Part shown: piece by piece, positions 1 through 47,900 of the stretch
Numbering within the stretch: the stretch's first letter is position 1
Layout: each line of letters opens with the position of its first letter
From: Gammaproteobacteria bacterium
GTDB taxonomy: Bacteria; Pseudomonadota; Gammaproteobacteria; UBA1113
NCBI GenBank assembly: GCA_020051015.1
Contig: JAGVJQ010000026.1
Span: 1 to 47,900, forward strand
DNA length: 47,900 nt
Reading direction: 5' to 3'
Notes under the pieces: generated by a model
Database searches by the model: none
What the model saw: only the letters and a program-made list of their open reading frames with translations
Told to the model about the DNA's origin: nothing
Made by a program: the position numbers and the translations under genes

Positions 1-33
1 ACCAACGGGCCGGTCTGGTACCGGCCCGTTGGT
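1..33. repeat. Perfect 14-bp hairpin at the window edge
   Basis: Positions 1-14 and 20-33 are perfect reverse complements (arm ACCAACGGGCCGGT) around a 5-nt loop. It lies just downstream of the minus-strand gene ending at 63 and may terminate it. The stretch that would hold a T-run on that strand is outside the window, so a terminator cannot be confirmed. The stem is much more GC-rich than its surroundings. A second, 16-bp perfect palindrome, AATTGAAATTTCAATT, sits at 41-56. Confidence 0.6.
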
Positions 34-62
34 CGCCTGAAATTGAAATTTCAATTGTTATT

Positions 63-464
63 TTAAGACGCCATGCCGCGCATGGTTAACATCACGGTTA
101 CGCCGGTAAACCCTGGATAGGAATATAAACAAGTTATGGCATTACCAGAAATGTAACCAAATGACCCATCATCATCTCGGAATTGTACACCTTGAATATC
201 GCCGCTTGGATTCATACTCTTTGGTGAAAGCGCTGGGTTAGGTGATTCATTAGTAAATTTCAGTCCATTTTCAATACCCGTAATTATCCCTGCACTATTT
301 GGCGTGGGATTAGCAGGTGTGAAAACTAAATTTGTGGTTGGTGGGCAATATTTCTCAGCATCTTGAAGAGTAAGAAATGGCGTGAATGCTGATGTTTCAG
401 CTGCCGCAGTAATCGTTATTCCAGATAAAACAATAGCACTTAAGTTAATGATACTTTTTTTCAT
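63..464 (-). CDS. Small secreted protein, unknown function
   Basis: Encodes 133 residues with a typical N-terminal signal peptide (MKKS start, hydrophobic core to about residue 20, likely cleavage after TAAA or AETSA), so export to the periplasm or beyond is expected. The mature part has two cysteines, one in a KYCPP motif near residue 40 and one in AITCLYSYPG near residue 112, which could form a disulfide. I do not recognise the family. The CP...C-Y-Y pattern resembles small exported Legionella-type proteins of the DUF3757 kind, but this is only an impression. It stands alone downstream of dnaJ, separated from it by a terminator-like hairpin. Confidence 0.7.
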   Translation of the reverse strand: MKKSIINLSAIVLSGITITAAAETSAFTPFLTLQDAEKYCPPTTNLVFTPANPTPNSAGIITGIENGLKFTNESPNPALSPKSMNPSGDIQGVQFRDDDGSFGYISGNAITCLYSYPGFTGVTVMLTMRGMAS

Positions 465-489
465 ATTCTTGTCTACCCTGTATAAATAG

Positions 490-518
490 GAGGCCTATTA
501 TAGGCACTAATAAGCCTC
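490..518 (-). terminator. Putative dnaJ terminator
   Basis: An 11-bp imperfect stem (one mismatch; arm GAGGCTTATTA read on the minus strand) closes a 7-nt loop 32 nt past the dnaJ stop codon. It is followed on that strand by the T-rich stretch CTATTTAT. The T-run is weak, so this is a probable rather than certain terminator. It separates dnaJ from the small secreted gene downstream. Confidence 0.5.
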
Positions 519-549
519 TTTCACAAGGTGGGCACACATATCATATGCC

Positions 550-1683
550 TTACGAACGAATCCCTTCAAAAAACTTTTTCACTTTATCAAACCATGATTG
601 TTCGCGTGGACTGTGATTACGACCATCACTGTGAATCGCTTCATTAAATTTTTCCAGCATTTCTTTTTGTTCTTTGCTTAAATTAATCGGTGTTTCAACA
701 ATAATTTTACAAATCAAATCACCGGGGAAATTGCTACGCACCGTACGCACACCTTTACCGCGCAACCGGAAAAGTTTATCAGTCTGCGTTTCAGCTGGAA
801 TTTTTAACATAACTTTGGTATCTAGTGTTGGCACTTCAATCTCACCACCAATCGCGGCAGTAACAAAACTAATAGGTACTTCACAATGTAAATCCGAACC
901 TTCACGAACAAAAATAGGATGATCTTTAACAGCAATTTGTACATATAAATCGCCACTTGGACCACCATTTAGACCAGCCTCACCTTCACCTGTTAGACGT
1001 ATACGATCACCTTCATCAACGCCTGGTGGCACTTTCACAGATAAAGTTTTTTGTTCTTGCACACGGCCTTGGCCATAACATTTTGGACACGGATTTTTAA
1101 TTACTTTACCGCGGCCATGGCAGCGTGGACAAGTTTGTTGTACCGCAAAGAAACCTTGTTGCAAATGAATAACACCACTGCCATCACAATCAACGCAGTT
1201 TTCTGGGTGTGATCCTTTGGCTGTACCTTGACCATGGCATTCAGTACAGCTTACCCAAGTTGGAACTTTAATTTGAATAGTCGCACCACGAACTGCATCT
1301 TCTAATGATAACGCTAAGTTATAACGTAAATCCGCACCGCGTTGGGCATAAGAGCGTGAGCGATTACCGCCACGCGCCTGGCCAAAAATATCACCGAAAA
1401 TATCACCAAAAATATCTGAAAATCCTGCGCCACCATGACCACCACGCCCCATATTTGGATCGACGCCCGCATGACCAAATTGATCATACGCCGAGCGTTT
1501 TTGTGGATCAGATAAAATATCATAAGCTTCTTGAATTTCTTTAAATTTTTCTTCTGCAGCTTTATCGCCTTGATTGCGATCAGGATGGTGTTTCATCGCC
1601 AAACGACGAAATGCTTTTTTAATATCAGCTTCACTCGCGGTTTTTTCGACACCTAGTAATTGGTAATAATCTTTTTTGGTCAT
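550..1683 (-). CDS. dnaJ: Chaperone protein DnaJ
   Basis: Hsp40 co-chaperone that delivers unfolded clients to DnaK and stimulates its ATPase. All domains of a full-length (type I, 377 aa) DnaJ are visible: an N-terminal J-domain with the HPD motif in [11 protein letters not shown] (about residues 32-34), a Gly/Phe-rich linker ([19 protein letters not shown]), and four CxxCxGxG zinc-finger repeats from CTECHGQG to CPKCYGQG (about residues 146-208). The C-terminal substrate-binding and dimerisation domain contains [20 protein letters not shown]. It is third in the cytosolic grpE-dnaK-dnaJ heat-shock cluster, 192 nt after dnaK. A hairpin in that gap may reduce read-through. Confidence 0.98.
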
Positions 1684-1820
1684 ATCTTTTCAACTTTTAC
1701 AATAAGGATCCCGTATTACGCTATTTTCGTGAATCGTATTGATTTCACCATCTTACACGATTAACAATAACACAAGTCATTTTCATTTTTCCGCTTTTAA
1801 TACGGGCTACATTTAATAGC

Positions 1821-1849
1821 GAAAAGGCGTATGTAAATACGCCCTTTTC
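1821..1849. repeat. Hairpin between dnaK and dnaJ (repeat-family variant)
   Basis: Arms 1821-1832 (GAAAAGGCGTAT) and 1837-1849 pair with one bulged C around a 4-nt loop. The core GGCGTAT/ATACGCC matches the GTAGGGGCGTAT palindrome family found elsewhere in the window, but the outer arms differ. On the minus strand the stem ends in CCTTTTC, so it could act as a weak terminator or attenuator between dnaK and dnaJ. The remaining dnaK-dnaJ gap shows no gene. Confidence 0.6.
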
Positions 1850-1875
1850 ACTTTCAAAATAATAACTATTATTTA

Positions 1876-3828
1876 TTATTTTTTCTTATCATCCACTTCT
1901 TCAAACTCAGCATCAACCACATTACCATCATCAGATTTTTGTTCTGCTGATCCAGTGTTATTTGCTTGTTCAGTTTGTTGTTGTGCTTGTTCTTGCTGCG
2001 CTTGGTTAGCATACATTCTTTCTGCTAATTTAGCTGATGCATCTGATAAGGCTTGTGTCTTAGCTTCAATATCCGCTTTATCTTCAGTACGAACTGCTTC
2101 TTCCAAGGTTTTGATTGCTGATTCAATTCGTTCTTTTTCTTCCGGCGTAATGTCTTTTACTTCAGTCATAGTTTTCTTCACACTGTGAATTAAACCATCT
2201 GCCTGATTACGTGTCGTTACTAACTCATGAAAAGCTTTATCTTCATCAGCATGCATTTCTGCATCTTTTGCCATTCGTTGAATTTCTTCGTCTGATAAAC
2301 CACTAGAAGCATGAATCACAATGGATTGTTGCTTATTGGTTGCTTTATCTTTCGCAGATACATGCAAAATACCATTAGCATCAATATCAAAGGTTACTTC
2401 AACTTGTGGCATACCACGTGGTGCAGGAGGAATACCCACTAAATCAAATCGACCTAATGATTTATTGACTGAAGCACGTTCACGTTCACCTTGTAATACG
2501 TGAATGGTTACTGCCGTTTGGTTATCATCTGCAGTTGAAAATACTTGGCTTTTCTTGGTAGGAATCGTGGTATTTTTCTCGATGATTTTAGTCATCACAC
2601 CACCCATGGTTTCAATACCGAGTGATAATGGTGTCACATCTAACAATAATACGTCTTTTACATCGCCTGATAAAACCGCACCTTGAATAGCCGCACCAAT
2701 TGCTACAGCTTCATCTGGGTTCACGTCACGACGTGGTTCTTTACCAAAGAAATTCTTAACGGTGTCTTGTACTTTCGGCATACGAGTTTGGCCACCGACG
2801 AGGATCACATCATTAATGTCGGATACATTCAAACCAGCATCTTTCAATGCAATTTTACATGGTTCAATTGAGTTATGAATTAAATCATCAACTAACGCTT
2901 CTAATTTGGCACGTGTTAGTTTGATATTTAAATGTTTTGGACCACTTGCATCTGCAGTAATATAAGGCAGATTAATATCGGTCTGTTGTGTAGTAGATAA
3001 TTCAATTTTGGCTTTTTCAGCTGCTTCTTTCAAACGTTGTAACGCTAATGGATCTTTACGTAAATCCACACCGCTATCTTTCTTGAATTCTTCAATTAGA
3101 TAATCGATAACGCGTTGATCGAAGTCAGCGCCACCGAGGAAAGTATTACCATTCGTTGCTAATACTTCAAATTGATGTTCGCCATCCACTTCAGCAATTT
3201 CAATGATAGAAATATCAAATGTACCACCACCAAGGTCATAAACAGCGATCACGGAATCACCGCGTTTCTTATCCATACCATAGGCTAATGCCGCTGCGGT
3301 TGGCTCATTAATAATACGTTTAACTTCTAGACCTGCAATACGGCCAGCGTCTTTAGTAGCTTGACGTTGTGAATCATTGAAATAAGCTGGAACGGTAATG
3401 ACCGCTTCCGTCACTGGCATACCAAGATAAGCTTCGGCAGTTTCTTTCATCTTACGTAAAATAGCCGCTGAAACTTCTGGTGGAGCCTTGCGTTCACCCA
3501 ATACTTCAACCCATGCATCACCATTATTAGCTGAAATAATAGAATATGGGCAATTTGTTTTAAGCATTTTTTGCACTTCAGCATCGTCGTATTTACGACC
3601 AATCAAACGCTTAACTTCATAAATAGTATCTTTGGGTTTGGTAACCATTTGACGTTTTGCTGCTTCACCAACCACAGGTGGTGCATCACTGCTATAAGTG
3701 ACGATAGATGGGGTAGTACGTTTACCTTCGCTATTTTCGATAACGCGTACATTACCGCCTTCCATAATTGCTACGCAAGAGTTGGTGGTACCTAAGTCAA
3801 TACCAATAATTGGGGCTGCTGATGCCAT
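1876..3828 (-). CDS. dnaK: Chaperone protein DnaK (Hsp70)
   Basis: ATP-dependent Hsp70 chaperone, 650 aa, the usual bacterial length. The N-terminal nucleotide-binding domain starts at [18 protein letters not shown], with the second signature [14 protein letters not shown] near residue 200 and [14 protein letters not shown] near residue 345. The substrate-binding domain begins at [18 protein letters not shown]. The C-terminal lid ends in a Gln-rich tail and the acidic [18 protein letters not shown]. The ATG at 3828 is preceded by a GGAG Shine-Dalgarno. A sigma32-like promoter lies directly upstream (3858-3887), giving the gene its own heat-shock control in addition to read-through from grpE. 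Confidence 0.99.
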
Positions 3829-3857
3829 TTATTTTCTCCGATTGTTCGTTAATCTTT

Positions 3858-3887
3858 AAATAAGGTCAAATTTTCTAATTTCAAGGG
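3858..3887 (-). promoter_or_regulatory. Sigma32-like promoter of dnaK
   Basis: On the minus strand the -35 element CCCTTGAA (3880-3887) matches the heat-shock consensus perfectly. A -10-like CCTTATTT (3858-3865; consensus CCCCATNT, six of eight) follows after 14 nt. It lies 29 nt upstream of the dnaK start codon. Confidence 0.65.
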
Positions 3888-3958
3888 TCAAATCATGATT
3901 ATTACTTCAATGATGAGACCCCGTTCTTGGGCTTGGTATACCCTAAGCCCCTAAATAC

Positions 3959-4546
3959 TTAGGCTTTCGCTACAATTACCCGTGCCGGACGCACCAAGCG
4001 ACCATGCAAGGAATATCCTTTCTGTATAACTTGTACCACCGTATTGGGTTCTGCATTTGACACATCTACCATGGCCATTGCCTCGTGTTGATGAGGATCG
4101 TATGGCTCATTGACCGGATTCAACTGCACCACACCAAATTTTTCCACGGCTTTAAGTAACATGTTATAGGTGAGTTGCATGCCTTCACGCATGGCGGCAA
4201 CACTTTCACCGGCATTATCTGATACTTGCAATCCTTGTTCTAAGCTGTCCATTACTGGCAATAATTCATTGACAAATTTTTCTAAGGCAAAACGATGTGC
4301 ATTCGTAATGTCACGTTCTGCGCGCTTACGCAAGTTATCCATTTCTGCCTGGGTTCGCATGAATTTATCCCAAGACTCTTGGGCTTTTTGCTTAGCTTCT
4401 TCAAGTTCTTGTAATAATTCTTCCGACACCGTGCTTTGCTTTTTCAGATCGACGTCCATCGCTTCCGCTAGCTCTGCAAAAGAGGATTCTACTTGTTCTT
4501 CTTCACGTTTTTCTTGAATGTTATGGTCTTTATGATGTTTGCTCAT
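3959..4546 (-). CDS. grpE: Nucleotide exchange factor GrpE
   Basis: A homodimeric factor that releases ADP from DnaK. The 195-aa protein has a charged, poorly conserved N-terminus (about residues 1-40), a long coiled-coil helix from ELLQELEEAKQKAQESWDKF to DNLRKRAERDI (about 43-80), and a C-terminal beta-wing domain. Family motifs in the wing domain include NPVNEPYDPHQHEAM and VVQVIQKGYSLHGRLVRPARV. The start has a GGGAG Shine-Dalgarno. It heads the grpE-dnaK-dnaJ cluster and is divergent from nadK; a sigma32-like promoter sits in the shared 137-bp intergenic region. Confidence 0.97.
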   Translation of the reverse strand: MSKHHKDHNIQEKREEEQVESSFAELAEAMDVDLKKQSTVSEELLQELEEAKQKAQESWDKFMRTQAEMDNLRKRAERDITNAHRFALEKFVNELLPVMDSLEQGLQVSDNAGESVAAMREGMQLTYNMLLKAVEKFGVVQLNPVNEPYDPHQHEAMAMVDVSNAEPNTVVQVIQKGYSLHGRLVRPARVIVAKA

Positions 4547-4575
4547 CCGAGGCTCCCATTTAATCGATGTTACCT

Positions 4576-4603
4576 ATGTGGGGATGGGTGAGAAAAATTC
4601 AAG
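4576..4603 (-). promoter_or_regulatory. Sigma32-like promoter of grpE
   Basis: On the minus strand, CTTGAA (4598-4603) and CCCCACAT (4576-4583) are separated by 14 nt. Both closely match the heat-shock consensus CTTGAA and CCCCATNT. It lies 29 nt upstream of the grpE start codon, divergent from the nadK promoter. Confidence 0.75.
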
Positions 4604-4619
4604 TGCTAGAGTTTTGCAT

Positions 4620-4649
4620 TTGTCACAGACATCTCTCAAGCGTTATACT
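4620..4649 (+). promoter_or_regulatory. Sigma70-type promoter of nadK-recN
   Basis: TTGTCA (4620-4625) and TATACT (4644-4649) are each one base from consensus and are spaced by 18 nt. Transcription would begin near 4656, about 28 nt before the nadK ATG. Confidence 0.6.
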
Positions 4650-4683
4650 GTGCACATGATATTTTTGTGCAGGAATCTGCTTC

Positions 4684-5568
4684 ATGACAATAAACACCGG
4701 TTTTAATAATGTTGGTTTGATTGGCCGTTATCGTGGCAATTTTAATATTGAAACGTTGCAGGCTATTATGAATTTTCTGAAAAAACAACATGTTAACGTC
4801 GTACTCGAACAGGAAACAGCCACTGCGCTGAATGAAACAACGATTACCTCCGTACCGCGGGATCAATTAAGTCTGCATTGTGATTTAATCATTGTCGTTG
4901 GCGGGGACGGTAGCTTGTTAGGCGCGGCTCGTTACGCAGTACAAAATGATGTGCCCGTACTCGGCGTTAATCGCGGAACATTAGGCTTCTTGGCCGATAT
5001 CAAACCTGATGAAATTGAATCCAAAATTGGCGATATCCTGGCAGGCAAATACCTTGAAGAAAAACGATTTTTGTTAAGTACATCTGTTCATCATGATAAC
5101 AAAGTATTGGCGCGTTATGATGCACTTAATGATGTGGTGTTAATGCCAGGCGATATTCCACATATGATCGAATTCGACATCTTTATCAATGAACAATTTA
5201 TGTGTAGTCAAAAAGCCGATGGCATTATTGTTGCCACCCCAACCGGCTCAACAGCATATGCATTATCGGGTGGTGGTCCAATCTTGCATCCTAAATTAGA
5301 TGCCTTGGCCTTAGTACCCGTATTTCCACACAAACTCTCCAGTCGCCCTATTGTTGTTAATGGCGATAGCGTAATAAAAATTGTAATCAAACCACAAAAT
5401 GAAAGTGCACCTAAAGTGAGCTGCGATAGCCAAGAACGTGTTGCTGTGCCACAAGGTGGCTATATTCGAATTGTGAAAAAACCACAACAATTACGCTTGA
5501 TTCATCCAATTGGATATAATTATTTTGAAACATTACGTAGTAAATTAGGTTGGGAAACACCATTGTAG
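4684..5568 (+). CDS. nadK: NAD kinase
   Basis: Phosphorylates NAD+ to NADP+ with ATP in the cytosol. The 294-aa protein shows the family hallmarks: the GGDGS nucleotide-binding motif at residues 73-77, followed by VLGVNRGTLGFLADI, and the glycine-rich NAD-site motif TPTGSTAYALSGGGPILHP near residues 184-202. The C-terminal lobe (HKLSSRPIVVNGDSVI) is complete. It is divergent from grpE and followed after 8 nt by recN, a common neighbour order in gammaproteobacteria. Confidence 0.97.
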   Translation: MTINTGFNNVGLIGRYRGNFNIETLQAIMNFLKKQHVNVVLEQETATALNETTITSVPRDQLSLHCDLIIVVGGDGSLLGAARYAVQNDVPVLGVNRGTLGFLADIKPDEIESKIGDILAGKYLEEKRFLLSTSVHHDNKVLARYDALNDVVLMPGDIPHMIEFDIFINEQFMCSQKADGIIVATPTGSTAYALSGGGPILHPKLDALALVPVFPHKLSSRPIVVNGDSVIKIVIKPQNESAPKVSCDSQERVAVPQGGYIRIVKKPQQLRLIHPIGYNYFETLRSKLGWETPL

Positions 5569-5576
5569 GAAATACT

Positions 5577-7241
5577 ATGTTACGCCGTATTCAAATTCGT
5601 GACCTTGCTATTATTGAAAACCTGGAATTAGCACTCGAAACCGGTATGACCGTCATTACCGGCGAAACAGGTGCCGGTAAATCTATTGTCATTGACGCCC
5701 TGGATATTGCATTGGGCGATCGAGCCGATAGTAAAATTGTCCGTCATGGTGCTGAACGTTGTGAAGTTGTTTTAGAATTTGATATTTCCCAGATTCCTGC
5801 CGCTTGTGAGTGGCTCACAGCAGCAGATTTATTAGCGGATGACTGTTGCCTGATAAGACGTATCATTAACAGCGATGGTCGTTCGCGCAACTATATCAAC
5901 GGTAGCTTAGTAACCTTACAACAATTGCGTGACCTAGGTACTCGATTGGTACATGTACATGGCCAACATCAGCATCAAGCTTTAGTCAAACGAGATGAAC
6001 AAAGACAATTACTTGATTTATATGCTAGCCATCCTACATTATTAACTGCCGTATTTGAGCATTACACGGCATGGCGCGAAATTAAAAAAGCAATCGAAGA
6101 AATCCAAGTCTTACAGCAACAAGAAGCAGAAGTAACATTATTACGTTATCAAGTTGAAGAATTAGCACAAGCTGAATTGATCGATAATGAAGTTGAGCAA
6201 TTACATCAAGAACATAAACAGCTAGCCAATGCTGAATTATTACTTAACCAATCACAAGCCGTCTTAGCGATTTTAGCTGATGATAATGAAGCAAATATTT
6301 CAACGTTAACACATCAAACATTAAATTTATTAAACAACATGAAAGGACTCAGTCCTCGCCTCGAAAACGCATGTGGTTTGCTAGATAACGCACTCATTCA
6401 ATTAAATGAAGCTGAAAATGAAATTCGTGATTTTGTTGATCTCGTTGAAATTAATCCTGAACGTTTACAGCAAGTAGAACAACGGTTAAATCAAATTCAT
6501 CATTTGGCTCGCAAACACAAAATAGCGCCAGAACAATTAATCAGCTATTTTTTAGAGTTAAAATCAAAATTAGATAATTTGGAAAATGGCCAATCACAAT
6601 TAAATGATTTAATTCATAGAGAAAGAGAGATATTACAATCCTATCAGGCTGCTGCCGAAAAACTTAATATTAGCCGTCAACAAGCTGCCAAAAAATTAAA
6701 TAAACTCGTTACCGACAACATGCGTCAATTAGGTATGCCTGGCGGCCAATTTGCCATTGACATCACCCATCAATTAGATGCCACCCCAACATCGCATGGT
6801 ATAGATAAAATTGAATTTTTAGTGAGTGCTAATCCAGGGCAACCACTGCAATCACTCGCCAAAGTTGCATCTGGCGGTGAATTATCACGCATTAGTTTAG
6901 CTATTCAAGTGATTACCTCACAGGCAGTGGCAACGCCCTCTTTAGTATTTGATGAAGTTGATGTTGGCATTGGCGGCGGTACCGCAGAAATTGTTGGTAA
7001 ATTGCTACGTAAACTTGGCGATCATGCGCAAGTACTTTGCATCACTCACTTGCCACAAGTTGCTGCGCAAGGACACCATCATTTACGCATCCATAAAGAA
7101 ACGACCAATGACAATACTCACTCACAAGTGACCCTACTCGACAAGAAAGCACGCATTGAAGAAATTGCACGCATGTTGGGCGGAATTAAAATTACTCAAC
7201 AAAGTTTGGCGCATGCAGAAGAAATATTGAGTGATATGTAG
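5577..7241 (+). CDS. recN: DNA repair protein RecN
   Basis: SMC-like ATPase that helps repair DNA double-strand breaks. I chose the ATG at 5577 (554 aa, MLRRIQIRDLAII...): an in-frame ATG at 5550 would overlap nadK and add nine non-conserved residues, whereas 5577 has a TAGGA ribosome site and the conserved N-terminus. The Walker A motif GETGAGKS is at residues 29-36. Two long coiled-coil arms fill about residues 150-390. The ABC signature ASGGELSRISLAIQ and Walker B LVFDEVDVGIGG follow in the C-terminal head. The TAG stop codon (7239-7241) lies inside a copy of the GTAGGGGCGTAT palindrome. Confidence 0.97.
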   Translation: MLRRIQIRDLAIIENLELALETGMTVITGETGAGKSIVIDALDIALGDRADSKIVRHGAERCEVVLEFDISQIPAACEWLTAADLLADDCCLIRRIINSDGRSRNYINGSLVTLQQLRDLGTRLVHVHGQHQHQALVKRDEQRQLLDLYASHPTLLTAVFEHYTAWREIKKAIEEIQVLQQQEAEVTLLRYQVEELAQAELIDNEVEQLHQEHKQLANAELLLNQSQAVLAILADDNEANISTLTHQTLNLLNNMKGLSPRLENACGLLDNALIQLNEAENEIRDFVDLVEINPERLQQVEQRLNQIHHLARKHKIAPEQLISYFLELKSKLDNLENGQSQLNDLIHREREILQSYQAAAEKLNISRQQAAKKLNKLVTDNMRQLGMPGGQFAIDITHQLDATPTSHGIDKIEFLVSANPGQPLQSLAKVASGGELSRISLAIQVITSQAVATPSLVFDEVDVGIGGGTAEIVGKLLRKLGDHAQVLCITHLPQVAAQGHHHLRIHKETTNDNTHSQVTLLDKKARIEEIARMLGGIKITQQSLAHAEEILSDM

Positions 7242-7264
7242 GGGCGTATGCAATACGCTCCTAC
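7238..7264. repeat. GTAGGGGCGTAT palindrome copy 1 (recN/fur)
   Basis: Arms 7238-7249 (GTAGGGGCGTAT) and 7253-7264 pair with one mismatch around a 3-nt loop. The left arm supplies the recN stop codon. It sits between the convergent recN and fur genes and could serve as a bidirectional terminator, although no strong T-run follows on either side. Confidence 0.8.
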
Positions 7265-7297
7265 GTTAGATTTGGTGAATTAGTTGATGCGAAATTA

Positions 7298-7714
7298 TTA
7301 TTTCTTTTTCTGGCAAGTTGGACAAATACCATAAATATTTAAACTATGATCCGTCATTTCAAAACCTGCATTAGCAGCGATTTTAGCTTGCCGTTCTTCA
7401 ATAGTCTTATCAACAAACTCATCAATGCGCCCACATTTTACACAAACCAAGTGATCATGATGCTCACCTTGATCTAATTCAAACACAGAATGACCGCCTT
7501 CAAAGTTTTGGCGTTTTACTAATCCTGCAGTTTCAAATTGTGTTAATACCCGATACACCGTGGCCAATCCCACATCTTCCCCTGATTCAAGTAAGGTGCG
7601 GTAGACATCTTCAGCGCTAACATGACGAGCAGGAGCACGTTCCAAGATTTCTAAAATCTTTAATCTGGGCAAGGTAACCTTTAATCCTGCTTTGCGTAAA
7701 TCTTGGTTATCCAT
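7298..7714 (-). CDS. fur: Ferric uptake regulator Fur
   Basis: Iron-responsive DNA-binding repressor, 138 aa, typical length. The N-terminal winged helix contains the recognition region GLATVYRVLTQFETAGLV (residues 49-66). The metal-binding motif HHDHLVCVKC is at 85-94, and a second pair, CPTC, is at 131-134; together C91/C94 and C131/C134 form the structural zinc site of Fur-type proteins. It is convergent with recN and divergent from bamE, an arrangement widespread in gammaproteobacteria. A Fur-box-like site precedes the iron-uptake operon at 9467, so that operon is a likely local target. Confidence 0.97.
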   Translation of the reverse strand: MDNQDLRKAGLKVTLPRLKILEILERAPARHVSAEDVYRTLLESGEDVGLATVYRVLTQFETAGLVKRQNFEGGHSVFELDQGEHHDHLVCVKCGRIDEFVDKTIEERQAKIAANAGFEMTDHSLNIYGICPTCQKKK

Positions 7715-7754
7715 TAATGTCTCCTGTCAGCTTACAAATTTTATTAAGAGTTCT

Positions 7755-7782
7755 CTTATACTAGGTAGCTCATAATCACCAA
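7755..7782 (-). promoter_or_regulatory. Putative fur promoter
   Basis: On the minus strand TTGGTG (7777-7782) and TATAAG (7755-7760) are separated by 16 nt, upstream of fur. The short fur-bamE interval must also contain the bamE promoter (TTGAGG at 7783 with several AT-rich -10 candidates near 7808-7818), which I cannot place exactly. No convincing Fur box is seen here. Confidence 0.4.
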
Positions 7783-7831
7783 TTGAGGTATTATACGCTT
7801 CATTTGGTATATTATATTAGGAATTCGCATC

Positions 7832-8167
7832 GTGATGCAAAAACGACTTATTTTGGCACTACTCGCGTCAAGCATATTATTATCAGGCTGCATAAAACCA
7901 TATACGCCTAGCATACAGCAAGGAAATATCATTTCTCAGCAAGATGTTGCCCAATTAAAGCTGGGAATGAGTCAAAATGATGTGCAATATTTGTTAGGTG
8001 AACCAATTTTACAATCCACGTTCAATAATAATCAATGGGATTATGTGTATACATATGAACCAATTGATAATGGCCCTATTAAAGAGCGCCGTTTAAGCTT
8101 GTATTTTAATGCACAGGGTAACCTTATTAAAATCCAGGATAATTTAACGCCTCAACAAATACATTGA
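7832..8167 (+). CDS. bamE: Outer membrane assembly lipoprotein BamE
   Basis: Small lipoprotein of the BAM complex that inserts beta-barrel proteins into the outer membrane (also known as SmpA or OmlA). The N-terminus is a lipoprotein signal ending in the lipobox LSGC, with Cys at residue 20. The mature domain has the SmpA/OmlA pattern VAQLKLGMSQNDVQYLLGEP, then NNQWDYVYTY and RRLSLYFNAQGNLIKI. The start may be GTG 7832 or ATG 7835. The TAGGA ribosome site is 9 nt from the GTG and 12 nt from the ATG, so I favour GTG. It is divergent from fur and 4 nt ahead of the transporter gene. Confidence 0.93.
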   Translation: MMQKRLILALLASSILLSGCIKPYTPSIQQGNIISQQDVAQLKLGMSQNDVQYLLGEPILQSTFNNNQWDYVYTYEPIDNGPIKERRLSLYFNAQGNLIKIQDNLTPQQIH

Positions 8168-8171
8168 TCTA

Positions 8172-8885
8172 ATGGCTACTATACGCATTTTCCCAAAGTA
8201 TCTTTGGTTTTTAATGTTGGCGTACTCCATGGTGATTGTGTTGGCCAATTGGGTTGATGCTCGATTAATTCAACTGGGTCCCATCATCACTGATGGTGGA
8301 ACATTAATATTTCCACTCACTTTTTTGCTATCCGATATTATTACCGAAGTGTACGGATATAAACTTGCTCGCCGCGCAATTTGGTGCGGCTTTCTCTTTA
8401 ATGCATTAGCTGTTTTTTATGGCTTAATTATTAGTTCACTACCTAGCCCAGCTTTTGCACAATATAATGACATTTTTGACAAAATGTTAACCATTAACGT
8501 TCGGATTATTACCGCATCAACAGTCAGTTATATTATTTCTGAACCATTAAATTCATTCATTTTAGCTAAGTTAAAAATTAAAACTGCTGGCAAATTCATG
8601 TGGTTACGTTTTATTTGTTCAACTTTTCTGGCTGCCGGTGCCGATAGTTTTATTTTTGGTACACTTGCATTTTACGGCAGTATGAGCACAATGAATTTAT
8701 TGGGTTTGATTTTCAGTATGTGGGGAATTAAAGTATTTATTGAAATCGTAGGGTTGCCACTCTCTCTTCCATTATCGAAAAAATTAAAAACACTAGAACA
8801 AATTGACATTTACGACGATGCAACTAAATTCAATGTCTTTAGCCTCGATGCGGATTATCAAACGCAAGCAAATCATTTTAAATAA
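8172..8885 (+). CDS. yhhQ: Queuosine-precursor transporter, YhhQ family
   Basis: Inner-membrane protein of 237 aa with about six or seven hydrophobic segments. It carries the signatures of the YhhQ/VUT family: NWVDARLIQLGPIITDGGT, then FPLTFLLSDIITEVYGYKLARRAIW, and later AGADSFIFGTLAFYG. E. coli YhhQ imports the queuosine precursors preQ0 and preQ1 for tRNA modification; the same role is inferred here. It starts 4 nt after the bamE stop with no clear ribosome site, suggesting translational coupling. The soluble C-terminal tail (about 25 residues) shows no recognisable domain. Confidence 0.88.
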   Translation: MATIRIFPKYLWFLMLAYSMVIVLANWVDARLIQLGPIITDGGTLIFPLTFLLSDIITEVYGYKLARRAIWCGFLFNALAVFYGLIISSLPSPAFAQYNDIFDKMLTINVRIITASTVSYIISEPLNSFILAKLKIKTAGKFMWLRFICSTFLAAGADSFIFGTLAFYGSMSTMNLLGLIFSMWGIKVFIEIVGLPLSLPLSKKLKTLEQIDIYDDATKFNVFSLDADYQTQANHFK

Positions 8886-8897
8886 GGAGCAGTTGGA

Positions 8898-9335
8898 ATG
8901 AAAAAAGTTAAACCTGATCATGCATCCTGGATTACACCCTACCTCACCGTTAAAGACGTTGATGCAGCTAAAGCATTTTATGAGACTGCATTTGGGTTTA
9001 TCGCCACTGATGAAAATGTTGGTGAAGATGGCACCTTGCAACATTTGGAAATGACTTACCGCAATCAATTAATCATGTTTGGCAAGCAAGGAGCGTGGGG
9101 AAGCACCACCTTGACACCCAATAGCAGCGGCACTGCCTGCCCCATTAATTTATATCTATATTGTGATAATGTTGACGATTTTTATCGTCATGCATTGAAA
9201 TGCGGTGCACAAACCATAGTTGAACCACAAGATACTTTTTGGGGCGATCGAATGTGCCAAATTAAAGATCTCGATGGCTTTGCTTGGTGTTTTGCCACCA
9301 TGGTCAATGAAAAAGCACATACGGATAAACCATAA
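8898..9335 (+). CDS. VOC (glyoxalase/PhnB-like) family protein
   Basis: A 145-aa cytosolic protein of the vicinal-oxygen-chelate fold. It opens with ITPYLTVKDVDAAKAFYETAFGF and ends with VEPQDTFWGDRMCQIKDLDGFAWCFA, the paired beta-alpha-beta-beta-beta modules seen in PhnB-like and bleomycin-resistance-like proteins. The substrate is unknown; such proteins range from metal-dependent lyases to binding proteins, so no reaction is assigned. It follows yhhQ by 12 nt behind an AAGGAG ribosome site and is probably in the same transcript. Confidence 0.85.
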   Translation: MKKVKPDHASWITPYLTVKDVDAAKAFYETAFGFIATDENVGEDGTLQHLEMTYRNQLIMFGKQGAWGSTTLTPNSSGTACPINLYLYCDNVDDFYRHALKCGAQTIVEPQDTFWGDRMCQIKDLDGFAWCFATMVNEKAHTDKP

Positions 9336-9387
9336 ATGATAATTAAGCGATGTGTGTCCGCTATTATGCGCTTCAACATATCGAAAT

Positions 9388-9443
9388 GGTGGGCACATAT
9401 TGTTATGCGATACCTCTTCGAGGGCAACAATATTTAGCCCACC
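9388..9443. repeat. GGTGGGCA-type palindromic repeat
   Basis: Arms 9388-9404 (GGTGGGCACATATTGTT) and 9426-9443 pair with one mismatch and one unpaired base, around a 21-nt loop that holds a small CTC-TTC-GAG hairpin. The motif GGTGGGC...GCCCACCCTAC recurs as a dispersed repeat in many bacterial genomes. A half copy starting GGTGGGCACACATAT lies downstream of dnaJ at about 528-542. The rest of the 204-bp gap holds the Fur box and promoter of the iron operon. Confidence 0.75.
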
Positions 9444-9466
9444 CTACATCACTTAATAGAATCAGC

Positions 9467-9485
9467 GAAAATGATATTGATTATC
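9467..9485. promoter_or_regulatory. Fur box before the iron-uptake operon
   Basis: The 19-mer at 9467-9485 matches the classical palindromic Fur box (GATAATGATAATCATTATC) at 16 of 19 positions. It overlaps the -35 element of the only good promoter in this gap, so Fur with iron would be expected to block transcription. The regulator itself is encoded at 7298-7714. The call is made by eye, with no score computed. Confidence 0.8.
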
Positions 9486-9505
9486 GTTTAACATTGGCAT
9501 ATGAT
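9477..9505 (+). promoter_or_regulatory. Promoter of the iron-uptake operon
   Basis: TTGATT (9477-9482) and TATGAT (9500-9505) are spaced by 17 nt. Transcription would start near 9512. This makes the ATG at 9501 impossible as a start codon for the first gene and supports the ATG at 9540. Confidence 0.6.
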
Positions 9506-9539
9506 AAGAATCCTTCATTGTTCTTATGGTTGTTCCAGT

Positions 9540-9959
9540 ATGCGTAGCCTAATCTTGAATATCATTTTTTTAAGTTGCCTTGGTTGGAGCATCGCCAGTC
9601 AAGCTGATACCAACTCCTGGCAACAAAAAGCCCAAAGCGTTTGCCAACAACTCACTATTGCAGCACAAGCATATCAAAAGAAAGATATGCAACAAGCACA
9701 CGTTAACGCTGTGATGTCTTATTTCCAAAATTATGATGTCAATATTGAACCTGCTGCACGTGTTACCTTCCCGCAAGGACATATCTTCCAGATCGAACAA
9801 TCTTTTAGTAATCTCAATAAAAATATGGTTGACAATCCCTCGCCACAACAAATTGATGCCATTACGCAGCAAGCTAATACCTTATGCGCAACCATTATGG
9901 CAGACGCAAAAACGATGGATGCTCAACATATCACGTCACCAACATATAAGGTTAATTAA
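9540..9959 (+). CDS. Periplasmic protein resembling the FTR1 ectodomain
   Basis: From ATG 9540 the product is 139 aa with a signal peptide (MRSLILNIIFLSCLGWSIAS, cleavage near SQA). The upstream ATG at 9501 falls within the promoter and is rejected. The mature protein looks helical. Its segment AVMSYFQNYDVNIEPAA...IFQIEQSFSNL aligns by eye with the periplasmic N-terminal segment of the next gene (GFSSMYFDHYEGEGMELAV...ESLFTQLIG), so it looks like a separate copy of the FTR1 ectodomain. It has two cysteines but no cupredoxin His/Cys/Met pattern. It is the first gene of the Fur-box operon, 2 nt before the permease, so a role in periplasmic iron handling is inferred. Confidence 0.75.
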   Translation: MRSLILNIIFLSCLGWSIASQADTNSWQQKAQSVCQQLTIAAQAYQKKDMQQAHVNAVMSYFQNYDVNIEPAARVTFPQGHIFQIEQSFSNLNKNMVDNPSPQQIDAITQQANTLCATIMADAKTMDAQHITSPTYKVN

Positions 9960-9961
9960 CC

Positions 9962-11188
9962 ATGATGCGGATATTTTTATTTATTTTTTTACTATTAGCT
10001 AGCTTTACTAATGCAATGGCAGAAAATCACCCCGCGCCACCAGGAACGGATTTCAATAAAGTAGTGAACCAAATGCAGCAAAATGGTGATCGATTGTTGT
10101 CACAATATAATGGCAAAAATGGTATCGCAGTAATGAATGGATTTTCCAGCATGTATTTCGATCATTATGAAGGTGAAGGCATGGAATTAGCCGTCATGGC
10201 TATTTCACCGACCATTAATTCACAAACGGAATCTTTATTTACACAGCTAATTGGCCAGGCAGCTAGCAACACCCCACTCGATCAAATGCAAAAAACCTGG
10301 AGTATATTGAAATTAAAATTACTTGATGATGCCGATTTACTGCAAAGTAATGCTGCTGATTCATTTAGTGAAGTGTTATTTCAAGCATTTATCATTTTAT
10401 TACGAGAAGGTTTTGAAGCAATGTTAGTCATTACTGCACTACTTGCTTATCTACGTCGATCAAATAATACCGACAAAAACCCTGTCATTTATTTTGGTGT
10501 AGGCTTAGCATTAATTGCTAGTGCTGTTACTGCTTACTTATTTAATACTTTATTTCATGCGGCAGGAACTAATCGTGAAGCCATGGAAGGCATTACCATG
10601 TTAGTTGCCTCAGGGGTGTTATTTTATGTAAGTTACTGGTTATTTTCCAAACGCGAAGCTGAGCGTTGGCAAAATTATATCCGCAGCAAAATGGATAAAG
10701 CATTGACCAATGGTAGCTTATTAGCCCTAGGTTTAGCTGCATTTTTAGCGGTATACCGTGAAGGTGCAGAAACCATTTTATTTTATCAAGCACTTGCAGC
10801 AAATGCGCAACAATTTCATATGGCATTTATCTTAGGTATTGTTGGTGCAATCAGTGCGTTATTTTTACTTTATTGGATCATGCAAAAAGCAACCTTACGG
10901 ATTCCCTATCGAATATTTTTCACTGCTACCGCATTTTTCTTATTTTATATGGCATTTTATTTTATTGGTGGTGCCATGTTGGAATTGCAAGAAGCAGGTT
11001 GGTTGGCAATTACACCTATTACATGGTTACCGCCTTTAGCATGGTTAGGTATTTATCCAACGTGGGAAAGTATCGGTGCACAATTAGCATTTTTAGCACC
11101 TAGCATTGGGTTTTTGACTTGGCATTTCACTAAAAAGCCAGCAGTCGAGAAACCAATAAAACCAGAAAAACCAATTAAATTATCATGA
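9962..11188 (+). CDS. FTR1-family high-affinity iron permease
   Basis: Inner-membrane iron permease of 408 aa (FtrC/EfeU-type). A signal peptide (residues 1-20) precedes a helical periplasmic region (about 28-135) and then about seven membrane segments. The two REGxE iron-binding motifs that define the family are present: REGFE at 148-152 and REGAE at 266-270. In Bordetella and Brucella the FtrABCD system uses such a permease with a P19 protein (FtrA), a cupredoxin (FtrB) and a polyferredoxin (FtrD). Here P19 and polyferredoxin genes follow, but no cupredoxin is present. The stop overlaps the next start by 4 nt. Confidence 0.95.
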   Translation: MMRIFLFIFLLLASFTNAMAENHPAPPGTDFNKVVNQMQQNGDRLLSQYNGKNGIAVMNGFSSMYFDHYEGEGMELAVMAISPTINSQTESLFTQLIGQAASNTPLDQMQKTWSILKLKLLDDADLLQSNAADSFSEVLFQAFIILLREGFEAMLVITALLAYLRRSNNTDKNPVIYFGVGLALIASAVTAYLFNTLFHAAGTNREAMEGITMLVASGVLFYVSYWLFSKREAERWQNYIRSKMDKALTNGSLLALGLAAFLAVYREGAETILFYQALAANAQQFHMAFILGIVGAISALFLLYWIMQKATLRIPYRIFFTATAFFLFYMAFYFIGGAMLELQEAGWLAITPITWLPPLAWLGIYPTWESIGAQLAFLAPSIGFLTWHFTKKPAVEKPIKPEKPIKLS

Positions 11189-12675
11189 ATGCAAACCAAC
11201 AATTAAAAAAAATTGCAGTTATCGCGCACACCAGTAACGATTATAAAAACAGAAAATCTCGTTTTGCTCAAGCAATTGAGCGGTTTTTTTATCGTCATAA
11301 AAACAAATTAATTATTATCCATCTCAGTATGTTTATATTTTTTATGATGATGATGGTTATTCCATTATTTACTTCATTGCCAGATGAGAGCTCAACTATT
11401 TGGAATAATTTACGTTTACTAAGTACTTTTTTATTTTGGGGCATTTGGTTTCCGCTGGTTTTTGCTTCCGTTATTTTTGCAGGCAGAATTTGGTGCGGTG
11501 TATTGTGTCCTATGGGCGCTGCATCTGAATGGGCAAATAAAATAGGTTTTAAACGTCCCATTCCAGCATGGTTAAAATGGGAGGGCACCCCCATTCTTAG
11601 TTTTTTACTGGTTACTATTTTAGGACAAACTTTAGATGTGCGCGATCAAAATAGTGCTATGTTAGAAATTTTTGGTGGGACATTGATATTAGCATTACTC
11701 ATTGGTTTACTATTCGGTCGCCATAAACGTGCATGGTGTCGACATGCTTGTCCGATTGGCTTGTTATTAGGTGTCTTTTCTCGTTTAGGTATGGTGCAAT
11801 TAGCTGCGAAGATTCCACATGCCGGCGGCGATCGTTATGCTGAGCGTGGCACCTGCCCCACCATGATCGATATTAATCACAAAGCTGAATCGAGACACTG
11901 CATTCAATGTTTTCGTTGTGTGAAACCAACATCGCCAGGCGGACTGTTTGTACGATTTCGCAAACCCGGCAGCGAAATTACTGATATCCGTACACACAAT
12001 GCTAATATTGCTGAAGTTTGGTTTATGTTTTTAGGCACTGGTGTAGCATTAGGTGGCTTTTTATGGTTGATTTTACCGCAATATCAAACATTGCGACAAC
12101 TTGTTGGTAACTGGTTTATTAATCACGGTTGGTATTGGATTGGTAATGCTGGGCCATCATGGTTGATGAGCGTACATCCCGCTCAAAATCAAACATATAA
12201 CTGGCTAGATTTTATAATGATTATTGGTTTTATGTTGCTTTGTATGCTGTTTTCAACGATTGTGCTTGCAACGATGAATGCCGTATCTAGTTGGTTAGCG
12301 GGTAAGTTTAATGGTGATAAAACATTTAAATTACGTTTTGTTGAGTTGGGTTATCAATTTGCACCCATAGCAATGATTTCCATCATCATTGGGTTAGGTG
12401 ATCAATTATTTCAACAATTAAAAATAGCAGGAATTTCAACCTCGTCACTTGAATATACCAAAATTACATTATTTGCTGCATCCATTGCGTGGAGTATTTT
12501 GTTGGGCTATCACATCCTTAAAAAACAAAATGTCAGCAAAAAAGGTCGTTTAATTGCGTTAATCCCCGGGGTATTAGGTAGTGTAGTGATTGCTGCAGCT
12601 TGGTGGCCAGCAATATTTGGTGTGCATTTTTCCATGTTGGAATATTATCGCACTCATTTAACAGTGATGAGTTAG
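11185..12675 (+). CDS. Polyferredoxin-type membrane protein (FtrD/NapH-like)
   Basis: Membrane electron-transfer protein of 496 aa. After a first membrane segment near residues 35-58 it shows Cys motifs typical of the NapH/CcoG/YccM group: WCGVLCPMGAASEW, WCRHACPIGLLLG, and a cluster RGTCPTMID...HCIQCFRCVKP that can hold iron-sulfur centres. Several more membrane helices follow in the C-terminal half. In FtrABCD-like systems the equivalent protein passes electrons across the membrane for iron reduction or uptake; the same is inferred here from its position between an FTR1 permease (4-nt overlap) and P19. Confidence 0.9.
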   Translation: MNANQQLKKIAVIAHTSNDYKNRKSRFAQAIERFFYRHKNKLIIIHLSMFIFFMMMMVIPLFTSLPDESSTIWNNLRLLSTFLFWGIWFPLVFASVIFAGRIWCGVLCPMGAASEWANKIGFKRPIPAWLKWEGTPILSFLLVTILGQTLDVRDQNSAMLEIFGGTLILALLIGLLFGRHKRAWCRHACPIGLLLGVFSRLGMVQLAAKIPHAGGDRYAERGTCPTMIDINHKAESRHCIQCFRCVKPTSPGGLFVRFRKPGSEITDIRTHNANIAEVWFMFLGTGVALGGFLWLILPQYQTLRQLVGNWFINHGWYWIGNAGPSWLMSVHPAQNQTYNWLDFIMIIGFMLLCMLFSTIVLATMNAVSSWLAGKFNGDKTFKLRFVELGYQFAPIAMISIIIGLGDQLFQQLKIAGISTSSLEYTKITLFAASIAWSILLGYHILKKQNVSKKGRLIALIPGVLGSVVIAAAWWPAIFGVHFSMLEYYRTHLTVMS

Positions 12676-12694
12676 TTTTATTACGGAGAAAAAA

Positions 12695-13225
12695 ATGAAG
12701 AAAAGATTGGCGTTATTAACTGGTATGCTGACATTGATGACAACATCTGCTTTTGCTGCAGAAACAACCATTGGTCAAGCGGTGGAAAAAAATGGTATGG
12801 AAATTGGTGGCGTTTATTTGCAGGCTGTTGATATGGCATGCATGGAGAATGTGCAAGATAATACCCAATATGATATTCATTTGGAGACTGATATACATGC
12901 GCTGCAAAATAATCCGAATGGTTTTTCCTTTGGCGAATGGATCCCCTATTTAACGATTGCTTATCATTTAAGTAAAGAAGGCACTAATTGGGAGCAAACT
13001 GGCTCACTAGTCCCCATGGTTGCCAATGATGGTCCTCATTACGGACAAAATGTAAAGCTAGATGGCGCTGGTAAATATAAAGTAACATTTCATATTGAGC
13101 CGCCTGATGTCATGGGTTTTTGTCGCCATGCAGATAAAGAAACTGGCGTTGGGAAATGGTGGGCGCCATTTGATGTTACCTGGGAATTTACTTATTTAGG
13201 TACGGGTAAGAAAGGCGGATATTAA
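12695..13225 (+). CDS. Periplasmic iron-transport protein P19 (FtrA-like)
   Basis: A 176-aa periplasmic protein with a clear signal peptide (cleavage after SAFA). It strongly resembles Campylobacter P19: EIGGVYLQAVDM, DIHLETDIHALQNNPNGF, GEWIPYLTIAYHLS, VPMVANDGPHYGQNVK and GFCRHADKETGVGKWW. Met and His positions typical of the copper/iron sites are visible (M108, H115, H145 and the His in DIHAL at 68). The P19 family binds metal and supports iron uptake together with FTR1 permeases. It is the last gene of the operon, behind a GGAG ribosome site, and a palindromic repeat follows at 13236. Confidence 0.93.
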   Translation: MKKRLALLTGMLTLMTTSAFAAETTIGQAVEKNGMEIGGVYLQAVDMACMENVQDNTQYDIHLETDIHALQNNPNGFSFGEWIPYLTIAYHLSKEGTNWEQTGSLVPMVANDGPHYGQNVKLDGAGKYKVTFHIEPPDVMGFCRHADKETGVGKWWAPFDVTWEFTYLGTGKKGGY

Positions 13226-13235
13226 TGATTGTTTC

Positions 13236-13260
13236 GTAGGGGCGTATTGAATACGCCCAT
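13236..13260. repeat. GTAGGGGCGTAT palindrome copy 2 (after P19 gene)
   Basis: The core GTAGGGGCGTATTGAATACG continues to 13260. Arms GGGCGTATT and AATACGCCC pair perfectly. It follows the P19 stop codon by 10 nt and lies between that operon and the convergent hypothetical gene. Confidence 0.8.
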
Positions 13261-13282
13261 CGTGCCCAATCACTTATTTCTA

Positions 13283-14131
13283 TCACAAGGATCCTGTTCG
13301 ATTTGGGCGCATCGTTAGTAATGAATTTTCATTTTCTGTACTCTCTGACGTCGAAGTCTTCGATTCAGTTGGTTTTGTACCAAACGTGCTATTCGAATAA
13401 TTAGCTGGATTTGACATCCTCGATCCCGCAATCGTAACTGCTCTTTTTATCTCTTGCCCTGGAACAATAGGTGCAGGATTAAGTACTGATTGTTTTGAAT
13501 TAGTCGATTTTGATTCAAATCGACTATCAAATCTAATCGCTGATTCTCTTTTCCAAGATGTGCATACATTTTCGCGAGTAAATGTGGTGGGTTCTTCTTT
13601 AGGTGGCGACAAGATTTCCGTTGGTGTGCTACTTAATGTTTGTTCTGGCGCATCATTATTGTCACCCTCTGGCTGCTCTTTTTTTTGTTGTGAAAGTGAA
13701 GTAATGTTTTTATCTAATAAATATTGATATACCTCACCCAATTGTCGTGTTACTTCTACTGACGCCTGTTGAAAGTGAGGCCGCTCACCCTCACTTGTCC
13801 GTTTACGATTTCGTGACTTTTCTGGTTGTTCTTTTTTTTGTTGCGAACCTGTATTTTGATTATTTGAGTTAAGTGAAGTAATGCTTTTATCTAATAAATC
13901 TTCATATACCTCGCCCAACTGTCGTGTTAATCCTTGTGGTTTAGGTGAAGACGTAGACAGCACATTTTTAACTGAACGCTTACGACGTCGTGGCGGTTCT
14001 TGCTGTTCTTGCCGATCTCGATGCACACCAGACAACTTTTGACGACCACTTGATGGTGATGATAGATGTTGATTCACATCATCTGTCGTTTTCTTTATAT
14101 TTTTGCTTTCTTCTGATTTGTTACCAGACAT
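13283..14131 (-). CDS. Disordered repeat-containing protein, possible effector
   Basis: A 282-aa protein with no signal peptide or membrane segment and a composition dominated by Ser, Thr, Lys, Arg, Gln and Pro, predicted by eye to be mostly disordered. It contains an internal duplication: TRQLGEVYEDLLDKSITSL (about residues 69-87) and TRQLGEVYQYLLDKNITSL (128-146), each followed by SQQKKEQPE. The duplication is also clear in the DNA. A basic PPRRRKRSVK segment (47-56) resembles a eukaryotic nuclear localisation signal. I do not recognise the family. Low complexity and these features suggest a host-directed effector, but that is speculation. It stands between convergent P19 and the broken sugar porter. 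Confidence 0.7.
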   Translation of the reverse strand: MSGNKSEESKNIKKTTDDVNQHLSSPSSGRQKLSGVHRDRQEQQEPPRRRKRSVKNVLSTSSPKPQGLTRQLGEVYEDLLDKSITSLNSNNQNTGSQQKKEQPEKSRNRKRTSEGERPHFQQASVEVTRQLGEVYQYLLDKNITSLSQQKKEQPEGDNNDAPEQTLSSTPTEILSPPKEEPTTFTRENVCTSWKRESAIRFDSRFESKSTNSKQSVLNPAPIVPGQEIKRAVTIAGSRMSNPANYSNSTFGTKPTESKTSTSESTENENSLLTMRPNRTGSL

Positions 14132-14199
14132 AGTTTCACCTCAAATTCTAATTATTTTTCAATATTTCCTAACCAACGACATATAAGCATTAACAGTCT

Positions 14200-15626
14200 C
14201 TATGCCACCACACCAACTTCCCTGATTTGTTTACGAAACTGTCCTTGAATACTTTCCAACGTTTGTTGTTTTGTCTCTGGCAATAAAAATTTCGCCACCA
14301 AAAAATAGTAAATTGTAAATCCAGCAAATAATAAATAGGTATTACTAAGTGTAATTTTCTGTACTAGATCTAAAAACAATGTCGACAACAATGTTGCAAC
14401 CAATGAATTGATAAACAAACATAACGCCACACCTTTGCCTCGTACCTTAGTTGGATATAGTTCTGAAATGGCTAACCAAACAACGACACCAGGACCAATG
14501 GCAAAACAAAAAATAAAAATCAATAACCCAAATAATGACAATGATCCTTGTATCATGGGCGTTAAATGCAGTCGACTGATAAGACATAGAAATATTTCAG
14601 CTACTACAATGCCTGCTGCGCCAAATGCTAATAATCGCTTACGGCCAAAATGATCAATCAAGCTCATTGATAATAATGTCGTCAGAAAATTAAGTAATCC
14701 GATGCCCATCGTGCCAAATAAAGTAATCATGTGTGAACTAAAGCCTGCTTGTTGCAAGACTAATGGCGCATATTGCAAAAAGACATTAATGCCAGTTAAT
14801 TGATTACAAATCGCAATCGATAAACTGATAAATAATGGCATCATTAAAGCACGTGAAAATAACTCTTTCCAACCACCCTCTTCTTGATGCAAGCTTTGCA
14901 TAATTTCATTAGCTTCAGCATTAATATGGTTGACTGGCCGAATTTGATATAAAACTCGATAAGCTTTTTGTATTTGATTTTTTGCTAATAACCAACGCGG
15001 ACTTTCTGGCAATAACAACATTCCAATAAATAACACGGTATTGGGAATCAAGATAATCAGAAACATAGCATGCCAATTCCCTGAATGAGCAAATACTAAA
15101 TCAATAATATAAGCCGCTAAAATACCCAATGTTAAAAATAGTTGGAAGACGGTAACGCCTTTGCCGCGAATTTCTGGCGGTGCGATCTCAGAAATATACA
15201 ATGGAATCGCAACAGAGGTCATACCAACAGCAATACCTAATAACAGGCGAGCAATAAGTAAGGTATAAAAAATATGTGCATTAATTATAATAAATACACC
15301 ACCAAAAAAATTAAGCTAGCTGCAATAATCATGCGTCGACGACCATAATGATCGGCTAAAAAACCTGTGACTAACGTCCCTAATAAACTACCACCCAAAA
15401 CAGCCCCGACAATGATGCCCATTTGGGTGTCAGTTAATGGAATCGCTTGCTTAATAAAGAGTAATGCGCCAGAAATGACGCCAATATCATAACCATATAA
15501 AATGCCACCCAAACCGGCACAGACAATTAACATAATTACCATTAATTTTATAAGCATTGGATTGCGTGGTGCTGCATTAGCAAGTTCAGTAGAAAACAAT
15601 GGTTGCTCCTTATTATTTAATTCCAT
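14200..15626 (-). pseudogene. Sugar-porter MFS transporter, frameshifted
   Basis: Two reading frames together make one major-facilitator sugar porter of about 475 residues. The first (15285-15626, 113 aa) has LGGILYGYDIGVISGALLFI and the loop motif LADHYGRRRM. The second frame (14200 up to about 15304) carries LLGIAVGMTSVAIPLYISEI, PESPRWLL, DHFGRKRLL and PETKQ. The frame changes at a run of seven T's read on the minus strand (15304-15310); one more T would restore a continuous protein. This may be a true mutation, an error in a homopolymer, or ribosomal or transcriptional slippage. The start overlaps the upstream lipoprotein gene by 14 nt, implying coupled translation. Confidence 0.88.
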
Positions 15627-16428
15627 AATCCGTATCTTGAACTATCACGGCATTAGGGTCTGCCGCTGTTGGGGTCGATATACTGGCTGGCATAATACCA
15701 TCCATTGACATCACTGAGCCAGATTGACGTTGATATGGCGCAACCATATCGGGTCTTGAGTAGTAATAAATATCACTTTGTCCCGCGGCAAGGCCGCTTA
15801 CACCTGAGCCACCAAGTACTTCGGCTTGCGCAAGTCCGGTGGTATTAACAAAAATAGAGTTGGCTATCACACATTTAGCATTTAAACGTGAAGTTCCAGT
15901 TGCAGTCGCATCTAGCCGATTTACGGCACCCGCTAAAAACATATACGCAGACCCATTTACCGTCGCGGCAAAATGATCAACATAGATATTTTGAATATCG
16001 ATACTGCCTGTACCGGTGTAATAAACACGATGTAATGGTGTAGACGTATAAATGGTCACTTTTGCCCGTACACCAGGATTATATTCATATCCCTGGTCAA
16101 AAAATAAGGTCAACGTATTATTTTTCACAAAATCATGGGTGTAATCGACCAACGCCGAATCGCCAGCAACGGTCACCGAAGCGACACCGTTTGGATTAAT
16201 ATAGGGATTAGTATTCTGAACAACCTCGACCGTATAAGGACCATTGATTGCGATGCTATCAAAACTGGGAAAAGCTTGCGCACTAGAGGTTTGGCGTCCC
16301 GTTAATGGCAGCTCTGTTTTGGTGGAAAAGGTTTTCTCAATGAACTGCTCGGTATTCTGCTTGACAGTACAGCCAAATAGCAATACGCTAGCCAAGCATA
16401 AAATAAGATATGGTGATTTTTTAATCAT
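15613..16428 (-). CDS. Lipoprotein with GIN (DUF2807) domain
   Basis: A 271-aa protein with a lipoprotein signal ending in LLFGC (Cys about residue 20), so it is likely lipid-anchored in the cell envelope. From about residue 53 (FDSIAINGPYTVEVVQ) it shows the repetitive beta-helix pattern of GIN/DUF2807 'auto-transporter adhesin head' proteins, with HRVYYTGTGSIDIQNI, VNGSAYMFLAGAV and ATGTSRLNAKC. Function in this family is not established; binding or adhesion is usually suggested. The ATG has a GAGGATGTAG ribosome site. It overlaps the sugar porter by 14 nt, and the two are probably co-transcribed. Confidence 0.85.
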   Translation of the reverse strand: MIKKSPYLILCLASVLLFGCTVKQNTEQFIEKTFSTKTELPLTGRQTSSAQAFPSFDSIAINGPYTVEVVQNTNPYINPNGVASVTVAGDSALVDYTHDFVKNNTLTLFFDQGYEYNPGVRAKVTIYTSTPLHRVYYTGTGSIDIQNIYVDHFAATVNGSAYMFLAGAVNRLDATATGTSRLNAKCVIANSIFVNTTGLAQAEVLGGSGVSGLAAGQSDIYYYSRPDMVAPYQRQSGSVMSMDGIMPASISTPTAADPNAVIVQDTDYGIK

Positions 16429-16451
16429 CTACATCCTCGTTAAATCAGATA

Positions 16452-16593
16452 AGGGTTGTTGACAATTCGCTAGGCTGAGGCAGAAAGACTTGATTTTCGA
16501 GTACCGCAGCGCAGCATACATAGTAGTATTTGAGCAGCGGAACACAGAAAATCGGGGCTTTGTGCCCAGCATAGTAGAATTGTCAACGCCCCT
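16452..16593. repeat. 142-bp near-palindromic repeat, copy A (before tex)
   Basis: The element runs from AGGGTTGTTGACAATTC (16452-16468) to its reverse complement GAATTGTCAACGCCCCT (16577-16593). The inner parts of the arms also pair (GATTTTC at 16492-16498 with GAAAATC; GCAGAAAG with CTTTGTGC), so the whole can fold into one long imperfect hairpin with a loop near 16515-16530. Its right 57 nt match 39015-39071 at 52 positions. It lies between the divergent lipoprotein and tex genes. No protein gene is supported within it. Confidence 0.8.
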
Positions 16594-16670
16594 ACAGCTC
16601 CGTTCGAATTTGGCCATTATACCAGAGCCTTTTCCTGATTGACGAATATAAATTTATATGAGAAAACAAA

Positions 16671-19040
16671 ATGGATATTATTGAACGAATTGCCATTGAA
16701 ATTGGTGCCAAGAATAACCAAATTACCGCAACAGTTGCGTTACTCGATGAAGGTGCGACTGTACCTTTCATTGCACGATATCGTAAAGAAGCCACAGGTG
16801 GCTTAGATGACACTCAATTACGTACACTAGAAGAACGTTTAAAATATTTACGTGAACTAGAAGAACGACGTGCCGCTATTCTTAAAAGCATTAGTGAACA
16901 AGAAAAACTGACGCCTGAATTAGAACAAGCAATTAACGAAGCGGATAATAAAACTCGTTTAGAAGATTTATATTTGCCCTATAAACCCAAACGCCGTACC
17001 AAAGCTCAAATCGCTAAGGAAGCTGGGCTTGAACCATTAGCATTAGCATTATGGGAAGATGCAACACTTAATCCAGAACAAATTGCAAATGACTATATTA
17101 ATGCCGACAAAGGTGTGGCAGATGGTAAAGCCGCACTTGATGGTGCGCGCCAAATCTTGATGGAGCGTTTTGCTGAAGATGCCGAATTACTCGCTAAATT
17201 ACGTGATTATCTCTGGGAAAAAGCGGTTATCACGAGTAAAGTTGTCAGCGGTAAAGAAACCGAAGGACAGAAATTTAGTGATTATTATGAATTTAGTGAA
17301 TCAATCAATAAAATTCCTTCGCACCGTGTATTAGCTATTTTACGCGGCCGACGTGAAGGTATTTTAAATATCGCTGTTGAAATTGAACAACCCGCTGAAC
17401 GTATATTTAATGCATGTGAAATGCTGATTGCTAGTCAAACTAAAATTAATGCTATTGCTCGTGACACACATCCTGCCGATAACTGGCTGCAAGATACGAT
17501 TCGTTGGACATGGAAAGTAAAATTACAACCCCAATTAGAGCTCGAATTAATCAATAATATTCGTGAAACAGCGGAAGCCGAAGCGATTCGTGTATTTGGT
17601 TTAAACTTAAAAGATTTATTACTTGCAGCTCCTGCTGGTATGCGCGCTACGATGGGATTAGACCCTGGCTTACGTACTGGCGTTAAAGTAGCGGTGGTTG
17701 ATAATACAGGAAAACTACTCGAATATACCGCGATTTACCCACATGTCCCACAAAAACAATGGGATGCTTCATTAAAGACATTAGCTGCTTTATGTAAAAA
17801 ACATAATGTTGATTTAATCAGTATCGGTAATGGCACCGCTTCACGTGAAACAGATCAATTAGCCATGGAGTTAATTAAAAATAATCCTGAATTGAAGATG
17901 ACAAAAATTGTCGTATCAGAAGCTGGCGCATCAGTTTATTCAGCTTCAGAATTAGCAGCCAATGAATTTCCTGATGTTGATGTTTCATTCCGTGGCGCCG
18001 TTTCAATTGCTCGTCGTTTGCAAGATCCATTAGCTGAATTAGTAAAAATTGAGCCAAAATCAATTGGCGTTGGTCAATATCAACATGATGTTAATCAAAC
18101 TGAATTAGCACGTAATTTAAATAATATTGTTGAAGATTGCGTGAATGCTGTTGGGGTAGATTTAAATACTGCATCGGTTCCATTATTAGCACGCGTTTCT
18201 GGCTTGAATGAAACTATTGCCCGTAATATTGTTGAGTTTCGTAATGCCAATGGCGCCTTTAAAAATCGTCATCAATTAAAGAAAGTCGCTCGTCTTGGCG
18301 ATAAAACGTTTGAACAAGCGGCTGGCTTTTTACGCATTAATAATGGTGAAAATCCACTTGATGCCTCATCTGTTCACCCAGAAGCATATCCAGTAGTTGA
18401 ACGCATTATTGCAAAAGCAAGTCGTGATATTAAAGCTATCATTGGTGATACAACGTTCTTGAAGAGCTTAAAAGCAGCTGATTATGTCGATGACGTATTT
18501 GGTATTCCAACCATTACTGACATTATTGCCGAGTTAGATAAACCAGGCCGTGATCCACGTCCGGAATTTAAAACAGCAACCTTCAAAGAAGGTGTAGAAA
18601 CACTTGCCGATTTAAAACCAGGTATGATTTTAGAAGGTGTAGTAACCAATGTTACCAACTTCGGTGCCTTTGTTGATATCGGTGTGCATCAAGATGGTTT
18701 AGTTCATATTTCTGAATTAGCGCATAAATTCGTGCAAGATCCACGCAGTGTTGTAAAAGCGGGAGTCATTGTTAAAGTCAAAGTGATGGAAGTTGATCAA
18801 GCAAGAAAACGTATTTCTTTATCGATGAAATTGGAAGATACACCGCAAGTAAAAATTGCTAATAACAAACCAGCTGCTAGAGATAATGCAACTGATCGTC
18901 CACGCCATCAATCGGCAGGCAGAAATGCAGGACAAAATAAACCTGCACCCGCGCCACAAAAACCAGCAAAAACTGAAGCTGAATCAATCATGGGTAATGC
19001 TTTTGCTGATGCGTTAGCGAAGTTGAAAGAAAAAGCGTAG
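16671..19040 (+). CDS. tex: RNA-binding transcription accessory protein Tex
   Basis: A 789-aa cytosolic nucleic-acid-binding protein. The N-terminal helical domain starts [18 protein letters not shown] and contains [18 protein letters not shown] YqgF/RNase H-like domain ([16 protein letters not shown]) begins near residue 328. Helix-hairpin-helix motifs follow ([17 protein letters not shown], about 502-518), then a C-terminal S1 RNA-binding domain at about residues 648-720 ([20 protein letters not shown]). A basic, Pro/Ala-rich tail ends the protein. Length and domain order match Tex of other gammaproteobacteria. The exact cellular role is not settled; it affects transcription and RNA handling. 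Confidence 0.96.
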
Positions 19041-19047
19041 ATGTCAT

Positions 19048-19104
19048 GCCCCTCATTATGTCTGTATATCAACATGATTTAATTTCAGTACGTAATGATG
19101 GGGC
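19048..19104. repeat. Distant inverted repeat after tex
   Basis: GCCCCTCATTATG (19048-19060) is the imperfect reverse complement of 19091-19104. With a 30-nt loop it could fold past the tex stop codon, but no T-run follows. It is the first element of the 445-bp gene-free stretch 19041-19485, which also holds the MITE-like element and a GC-rich hairpin. Confidence 0.4.
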
Positions 19105-19168
19105 GAAGGTTGTAATAAATCGTGCATGCTTTTAATGAGAGCTCTCGGTTAAACTCATCAATCAATAT

Positions 19169-19321
19169 TGATCTATCGTAGGGGCGTATTGCATACGTCC
19201 ATTTATCAAATATCAAAAATTATTTGCTTTGTACAATATTTCAAACATCACTGTACCAATATTCAGCCAGATCGGTGATTTGGAAAGATGGGCGTATGCA
19301 ATACGCCCCTACGTTAGATCA
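19169..19321. mobile_element. 153-bp MITE-like element
   Basis: Terminal inverted repeats of 34 bp (19169-19202 and 19288-19321) match at 32 of 34 positions, starting TGATCTA. Each contains a full copy of the GTAGGGGCGTAT palindrome (19178-19200 and 19290-19313, opposite orientation). The 85-bp interior is AT-rich and non-coding. No obvious target-site duplication was found and no transposase is present, so 'MITE-like' describes structure only. Confidence 0.65.
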
Positions 19322-19447
19322 GTAAACGTAGCCCGGTGTGAATGTGTTTTGAGAATCAAAAATCATGGAACCTTGATAATCAAGGAAAGTGAAACACGTT
19401 TGTTAACGCGAGAAACCTTGGATCGGTGGTTTATCGATGCATGGATT

Positions 19448-19471
19448 CCCTCCCCCGGTAAAGAGGGAGGG
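19448..19471 (-). terminator. GC-rich hairpin after the thaumatin-like gene
   Basis: CCCTCCC (19448-19454) and GGGAGGG (19465-19471) form a 7-bp stem with a 10-nt loop, 15 nt past the stop codon of the minus-strand gene. There is no T-run, so termination is uncertain; it may instead be another dispersed repeat. Confidence 0.4.
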
Positions 19472-19485
19472 AAAGATAACCCATC

Positions 19486-22400
19486 CTATGGAGGTGTTGG
19501 TATTAAGGCACCACCAGGACAGAAAGTAATCGTGTAATTTGACGTATTAAATTCACTTGCTGGCACAGAGCAACCACCTGAGCCTTTTGCTTGGCCAGGT
19601 CCCCCAGCACAGTCAGGACAGGTAAAGGTACTGCTTGGGTCATCGTATGGATAAGTATATGCAGAAGGAACTGCCGTTTTTAACCAAGCTAAAACATTAG
19701 GCGCGCCATTACCATTAAATTGTAACAAATTATTCCATTGGGTCGGGCTGCTAGGTGTGGTTGCAGGACATGCTTCTACCAGCGGAGCCGCTGGAACACC
19801 AACGCCTGTCACGCCATCCCAATTAACACAACCACAACATTGATTAGTACCTTGAGGGTTGTTGTAACAAGAGGGAATACCCACATCACACTTGTATAAA
19901 TCCGTTACGGTTGCTGAAGGGAAACTAGACATCCCGGCAGCACTAGTACAATTAAAGTTAGGGCTTGCACCACTACCATTGCTAGTACCGCAAATTTGAT
20001 CGCCGGTCCAATACCCCGCAAATACCCCACATTGTGAGCGGAAGCCATTAGTACTTGGGTTAAAGGTTAAACCACAAACCGTACCCGGAGAAACCATGTT
20101 ACAAGCAGCGTTGGTAGTACAACCATTAGGCTGGTTAGCATCATACAATACAAAAGTATACTGATTAGGCGACACACCAGTAGGCGAAGCTGGGGCTGTA
20201 AAAGACCATGTCGCCGCACTAGCACCATTTGGGGTTGCCGCCGTGATACCGCCACCACCACAGATATACCCATTATTGCCGTGCTGGGTAGTTTGATACG
20301 CGGTCAAATTATTGGGAACCATACTAATGGGTATATTGGCACCATTGATGATGGAAATATCATAAAAGTCTGAGCTAGCACGACTCAATGTGAACTCAGC
20401 CAATGCATTGGGTGGCGTAAAACCAGTTCCTGGGAAACAAGCCCCAGTACTATTGGGAACATTAACCCCTGCTGTAACTGTCGTTGATGCACTGGTGCAA
20501 TCAGCAGTTTGACATAAACCACCCGTCGAGCAGCCAGTACGTGCACTGACGTTACCACTCCAAACGGTATTTTTGTCGTTAGCGACTACCTGGTTATATT
20601 CAGGAATAGTTACCGTGGTCGATGCGCCCGATGCCAACGCATAGCCACCAACCGGTGTCATACTATTCCAGAAACATAATTTAGAATTTGTCTGGACGTT
20701 AGTTGTCACACAGGTCGCACCATTAGGACAATCCGCATTAGTATTACAAATCGAAGAGGTTCCTGGTGCAATATGGGGATTGGGTGGCGCGCTAGATGAA
20801 GCCGCATTATTTGAAGCCCCGCCATTGAGACCAATCCAGATGGTGGTACCAGGACAACTATTGGTAAAGGTCAAGGTACGAGAAGAAACTGCCTGGTTCG
20901 TAATTTGAAAGGTAACAGGAAAGGTTGATTCTAGTAATGTACTACCGCCGGCATTAGGAATAATTAATGCTAAATTGCGAACAGAGCCTACCGCATTTGC
21001 TGTAATGGCTGCACTGATAGAACAATTCCCATTTGGTGGAACAATGCCATTACAAGTATTAGTAAATACTGTACTAATCAGCCCAGCTCCCGCAGGAGTA
21101 CTATCAGGGAATGTACCAAACGCAACACCCGCTTGGTTAAATGCAATAGCTTGGGTGGCATCTGAATTATGGATACCATAAATCAGTGTTTGTGTTTCGC
21201 CAACCGCCATATCTTGCGGCGCGGGTTCAGCCACAAAACTTAAAGCAGACGTCAACACGCTATAAGTAAGCTGTTGGGTGATAGTCGGCGATACACTGGA
21301 GGTTGAAGCCACATTCAAGTATTGAATAACATTGCCGGCAGTTGAGGTTGCTGCTGGTGCAGAAATATTGACATTGAAATCACAACTTTGTCCATTAGTT
21401 AATGACGCAAAACTTGATCCATTATAACAAGGGGTATCAGTACCTGGAATCGGTGCATAAGTAATGCTGGTGGTACTCACCCCCGTATTACTTGCATTAT
21501 TAGCAATGCTAATACCGGTTAACTGCGCTGGCATGACATTAGTATTTTGCACTTTAAACAATAATTGTTGTGCGGTTCCGTCAATAATTTGACTATTCGG
21601 CGCTGAAACTTGCGAGAAGATCAGGCCTGTTCCTGCCGTAACATTTACTGAAAAAGTAGGAATAAACGCAATTCGATAACTGTAATTAGGGCCAAAATTC
21701 ACATTCAACGCATGGACAACGGGGTTACCCACTGTTGTTGGTGTACTGTTGGTTACAACATAAACATTAATATCGCAGGTTCCATTATTAGCTGGTACTA
21801 CTCCACCACAACTGTTGGTGAATGTCACCGCATCATTGGCTGTTACTGCATTGGGGGTGACCGCTTGGAATGCGATTGCAGCAGTACTAGTATTTTGTAT
21901 CGTGTAAGTAAACGTTGGGGTCGAGGACTGTGTGTTGACAGGGATGGATGTTGTCTTTGGTGCCGGTTGTGCCGGAACAAAAACTAATGCCGTAGAGCTG
22001 GAAACGGTAATCGCAAATTGAAGCGGTGCAATCAAGTGTTTAGTACCTTGATATTGAATATCCAGCGCCTGGAAAACTGGCGTTGTGACTGAGATATCAC
22101 TATTTGCTTTCAACGTAACCGATACCGTACAAGTGCCTACACCTGGCGGGACACTGCCACCACAAGAGTTAGTTAATGCTACAACGCTATCATATTGTGA
22201 TGGAGTAACAACTGGCGTAATTGCAATCGGTGCACCAGAAGAATTTGAAAGCGTATATACTAACGGCGTACCCGTTTCACCTGGGGTGAGGTTCGGTACT
22301 AATGGATTAGGTGGCACAAAGCTTAAATCAGCTGCGACGACATTAATGGTAAATTCAACCGGTGTTGCATTTAATACTGAAGTGAATGGATGTGTCGTTC

Positions 22401-23091
22401 CATAATTAATCGTCATGCTGACTGAATCAAATTCTGATACGGTTACCGTATGTGCAATTGCTTGCACACTAATGGTACAGACTTGACCTGCCCCTATGCT
22501 ACCAGCACAAGGATCGCTAGTAATCGTCGTTGTCATATAATTCGTATCACTTGGACTTGCACTTGCTTGATAGACAGCGGCAATCGACGATGTATTTTGG
22601 ATTTGATATGTCAGCGTAGTGGCATTGCCAGAATCTATGGTCTGTGGAGTGGTAGGTTGGCTAGTAAAAACTAAAGTTGCTGCGGGTGCTGAGCCAGTAA
22701 CACTAAAAGTAATTTGTGCAGTTAAATCTGCTTGACGGGCGTTATTTAATACATTCAATGTTTCATTGACCGTACCTGTAGCAGTACCGGCATTAATTTT
22801 AACTATTACATTACAATCACCACCAGCAGGTACTAAACCATTACAGCTATCGCTTACTTGATTTATAACCTCAGTACTACCGGTATTGGGTAGCACTTCT
22901 GGAATAATTTGTTGTGGGGCAGTTGGTACATTATTATGCACCGTATAAGTTAATGTTTGCGTCCCATCGACTGGAAGATCTTGTGCCGTAGGGATAGACG
23001 TGAAGCTTAATGTTGGTTGGCTAGCATAAGCTGACGAGACAGCCAAACAAGAAAGAAGTGTGAATAGCAAAAATTGCTTTAATATGCGCAT
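19486..23091 (-). CDS. Secreted six-Ig-repeat protein with thaumatin-like domain
   Basis: The ATG at 23091 (AGGGA ribosome site 6 nt upstream) gives 1201 aa; a TTG two codons earlier is rejected. A signal peptide ends near AYA (residue 23). Six Ig-like beta-sandwich repeats of about 110-125 residues follow, each with an NSCxGxVPP...C-type cysteine pair (C83/93, C195/205, C310/321, C428/439, C555/570, C680/690). From about residue 738 the C-terminus is thaumatin-like: LTFTNSCPGTTIWIGL, SARTGC, PPNALAEFTL, DFYDISIINGANIPISM, CCGC and YTYPYDDPSSTFTC (about 1146-1158), ending YTITFCPG. At about 460 residues it is roughly twice the plant size, with Cys-rich insertions. Secretion or surface location is inferred; the activity is unknown. 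Confidence 0.9.
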   Translation of the reverse strand: MRILKQFLLFTLLSCLAVSSAYASQPTLSFTSIPTAQDLPVDGTQTLTYTVHNNVPTAPQQIIPEVLPNTGSTEVINQVSDSCNGLVPAGGDCNVIVKINAGTATGTVNETLNVLNNARQADLTAQITFSVTGSAPAATLVFTSQPTTPQTIDSGNATTLTYQIQNTSSIAAVYQASASPSDTNYMTTTITSDPCAGSIGAGQVCTISVQAIAHTVTVSEFDSVSMTINYGTTHPFTSVLNATPVEFTINVVAADLSFVPPNPLVPNLTPGETGTPLVYTLSNSSGAPIAITPVVTPSQYDSVVALTNSCGGSVPPGVGTCTVSVTLKANSDISVTTPVFQALDIQYQGTKHLIAPLQFAITVSSSTALVFVPAQPAPKTTSIPVNTQSSTPTFTYTIQNTSTAAIAFQAVTPNAVTANDAVTFTNSCGGVVPANNGTCDINVYVVTNSTPTTVGNPVVHALNVNFGPNYSYRIAFIPTFSVNVTAGTGLIFSQVSAPNSQIIDGTAQQLLFKVQNTNVMPAQLTGISIANNASNTGVSTTSITYAPIPGTDTPCYNGSSFASLTNGQSCDFNVNISAPAATSTAGNVIQYLNVASTSSVSPTITQQLTYSVLTSALSFVAEPAPQDMAVGETQTLIYGIHNSDATQAIAFNQAGVAFGTFPDSTPAGAGLISTVFTNTCNGIVPPNGNCSISAAITANAVGSVRNLALIIPNAGGSTLLESTFPVTFQITNQAVSSRTLTFTNSCPGTTIWIGLNGGASNNAASSSAPPNPHIAPGTSSICNTNADCPNGATCVTTNVQTNSKLCFWNSMTPVGGYALASGASTTVTIPEYNQVVANDKNTVWSGNVSARTGCSTGGLCQTADCTSASTTVTAGVNVPNSTGACFPGTGFTPPNALAEFTLSRASSDFYDISIINGANIPISMVPNNLTAYQTTQHGNNGYICGGGGITAATPNGASAATWSFTAPASPTGVSPNQYTFVLYDANQPNGCTTNAACNMVSPGTVCGLTFNPSTNGFRSQCGVFAGYWTGDQICGTSNGSGASPNFNCTSAAGMSSFPSATVTDLYKCDVGIPSCYNNPQGTNQCCGCVNWDGVTGVGVPAAPLVEACPATTPSSPTQWNNLLQFNGNGAPNVLAWLKTAVPSAYTYPYDDPSSTFTCPDCAGGPGQAKGSGGCSVPASEFNTSNYTITFCPGGALIPTPP

Positions 23092-23139
23092 AATCAATCC
23101 CTAAAATGCTTTCCGAAAGGCGCAGTCTAATATATGGGG

Positions 23140-23176
23140 TAATCGCAGTCAATGAATTTTATTGAGTCTGCGATTA
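23140..23176. other. Hairpin between Ig-barrel and thaumatin genes
   Basis: TAATCGCAG (23140-23148) and CTGCGATTA (23168-23176) pair perfectly, with an additional CAAT/ATTG inner stem. It lies in the 117-bp gap between the two co-directional minus-strand genes and could be a partial terminator or mRNA-processing structure. A TTTTATTT run follows on the plus strand, but no plus-strand gene precedes it. Confidence 0.45.
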
Positions 23177-23208
23177 TTTTATTTGACGCTTAATTTTTTG
23201 TACTTTGG

Positions 23209-24513
23209 TTACCTGATCAAATAACTCAAACCAAACAACCAAGAATTTGATTGCATATCAAATTTAATTGGTTTTTGTAAGGTAATATTATTATTGGATA
23301 CTGTACCTGTTTCGGCATCGCCCGGATCGGTATAAAGATAACGGAAAGATAGTTCCAAATTAGAACCAATTGGTAATTTTACGCCACCACCGACATCATA
23401 GGCAAAATTCAGTCTTAAGTTGCTTGGCATATCTAATTCACCACCACTAATACCTGGCTCAGCCGTTTCAGAATATTGAATACGATTATACGCACCACCA
23501 ACACCACCTTCAGCAAAGAAGGTTAAGCCATGCCACAATGGATGTAAATCAACTTCGCCATTTAGTAATAAACGTGCACTATTCATATCAGCTTTATAAC
23601 GATAATTATTAAACTGAGGTAATTGATATTGATAAACTTGGCCGGTACGCTCAAAATTATCATTAAAGAAGTCTACGCCCAGTCCAACCCCATGAATGAT
23701 TCCACCATTAGGATTCAATACAAAATCGTATGACACCCCAACACCTGGAATAAATGTCGTACTATGATCGCTTCCTACTAGTGAATCAGTTTCATATTGG
23801 TTGAATACAATGTTTGATTTACTGGCGTTAATATTACTCCAACCAGCATAAACATTAATTTGCGCGCCAGATGTGTTATAAGCAGCTTGCGCATCTTTTA
23901 ATGGAATCATTGCATTAGACTGAGATGAAACAACGATCACACCAGGTGTCGTTTGTGATGTCGCTGTTGTTGACTGCACTGCAGTTTTATTGCTTGATTT
24001 CATAGTTGGTTGTGAGGCTGTCGTCACCGTTTTGGTTTTAGTAGTGGCAGATTTTGAAGCGGCTGTTGTTTTATTTATTTTATTGGTTGGTGTTGTCGAC
24101 ATCGCTACCGGCACAGCAAGCACATCGAATTGAATTGGACGAGAACGCAACTCAGTATTGGATTCGCCATAATTGATAATTAATGCAGTATTCATGAAAC
24201 CGGAATTAGCTGGGGCATGTATTGTTAACCTGATATGGCAACTTTGATCGGGCGCAACCAAACCGGAACAATCATTAGTCGCCGCCCAATATTTAGGATT
24301 ATCGTGGGGCCCAACGTCAATATTATTTAATTTAACTGGTTGATTACCGCTATTGTAAATTGTATACATTAACACCTGACTACTGTCGGTGGTCATTGTC
24401 TGCGCAATTGGTTGCGAACTAAATATCAATTCTTGCGCCGCGGCAAACCCTGAAGAGACATATAACGTCGCTAAAACGAAAGACATTATTGAAATTCTAT
24501 TAACTGCCTTCAT
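23209..24513 (-). CDS. Outer membrane beta-barrel with N-terminal Ig-like domain
   Basis: A 434-aa exported protein (signal peptide to about residue 26). Residues 27-133 form one Ig-like module (ELIFSSQPIAQTMTTDSSQV, then DCSGLVAPDQSC with C82 and C92) very like the repeats of the downstream gene. A Thr/Ser/Lys-rich linker (about 135-200) leads to an OmpA/Omp25-type beta-barrel (about 216-434) with alternating aromatic strands such as GLTFFAEGGVGGAYNRI, LRLNFAYDVGGGVKLPI and LELSFRYLYTDPG, ending SWLFGLSYLIR. The barrel would anchor it in the outer membrane. The shared module suggests that it and the neighbouring Ig/thaumatin protein work or assemble together; this is inference. Confidence 0.85.
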   Translation of the reverse strand: MKAVNRISIMSFVLATLYVSSGFAAAQELIFSSQPIAQTMTTDSSQVLMYTIYNSGNQPVKLNNIDVGPHDNPKYWAATNDCSGLVAPDQSCHIRLTIHAPANSGFMNTALIINYGESNTELRSRPIQFDVLAVPVAMSTTPTNKINKTTAASKSATTKTKTVTTASQPTMKSSNKTAVQSTTATSQTTPGVIVVSSQSNAMIPLKDAQAAYNTSGAQINVYAGWSNINASKSNIVFNQYETDSLVGSDHSTTFIPGVGVSYDFVLNPNGGIIHGVGLGVDFFNDNFERTGQVYQYQLPQFNNYRYKADMNSARLLLNGEVDLHPLWHGLTFFAEGGVGGAYNRIQYSETAEPGISGGELDMPSNLRLNFAYDVGGGVKLPIGSNLELSFRYLYTDPGDAETGTVSNNNITLQKPIKFDMQSNSWLFGLSYLIR

Positions 24514-24714
24514 GAATTTATTTCCTTATTAATTTTTGTTGGCAAATATATGTCCAACCACGCATCCAGTACAAATCTTGATAAACCATTCAAATTGGCA
24601 CAAACCGGTATCTTATATAAAAAAACCACTTTGGTCTATGGGTATATTATTAATGTCTCTGAAAACCAGGCAGCATCTTGCTTTGAAATTTTTCGCACAA
24701 TGAGGTGCCCTGTA

Positions 24715-26244
24715 TTAATGCCCCAGCGCCGCAGCATCGAAGGCTTTCAGTTTTGGTGGTTGCAACAACATAACCAATGGAATCATGAATAAAAAGCCCC
24801 AAAACGTTATCCAATATGAATCAACGAATGCAATCATACTGGCCTGGTTATTCAACATATACCCTAAAACTGGTGGCGTATTGGGATTATTCATCGTTAA
24901 ATTAGCGCTATTTAACCATTGATAAAATGCTGGATTGCCAAGATAAATATGTCCTCCCAATACATTCCAGTTAATTTGCGTCTCTTGCGTAACAATCGTA
25001 CTTAAAATTGAAATACCAATCGAACTACCCATACTACGACCAAAACTGAACATACCCGATCCTTCCGCCGTATGTTGCTGATTGATCGTACTTAATGCTA
25101 GCGCAGATAAGGGTACGAAAATTAATCCCATACCCAGTCCTTGTATAACACCGCTCCAAATTAAATATGGCTCGCTGATATACAAGCTGGATTGTGTCAT
25201 TACATACGTCCCTGCCGCTGATAAAAGTAATCCCACAATAATCAAACCACGTAAATCAACTTTGCCCATTAGCTTTGCCACGATCATCATTGAAAATGCA
25301 CTAGCAAATCCTCGCGGAGCCATAATTAAACCAGTTGTTAGCACTGGGTAATTTAAGAAATTTTGCATCATGATGGGTTGCAGCGTTAATAAACCAAAGA
25401 CGATCATGCAATAAAACGTCAGCAAAATTGTTGCCATAGTAAAATTGCGATCTTTAAATAAATGTAAATTAATAATATTACGAGGATAATGCCAACCTCG
25501 TACTATAAAATAACTGAGCGTATAAGCACTAATGATAAACAAAATCAAAATACCGTTCGAATCAAACCAGTTATACTGATTACCTTCATCAAGGAAAATT
25601 TGAAAGGCACCAATTCCAACTGCCATTAAAAATAACCCCATCCAATCAATGAATGGTTTGCTGCGTGGTGTTTCCGTAATAAATTTTAACGTCATAAAAA
25701 ATGCCATAATACAAACCGGCACATTCACATAAAATATCCAACGCCAATTTATACTTTCAGTAATATAGCCACCAATAGTTGGACCCAATACTGGCCCCGC
25801 CATAATACCGATACCCCATATTGCCATCGCCTTACCTTGTTCATGAGGCGGAAAAGTATCGCGTAAAATATATTGCGACATAGGCACCAATGTCGCACCG
25901 AAAATACCTTGCAAAGTGCGGAAAAATACCATTTGCGGTAATGTCACTGCCATACCGCATAACATGGAACTAATTAAAAAACCGACAATATTTATTAATA
26001 GTAATCGTCGTCGACCAAGTCTTGTAACGAGAAACCCTGTTAATGGCATACAAATTGCTGAAGAAACAATATAAGAAGTTAAAATCCAGGTGATTTGATC
26101 AGTATTGGCACCTAATGCCCCCATCATATTAGGTAATGCGACATTAACAATCGTCATATCAATCACTTCAACCACGGCCACTAGCATCACTGAAATAGTG
26201 ATCATCCAGCGCTCGAATGGATCAGTGATATAGGTATGGGTCAT
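24715..26244 (-). CDS. emrB: DHA2-family drug efflux MFS transporter (EmrB-like)
   Basis: Inner-membrane proton-driven exporter of 509 aa with 14 predicted helices. The conserved N-terminus FERWMITISVMLVAVVEVID and TIVNVALPNMMGALG is typical of EmrB, as are TRLGRRRLLL and GPTIGGYITESINWRWIFYVNVP. I chose the ATG at 26244 (CGGAG ribosome site). A TTG-initiated extension to 26298 would add 18 residues encoded by the palindromic repeat at 26283 and lacks support. It is paired with the adaptor gene upstream; together with an outer membrane channel such as TolC (encoded at 36434) they would form a tripartite pump. Confidence 0.93.
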   Translation of the reverse strand: MTHTYITDPFERWMITISVMLVAVVEVIDMTIVNVALPNMMGALGANTDQITWILTSYIVSSAICMPLTGFLVTRLGRRRLLLINIVGFLISSMLCGMAVTLPQMVFFRTLQGIFGATLVPMSQYILRDTFPPHEQGKAMAIWGIGIMAGPVLGPTIGGYITESINWRWIFYVNVPVCIMAFFMTLKFITETPRSKPFIDWMGLFLMAVGIGAFQIFLDEGNQYNWFDSNGILILFIISAYTLSYFIVRGWHYPRNIINLHLFKDRNFTMATILLTFYCMIVFGLLTLQPIMMQNFLNYPVLTTGLIMAPRGFASAFSMMIVAKLMGKVDLRGLIIVGLLLSAAGTYVMTQSSLYISEPYLIWSGVIQGLGMGLIFVPLSALALSTINQQHTAEGSGMFSFGRSMGSSIGISILSTIVTQETQINWNVLGGHIYLGNPAFYQWLNSANLTMNNPNTPPVLGYMLNNQASMIAFVDSYWITFWGFLFMIPLVMLLQPPKLKAFDAAALGH

Positions 26245-26282
26245 AATCTCGAAACTCCGAAAGATGACGTGGAGATCTATTT

Positions 26283-26308
26283 GTAGGGACGTATGCAATA
26301 CGCCCCTC
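26283..26308. repeat. GTAGGGGCGTAT palindrome copy 5 (between emrA and emrB)
   Basis: GTAGGGACGTAT (26283-26294) pairs with ATACGCCCCTC across a 3-nt loop. It lies inside an operon, between the emrA stop and the emrB start, where it may lower downstream expression or stabilise the upstream message. Confidence 0.8.
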
Positions 26309-26313
26309 TGAAT

Positions 26314-27378
26314 TTATTTTTTATAGGTCTTAAACGTATTTACTGTTACTTCACTACTTGATCCTGCTCGCAAAGGATATTTAGGATCAATATCAGTAAT
26401 AATGATTTTTACAGGGAATCGTTGTGTTACTTTCACCCAATTGCCGGTTGCATTTTCTGGTGGTAATAATGAAAAAATAGAACCACTACCACGACTAATA
26501 CTATCAATATATCCTTTAAAATGTACGCCAGGATACATATCAATACTGATCGTTACTGGTTGCCCTGGTTTCATCCGTGCCATCTGTGTTTCTTTATAGT
26601 TAGCGTATACCCACCACTTTTGACTTTCTACTAATTGGAATACTGTTTGCTGCGCGGTAATCATGGTACCAACACGCACATTATCAAAGTTAGTAATATA
26701 GCCATCTGCTGGCGCATAGATACGAGTAAAACTTAAATTTAATCTAGCTGATTTAAGCTCGGCACGAGCCATTTTAATTTGTGCATTACGATTACCAACA
26801 TCACCTAATGTTTTTTGCGCTTGAATTAATTGATTTTGTGTTGCGATTAATTGGGCTTGCGAACTTTGTAGTTGCCCTAATGCATCATCACCACTAGCAA
26901 CCGATGACTGCCCTTTTTGCACTAATGCAATCGTGCGATCATAGTTTTTTTGATTCACGGTTAATTCTGCTTTGGCTGCATTAACATTGGCGACGGCCAC
27001 ATTAACACCGGCTATATCCGCTTCCATTTGTTGAATCGCTAATTTCAAATTAGCTGCTTGTTGATCAACCACGGCTTGAAATGGTTGTGGGTCAATTTCA
27101 AATAATAATTGATTTTTCCGCACAAATTCATTGTTATGAACAAATACTTCTGAAACAGGACCACTCACTTGAGCGGCTTCATAGATATAGTGTGCATTAA
27201 CATAAGCATCATCGGTGTATGGCCAATATTTTTGATAAAGAAAATAACCATACACACCCATACACAAGGCAATGGCGATAGCAATCCAAATCATGGTATT
27301 CCGTTTATGATTGCTCGGTGTTCCAGGTGGCAACTCTATTTGTGGCGCCTCTGGTTGTGGGGTCAATGTATCAGTCAT
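26314..27378 (-). CDS. emrA: HlyD-family periplasmic adaptor (EmrA-like)
   Basis: A 354-aa membrane-fusion protein linking the inner membrane exporter to an outer membrane channel. One N-terminal membrane helix (about residues 28-48) is followed by the EmrA hallmark YTDDAYVNAHYI, a lipoyl-like half (VSGPVSEVFVHNNEFVRKNQLLFEIDP), an alpha-hairpin (about 85-205) and the closing half (LNLSFTRIYAPADGYITNF). The C-terminal beta domain contains MKPGQPVTISIDMYPG. The start has an AAGGA ribosome site. The gene follows deoC after 13 nt, so it is probably transcribed with the nucleoside-catabolism genes and precedes its partner emrB. Confidence 0.94.
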   Translation of the reverse strand: MTDTLTPQPEAPQIELPPGTPSNHKRNTMIWIAIAIALCMGVYGYFLYQKYWPYTDDAYVNAHYIYEAAQVSGPVSEVFVHNNEFVRKNQLLFEIDPQPFQAVVDQQAANLKLAIQQMEADIAGVNVAVANVNAAKAELTVNQKNYDRTIALVQKGQSSVASGDDALGQLQSSQAQLIATQNQLIQAQKTLGDVGNRNAQIKMARAELKSARLNLSFTRIYAPADGYITNFDNVRVGTMITAQQTVFQLVESQKWWVYANYKETQMARMKPGQPVTISIDMYPGVHFKGYIDSISRGSGSIFSLLPPENATGNWVKVTQRFPVKIIITDIDPKYPLRAGSSSEVTVNTFKTYKK

Positions 27379-27391
27379 TTGTGTCCTTCTT

Positions 27392-28102
27392 TTATATACT
27401 TAACAATGCATCCAATAAACTACTCGCACCAATACGTAAGTGCGTTGCTGTACACCAACTCTCACCCATGATTTCACATGCTAAATCTAAGTAACTTTGC
27501 GCTTGCTCAGGTGTTCTTACACCACCTGATGCTTTAAAACCAGCATTGGGATTAATTTCTTTAATTGCATTTAACATTTGTGTTGCCGCATCTACTGTCG
27601 CACCAACAGCAACTTTACCGGTAGAAGTTTTAATAAAATCAGCACCCACTTCCAATACGCGGCAACTTACATCATAAATAATCTTGTTATCTGCTAACTC
27701 ACCGGTTTCTAAAATGACTTTCAGTGTTTTATCGCGACACAATTGTTTACATGATTTTACTAATAATGTCGTACTTTGTTTATTCCCAGTTAAATAATCA
27801 TGATAAGGAATAACCACATCAATTTCATCAGCACCATCAACCAACGCTAACTCTACTTCCGTCAAGACTGCTTTTAACTCAGCACGACCCGTTGGAAAAT
27901 TCGCTACTGTTGCCACAGGAATATGCTCACCTTGCATTAAAGCTTTTGATAACTTAATAAAACGTGGAAATAAACAAACAGCAGCAACGTTACCAAATGG
28001 TGTTATCGCTTTTTTACATAAAGCCTCAATGATATCATTCGTATCTTGATCATTCAGACTGGTTAAATCAATTAATGAAATTAATTTCGTTTTATCGATC
28101 AT
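27392..28102 (-). CDS. deoC: Deoxyribose-phosphate aldolase
   Basis: Class I aldolase that splits 2-deoxyribose-5-phosphate into glyceraldehyde-3-phosphate and acetaldehyde during deoxynucleoside breakdown. The 236-aa sequence has the E. coli-type catalytic set: Asp in DEIDVVIPY (D95), the Schiff-base Lys158 in DFIKTSTGK, and Lys190 in GFKASGGVRT. It overlaps the purine nucleoside phosphorylase gene upstream by 11 nt and lies 13 nt before emrA. Its substrate can come from deoxyribose-1-phosphate released by the upstream phosphorylase after a phosphopentomutase step (no such gene is in the window). Confidence 0.96.
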   Translation of the reverse strand: MIDKTKLISLIDLTSLNDQDTNDIIEALCKKAITPFGNVAAVCLFPRFIKLSKALMQGEHIPVATVANFPTGRAELKAVLTEVELALVDGADEIDVVIPYHDYLTGNKQSTTLLVKSCKQLCRDKTLKVILETGELADNKIIYDVSCRVLEVGADFIKTSTGKVAVGATVDAATQMLNAIKEINPNAGFKASGGVRTPEQAQSYLDLACEIMGESWCTATHLRIGASSLLDALLSI

Positions 28103-28919
28103 TGAATTTTCTCACAAATCCTTTAATTAACGTAGTCATCCGATTTGCTGCTTGACCTGCATAATGTAATGTTCCTTCGTGCGTGATTTGTTCATCACTC
28201 ATACCAGAAGCAAAATTACTAATTGCAGCAACAACGACCACTTTCAATCCACAATGTCGTGCAACAATCACTTCAGATACCGTTGACATACCAACAGCAT
28301 CTGCACCTAATATGCGAAATGCACGAATTTCAGCAGGGGTTTCAAACATTGGACCCAATACGGAAATATAAACACCTTCAGGTAAATTAAATCCGCACTC
28401 TTTTGCAACTTCTTGTAATATCTGGCGCAATTGAGGGTCATACGCATCATCCATAGGGATAAAACGTTCACCAAATTCTTTATCATTATGGCCAATTAAA
28501 GGATTATTACCTTGCATATTGATATGATCATTAATTGCCATGATATTACCTGGCCCAACATCTTCGCGCAGTGAGCCTGATGCATTCGTACCAAATAAAA
28601 CTTCGCAACCAAGTACTTTTAACGTACGAATCATATTCTTAATTTTATCATTTTGCGCACCTTCATAATAATGCGCACGTCCTTGTAAACAAGCAACTGG
28701 CACGCCTTCGAGATAGCCTAACACTAAACGACCGGCATGGCCCGCAACGGTGCTTTCTGGAAAACCTGGTAACTCTTGATATGGAATAGTCGTTGCATCG
28801 GCTAAGTGATCCGCCAAACCACCAAGCCCTGAGCCCAATACTAGGCCAATACGCGGGGTAAAATTGGGTTTACGTGTAGCAATAACTGCGGCTGCTTGAT
28901 GAGGAAAAGAAACAGTCAT
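28092..28919 (-). CDS. punA: Purine-nucleoside phosphorylase
   Basis: Cleaves purine (deoxy)nucleosides with phosphate to base and (deoxy)ribose-1-phosphate. I chose ATG 28919, 8 nt from an AAGGA site, giving 275 aa; an upstream TTG at 28940 is rejected. Motifs of the trimeric PNP/XapA family are clear: LVLGSGLGGLADHL, GHAGRLVLGYLEGVPVACLQ, ATNASGS-like GTNASGSLREDVGPG, and the base-binding region VGMSTVSEVIVARHCGL with AISNFASGMS. The ISN motif supports purine specificity. It overlaps deoC and is 170 nt downstream of cdd. A TATAAT (28962-28967 on the minus strand) may give it its own promoter. Confidence 0.94.
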   Translation of the reverse strand: MTVSFPHQAAAVIATRKPNFTPRIGLVLGSGLGGLADHLADATTIPYQELPGFPESTVAGHAGRLVLGYLEGVPVACLQGRAHYYEGAQNDKIKNMIRTLKVLGCEVLFGTNASGSLREDVGPGNIMAINDHINMQGNNPLIGHNDKEFGERFIPMDDAYDPQLRQILQEVAKECGFNLPEGVYISVLGPMFETPAEIRAFRILGADAVGMSTVSEVIVARHCGLKVVVVAAISNFASGMSDEQITHEGTLHYAGQAANRMTTLIKGFVRKFNDR

Positions 28920-29089
28920 GACGATAATCCTTGATTGCAATGTGAATATTAAGTTGGCGATATTATACCGGACTCGTCACGGAGATGAAACGCGATTATA
29001 GATAATTGCTTGCTATACACTTTTAAATCAATGATAATTCGCAAATTAATTTAATTATTATTCTTTTATTAGCAATTAGAGAGATTGGA

Positions 29090-29491
29090 TCACACCAAAC
29101 ATTCTGGACCGAATGAAAACGGCAATAACTCACCTAGCGTTTTAGTTTCACACTGACCATCAATACTACAAAGGTATATCGGTGTGTTTTGCTCAGCAAA
29201 TTCGCGAATCATTTGTCGGCATCGGCCACAAGGTGTGCAAATAGCTGTCCCACCACCAATGACTAATAGCCCACTGATCTGTTTTTCACCTGCTGCAATC
29301 ATTTGTGCAATCGCACTCATCTCAGCACACATTGATAAACCATAAGAAGCATTTTCGACGTTACAGCCACTAAAAATATGGCCTTTTGACGTTATTAAAC
29401 TAACGCCAACATGAAATTTTGAATAAGGCGCATAAGCGCAATCACGGACTTGCACCGCCCGTTCAAACAAAGACCGTTGCGTTGGATTCAT
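29090..29491 (-). CDS. cdd: Cytidine deaminase
   Basis: Deaminates cytidine and deoxycytidine to uridine and deoxyuridine. The 133-aa length matches the homotetrameric short form. The zinc site is complete: C55-A-E57 in SMCAEMSA and C88-G-R-C91 in CTPCGRC, with substrate-binding GCNVENASYG preceding. It is followed on the same strand by punA and deoC, giving a nucleoside-salvage group. A good promoter lies at 29524-29552, divergent from the large hypothetical gene at 29681. Confidence 0.97.
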   Translation of the reverse strand: MNPTQRSLFERAVQVRDCAYAPYSKFHVGVSLITSKGHIFSGCNVENASYGLSMCAEMSAIAQMIAAGEKQISGLLVIGGGTAICTPCGRCRQMIREFAEQNTPIYLCSIDGQCETKTLGELLPFSFGPECLV

Positions 29492-29523
29492 GCAATCATC
29501 CGGTTAATTTTTAAGGGGGAGAG

Positions 29524-29552
29524 ATTCTACCAAGAAATGGGCATGATGTAAA
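29524..29552 (-). promoter_or_regulatory. Promoter of cdd
   Basis: On the minus strand TTTACA (29547-29552) and TAGAAT (29524-29529) are separated by 17 nt; each differs from consensus at one base. The predicted start is about 25 nt upstream of the cdd ATG. Confidence 0.6.
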
Positions 29553-29557
29553 ATTTA

Positions 29558-29578
29558 ATATGGCTATCTTAGCCATAT
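29558..29578. other. Hairpin between two divergent promoters
   Basis: ATATGGCTA (29558-29566) and TAGCCATAT (29570-29578) form a perfect 9-bp stem with a 3-nt loop, followed by TTTATTT on the plus strand. It sits exactly between the divergent cdd and 29681-gene promoters, so it could be an operator as readily as a terminator. Confidence 0.5.
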
Positions 29579-29582
29579 TTTA

Positions 29583-29611
29583 TTTACATACTTTACCAAT
29601 ATTATTATACT
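29583..29611 (+). promoter_or_regulatory. Promoter of the 728-aa hypothetical gene
   Basis: TTTACA (29583-29588) and TATACT (29606-29611), 17 nt apart, are each one base from consensus. The predicted transcript has a leader of about 60 nt. Confidence 0.6.
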
Positions 29612-29680
29612 GCTTCTTAAAGCATTACTTTTTGTAGATAATCGAGGATGGTAGATAATAATAATAAGAGGTAACCTATC

Positions 29681-31867
29681 ATGTTTCGTTCCCACTCTAA
29701 ATCATCTAACAATGTTAATTCACAGTTACAAGAAACCCTCTATGATACTGCTATAAGAGCTATTAATACAGACAATCTGAATCTCTTTATAGCCACTATT
29801 AATAATTCTTCTTTCAATTTGGCTCTACAAAAAGAGGGGCAAACCATAGCTTCGTTTGTTGCTAAAAAACAACGCTGGAACATGCTCGCGTTTTTAGCCA
29901 ATACCTACTCTGATCCCGAAGGGAAATATGGCTTCCATGACGCCTTAACTATGGTTGCAGAAAAAAGTCCCGCAGAATGGACCGAAAGTCATACTTCAAT
30001 AAATCAATGGTCACTGGCATTAACCTTAGCGCAAAATGGCCCAGATCACGAAGAGCAACATCCTTTAATAGCAGTATTGCATGAAGCTGTACGTTACCAT
30101 CAGTCGCCCGACCAGCCAATCATTAACGTACTGGTGGAACATTTAATCTATCGAGGAACACCAGTTACCGCTTATGCCCTGGCAACTGCTTTATCTACTG
30201 CAAATCTTGCGACGGTTAATCTATTATTGCAGGCTTCAGAAGTTGATTTCGCTCTTAAAAAACGTCCAGTTATCCTTGCTGATGGTACCTCTTATGAATC
30301 CATTGAGGCTTTCCTAATACAACAAAACAAACAAGATAATTTTATTCACGCTGTAAATTATAACCAACGCTTGCTCTCAGCATTCACAACTAGCACGAGC
30401 AATAGCAATTGGTATGATGGTACAACAACCATTACTTATCTTCATATATTTAACCGTTTACTATGCCGTAAAAATCTTGCCCGTGCATTAACGACTAAAG
30501 AGATTGAACAATGTTCAACAAAAGATAATAAAAAAATTCTCGCTGATATTTTTAAAAGAATTTGTTCTAATCTTCCTAGTTATGATGCAAGAAAAGTTTA
30601 TATTGAGAAAATGGAAAACTCAGCATTAGCTAAACTATTTAACAAACCACGAAATCCTGGACTTGATAATGCTTTTTTGCGAAATACAACGAAAACTTGG
30701 TCAGATGTTCAAACATTTTGTGGGCAACAACTAGGAGTTTTTTACTCAAAACCTATTGATATGGAAATAAAAACTGATGACGACGTTGTCGTATGTGATC
30801 TTAGTAAGGAACCAGAGGCTGACAAAATTACTACGCCAGTGGAGATAGATCTCAGTAATTGTCCAGCCACCTCTACTATGGCATCTAATTCTAAAATAGA
30901 ATCACCTGAAGAAATTGAACGTAATTACCAATTTAGAGAGTCAAACAATATTACCATCACTCCTAAAGGATCCGTTCATACCTCTAGAGGATCTTTTATA
31001 AAAGAGCTTTATCAAACACTAGAAAACACTGCTGAATCTAATGATAATTCTTATTATAAGAATTTATTTGAGAGGAACCAATTAGAATTACAAAACTATA
31101 TCAATGAAAAAATAAATAACTATCAAAGCAGTCTTAAATCATGTAATGAGGCACTTACTTATTTACAGAAACTTAATGGGAAATTATTAGGAAAATATTT
31201 TCGTGATCTTATCCAGAAAAATATCGCTCGTTTATCAGAGCACTTATTTAGTACTGCATTATCTCTTCAAGCAAAAGATACTAATGGCTCAACAAGCAAA
31301 GTTCAATATCTAGCAACCGCTATTAATAGTGGAGTAAATATTACAGAAAAAATCGTTTCGGTGAATGACAATTCGCAAAATGTTCTTAACCACTTATTAG
31401 GCTTGATTATAACAATATATAATGATCATACCAAAGAGAAGCACGCTAGAAATAAACAGGCAGCAAATGCTAATTTTAACATAACATCCTCTTTAATAGC
31501 CTTTTCTGACGATCGTCAAGCATCTTATGATACCCGATTACATGTTATTCACACAAATTGGCAGATATTAATACTTTTTATTGAAAAGTGGCCTACCAAC
31601 AATACGGCTGATATTATGGCATTAAAATCTTTTCAAACAGCAATATCTCGTTTTCCTTTAGATGAATATACAAAATTTTATAAAAATTTTGATGCAAATA
31701 TAAGTCTTATAGCTAATAGCATTAAGACACTACTTAAAAACAAACTTGCAAATTCATTACCTGAAGATATCAGTTCTAAGGCCGTCGCACATGGACAATT
31801 TAGATCTTCATTTAAGCAGTTGAAAACTAATAATCAAACGGAAAAAGATAACACTTATTCTCCTTAA
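29681..31867 (+). CDS. Large helical protein, effector-like, unknown function
   Basis: A 728-aa protein, no signal peptide and no membrane helix, with a good GAGGT ribosome site. The first 240 residues have the rhythm of degenerate ankyrin-like helical pairs: LYDTAIRAINTDNLNLFIAT, LIAVLHEAVRYHQSPDQPII, and TAYALATALSTANLATVNLL. The middle (about 370-440) is polar and probably disordered. The rest is helical, with possible coiled-coil (LYQTLENTAES...YYKNLFERNQLELQNY). The gene is AT-rich with no close neighbour on its strand. Large, soluble, helical proteins with ankyrin-like N-termini are typical of secreted effectors of intracellular Legionellales, but nothing here proves export. Confidence 0.8.
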   Translation: MFRSHSKSSNNVNSQLQETLYDTAIRAINTDNLNLFIATINNSSFNLALQKEGQTIASFVAKKQRWNMLAFLANTYSDPEGKYGFHDALTMVAEKSPAEWTESHTSINQWSLALTLAQNGPDHEEQHPLIAVLHEAVRYHQSPDQPIINVLVEHLIYRGTPVTAYALATALSTANLATVNLLLQASEVDFALKKRPVILADGTSYESIEAFLIQQNKQDNFIHAVNYNQRLLSAFTTSTSNSNWYDGTTTITYLHIFNRLLCRKNLARALTTKEIEQCSTKDNKKILADIFKRICSNLPSYDARKVYIEKMENSALAKLFNKPRNPGLDNAFLRNTTKTWSDVQTFCGQQLGVFYSKPIDMEIKTDDDVVVCDLSKEPEADKITTPVEIDLSNCPATSTMASNSKIESPEEIERNYQFRESNNITITPKGSVHTSRGSFIKELYQTLENTAESNDNSYYKNLFERNQLELQNYINEKINNYQSSLKSCNEALTYLQKLNGKLLGKYFRDLIQKNIARLSEHLFSTALSLQAKDTNGSTSKVQYLATAINSGVNITEKIVSVNDNSQNVLNHLLGLIITIYNDHTKEKHARNKQAANANFNITSSLIAFSDDRQASYDTRLHVIHTNWQILILFIEKWPTNNTADIMALKSFQTAISRFPLDEYTKFYKNFDANISLIANSIKTLLKNKLANSLPEDISSKAVAHGQFRSSFKQLKTNNQTEKDNTYSP

Positions 31868-31968
31868 TAGTTATACAAATGATTATAAAAATTGCATTGC
31901 GGGCTCATGCTTCCTGTCACCTCTTTGTATTGGCCCATTAAAACCCATATTTTTACCTTTTTATATTC

Positions 31969-33258
31969 TCATAAACGGATCGTATAAAGAGTCGAGCTGG
32001 GTAACTTAATTACTACCGATAAACCACCTTGTTCTCTAAGTTTTAATTCAATACTGCCGCCATGTGCGCGAATAATATCTTTTGCTACGGCTAAACCTAA
32101 GCCGGTGCCACCAGTTTGGCGCGAGCGAGAATTATCACCACGATAAAACGGTAAAAACACATGGGCTAGTTGCTCATGAGGAATACCGGGCCCATCATCT
32201 TCAACAAAAATCAAATATTCATCTTTATCAATTTGTAAACTCACTCGGGCATTGCCTGCATATTTAATAGCATTTTCAATAATATTGTTAAATACTCGCT
32301 TTAAACCAACAGCGCCGCCTTGATAAGTACAACGTTCAAAGGTTCCGGAATATTCAACCGCATGACCAACACTAGCAAAGTCTTGACAAACTGAATCGAG
32401 TAATGATGCTAAATCTAATAATACGCGCTGCTCTTTGCGTCCTTCTTCGCGAGCAAAGGCTAATGTTTCTGCTAACATCGCTTCCATTTGATCCAGATCG
32501 CCAATAAATTTCTCTTGTAATTTGTCATTTTCAATATATTGAGCACGCAATTTTAATCGAGTAATCGGTGTGCGTAAATCATGTGAAATTGCAGCTAACA
32601 TTTGTGTTCTGGCAGCTAGCAAATCCATAATTCTTTGCTGCATTTTATTCATCGCATGGGCCATCGCGCGAATTGCCGCAGGGCCATCAATTGGCAATGG
32701 ATCAGTGCGTAAATCCACGCCCAAACGTTCTGCTGCTTCAGTAAAATTTTTCAATGGAGTGGTATAGCGATTAATACTCCATAATGAAACTAAAATCGCC
32801 ATCGTTAATGTCACTTCCATTGCTAATAAAAATAATGCAATAAGTGGTGACTGTGGTTCAACTTTTGCTAGGATATTTAACCAACGATTATTATCTAAAT
32901 AAAATGATAATTGAATATCTGGCGCTTGCTCACTAATTCTCCATAAAATATGCCATAGACTTTTATTCTTGAATTGCGGCGCCCATTTTGGTTGCTGGCT
33001 AATTGAAACAGAAAAATTAGGGATATTGAGCTCTGACACTAAACTATTTTGTTGATCGAGAGGCGTATTCTCTACCGTTTGAATTAAGTTAATAACTTGC
33101 CGAGCAATTACATCACGATTAACTTTAAATTGAGCACTTGTATTTTTTTGCGAATAAAATGCAAATAATGCTAATTGTGCCAAGATAACAAACGCAAGAA
33201 TTAATAACAAGATCTTACCAAAAGCCCAGCGCGGAAGATAAACGCGTTTTTCACTCAT
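31969..33258 (-). CDS. envZ: Sensor histidine kinase, EnvZ-like
   Basis: Inner-membrane sensor of 429 aa. It has a first membrane helix (about 16-35), a periplasmic sensor region (about 36-138), a second helix (about 139-160) and a HAMP linker (YTTPLKNFTEAAERLGVDL). The dimerisation domain carries the phospho-acceptor His226 in AAISHDLRTPITRLKLRAQ, nearly the EnvZ sequence. ATP-binding boxes follow: N (FNNIIENAIKYA), G1 (EDDGPGIP) and G2 (GGTGLGLAVAK). It starts 4 nt after the OmpR-like regulator gene and is last in the pcm-tolC-ubi-ompR-envZ run. The signal sensed cannot be deduced. Confidence 0.93.
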   Translation of the reverse strand: MSEKRVYLPRWAFGKILLLILAFVILAQLALFAFYSQKNTSAQFKVNRDVIARQVINLIQTVENTPLDQQNSLVSELNIPNFSVSISQQPKWAPQFKNKSLWHILWRISEQAPDIQLSFYLDNNRWLNILAKVEPQSPLIALFLLAMEVTLTMAILVSLWSINRYTTPLKNFTEAAERLGVDLRTDPLPIDGPAAIRAMAHAMNKMQQRIMDLLAARTQMLAAISHDLRTPITRLKLRAQYIENDKLQEKFIGDLDQMEAMLAETLAFAREEGRKEQRVLLDLASLLDSVCQDFASVGHAVEYSGTFERCTYQGGAVGLKRVFNNIIENAIKYAGNARVSLQIDKDEYLIFVEDDGPGIPHEQLAHVFLPFYRGDNSRSRQTGGTGLGLAVAKDIIRAHGGSIELKLREQGGLSVVIKLPSSTLYTIRL

Positions 33259-33262
33259 AATA

Positions 33263-34009
33263 TTAATTCTGCTCGACAGTACTTAGCCTTTCCACTTGTG
33301 GGGCAAACAAATATCCACCCCCACGAACAGTTTTAATAATTTGTGGTTTCTTCGGATCATCATCTAATTTTTGTCGCAACCGACTGACTTGAATATCAAT
33401 GCTTCGATCAAAGGGCCCATAAGTACGATTATGTAATAATTCTAATAATTGATCGCGACTTAAGACTCTGCGTGGTCTGGTGATAAAAATATTTAATAAA
33501 GCATATTCGCCCGCGCTTAATATAATTTCAATTTTCTCTGGTGATAATAATCGTCGTGAGGCAGTTTCCATTTGCCAACCAGCAAATTCATATACTTCTG
33601 TTTCACCATTATTCTTTATTGCTTGGATATTATTATCTTGGCTACGACGCAATACTGCCTTAATACGCGCGACTAATTCTCGTGGATTAAATGGTTTTGC
33701 CATATAATCATCTGCACCCATTTCAAGACCAATAATTCTATCTGTATCTTCACTATTAGCAGTCAACATAATAATCGGTAATGATGATTGACTACGTAAT
33801 TTTCGGCAAAGTGTAAATCCATCTTCACCAGGTAGCATAATATCCAATACGATTAAATCGATGGTGTGTTCAGCGAGTAAATGAAACATTTGTTTTCCAT
33901 CACTGGCCGTCAACACCATATAACCATACTTGCGTAATAAATCTGACAATAATTCGCAAATTTCGCTATCATCATCAACTAATAATAATGTGGTTTGGGA
34001 TTCCATCAT
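33263..34009 (-). CDS. ompR: Response regulator, OmpR-like
   Basis: DNA-binding response regulator of 248 aa. The receiver domain has the acidic pair in LLVDDDSE, the phospho-acceptor Asp in LIVLDIMLPGEDG, and Lys in MAKPFNPREL. The C-terminal winged helix includes LSRDQLLELL and RSIDIQVSRLRQKLDDDPKKPQIIKTVRGGGYLF. The receiver matches E. coli OmpR closely. Two adjacent ATGs exist (34009 and 34006). The GGAG site is 2 nt from the first and 5 nt from the second, so 34006 is more likely; it would place the phospho-Asp at residue 55, as in OmpR. The gene overlaps the upstream hydroxylase stop and is followed by its kinase. Confidence 0.93.
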   Translation of the reverse strand: MMESQTTLLLVDDDSEICELLSDLLRKYGYMVLTASDGKQMFHLLAEHTIDLIVLDIMLPGEDGFTLCRKLRSQSSLPIIMLTANSEDTDRIIGLEMGADDYMAKPFNPRELVARIKAVLRRSQDNNIQAIKNNGETEVYEFAGWQMETASRRLLSPEKIEIILSAGEYALLNIFITRPRRVLSRDQLLELLHNRTYGPFDRSIDIQVSRLRQKLDDDPKKPQIIKTVRGGGYLFAPQVERLSTVEQN

Positions 34010-35217
34010 GACTCCTGTGCCAATGACGGCAATTCAAGTTGATTACCCATCGCATGTTGCATCAACATGGTTTTTAACCAGGGTAATTTATTTGTTATAT
34101 TCATTCCTTGATTTCGTGCCGACGTTAATATCGGCTGCGTATTACTAAATAACCGCTTAAAGCCATCCATCATTCTAATCATCAATAGATTTGCTGTTCG
34201 ACGTTCACGCTCATATTGACGTAATAGTGGCAAATACCCTAATGGTCGTTTTAGTTGATACATTTTATCGATAACATCTACTAATTCAGCGGCGTCAAGC
34301 AAACCCATATTCATTCCTTGACCTGCTAATGGATGAATGGTGTGTGCTGCATCTCCCACTAAGGCAACATGTGGCATAACATAATGTTTAGCATGGCGCA
34401 TGACTAAAGGAAAACTTTGACGCGGACTACAATGAGTAATTTTACCTAGCTTAAACTCAATCGCTTCAGCTAAATGCTGGCAAAATTGTTCATCATCATA
34501 AGCCATAATTTGAGCTGCCATGTCTGGCGAACACGACCAAACAATGGAGCTGTCATGTGCATGATTTAATGGTAAAAAAGCTAAGGGTCCCGTTGGCATA
34601 AAACGTTGCAATGCTGTTTCTTGATGCGCTAATTCTGTTTGTATAGTCGCAACAATAGCAATTTGATCATAACTTTGCTGTTCTAAAGCAAAACCAGCTT
34701 GTTCTCTAACCCATGAATTGGCGCCATCAGCACCAACTAATATTTTGGTGAAAATAGTATCATTATTTGTTTTTAAGATTGCACCATCAGCAGGTAATAT
34801 TAATTCTGTTAATGCCAGATCGGTATAACATGTCAATGTTGGATAACGAGATAAATTTTCTTGCAATGCTGCTAACATCACGCTATTTTCAATGATATTA
34901 CCAAAGTGTGGCTGACCTACCCATGCACTATCAAAATGAATCTGACCAGGGCCCGTTGCGTCCCATACCCGCATATCTCGAAATGGACTCACACGACGCT
35001 CAACTATTTTGTCCCATACACCAATACTTTTAAAAATACGTTCTGAGGATAAGGTAATAGCACTAACACGAATATCATATTGCGGTGATGCATTGGTAAC
35101 AGCAGAGGTAATGTTTTTGGCGATAAGGGCAACATCCATCTCTCGTTGTGCCAACGCATGTGCCAAAGTTAAACCAATAACACCATCACCAACAATCACT
35201 ATATCATGCTGCTTCAT
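34006..35217 (-). CDS. ubiI: Ubiquinone-biosynthesis FAD hydroxylase (UbiI-like)
   Basis: A 403-aa flavoprotein monooxygenase of the UbiH/UbiI/UbiF group that hydroxylates the aromatic ring of ubiquinone precursors. FAD motifs are complete: the N-terminal VIVGDGVIGLTLAHALA dinucleotide fold, VGADGANSWVREQAG, and VALVGDAAHTIHPLAGQGMN. The segment MRVWDATGPGQIHFD and IENSVML fits UbiI (VisC) or UbiF better than UbiH. The order ubiH-ubiI matches the E. coli pair, supporting UbiI, though UbiF cannot be excluded. It overlaps ubiH by 4 nt and ompR by up to 4 nt. Confidence 0.85.
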   Translation of the reverse strand: MKQHDIVIVGDGVIGLTLAHALAQREMDVALIAKNITSAVTNASPQYDIRVSAITLSSERIFKSIGVWDKIVERRVSPFRDMRVWDATGPGQIHFDSAWVGQPHFGNIIENSVMLAALQENLSRYPTLTCYTDLALTELILPADGAILKTNNDTIFTKILVGADGANSWVREQAGFALEQQSYDQIAIVATIQTELAHQETALQRFMPTGPLAFLPLNHAHDSSIVWSCSPDMAAQIMAYDDEQFCQHLAEAIEFKLGKITHCSPRQSFPLVMRHAKHYVMPHVALVGDAAHTIHPLAGQGMNMGLLDAAELVDVIDKMYQLKRPLGYLPLLRQYERERRTANLLMIRMMDGFKRLFSNTQPILTSARNQGMNITNKLPWLKTMLMQHAMGNQLELPSLAQES

Positions 35218-36425
35218 ACGCCTATCCCTCGTGCCAATCGTGATAACTTACCCAGTGTACCGGCACCATATTTTCCAAGCAAGGTTTTTAATGGGGGCAC
35301 CATATCCAAGCCGGTCATGGCTATATTTCGAGGCACAGCAAAAACTGGATTAGCAAAAAACTCGATTAATCCATCCGTAAATTTAACCGTACGATGTTGA
35401 TCTGCCGTTCGTTGTTTAGCATATTCTTCTAATAATGCGGGATTAATAATAGATTTTTCATTCTTTATTGAATTAATAATTAACTCCGCTAATACAGCAA
35501 TGTCTCGCAAACTCAAATTAAAACTTTGTGCAGCAATCGGATGCAAGACATGTGCTGCATTTCCTACTAATACAAATTGTGGAGATACTTGTTGACTGGT
35601 CTGAACTAATTTTAATGGGTAGGTTGTGCGCGAACCCATTGCTATAAAACGTCCTAATCGATAACCGAACTGATGTTGTAAGGTACGTAAAAATTCGACA
35701 TCTGTCATCGCTTGCCATTTCGCTAACGCTTTATTTGCAACAGTAACTACTACTGCACAAATATCTTCTTTTATCGGCAATAATGCAATAGGACCATCAT
35801 CAATAAAGCGCTCATATGCAATATTTTCATGTGACCGAGTTAATTGCACTGAAGTAACAATCGCTGTTTGTTGATAATCTTTTTCTTCAGCGGTTAAGCC
35901 CGCCATTTGTCGCAACGGTGATTGGCCACCATCAGCTGCAACAAGTAAATCGCAGGTATATGAGGCACCATTATTTGACTCTATTTCTAATTGCCATTTC
36001 TCATTGATTAAATTCGCGTTAGTAATTTTAGCGGGACTTAAATAATGAATATTTGAATAGTGTTGTAGCTTTTCACACAATACGCGATTAACTTCAGCAA
36101 TTTGCAACACGTATCCTAACGCTGGCATATGTTGTTCTGCTGCATGAATGCGCGTCATGCCAAAACGACCTTTATCTGATACATGAATATGTTGTATTGG
36201 TGTGCAAAATGGCGCTAACTCCAACCAAACACCAATTCCTTCGTAAATACGTCGCGCACCATGTGATAAAGCAATGGTGCGCGATTCTAATAAATGTCGT
36301 TGTTTATTTGACGGTGGATATGGCTCAACCACACCAATTTGTAGTGATGTTTTAGCAAGGGCAAGGGCTAAGCTGTTACCAGCTAACCCTCCACCATGAA
36401 TAATAATATCAAAATGCGTCGGCAT
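35214..36425 (-). CDS. ubiH: 2-octaprenyl-6-methoxyphenol hydroxylase UbiH
   Basis: A 403-aa FAD-dependent monooxygenase of ubiquinone biosynthesis. It has the Rossmann motif IIIHGGGLAGNSLALALA, ESRTIALSHGARRIYEGIGVW, the UbiH-typical IQHIHVSDKGRFGMTRI, then LLVAADGGQSPLRQMAG and FVLVGNAAHVLHPIAAQSFNL. The usual GDAAH here reads GNAAH, a known variation in UbiH proteins. It lies 8 nt after tolC and overlaps ubiI by 4 nt (ATGA), indicating translational coupling of the two hydroxylases. Confidence 0.92.
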   Translation of the reverse strand: MPTHFDIIIHGGGLAGNSLALALAKTSLQIGVVEPYPPSNKQRHLLESRTIALSHGARRIYEGIGVWLELAPFCTPIQHIHVSDKGRFGMTRIHAAEQHMPALGYVLQIAEVNRVLCEKLQHYSNIHYLSPAKITNANLINEKWQLEIESNNGASYTCDLLVAADGGQSPLRQMAGLTAEEKDYQQTAIVTSVQLTRSHENIAYERFIDDGPIALLPIKEDICAVVVTVANKALAKWQAMTDVEFLRTLQHQFGYRLGRFIAMGSRTTYPLKLVQTSQQVSPQFVLVGNAAHVLHPIAAQSFNLSLRDIAVLAELIINSIKNEKSIINPALLEEYAKQRTADQHRTVKFTDGLIEFFANPVFAVPRNIAMTGLDMVPPLKTLLGKYGAGTLGKLSRLARGIGV

Positions 36426-36433
36426 AACATCTG

Positions 36434-38101
36434 CTAATTAGTTGTTCCAGGAGTTGGTGATGTCGTTGCAGTTGGAGATGGCGATGTAGGCGCTAGCGAT
36501 GGCACAGCTGCGTGCGCAGGATCCGGGGCTGGACCCACAACGGGTGCTGCTGCTGGTGCTACTGATGGCTCACTTTGATCCATTTGGTCAGTTTGCATTT
36601 GCATCTGATTTACTGCTTTAATGACATTTTTCTCACTCGTATCAATACCCAATTCTGAATTGGCTCGTATTGTTGCATTATAATTTTTTTCAGCTTGCTG
36701 TTGAATAGTTGTAATATTTAAAGAACTATATGATTCTTTATTTTTCGTGCTCAACCAGTTATTAATAATTTTCAAATCATTAATACTTAACGTTCCAGCA
36801 GCTTCTTTTAAAGCAATTGTTGCGTTAATGTAAGAATATTCATCTGTAGAAAACTGTTGCTCAGCTTGATATAACAATTGCTGTGCTTGCAACACATCCA
36901 ACATGGTTTGCGTACCCACTTTATAACCTTCAATTGTACTCTTTAATGAACTTGCATTTGAAAGAATAGATTGCTTATCCGCCCGTACTTGATTAATTCC
37001 AGATACCACATCGTTATAACTGGTATGCGTATCATCGATGACTTGACGATGGGTTTGTTCCATTTCAGCCAAAGCATTCTGATACTGGTATTTTGCTTGT
37101 TTAGTTTGTGAGGTTACTAACCCGCCCTGGAATACTGGGAAGTTTAATTGTAATCCAACCACATTTTCCGTTTGATTTACTCTGCCGCCAGGACCTATAC
37201 CCGCTTTCGTACCAACATTTGAGCCATAAGCAGAAACCGTTGGCAAGTGACCAGCAAATTGTTGATGCACATTAGCTTGATATGCTGCTGCATTAAATTG
37301 TTGTGAAATTAACGTCCAGTTTTGTGCAGTTGCTATTTTAACCCACACATTGGGATCAGCTGGCACCGGCATGATTAATGGTAATTCGCTTTTTAAACTG
37401 GCTAGATCATTATAATAAATTCCAGTAACTGCCCGTAAATTTTCGCGCTGATTAATCACGTTATTTTGTGCTGCGATTTCTTGTGACAATAAGGAATCGT
37501 ATTGTGCTTGTGCTTGGTAAACATTGGTAATGGCAATCACACCAACTTTATATTGTTGACGTGCTTGATCTAATTGTTGATAAACTGCTTTTTTCTCAGC
37601 TTCAACATAGCGTAAATTATCTTCAGCCGATAACACATTAAAATAGTCTGTCGCTGTAGTCGCCATCAAATTTTGTAACGCCGCAGTATATTGAGCATCA
37701 GCTGATTTAGAAAAATATTTTGCCTCAGATAAACCCGCCCACAATGCATAATCAAATACTGATTGCGTCAAATTAACTTGATATTGCCCATAATTAAAAT
37801 CAAATTGCCCTTGACCAAATACCACTGGAGCCCGACCCGGAATATCGACGGGCGTTCCTGCACGATTAGTCAACCAATTTCGCTGCCCATTGGCTTGTGT
37901 CGTAAGTTGTGGCAATAAATAAGATCGTGCAATCGGCACACCTTCTTTAGTTGATTCCAAACTTGCTACCGTCGCTTGAAATGAAGGGTCGCTGACTAAT
38001 GCTTGTTGGAATACGTCCAATAAATTGTTTAATGCCAATGCCGGGCTGCTTAAAGCAAGCAATCCTAAACTGGTTAATCCGGCAAACAACGCTTTTTTCA
38101 T
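36434..38101 (-). CDS. tolC: TolC-family outer membrane channel
   Basis: A 555-aa outer membrane efflux channel with a signal peptide ending near PALA (residue 23). It shows the two homologous TolC halves: NLLDVFQQALVSDPSFQATV with long helices (about 30-240), and LPTVSAYGSN through MLDVLQAQQLLYQAEQQFS (about 275-450). A C-terminal extension from about residue 513 is rich in Pro, Ala, Ser and Thr (APAAAPVVGPAPDPAHAAV), which E. coli TolC lacks. It can serve type I secretion or efflux pumps such as the EmrAB-like pair at 24.7-27.4 kb. It lies between the pcm-like gene and ubiH in a compact run. Confidence 0.95.
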   Translation of the reverse strand: MKKALFAGLTSLGLLALSSPALALNNLLDVFQQALVSDPSFQATVASLESTKEGVPIARSYLLPQLTTQANGQRNWLTNRAGTPVDIPGRAPVVFGQGQFDFNYGQYQVNLTQSVFDYALWAGLSEAKYFSKSADAQYTAALQNLMATTATDYFNVLSAEDNLRYVEAEKKAVYQQLDQARQQYKVGVIAITNVYQAQAQYDSLLSQEIAAQNNVINQRENLRAVTGIYYNDLASLKSELPLIMPVPADPNVWVKIATAQNWTLISQQFNAAAYQANVHQQFAGHLPTVSAYGSNVGTKAGIGPGGRVNQTENVVGLQLNFPVFQGGLVTSQTKQAKYQYQNALAEMEQTHRQVIDDTHTSYNDVVSGINQVRADKQSILSNASSLKSTIEGYKVGTQTMLDVLQAQQLLYQAEQQFSTDEYSYINATIALKEAAGTLSINDLKIINNWLSTKNKESYSSLNITTIQQQAEKNYNATIRANSELGIDTSEKNVIKAVNQMQMQTDQMDQSEPSVAPAAAPVVGPAPDPAHAAVPSLAPTSPSPTATTSPTPGTTN

Positions 38102-38134
38102 TATGAGATACTCACATGTCTAATTTATTAATAA

Positions 38135-38785
38135 TTAAAAACTAAAAGATTCACGGTGTGGTGCATCTATTAGAGATGGCAGCACAGTTTCAAATAAAAT
38201 TTTTGTCGTTAATCCTTGTTCATGATGACGCGTTATAAGACAAGCTTGCATGACGGGAGCTTCTCCTACCACGGCAAATAGGCGTCCACCTGGCGCTAAT
38301 TGATCTAATAACGATTCTGGCAAAAATTGCATCGCACCGGAGACAATAATTACATCAAATAAATGCTTACCCCATCCCATTGCAGCATTGCCTACATGAA
38401 GACTAATATTGGTAATATCCAATTCAGCTAGGTTTTCTTTAGCTCGTTCAATTAAATCAGGGAAAATATCAATACTGGTAACATGCTGCCCTTGGCTCGC
38501 TAATAAAGCTGTTAAATATCCGGTACCTGTACCGATTTCCATTACTTTTTCTTGTGGTTGAATTGCAGTTTGTTGCAGTATTTTAGCTTCTAATGTAGGT
38601 GACAACATGACTTGACCATGACCAATTGGGATGTTGGAATCCGCATACGCGACATTATAATAGCCTGACGGCACAAATTGTTCGCGTGGGATATAATCAA
38701 AAACAGCGAGCAAATACTCGTCAACTACGCCACTAGTTCGTAGTTGTTGTTTTAACATGTTAGTTTTAGCGATTTCAATGTCCAT
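38135..38785 (-). CDS. PIMT-family methyltransferase (Pcm-like)
   Basis: A 216-aa SAM-dependent methyltransferase of the protein-L-isoaspartate O-methyltransferase family. The ATG at 38785 follows a GAGAAG site; a TTG four codons earlier is rejected. IPREQFVPSGYYNVAYADSN, PIGHGQ, and the SAM motif VMEIGTGTGYLTALLA with VTSIDIFPDLIERA are family features. The usual active-site stretch GQTISQP reads GQVMLSP here, removing the conserved Thr/Ser positions, so classical repair of isoaspartate is doubtful. It is first in the run leading to tolC, which might reflect a role tied to envelope biogenesis. The annotation 'pcm' should be treated as family-level only. Confidence 0.85.
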   Translation of the reverse strand: MDIEIAKTNMLKQQLRTSGVVDEYLLAVFDYIPREQFVPSGYYNVAYADSNIPIGHGQVMLSPTLEAKILQQTAIQPQEKVMEIGTGTGYLTALLASQGQHVTSIDIFPDLIERAKENLAELDITNISLHVGNAAMGWGKHLFDVIIVSGAMQFLPESLLDQLAPGGRLFAVVGEAPVMQACLITRHHEQGLTTKILFETVLPSLIDAPHRESFSF

Positions 38786-38823
38786 GGTTCTTCTCAAATA
38801 TACTTAGGGACAAATTAGGTTCT

Positions 38824-39078
38824 GTTTACAATTCTACTAGGCTGTGTATAAGCACGCTAGTTTACCAAGGTTAGACTCACATGGCAAAAGTTAATGCAGA
38901 TGCGCTACCGCAAGGGGTTGGCTAAAATAAACACAGTCACCCTATGAGATATAACGCCATGATTTTCGAATACCGTAGCCTATGTAGGGGTATATTGAAG
39001 ACGCCCATCTGATTTAAGCAGTGGAACACAGAAAGTCGAAGCTTTGTGCCCAGCATAGTAGAATTGTCAACAACCCCT
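38824..39078. repeat. Near-palindromic repeat, copy B (before parE), interrupted
   Basis: The right part (39015-39071) matches copy A at 16531-16587 in 52 of 57 positions. The outer left arm, 38824-38844, is the reverse complement of 39051-39071 at 19 of 21 positions. Between them are a GATTTTCGAATACCG block (38961-38975) shared with copy A, and about 115 nt that copy A lacks. A GTAGGGGCGTAT-family palindrome is also present (38984-39009). It fills most of the 357-bp gap between the divergent pcm-like gene and parE; nothing coding is supported there. Confidence 0.7.
38984..39009. repeat. GTAGGGGCGTAT palindrome copy 6 (inside copy B)
   Basis: GTAGGGGTATATTGAAGACG continues to 39009; it is a diverged copy with the pairing weakened in the centre. 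It sits where copy A has a different loop sequence, suggesting insertion of one repeat into another. Confidence 0.6.
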
Positions 39079-39142
39079 ATTGCGATACCCTCACCAAATC
39101 ATTATGATGCAACATTAAATATCTAAAGTTTGGGATGTCCGA

Positions 39143-41035
39143 ATGAGCACACATTATACAGCTGAATCAATCGAAGTATTAAGCGGCCTTGAGCCAGTCA
39201 AGCTACGGCCTGGCATGTATACTGACACGCGCAACCCTAATCATTTGGCTCATGAAGCGATTGATAACAGTGTCGATGAGGCTATGGCAGGACATGCCAA
39301 CCAAATTGAAGTCATTCATTATAAAGATGGATCATTAGAAGTTATTGATAATGGCCGAGGAATGCCAGTCGATATCCACCCTGAAGAAAAAATATCAGGC
39401 GTTGAATTAATTATGACCAAATTACATGCCGGTGGTAAGTTCTCTAATAAAAATTATCAATTTTCGGGCGGCTTACACGGTGTTGGTATATCGGTATTAA
39501 ATGCACTGTCTGAAAAAGTGATTGTTACAATACGTCGTGGCGGCGAAATTTATCAAATGAGTTTTGCTGATGGCGACAAAACCAGTGAATTAAAAGTAAC
39601 GGGTACTACCACCAAACGTGACACCGGTACTAGCGTTCACTTTTGGCCCAATGCCAAGTATTTTGATAGCTCACGTATTGCCCTTAGTCGTCTGAAACAT
39701 ACTTTACGAGCCAAAGCTGTCTTGTGTCCGCGTTTACGTGTCATGTTTTATGACGAAGCGGCCAATGAGCGCCAAGAATGGTATTACGAAGATGGCTTAC
39801 GTGATTATCTGCGTGATGCCATTGGTGATAATCCTATTTTGCCTGAAGAGGCTTTTGTTGGTAGTTTTACTGCTTCTACTGAAGCCGCTGAATGGGCATT
39901 AGTTTGGATGCCGGAAGGTGGCGAGTTAATCGCTGAAAGTTATGTTAATCTCATTCCCACTGTGCAAGGCGGTACACATGTTAATGGCTTGCGCACGGGC
40001 TTGCTTGATGCCTTACGTGACTTTTGTGAATTGCGAAATTTATTACCCCGTGGCTTAAAACTGACCCCTGAAGATGTGTGGGAAAAATTAAGCTATGTTC
40101 TATCAGTAAAAATGCAAGACCCTCAGTTTGCTGGTCAAACAAAAGAGCGTTTATCTTCGCGTCAAACAGCCGCCTTTGTTACTGGCGTGGTCAAAGATGC
40201 TTTTAGCTTATGGCTCAATCAACATACCAAATACGGTGAAGCGCTAGCTGAATTTGTCATTAATAATGCACAAAAACGTATGCGTAATGGCAAACGTATT
40301 GAACGTAAAAAAGTAACAACAGGCCCTGCCCTACCAGGAAAATTAGCCGATTGTACCTCACAAGATTTATCACGCACCGAATTATTTCTGGTTGAGGGTG
40401 ATTCTGCAGGTGGTTCAGCCAAACAAGCCCGTGAACGTGAATTTCAAGCCATCATGCCACTACGTGGTAAAATTCTTAATACCTGGGAAGTGGAATCACA
40501 AGAAGTATTAGCATCACAAGAAGTTCATGATATCGCTGTGGCATTGGGGGTTGATCCCGGCGTGAGTAATTTGGAAGGATTACGCTACGGCAAAATATGT
40601 ATTCTCGCTGATGCCGACTCCGATGGTTTACATATCGCCACGTTACTATGCGCCTTATTCCTCAGGCATTTTCGCCCCTTGGTACAAGCCGGTCACGTCT
40701 TTGTCGCCATGCCGCCGTTATATCGAATTGATATTGGCAAAGATGTTTATTATGCCTTGGACGATGATGAAAAGCGCGGCATTTTAGATCGTATTGCTGC
40801 CGAACATAAGAAAGGAAAAGTGAACGTCCAACGCTTTAAAGGGTTGGGTGAAATGAATCCGCTTCAATTGCGTGAAACAACTATGGCACCTGATACGCGC
40901 CGATTAGTTCAATTAACCATTACTGATGGCGATGATACAGATCTCTTGATGGATATGTTATTGGCGAAAAAGCGGGCGAATGATCGTAAATCTTGGTTGG
41001 AAAGTAAAGGTAATTTAGCTGAAATACAGGTTTAA
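39143..41035 (+). CDS. parE: DNA topoisomerase IV subunit B (ParE)
   Basis: ATPase subunit of topoisomerase IV, which unlinks daughter chromosomes with ParC. The 630-aa length is typical. The GHKL ATPase motifs are EAIDNSVDEAMAGHA, VIDNGRGMPVDIHPEE and HAGGKFSNKNYQFSGGLHGV. The Toprim domain shows LFLVEGDSAGGSAKQARERE and ILADADSDGLHIATLL. The short GMYTDT motif near residue 27 and the overall N-terminus distinguish it from GyrB. parC is not in the window. The gene lies 65 nt after repeat copy B. Confidence 0.97.
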   Translation: MSTHYTAESIEVLSGLEPVKLRPGMYTDTRNPNHLAHEAIDNSVDEAMAGHANQIEVIHYKDGSLEVIDNGRGMPVDIHPEEKISGVELIMTKLHAGGKFSNKNYQFSGGLHGVGISVLNALSEKVIVTIRRGGEIYQMSFADGDKTSELKVTGTTTKRDTGTSVHFWPNAKYFDSSRIALSRLKHTLRAKAVLCPRLRVMFYDEAANERQEWYYEDGLRDYLRDAIGDNPILPEEAFVGSFTASTEAAEWALVWMPEGGELIAESYVNLIPTVQGGTHVNGLRTGLLDALRDFCELRNLLPRGLKLTPEDVWEKLSYVLSVKMQDPQFAGQTKERLSSRQTAAFVTGVVKDAFSLWLNQHTKYGEALAEFVINNAQKRMRNGKRIERKKVTTGPALPGKLADCTSQDLSRTELFLVEGDSAGGSAKQAREREFQAIMPLRGKILNTWEVESQEVLASQEVHDIAVALGVDPGVSNLEGLRYGKICILADADSDGLHIATLLCALFLRHFRPLVQAGHVFVAMPPLYRIDIGKDVYYALDDDEKRGILDRIAAEHKKGKVNVQRFKGLGEMNPLQLRETTMAPDTRRLVQLTITDGDDTDLLMDMLLAKKRANDRKSWLESKGNLAEIQV

Positions 41036-41047
41036 TGCTTAAGAAAT

Positions 41048-41650
41048 TTAGCTTTTATTTCTAAACGTTGGACCTGTGCTATTTTTAATATCCGCAGAAT
41101 GTGTAGGCTCAATTACTGGATGTAGCCTGGCAGGACACTGCGTATACGATAATAATTTTTGACTAATAGCCCCAACGCCTGAAGTAAATTGAGCGCTTAA
41201 ACTATGGTAGGCTTTTACTGTTGCGTCCACGGTTAAGCCTATACAAACTAGTCTCATCAATAATTTGCCAACTTGCATTAGTTTAAAGTCTTTACCATGT
41301 AATCCTTCCGCCTTTGCCCACGCCGTCATTAAAATATTCATCGATAGTAACCAGAAACCTTGATTTACTTTATTCGATATTAAATAATTACCAAAACCAT
41401 TAGCTAACACCAATGAACTTACAACTAATCTTGTCGCAGCAGGATTTTCACTTAATGTTTCCAAAAATTCGGCACTCTCATCTGGATAATCCGCAATGAA
41501 TTCTTTGATTTTTGCCGTAAAACCACTATCACCAATGACTTTGTTAGCAAGTAAAATTGTCCACACAAAAGCAAATAATTTAATATTTATTATACCTTTG
41601 TCACTTAGCACTCGATTTAATTGGGAAAAAATTTTTTCTGTTTCAAACAT
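41048..41650 (-). CDS. Hypothetical membrane protein
   Basis: A 200-aa protein of unrecognised family, convergent with parE and divergent from mutL. There is no cleavable signal. Four moderately hydrophobic segments are visible: IKLFAFVWTILLANKVI (about 23-39), TRLVVSSLVLANGFGNYLI (about 73-91), GFWLLSMNILMTAWA (about 98-112) and LLMRLVCIGLTVDATVKAY (about 129-147). A soluble C-terminal tail follows. Multi-pass integration is likely, but the topology is uncertain. The AT-rich composition and lack of similarity to known families suggest a lineage-restricted gene. Confidence 0.65.
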   Translation of the reverse strand: MFETEKIFSQLNRVLSDKGIINIKLFAFVWTILLANKVIGDSGFTAKIKEFIADYPDESAEFLETLSENPAATRLVVSSLVLANGFGNYLISNKVNQGFWLLSMNILMTAWAKAEGLHGKDFKLMQVGKLLMRLVCIGLTVDATVKAYHSLSAQFTSGVGAISQKLLSYTQCPARLHPVIEPTHSADIKNSTGPTFRNKS

Positions 41651-41788
41651 AATATTTCTTTTTAGTTAGTAAAATTGCTTCGGCACAGTTTACCAAGCGA
41701 TTGTGTAAAAATCAAACAAATAAATGACTTGTAAAAAACGCTAAATATAGCCAAAATAACCCCAATAATTTTCCGGAACTAAATTAAT

Positions 41789-43570
41789 ATGTCGCAACCT
41801 CGTATCCAGCTTATGTCATCTTTACTTGCTAATCAGATTGCAGCTGGCGAAGTGGTTGAACGCCCAGCCTCGGTGATCAAAGAATTATTAGAGAATTGCT
41901 TAGATGCCGGTGCAACACAAATTCAAATCGATTTAGAACGCAGTGGGATCGAGCGCATTCGTATTCGTGATGATGGCTGTGGCATTGTCAAAGATGATTT
42001 ACTTTTGGCAATTAGTCGACACGCCACCAGTAAAGTTTTACAACCAGAAGATTTGCAAGCAATTAACAGTTTAGGTTTTCGCGGTGAGGCATTAGCAAGT
42101 ATTGCTGCCGTCGCTAAAATTAGTTTGACATCAAAAGCACAAGATACTGAACATGCCTGGTGTTTACAATATGATCCCTCACAAGATATATCTAAACTTG
42201 AACCAGCTGCGCATCCACAAGGCACTACGATTGAAGTTAATCATCTGTTTTTTAATGTTCCTGCTCGCCGTAAATTTTTACGCAGCGAACGCACCGAACT
42301 TGGACATGTTGAAACGATCGTTAAGCAAATTGCATTAAGTCATCATCATGCGCAAATTATTTTAAAGCATCAGCAAAGTACTTTATTTTCTGCTCGGAAA
42401 GCGACTAATGAATTACAGATTAAACAGCGAGTAGCAGCTATTTGCGGCCAACCTTTTATTGATACTGCATTGGAGGTCGATTGCCGCGATGATGCGATTC
42501 GGCTTTATGGTTGGTTAGGACAAGCTGATTCCGCTCGTAGTCAAACAGATACGCAATATTTTTATGTTAATGGTCGTATCGTACGCGATAAATTATTAAA
42601 TCACGCTGTTAAAATGGCATACCAAGATTTAATTCCAGAAGGACGCTATCCGTGTTATGTCTTATATTTAGATTTACCGCCAGAAGCAGTTGATGTCAAT
42701 GTACACCCCACTAAACACGAAGTACGATTTTATGAAGCTCGACAAATTCATGATTTTGTTACTTTTCATTTAGATCGCACACTCCATGGCAGTGCATTAA
42801 ATCAAACCAAGACGAATATGACTAACGAGCAACAATATCACTCCAATGAAATGCAATTTATAACATCAGATGATAAAGTTAATATTGCGCAATCTGTTGC
42901 TATCCAAGAACCGTCAGCCAGCTACCGCATTTCATCACAGCTCCCACATTACCACAAAACCTTTGATGAAAAATCAATTCATTTCTCAAGCATAACTCCA
43001 CATCAAATACCAAGCGCGAATAAGGAAAATATAAAAAATGATCTGCCAGAATTTAAATTAATTGGGATAATGAAAAATGAATATATTTTAGTGGAAATTG
43101 CGCAAGGTTTATTGATTATCGATCTTGAACGAGCACAACAAACTATTGCCTATCATGCCATGTTATCCTTACCTGCCGAACAAATTATTAACCAACCACT
43201 TTTATTACCAACTGCATTTACCTTAACAACGGCACAAAGTGAAATATTAGAAAATTTACAATTGGTATTGAGTAAATACGGCATTCAATTAACCCGCGTT
43301 GCTGAACAACGCTGGTTATTACGCGAATTACCCAAAGTGCTAAAAAATTTAGATTTAACTGACGCCATTTTCAATTTGATTGAAACCAAATGTGAATTAA
43401 CCCATGAGCAATTTTGTTTACAATTTGCGAAACACATAAAATTGCCATCGTCGTTTTCTTTTACCAATATTATGTTGCAAGAAGTAACTCAAGCTTTATT
43501 AAAAATGACTGATTGGCAAAATCATGCATTAAAAGCTTGTCGAATAATCAAGTGGAGTGAATTACTATAG
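41789..43570 (+). CDS. mutL: DNA mismatch repair protein MutL
   Basis: A 593-aa mismatch-repair matchmaker. The N-terminal GHKL ATPase is intact: LLANQIAAGEVVERPASVIK, LLENCLDAGAT, IRDDGCGI and LGFRGEALASIA, followed by FFNVPARRKFL and the transducer region with DVNVHPTKHEVRF. A poorly conserved linker covers about residues 330-420. The C-terminal dimerisation domain has DLERAQQTIAYHAM where endonuclease-type MutLs have DQHA(x)2E(x)4E, so the metal-dependent nicking motif is absent, as in E. coli MutL. The stop codon is directly followed by a degenerate palindromic repeat. Confidence 0.97.
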   Translation: MSQPRIQLMSSLLANQIAAGEVVERPASVIKELLENCLDAGATQIQIDLERSGIERIRIRDDGCGIVKDDLLLAISRHATSKVLQPEDLQAINSLGFRGEALASIAAVAKISLTSKAQDTEHAWCLQYDPSQDISKLEPAAHPQGTTIEVNHLFFNVPARRKFLRSERTELGHVETIVKQIALSHHHAQIILKHQQSTLFSARKATNELQIKQRVAAICGQPFIDTALEVDCRDDAIRLYGWLGQADSARSQTDTQYFYVNGRIVRDKLLNHAVKMAYQDLIPEGRYPCYVLYLDLPPEAVDVNVHPTKHEVRFYEARQIHDFVTFHLDRTLHGSALNQTKTNMTNEQQYHSNEMQFITSDDKVNIAQSVAIQEPSASYRISSQLPHYHKTFDEKSIHFSSITPHQIPSANKENIKNDLPEFKLIGIMKNEYILVEIAQGLLIIDLERAQQTIAYHAMLSLPAEQIINQPLLLPTAFTLTTAQSEILENLQLVLSKYGIQLTRVAEQRWLLRELPKVLKNLDLTDAIFNLIETKCELTHEQFCLQFAKHIKLPSSFSFTNIMLQEVTQALLKMTDWQNHALKACRIIKWSELL

Positions 43571-43597
43571 CGCCTCTAGTATGCAATACGCTCTTAC
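43571..43597. repeat. GTAGGGGCGTAT palindrome copy 7 (after mutL, degenerate)
   Basis: On the minus strand this reads GTAAGAGCGTATTGCATAC and continues to 43571. It begins immediately after the mutL stop codon and is the most diverged full-length copy. It may help end mutL transcription. Confidence 0.6.
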
Positions 43598-43616
43598 ATA
43601 GCTGGCACTAAACCAA

Positions 43617-43919
43617 TTAGAAATGTTCTTCCTGCTTTTTCCCCTTGAAAAAGGTCTTGCTTAAATTATTCATGGTATTAAATGATTTCAGCAGTTTACG
43701 CAAATTTACTTCTTGTTCTTGATTTAAATAAACTTGCTGTGTAACTGAAGAAGGAAAATATCCGCGTGCGGAAGGTTGACTATCCGGCACTAATTGAGCA
43801 CCCGCAATTTTATTGACAGATACCGCAAAATTAGTATATTTATCTTGAGAAATATTAGCTAAATCAATTTGACCAATTTCTCCAGCGCCCTGCCGAATAT
43901 TTTGAATAATTACCTTCAT
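43617..43919 (-). CDS. Small hypothetical protein
   Basis: From ATG 43919 the product is 100 aa, starting MKVIIQNIRQGAGEIGQIDL. The start is chosen because a near-perfect GGAGGGAG ribosome site precedes it; a longer TTG-initiated form (to 43937) would include that site as coding sequence. There is no signal peptide or membrane segment, and the C-terminus is basic then acidic (FFKGKKQEEHF). I do not recognise the family. It lies alone, convergent with mutL. Confidence 0.65.
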   Translation of the reverse strand: MKVIIQNIRQGAGEIGQIDLANISQDKYTNFAVSVNKIAGAQLVPDSQPSARGYFPSSVTQQVYLNQEQEVNLRKLLKSFNTMNNLSKTFFKGKKQEEHF

Positions 43920-44052
43920 GACTCCCTCCATTAACAACAGAAACCTTTACTAACACGCATCCAATTTACTTCAAGCCAAATATTAACTTAACCTATTGAA
44001 TTTCAACTTAATGATTGTTATTCGAGCTTTATCTGTAAATTTGCCATACTTC

Positions 44053-44146
44053 TTGTCAAAGGATTCTGGCTAAGAATCGGGGATTGCTTAACAATCCCCA
44101 GACTCCGTTTGCCCAAAGTTCTGCACCGCCGAGAGAGCTTTGACAA
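44053..44146. repeat. 94-bp palindromic element beside the porin cluster
   Basis: TTGTCAAAG (44053-44061) and CTTTGACAA (44138-44146) are perfect inverted ends. Inside is a perfect 8-bp hairpin, GGGGATTG (44079-44086) with CAATCCCC (44092-44099) and a 5-nt loop. It lies downstream of the last porin-like gene, between it and the small hypothetical gene, and may end the porin transcript. Confidence 0.65.
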
Positions 44147-44208
44147 TACTATGCCATCCTCCAAACGCATCATAACTGTTTCTCACGCCGAGCTAAACAG
44201 TTACTTAA

Positions 44209-45228
44209 TTATGCAACATTTAGTTGCAGCCTTAAGTACGGACCTTGATAACCAAAGCTACCAAAATTATTTACAGAATTTACTATTGTTGTATCCCAAC
44301 TATCTAAATTGGTGACATTAAAGTAATGTACAACCTCATAACCAATTTGAAAGGCCATAGAAGCCTCGGGGAAAAATTTGTGTGGCGTGTAATCGAGACC
44401 AACACGAGCATCCAATTCTGGTACTACGTGAACCGACTCATCATTATTCCACTCAACTGGCGCACTCAATAACACAGCAGCTGGCGAAACACTCTCATGT
44501 GCATCGGTATCACCCACTAATAATGAGCCAGCAATGGTACCGACAATAGAAATACCAGAACCAGTTAACACGCGCACATCCATACCTGCGCGTGGACCTG
44601 CACCTTGGAAATCAGAATCAATTTTACCTGTTCCTGAATTTGGAACAACGGTTGATGCCGAATAAGTAACTTTGTCGTCTTGCTCAATATCAGCGTAAAT
44701 TACACCACCAAACGGATGCAGCACTAAACGGTCACCAACGATTAACTGTTGGCCAAACGTTAAATTAACCTCATTATAATCGTTATCCACGTAACCTTTA
44801 GCGGTATCAGGAGCGAGAGCAACTGGATTGCCACCAAAAATAAAGGCTTGATTAAACGTTTCAGCGCCTGACACATGTGAAGTATCACTGTCATCGGTGC
44901 TTAAGTGTGTGTAATCTAAAGTCACATCGCGACTATTGCCATCAAAGCGGTAGACTAGATCAGCCGAGCCGCCCCATTGATAACTGTTATTTACTAATTG
45001 ATTATGAGAGGTATTGGGGATAGCATTGTCATTAATTTGTGCGTATTGAAAATTACTACCTGTTGGCTGAACATAAAGACCTTCAATGCCAAATGACCAA
45101 CCACTACCGCTATCAGGAGCGGTTAAAACTACACCTGAAGGAATAACCATATTATTACCAGGTGCGCCTGCAAAGGCTGAGAGGGAAATTCCTAATAATC
45201 CAAGAGCTGAGGTAATACGCTTTAGCAT
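44209..45228 (-). CDS. MOMP/Lpg1974-like outer membrane porin, copy 1
   Basis: A 339-aa outer membrane beta-barrel with signal peptide (cleavage after SAFA). The mature N-terminus GAPGNNMVIPSGVVLTAP and WSFGIEGLYVQP are shared with its two neighbours. Alternating-strand segments such as SADLVYRFDGNSRDVTLDY, LHPFGGVIYADI and GPRAGMDVRVL, and the end GPYLRLQLNVA, fit the pore-forming major outer membrane protein family of Legionellales. It is separated from copy 2 by 316 bp containing its own TATAAT (45271-45276), so it probably has an independent promoter. Confidence 0.9.
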   Translation of the reverse strand: MLKRITSALGLLGISLSAFAGAPGNNMVIPSGVVLTAPDSGSGWSFGIEGLYVQPTGSNFQYAQINDNAIPNTSHNQLVNNSYQWGGSADLVYRFDGNSRDVTLDYTHLSTDDSDTSHVSGAETFNQAFIFGGNPVALAPDTAKGYVDNDYNEVNLTFGQQLIVGDRLVLHPFGGVIYADIEQDDKVTYSASTVVPNSGTGKIDSDFQGAGPRAGMDVRVLTGSGISIVGTIAGSLLVGDTDAHESVSPAAVLLSAPVEWNNDESVHVVPELDARVGLDYTPHKFFPEASMAFQIGYEVVHYFNVTNLDSWDTTIVNSVNNFGSFGYQGPYLRLQLNVA

Positions 45229-45270
45229 AAAGTTTGGTCCTTGCGTAATCCATTAAGTGCCATCGAAAAT

Positions 45271-45276
45271 ATTATA
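45271..45276 (-). promoter_or_regulatory. Likely -10 of porin copy 1
   Basis: A perfect TATAAT on the minus strand, 43 nt before the ATG; the best -35, TTGTGT, lies 16 nt upstream and is weak. The 316-bp gap 45229-45544 is otherwise very AT-rich; beyond this and the hairpin at 45493 I see nothing in it. Confidence 0.4.
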
Positions 45277-45492
45277 TAGAATGAGATGGAAAACACAATA
45301 ACTTTTTTGTAACAAAAAGGTAAGATAATTCTTTTGTAAAAAATTTATTACATCTAGAAAAAAACTTACTTTTATATGCGTTAACAAGCATAAACTAAAT
45401 TTATATTATACATATTAAGTAAAAATATGTAATTTTACATTTTTAGTTCCTGCCTACTAAGGTCTAATGATAGTTCTACTCGATAGCAATAT

Positions 45493-45519
45493 CTCCTCAA
45501 CCTAGGGTCTGTTGAGGAG
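45493..45519 (-). terminator. Hairpin after porin copy 2
   Basis: CTCCTCAAC (45493-45501) and GTTGAGGAG (45511-45519) form a perfect 9-bp stem with a 9-nt loop, 25 nt past the stop codon of copy 2. It has no T-run, so it may terminate weakly or protect the mRNA end. Confidence 0.45.
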
Positions 45520-45544
45520 GTAATATAAATTACATGACTAAATA

Positions 45545-46555
45545 TTATGCAAGATTAAGCTGTAACCGCAAATAAGGTCCTTGGAAACCAAAATTTTCTC
45601 TGTTATTTTCGGAATTCACGGTGCTAATATCATTATAATCTTCTTCAACAGCATTAAAGTAGTTAACAACTTGATAGCCAAGTTGAACATTAAATGATGT
45701 CATTGCGTTGAAGCTATGTTGGTAATCAACACCAATCTTTGCATCCATTTCTGGAACAATATACCACGCTTTATTTAATTTTGACGTAGTGGGCGAATCA
45801 CCATTTATTTGTAATACTGTTGTGGCATTATCATAACCAACTTCTAATGAGCTACCGATGGTACCAACAAAAGAAATTGCTGGATTAATATGAAAAGTAG
45901 CATCAACACCAGCACGTGGACCTAAGCCTTGAAAGTGCGACGTTATTTGTGCTGTTGCTTCAATGGGATCAGGATCGGTTGCATCATTGTAATAAGTGGA
46001 ATTATCACGACTGTTTAAATCAGCATAACGGATACCGCCAAATGGATGAATATCGAGCACTTGCCCCACATGCATGTGTTGACCAAAAACAAAATCTGCT
46101 GCGTTGTATAAATTATCCGTGCTGCCTTTAATTTGATCGACACGATCACGACGCCCCGGAATTAAACCGAAAGGATCGACCAGCGTTTCATTGCCAACTA
46201 TAGAAGCCGTGTTACCATCTTCCATATCAAGATGCATATATGCCAGCGTCACATCACGATCGCTATCTGCAAAATGATAAGTTGCATCAGCTTCAAAACC
46301 ACTATGATAACTATTATCTACTTTTTCATTTGATATATTTGAAGGTGTCGTATTGGAATTAATTTGTGCATATTGGAATTGTGGTGCAGTAGACTGAGCG
46401 TAAAAACCTTCGATACCAAATGACCAAAATCCAAGATTACTTAAAGCCATCAATGGTACCCCAGATGGTGTGACCATTTGATTACCAGGCGCGCCTGCAA
46501 ACGCAGAAACACTTATCCCGGTTAACGCTAAAGCGAAAAATATTTTTCTTAACAT
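45545..46555 (-). CDS. MOMP/Lpg1974-like outer membrane porin, copy 2
   Basis: A 336-aa beta-barrel porin-like protein starting MLRKIFFALALTGISVSAFA. I chose ATG 46555 over ATG 46561 because it aligns with the MLK starts of copies 1 and 3; the AAGGA site is compatible. Shared family segments are GAPGNQMVTPSGVPL, WSFGIEGFYAQ, FQYAQIN, LDIHPFGGIRYADL, GPRAGVDATFHI and the end GPYLRLQLNLA. Sequence between conserved strands differs strongly from copy 1, as expected for surface loops. It lies 49 nt after copy 3 and is probably co-transcribed with it. Confidence 0.9.
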   Translation of the reverse strand: MLRKIFFALALTGISVSAFAGAPGNQMVTPSGVPLMALSNLGFWSFGIEGFYAQSTAPQFQYAQINSNTTPSNISNEKVDNSYHSGFEADATYHFADSDRDVTLAYMHLDMEDGNTASIVGNETLVDPFGLIPGRRDRVDQIKGSTDNLYNAADFVFGQHMHVGQVLDIHPFGGIRYADLNSRDNSTYYNDATDPDPIEATAQITSHFQGLGPRAGVDATFHINPAISFVGTIGSSLEVGYDNATTVLQINGDSPTTSKLNKAWYIVPEMDAKIGVDYQHSFNAMTSFNVQLGYQVVNYFNAVEEDYNDISTVNSENNRENFGFQGPYLRLQLNLA

Positions 46556-46604
46556 GTTCATTCTTCCTTAAAAAAGACGCGCAAGTATATCGTTTTTTTT
46601 TGTG

Positions 46605-47627
46605 TTAGGCAAAGCTCATTTGTCCGCGTAAAAACATGCCATGCATAGCAAAGCTCTGTTCAGATACGTTACTATTTGTATTTACTATGCTAAGGAAATC
46701 ATGCTGATCAGCATTAAAGTAATTAAATAGTTGCACACCAAATTGAACATCAAAAATAGTGGTCTCTGAAAATGCATGTTGATAATCTAAAGCTAATGAC
46801 TCGTCTAACTCTGGAACAATTGCTATTTCTGAATCGTCATTGTATTTTGTCGTGGTTGTTAACGTTGCATCTTGAGCATTTGCAACAATTTTATAAGGAT
46901 CACTGAGATTACCTACCAAAACTGACGTACCGGCTGTACCAACAATTGAAAAACCCCACCATAAATGAACTGTTGCATTAACACCCGCACGTGGACCTGC
47001 CCCACTAAAAACGCCATCCGTATCAAATGTGTCAACTTCACCGCCGGTATTAAAGTAAGAGGCATCACCATCGGTATTGATATATGCATATCGCACTCCG
47101 GCAAAAGGATGGAAGCTTACACGTTGGCCAACATTAAATAATTGCCCCACCGTGAGATCCGCAGCACGATAGTGATAAAATGCTGTACCGTATGCTTGAC
47201 CACCATCAGTAATTTGTAACGGATTACTACGGCCATTTGGACCATACAATGGTGTTCCTGGCGGAACACTATATGTTTCATTATCTCCAGTATTAGCATC
47301 TAGAAAATCAAATGCCAGATCACGACCAGAATCTGCAAATTGGTAAGCCACATTTAGACCCCAACCAAAACCAGGTTGATTATCAACAGATTCGTGATGA
47401 AATAACGTTGAACCATCGGATTGTAATAGTGGTGCTTCTGCGTATTGAAAATTATCAATTGGCATTAACATGGTCGCTTGTAAACCAATCGTCCACATAC
47501 CAGGCGTGCTCGGTGTTGTTAAGACTACACCAGAAGGAGGAACCATATTATTTCCCGGAGCACCAGCGAAAGCAATTGATGAACTACCACAAAGCAAAAA
47601 AATAATTCCCGATAATTTTTTTAACAT
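46605..47627 (-). CDS. MOMP/Lpg1974-like outer membrane porin, copy 3
   Basis: A 340-aa beta-barrel. The ATG at 47627 is chosen (GAGGAAG ribosome site, N-terminus MLKKLSGIIFLLCG aligned with the paralogues); an ATG at 47651 would add eight charged residues before the signal peptide. It shares GAPGNNMVPPSGVVLTTP, FQYAEAP, VSFHPFAGVRYAYI, GPRAGVNATVHLW and the YQHAFSETTIFDVQFG strand with the others, but ends FLRGQMSFA and lacks the LRLQLN end, so it is the most diverged. The interval up to the terminator at 47802 contains no gene. Confidence 0.9.
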   Translation of the reverse strand: MLKKLSGIIFLLCGSSSIAFAGAPGNNMVPPSGVVLTTPSTPGMWTIGLQATMLMPIDNFQYAEAPLLQSDGSTLFHHESVDNQPGFGWGLNVAYQFADSGRDLAFDFLDANTGDNETYSVPPGTPLYGPNGRSNPLQITDGGQAYGTAFYHYRAADLTVGQLFNVGQRVSFHPFAGVRYAYINTDGDASYFNTGGEVDTFDTDGVFSGAGPRAGVNATVHLWWGFSIVGTAGTSVLVGNLSDPYKIVANAQDATLTTTTKYNDDSEIAIVPELDESLALDYQHAFSETTIFDVQFGVQLFNYFNADQHDFLSIVNTNSNVSEQSFAMHGMFLRGQMSFA

Positions 47628-47801
47628 TTTCTTCCTCTCAACTTTTTCCACAGCCTATTATTTTCCTCATCTATACATGAAGAAAAAATCATACACGCAT
47701 CCACAACAGTTATTCACCTCATTCATGACAAGGAATGAGGGGTATTTTTATAAGATTTGCAACGATACTACAGTAAAATAGGATAAACAAGTTTTATATG
47801 T

Positions 47802-47831
47802 AAAAAAAAGGGCTTAACCGAAGTTAAGCCC
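47802..47831 (-). terminator. Strong intrinsic terminator of porin copy 4
   Basis: On the minus strand GGGCTTAAC, a TTCG tetraloop and GTTAAGCCC form a perfect 9-bp stem followed by eight T's (47802-47809). This is a textbook rho-independent terminator, 44 nt after the stop of the truncated gene at the window end. A second hairpin (47845-47864, GAGTGTGA stem) lies between them. Confidence 0.92.
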
Positions 47832-47874
47832 TTTTCCTGATCGAGAGTGTGATAACTCACACTCCTACCACAGA

Positions 47875-47900
47875 TTACGCAACGTTTAATTGCAGTCTGA
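47875..47900 (-). CDS. C-terminal end of a fourth porin-like gene (partial)
   Basis: The last 26 nt of the window, read on the minus strand, encode RLQLNVA followed by TAA. This is identical to the last residues of porin copy 1 (LRLQLNVA), so a fourth tandem paralogue extends beyond the window. It is followed on its strand by two hairpins, including a strong terminator. Confidence 0.75.

What the first reader, a model, noticed from the sequence alone, without database searches (positions are those of the whole stretch)
19486..23091. Bacterial Ig-repeat protein carrying a thaumatin-like (PR-5) domain
The C-terminal 460 residues carry the linear pattern of plant thaumatin-like proteins: ARTGC, a PPNALAEFTL block, DFYDISIINGANIPISM, a CC pair, PYDDPSSTFTC and a final TFCPG. 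These are placed after six disulfide-containing Ig-like repeats and a signal peptide. Thaumatin-like proteins are best known from plants, fungi and animals as carbohydrate-binding or antifungal proteins. A long surface stalk ending in such a head suggests an adhesin, a glucan-binding tool or a toxin. The domain is about twice the plant length, with Cys-rich insertions.
Basis: partly seen in the sequence, partly recalled or inferred. Interest (0 to 1): 0.72.

Follow-up and report, generated by a model that had tools for sequence, protein, structure and literature searches.

The report
LegT-type thaumatin protein with barrel partner
This is a real bacterial relative of plant thaumatin-like defence proteins, akin to a little-studied family called LegT, and it is encoded right behind an outer-membrane barrel protein, an arrangement seen in many related bacteria that suggests the two work together in the cell envelope.

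Summary
The 1201-residue protein has a signal peptide, six Ig-like repeats with two Cys each, and a 464-residue enlarged thaumatin domain (PF00314, 59 bits; hhalign 99.2% to plant thaumatins over 98 columns). The REDDD cleft is partly kept (N-E-D-N-D). It is a distant relative of LegT (NF045527), a Legionella family labelled "Dot/Icm effector". New here: an outer-membrane beta-barrel gene lies directly upstream, same strand, in the window and in 61 of 74 related loci (58 of 68 Legionellaceae, 3 of 6 elsewhere; four more cut by contig ends), against 2 of 560 other ORFs in the stretches searched. Of 62 barrels 31 match the peptidoglycan-binding SPOR domain; the window's barrel carries instead an Ig module like the stalk's. 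Signal peptide, paired Cys and barrel point to an envelope or surface glycan-binding system rather than an injected effector. Against this: a published list calls LegT a Dot/Icm substrate, and some relatives near the window lack the barrel. Verdict: new variant of a known kind.

The parts
19486..23091 (-). LegT-related thaumatin-like protein gene, 1201 aa, stop included
23023..23091 (-). Sec signal peptide, residues 1-23 (MRILK...AYA); cleavage site by eye
   Evidence: sequence; simple rule-based finder
22678..23010 (-). Ig-like repeat 1, residues 28-138
22330..22674 (-). Ig-like repeat 2, residues 140-254
21988..22326 (-). Ig-like repeat 3, residues 256-368
21628..21987 (-). Ig-like repeat 4, residues 369-488
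21244..21624 (-). Ig-like repeat 5, residues 490-616
20884..21243 (-). Ig-like repeat 6, residues 617-736
19489..20880 (-). enlarged thaumatin domain, residues 738-1201
20674..20748 (-). first Cys-rich insertion (residues 782-806), DX-module-like
   Evidence: PF01666 18.5 bits, below its cut-off of 25; its four Cys are aligned in 29 to 37 of 60
19948..20121 (-). second Cys-rich insertion (residues 991-1048), placed by eye
20344..20397 (-). cleft block E899, D911, N916 (D in zeamatin)
23209..24513 (-). partner candidate: outer-membrane beta-barrel protein, 434 aa, directly upstream on the same strand (117 nt gap)
   Evidence: PF13505 36.1 bits, cut-off 28.7; Adr-like E 5.7e-10, under that model's cut-off; adjacency in relatives
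24106..24429 (-). Ig-like domain of the barrel protein (residues 29-136), like the stalk repeats (33% identical to repeat 6)
   Evidence: choice_anch_D E 2.5e-4, under its cut-off
23212..23901 (-). beta-barrel domain of the partner (residues 205-434)
23140..23176 (-). hairpin of 14 pairs between the two genes, no T-run after it
   Evidence: (z -1.84; 8 of 200 shuffles fold as well)

Best explanation
The gene encodes a LegT-related thaumatin-like protein that is exported by Sec, folds with disulfides outside the cytosol, and works with the outer-membrane beta-barrel protein encoded directly upstream. The barrel sits in the outer membrane with its N-terminal domain (SPOR in many relatives, an Ig module here) in the periplasm. 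The Ig-stalked thaumatin protein is held at the envelope or cell surface with the help of that partner, and its head binds a glycan of the surroundings, perhaps of a protist, algal or fungal wall or coat. Shown by sequence: thaumatin membership, Ig repeats, signal peptide, frequent barrel neighbour, change of two of the five cleft residues. Inferred: co-expression, physical contact, position, topology, glycan binding rather than cleavage, and the target.
For: Thaumatin domain. LegT model E 8.5e-46 over residues 516-1195; 60 of 60 proteins in A4, window included, match both LegT and PF00314. Barrel directly upstream, same strand, in 61 of 74 LegT-type loci with at least 800 bases upstream, and in the window; only 2 of 560 other stop-to-stop ORFs of at least 150 aa in the 92 stretches match the same profile. 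Nine genes over the PF13505 cut-off in the host genome, this one included. Of 20 relatives scanned one by one six pass the curated LegT cut-off (L073, L114, L121, L123, L129, L132), and all six have the barrel. Barrel adjacency needs at least 6 changes on the family tree for 59 rows with and 10 without. Partner distances correlate, Mantel r 0.56 over 59 pairs, maximum of 2000 permutations 0.14. At E 0.01, OMP_b-brl in 56 and SPOR in 31 of 62 barrels.
Against: No structure, localisation or binding data. The rows nearest to the window by tree path (L058, L061, L060, L062) have no barrel upstream, and three of these four have no Ig Cys motif. L066, L099, L108 and L130 have the motif but no barrel; 7 of 60 barrel-linked proteins have no such motif. 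The window's own Ig profile finds only 10 of 81 LegT-type ORFs, the window included, so the N-terminal parts are diverse. A periplasm-facing N-terminal domain of the barrel (usual OmpA-like topology, recalled) fits a periplasmic position as well as a surface one. Common descent alone could give the distance correlation. LegT is in a table of selected Dot/Icm substrates in PMC2824747 and was tested for injection in PMC2475511.
Confidence: 0.5

Rival explanations
1. It is an injected Dot/Icm effector, as the LegT family name says: delivered into the host cell, where the thaumatin head acts on a host target.
For: NCBIfam name of the matching model; the host has two DotI/IcmL genes over the Pfam cut-off and a DotG/IcmE-like protein (E 8e-103 but 345 bits, under the 750-bit cut-off); LegT in the table of selected Dot/Icm substrates of PMC2824747; 33 of 45 Leg fusions moved in PMC2475511 (passage; whether LegT is one of them is only in a figure that is not held).
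Against: Signal peptide and 38 Cys besides the one inside it; barrel upstream also of the six proteins that pass the LegT cut-off; little room for a C-terminal tail: at most 20 residues after an F-[CL]-[PAG] end motif in 49 of the 54 A4 proteins where it was found, not found in 6; LegT-type genes without a DotI hit in G069 (82% complete), G377 and G520. An N-terminal reporter would mask a signal peptide (inference); the paper adds that fusions that failed in that form also failed as C-terminal fusions.
Confidence: 0.2
2. It is a freely released, type II-secreted glucan-binding, glucan-cutting or antifungal protein, and the barrel neighbour serves something else.
For: Signal peptide and paired Cys; GspD in the host over cut-off and in 23 of 24 tested Legionellaceae with PF00314.
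Against: G001 (96% complete) has the gene pair without a GspD hit at E 1e-60, and G105 has a gene fragment without one; GspD is also in 16 of 20 Legionellaceae without PF00314; the third acidic cleft position is N in 52 of 60; the barrel neighbour stays unexplained.
Confidence: 0.2
3. It stays in the periplasm and binds the cell's own peptidoglycan or another envelope glycan together with the barrel protein, as a structural or stress protein.
For: SPOR, known as a peptidoglycan-binding domain, in 31 of 62 partners; no surface-sorting signal was recognised in the family scans of the window protein.
Against: The long stalk and the kept cleft residues look more like reach and outside binding (inference); the window's own barrel has no SPOR match.
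Confidence: 0.1

Closest known systems
LegT family (NCBIfam NF045527; lpg1328 of L. pneumophila)
   Same: N-terminal repeat part plus enlarged C-terminal thaumatin domain; match over residues 516-1195, E 8.5e-46
   Different: 156.8 bits, far under the 1200-bit equivalog cut-off; six Ig repeats; another order of the same class; partner barrel with an Ig instead of a SPOR domain
Plant PR-5 / thaumatin-like proteins (PF00314)
   Same: Same domain family; motifs ARTGC, LAEFTL, YDIS, CC, YPYDDPSSTFTC, FCPG
   Different: 464 against 207 residues, 26 against 16 Cys, two Cys-rich insertions, REDDD reduced to N-E-D-N-D
Small outer-membrane barrels (PF13505; Adr model NF052636)
   Same: The partner's barrel domain
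   Different: Linked to a thaumatin gene; carries SPOR or Ig N-terminal domains; under the Adr cut-off
Type B bacterial thaumatin-like proteins (L085, L110, L117, L140, L143, L152, L153)
   Same: PF00314 matches, in Legionellaceae and in one other phylum
   Different: Domain at the N-terminus, about 300 residues by eye, no Ig stalk seen; separate clade with SH-aLRT 100

Membership tests
Thaumatin family PF00314 | Score over the curated cut-off | tested here: met
   59.1 against 27.4 bits
Thaumatin family PF00314 | Three-domain thaumatin fold | not tested
   Structure prediction busy, then switched off; only profile-profile support, 99.2% over 98 columns
Plant-type TLP (PR-5) | REDDD acidic cleft | tested here: not met
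   Arg position 847 is N (R in 2, K in 1 of 60); third acidic position N916 (N in 52, D in 3 of 60); E899, D911, D1150 kept. Which plant residues make up REDDD is recalled, in osmotin/zeamatin numbering.
Plant-type TLP (PR-5) | 16 Cys in about 200 residues | tested here: not met
   26 Cys in 464 residues; the plant figure is from PMC3048497 (passage)
LegT equivalog NF045527 | 1200-bit cut-off | tested here: not met
   156.8 bits: a relative, not the equivalog
LegT family in the wide sense | Significant match over the thaumatin domain and last repeats | tested here: met
Dot/Icm effector | Delivery by the Dot/Icm system | not testable with these tools
   Host has DotI/IcmL over cut-off; signal peptide speaks against
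choice-of-anchor D / ASH Ig repeats | NF012200 or ASH model over cut-off | tested here: inconclusive
   17 of 60 A4 proteins match NF012200 at E 0.001 and 9 of 60 ASH at E 0.01; the window's LegT-type protein matches neither; its barrel protein matches NF012200 at E 2.5e-4, under the cut-off

The most novel reading that the evidence does not exclude
LegT proteins are misfiled as injected effectors. They are the exported half of a two-gene outer-membrane system in which a small beta-barrel, anchored to peptidoglycan by a SPOR domain or to the stalk by a copied Ig domain, holds a stalked thaumatin lectin at the envelope of protist-associated bacteria.
Probability: 0.4. Interest if true: 0.65.

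Novelty: new variant of a known kind. Interest (0 to 1): 0.5.

Why it matters
In the papers found here, thaumatin domains of Legionella are listed without a function. A recurrent barrel neighbour gives a testable mechanism, questions an effector label used in annotation, and shows the pair outside Legionellaceae. If the head binds protist or fungal glycans it would be a new class of bacterial adhesin built on a plant-defence fold.

Tried and rejected
Recent transfer from plants: the LegT-type domains form one clade (SH-aLRT 93, not starred) with sequences from another phylum at its base; only three plant proteins and no amoebal, fungal or animal ones were in the tree, so the origin is left open. 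Mobile-element carriage: no match in plasmids or phages or viral contigs (a pattern scan). Lipoprotein anchoring through C15: this column is Cys in only 4 of 60; not favoured. Co-occurrence with type II or Dot/Icm systems: neither separates genomes with and without PF00314. Structure prediction and fold search could not be run. My signal-peptide finder is a crude rule: 56 of 71 LegT-type ORFs positive, and it misses plain cases such as L071. The Ig profile was built from the window's repeats and its barrel's Ig domain, so its match to these is by construction; the independent sign is choice_anch_D.

Rows dropped before counts: of the 92 stretches searched hold a LegT-type gene. Four of these (L067, L103, L106, L151) were set aside because under 800 bases lay upstream. 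The remaining 74 include three fragments without barrel (L068, L149, L150); without these the count is 61 of 71. L010 and L096 lie in two frames and were counted as loci. L008 is the same locus as L069 and was not used. The other 14 stretches hold type B genes (L085, L110, L117, L140, L143, L152, L153), L074 (looked at), weak matches (L112, L147, L148) and three not looked at further (L141, L145, L155). A4 holds 60 proteins, window included, out of the longer LegT-type ORFs; A3 holds all 61 barrels plus the window's. The Mantel set dropped 3 of 62 pairs for short domains. Searches used 60 hand-picked genomes: 24 of the 72 Legionellaceae with and 20 of the 68 without a PF00314 match, the window's order, and five more.
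Full report
What is there. The finding is on the minus strand: ORF 23091 to 19486, 1201 residues. It has a signal peptide (read from the sequence; rule-based finder), six Ig-like repeats with one Cys pair each, and a 464-residue C-terminal domain with 26 Cys. The domain passes the Pfam Thaumatin cut-off (59.1 against 27.4 bits), finds plant thaumatin-like proteins in the PDB (best 1.2e-8; with a three-row profile 1.1e-15) and aligns with plant proteins by profile comparison at 99.2%, over 98 columns of its first half. It is the only such gene found in the 2.5 Mb genome, which is 88.7% complete.

Who else has it. PF00314 matches were found in 5 of 90 relatives, in 2 of 11 genomes of the same order and in 7 of 369 genomes sampled from the class, the window's genome counted in each. 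In the family that contains G051 it is in 72 of 140 genomes. I take that family to be Legionellaceae because loci titled Legionella sp. and Legionellaceae bacterium fall at identical coordinates in two of its genomes. In the phylum of a Deltaproteobacteria-titled genome it is in 5 of 46. The genes that I looked at fall mainly into two types: the LegT type like the window, and a type B with the domain at the N-terminus, separated in the tree with SH-aLRT 100. The window protein matches the NCBIfam LegT model at E 8.5e-46, well under that model's own cut-off of 1200 bits; all 60 proteins of A4, window included, match it at E 0.001. In the tree the window and its genus mate G001 lie unresolved near the base of the gammaproteobacterial LegT-type clade (quick method).

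The partner. In the window the gene directly upstream on the same strand (24513-23209) encodes a signal peptide, one Ig-like domain like the stalk repeats (pairs among these seven domains are 17 to 36% identical; this one is 33% identical to repeat 6), a Ser/Thr/Lys-rich linker and an outer-membrane beta-barrel (PF13505). A profile built from this barrel finds a homologue immediately upstream, same strand, in 61 of 74 LegT-type loci with at least 800 bases of upstream sequence: 58 of 68 in Legionellaceae and 3 of 6 elsewhere. Only 2 of the 560 other stop-to-stop ORFs of at least 150 aa in the 92 stretches match, and the host genome has 9 genes over the PF13505 cut-off, this one included. Of the 62 barrels, at E 0.01, 56 match OMP_b-brl, 50 the Adr model and 31 the SPOR domain. 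The window's barrel is the only one of the 62 that matches the window's Ig profile, but that profile contains its own Ig domain; the independent sign is choice_anch_D, found in this one barrel of 62. Of 20 relatives scanned one by one, six pass the curated LegT cut-off, and all six have the barrel upstream. On the tree, 59 rows with and 10 without the barrel need at least 6 changes. Partner distances correlate with r 0.56 over 59 pairs, maximum of 2000 permutations 0.14, which common descent alone could also give.

The exceptions matter. L009 and L154 (the other phylum), L058, L060, L061, L062, L066, L099, L108 and L130 have no barrel upstream although sequence is there. L058, L061, L060 and L062 are the rows nearest to the window by tree path. 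L058, L060, L061, L009 and L154 also lack the Ig Cys motif, so stalk and barrel may go together there; L066, L099, L108 and L130 keep the motif and do not fit that pattern. Seven of 60 barrel-linked proteins lack the motif. The window's Ig profile finds only 10 of 81 LegT-type ORFs: the N-terminal parts are diverse, and calling all of them Ig stalks goes beyond the evidence.

The cleft. By alignment E899 (60 of 60), D911 (59 of 60) and D1150/D1151 (60 of 60) are kept. The Arg position is N847 in the window and R in 2 and K in 1 of 60; the third acidic position is N916 in the window and N in 52 of 60, D in 3. The assignment of the five plant residues is recalled, in osmotin/zeamatin numbering; the existence and role of the REDDD cleft are from passages of PMC3048497. 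Two of five cleft residues are therefore changed in the window, and both are changed in nearly the whole family, so binding is more likely than a plant-like enzymatic role (inference).

Export route. The host has a type II secretin GspD (494 against 351 bits), two DotI/IcmL genes over the Pfam cut-off and a DotG/IcmE-like protein whose score is under that model's cut-off (345 against 750 bits). Over 60 hand-picked genomes: GspD is over cut-off in 23 of 24 Legionellaceae with PF00314 and 16 of 20 without; DotI in 24 of 24 and 19 of 20. In the window's order, of nine genomes without PF00314, GspD is over cut-off in 2 and DotI in 8. G001 has the gene pair with no GspD hit at E 1e-60; G069 has the pair without DotI and with only a partial GspD match, but is 82% complete; G105 has a gene fragment, DotI and no GspD; G377 and G520 have the gene and GspD without barrel and without DotI. 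Neither export system tracks the gene closely.

What is in print. Searches of the held library. LegT (lpg1328) appears as "Thaumatin domain" in the table of selected Dot/Icm substrates of PMC2824747 (passages) and as a thaumatin motif in a protein of unknown function in PMC4256840 (passages; its footnote mark was not explained in what I saw), which also lists lfa0766, llo0044, lmi1344 and lha2013. PMC2475511 (passages) made a TEM1 fusion of LegT and reports 33 of 45 Leg fusions as translocated, adding that fusions which failed with TEM1 at the N-terminus also failed with it at the C-terminus; the result for LegT is in a figure that is not held. It also reports that LegT-GFP was not detectable by immunoblot in yeast. 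PMC6617341 (passages) deals with type II secretion in Legionella; thaumatin does not occur in it (listing). Lpg1327 is said to have no predicted function in PMC12457610 (passage); whether it is the barrel I could not tell. None of the listings and passages that I saw mentions a barrel partner of LegT.

Reading. A signal peptide, Cys pairs throughout and a recurrent outer-membrane neighbour point to a protein that works in or on the envelope. The SPOR domain in half of the partners suggests a link to the periplasm and peptidoglycan; in the window an Ig domain stands in its place, which suggests contact with the Ig stalk of the thaumatin protein. I therefore favour a two-gene envelope or surface system with a glycan-binding head, at 0.5, over the effector reading at 0.2 and free secretion at 0.2. 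Fold, contact, position and ligand are not shown.

Noticed in passing
23140-23176: Hairpin of 14 pairs between barrel gene and thaumatin gene without a T-run; fold z-score -1.84. Could tune the ratio of the two products or be an intergenic repeat.
   Followed up: partly
L085, L110, L117, L140, L143 (Legionellaceae), L152, L153 (other phylum): A second bacterial thaumatin-like type with the domain at the N-terminus, separate clade.
   Followed up: partly
29681-31864: 728-residue protein without Pfam or NCBIfam match over cut-off; in a genome with Dot/Icm genes it could be an effector candidate.
   Followed up: no
24715-27378: EmrAB-type efflux pair (MFS permease and HlyD-type adaptor) upstream of the barrel gene on the same strand, about 200 bases away.
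   Followed up: no
L060, L061, L062: These relatives lie downstream of a gene that looks by eye like maltooligosyl trehalose synthase, with a different N-terminal part and no barrel.
   Followed up: partly
15616-16428: Putative lipoprotein that resembles by eye the one directly upstream of the LegT-type gene in L108; not compared by a tool.
   Followed up: no
18001-22500: G+C is higher over this gene (0.43-0.45 in 3-kb steps) than in the rest of the window (0.35-0.42); coding bias of a Thr/Ala/Gly-rich protein or a sign of acquisition.
   Followed up: no
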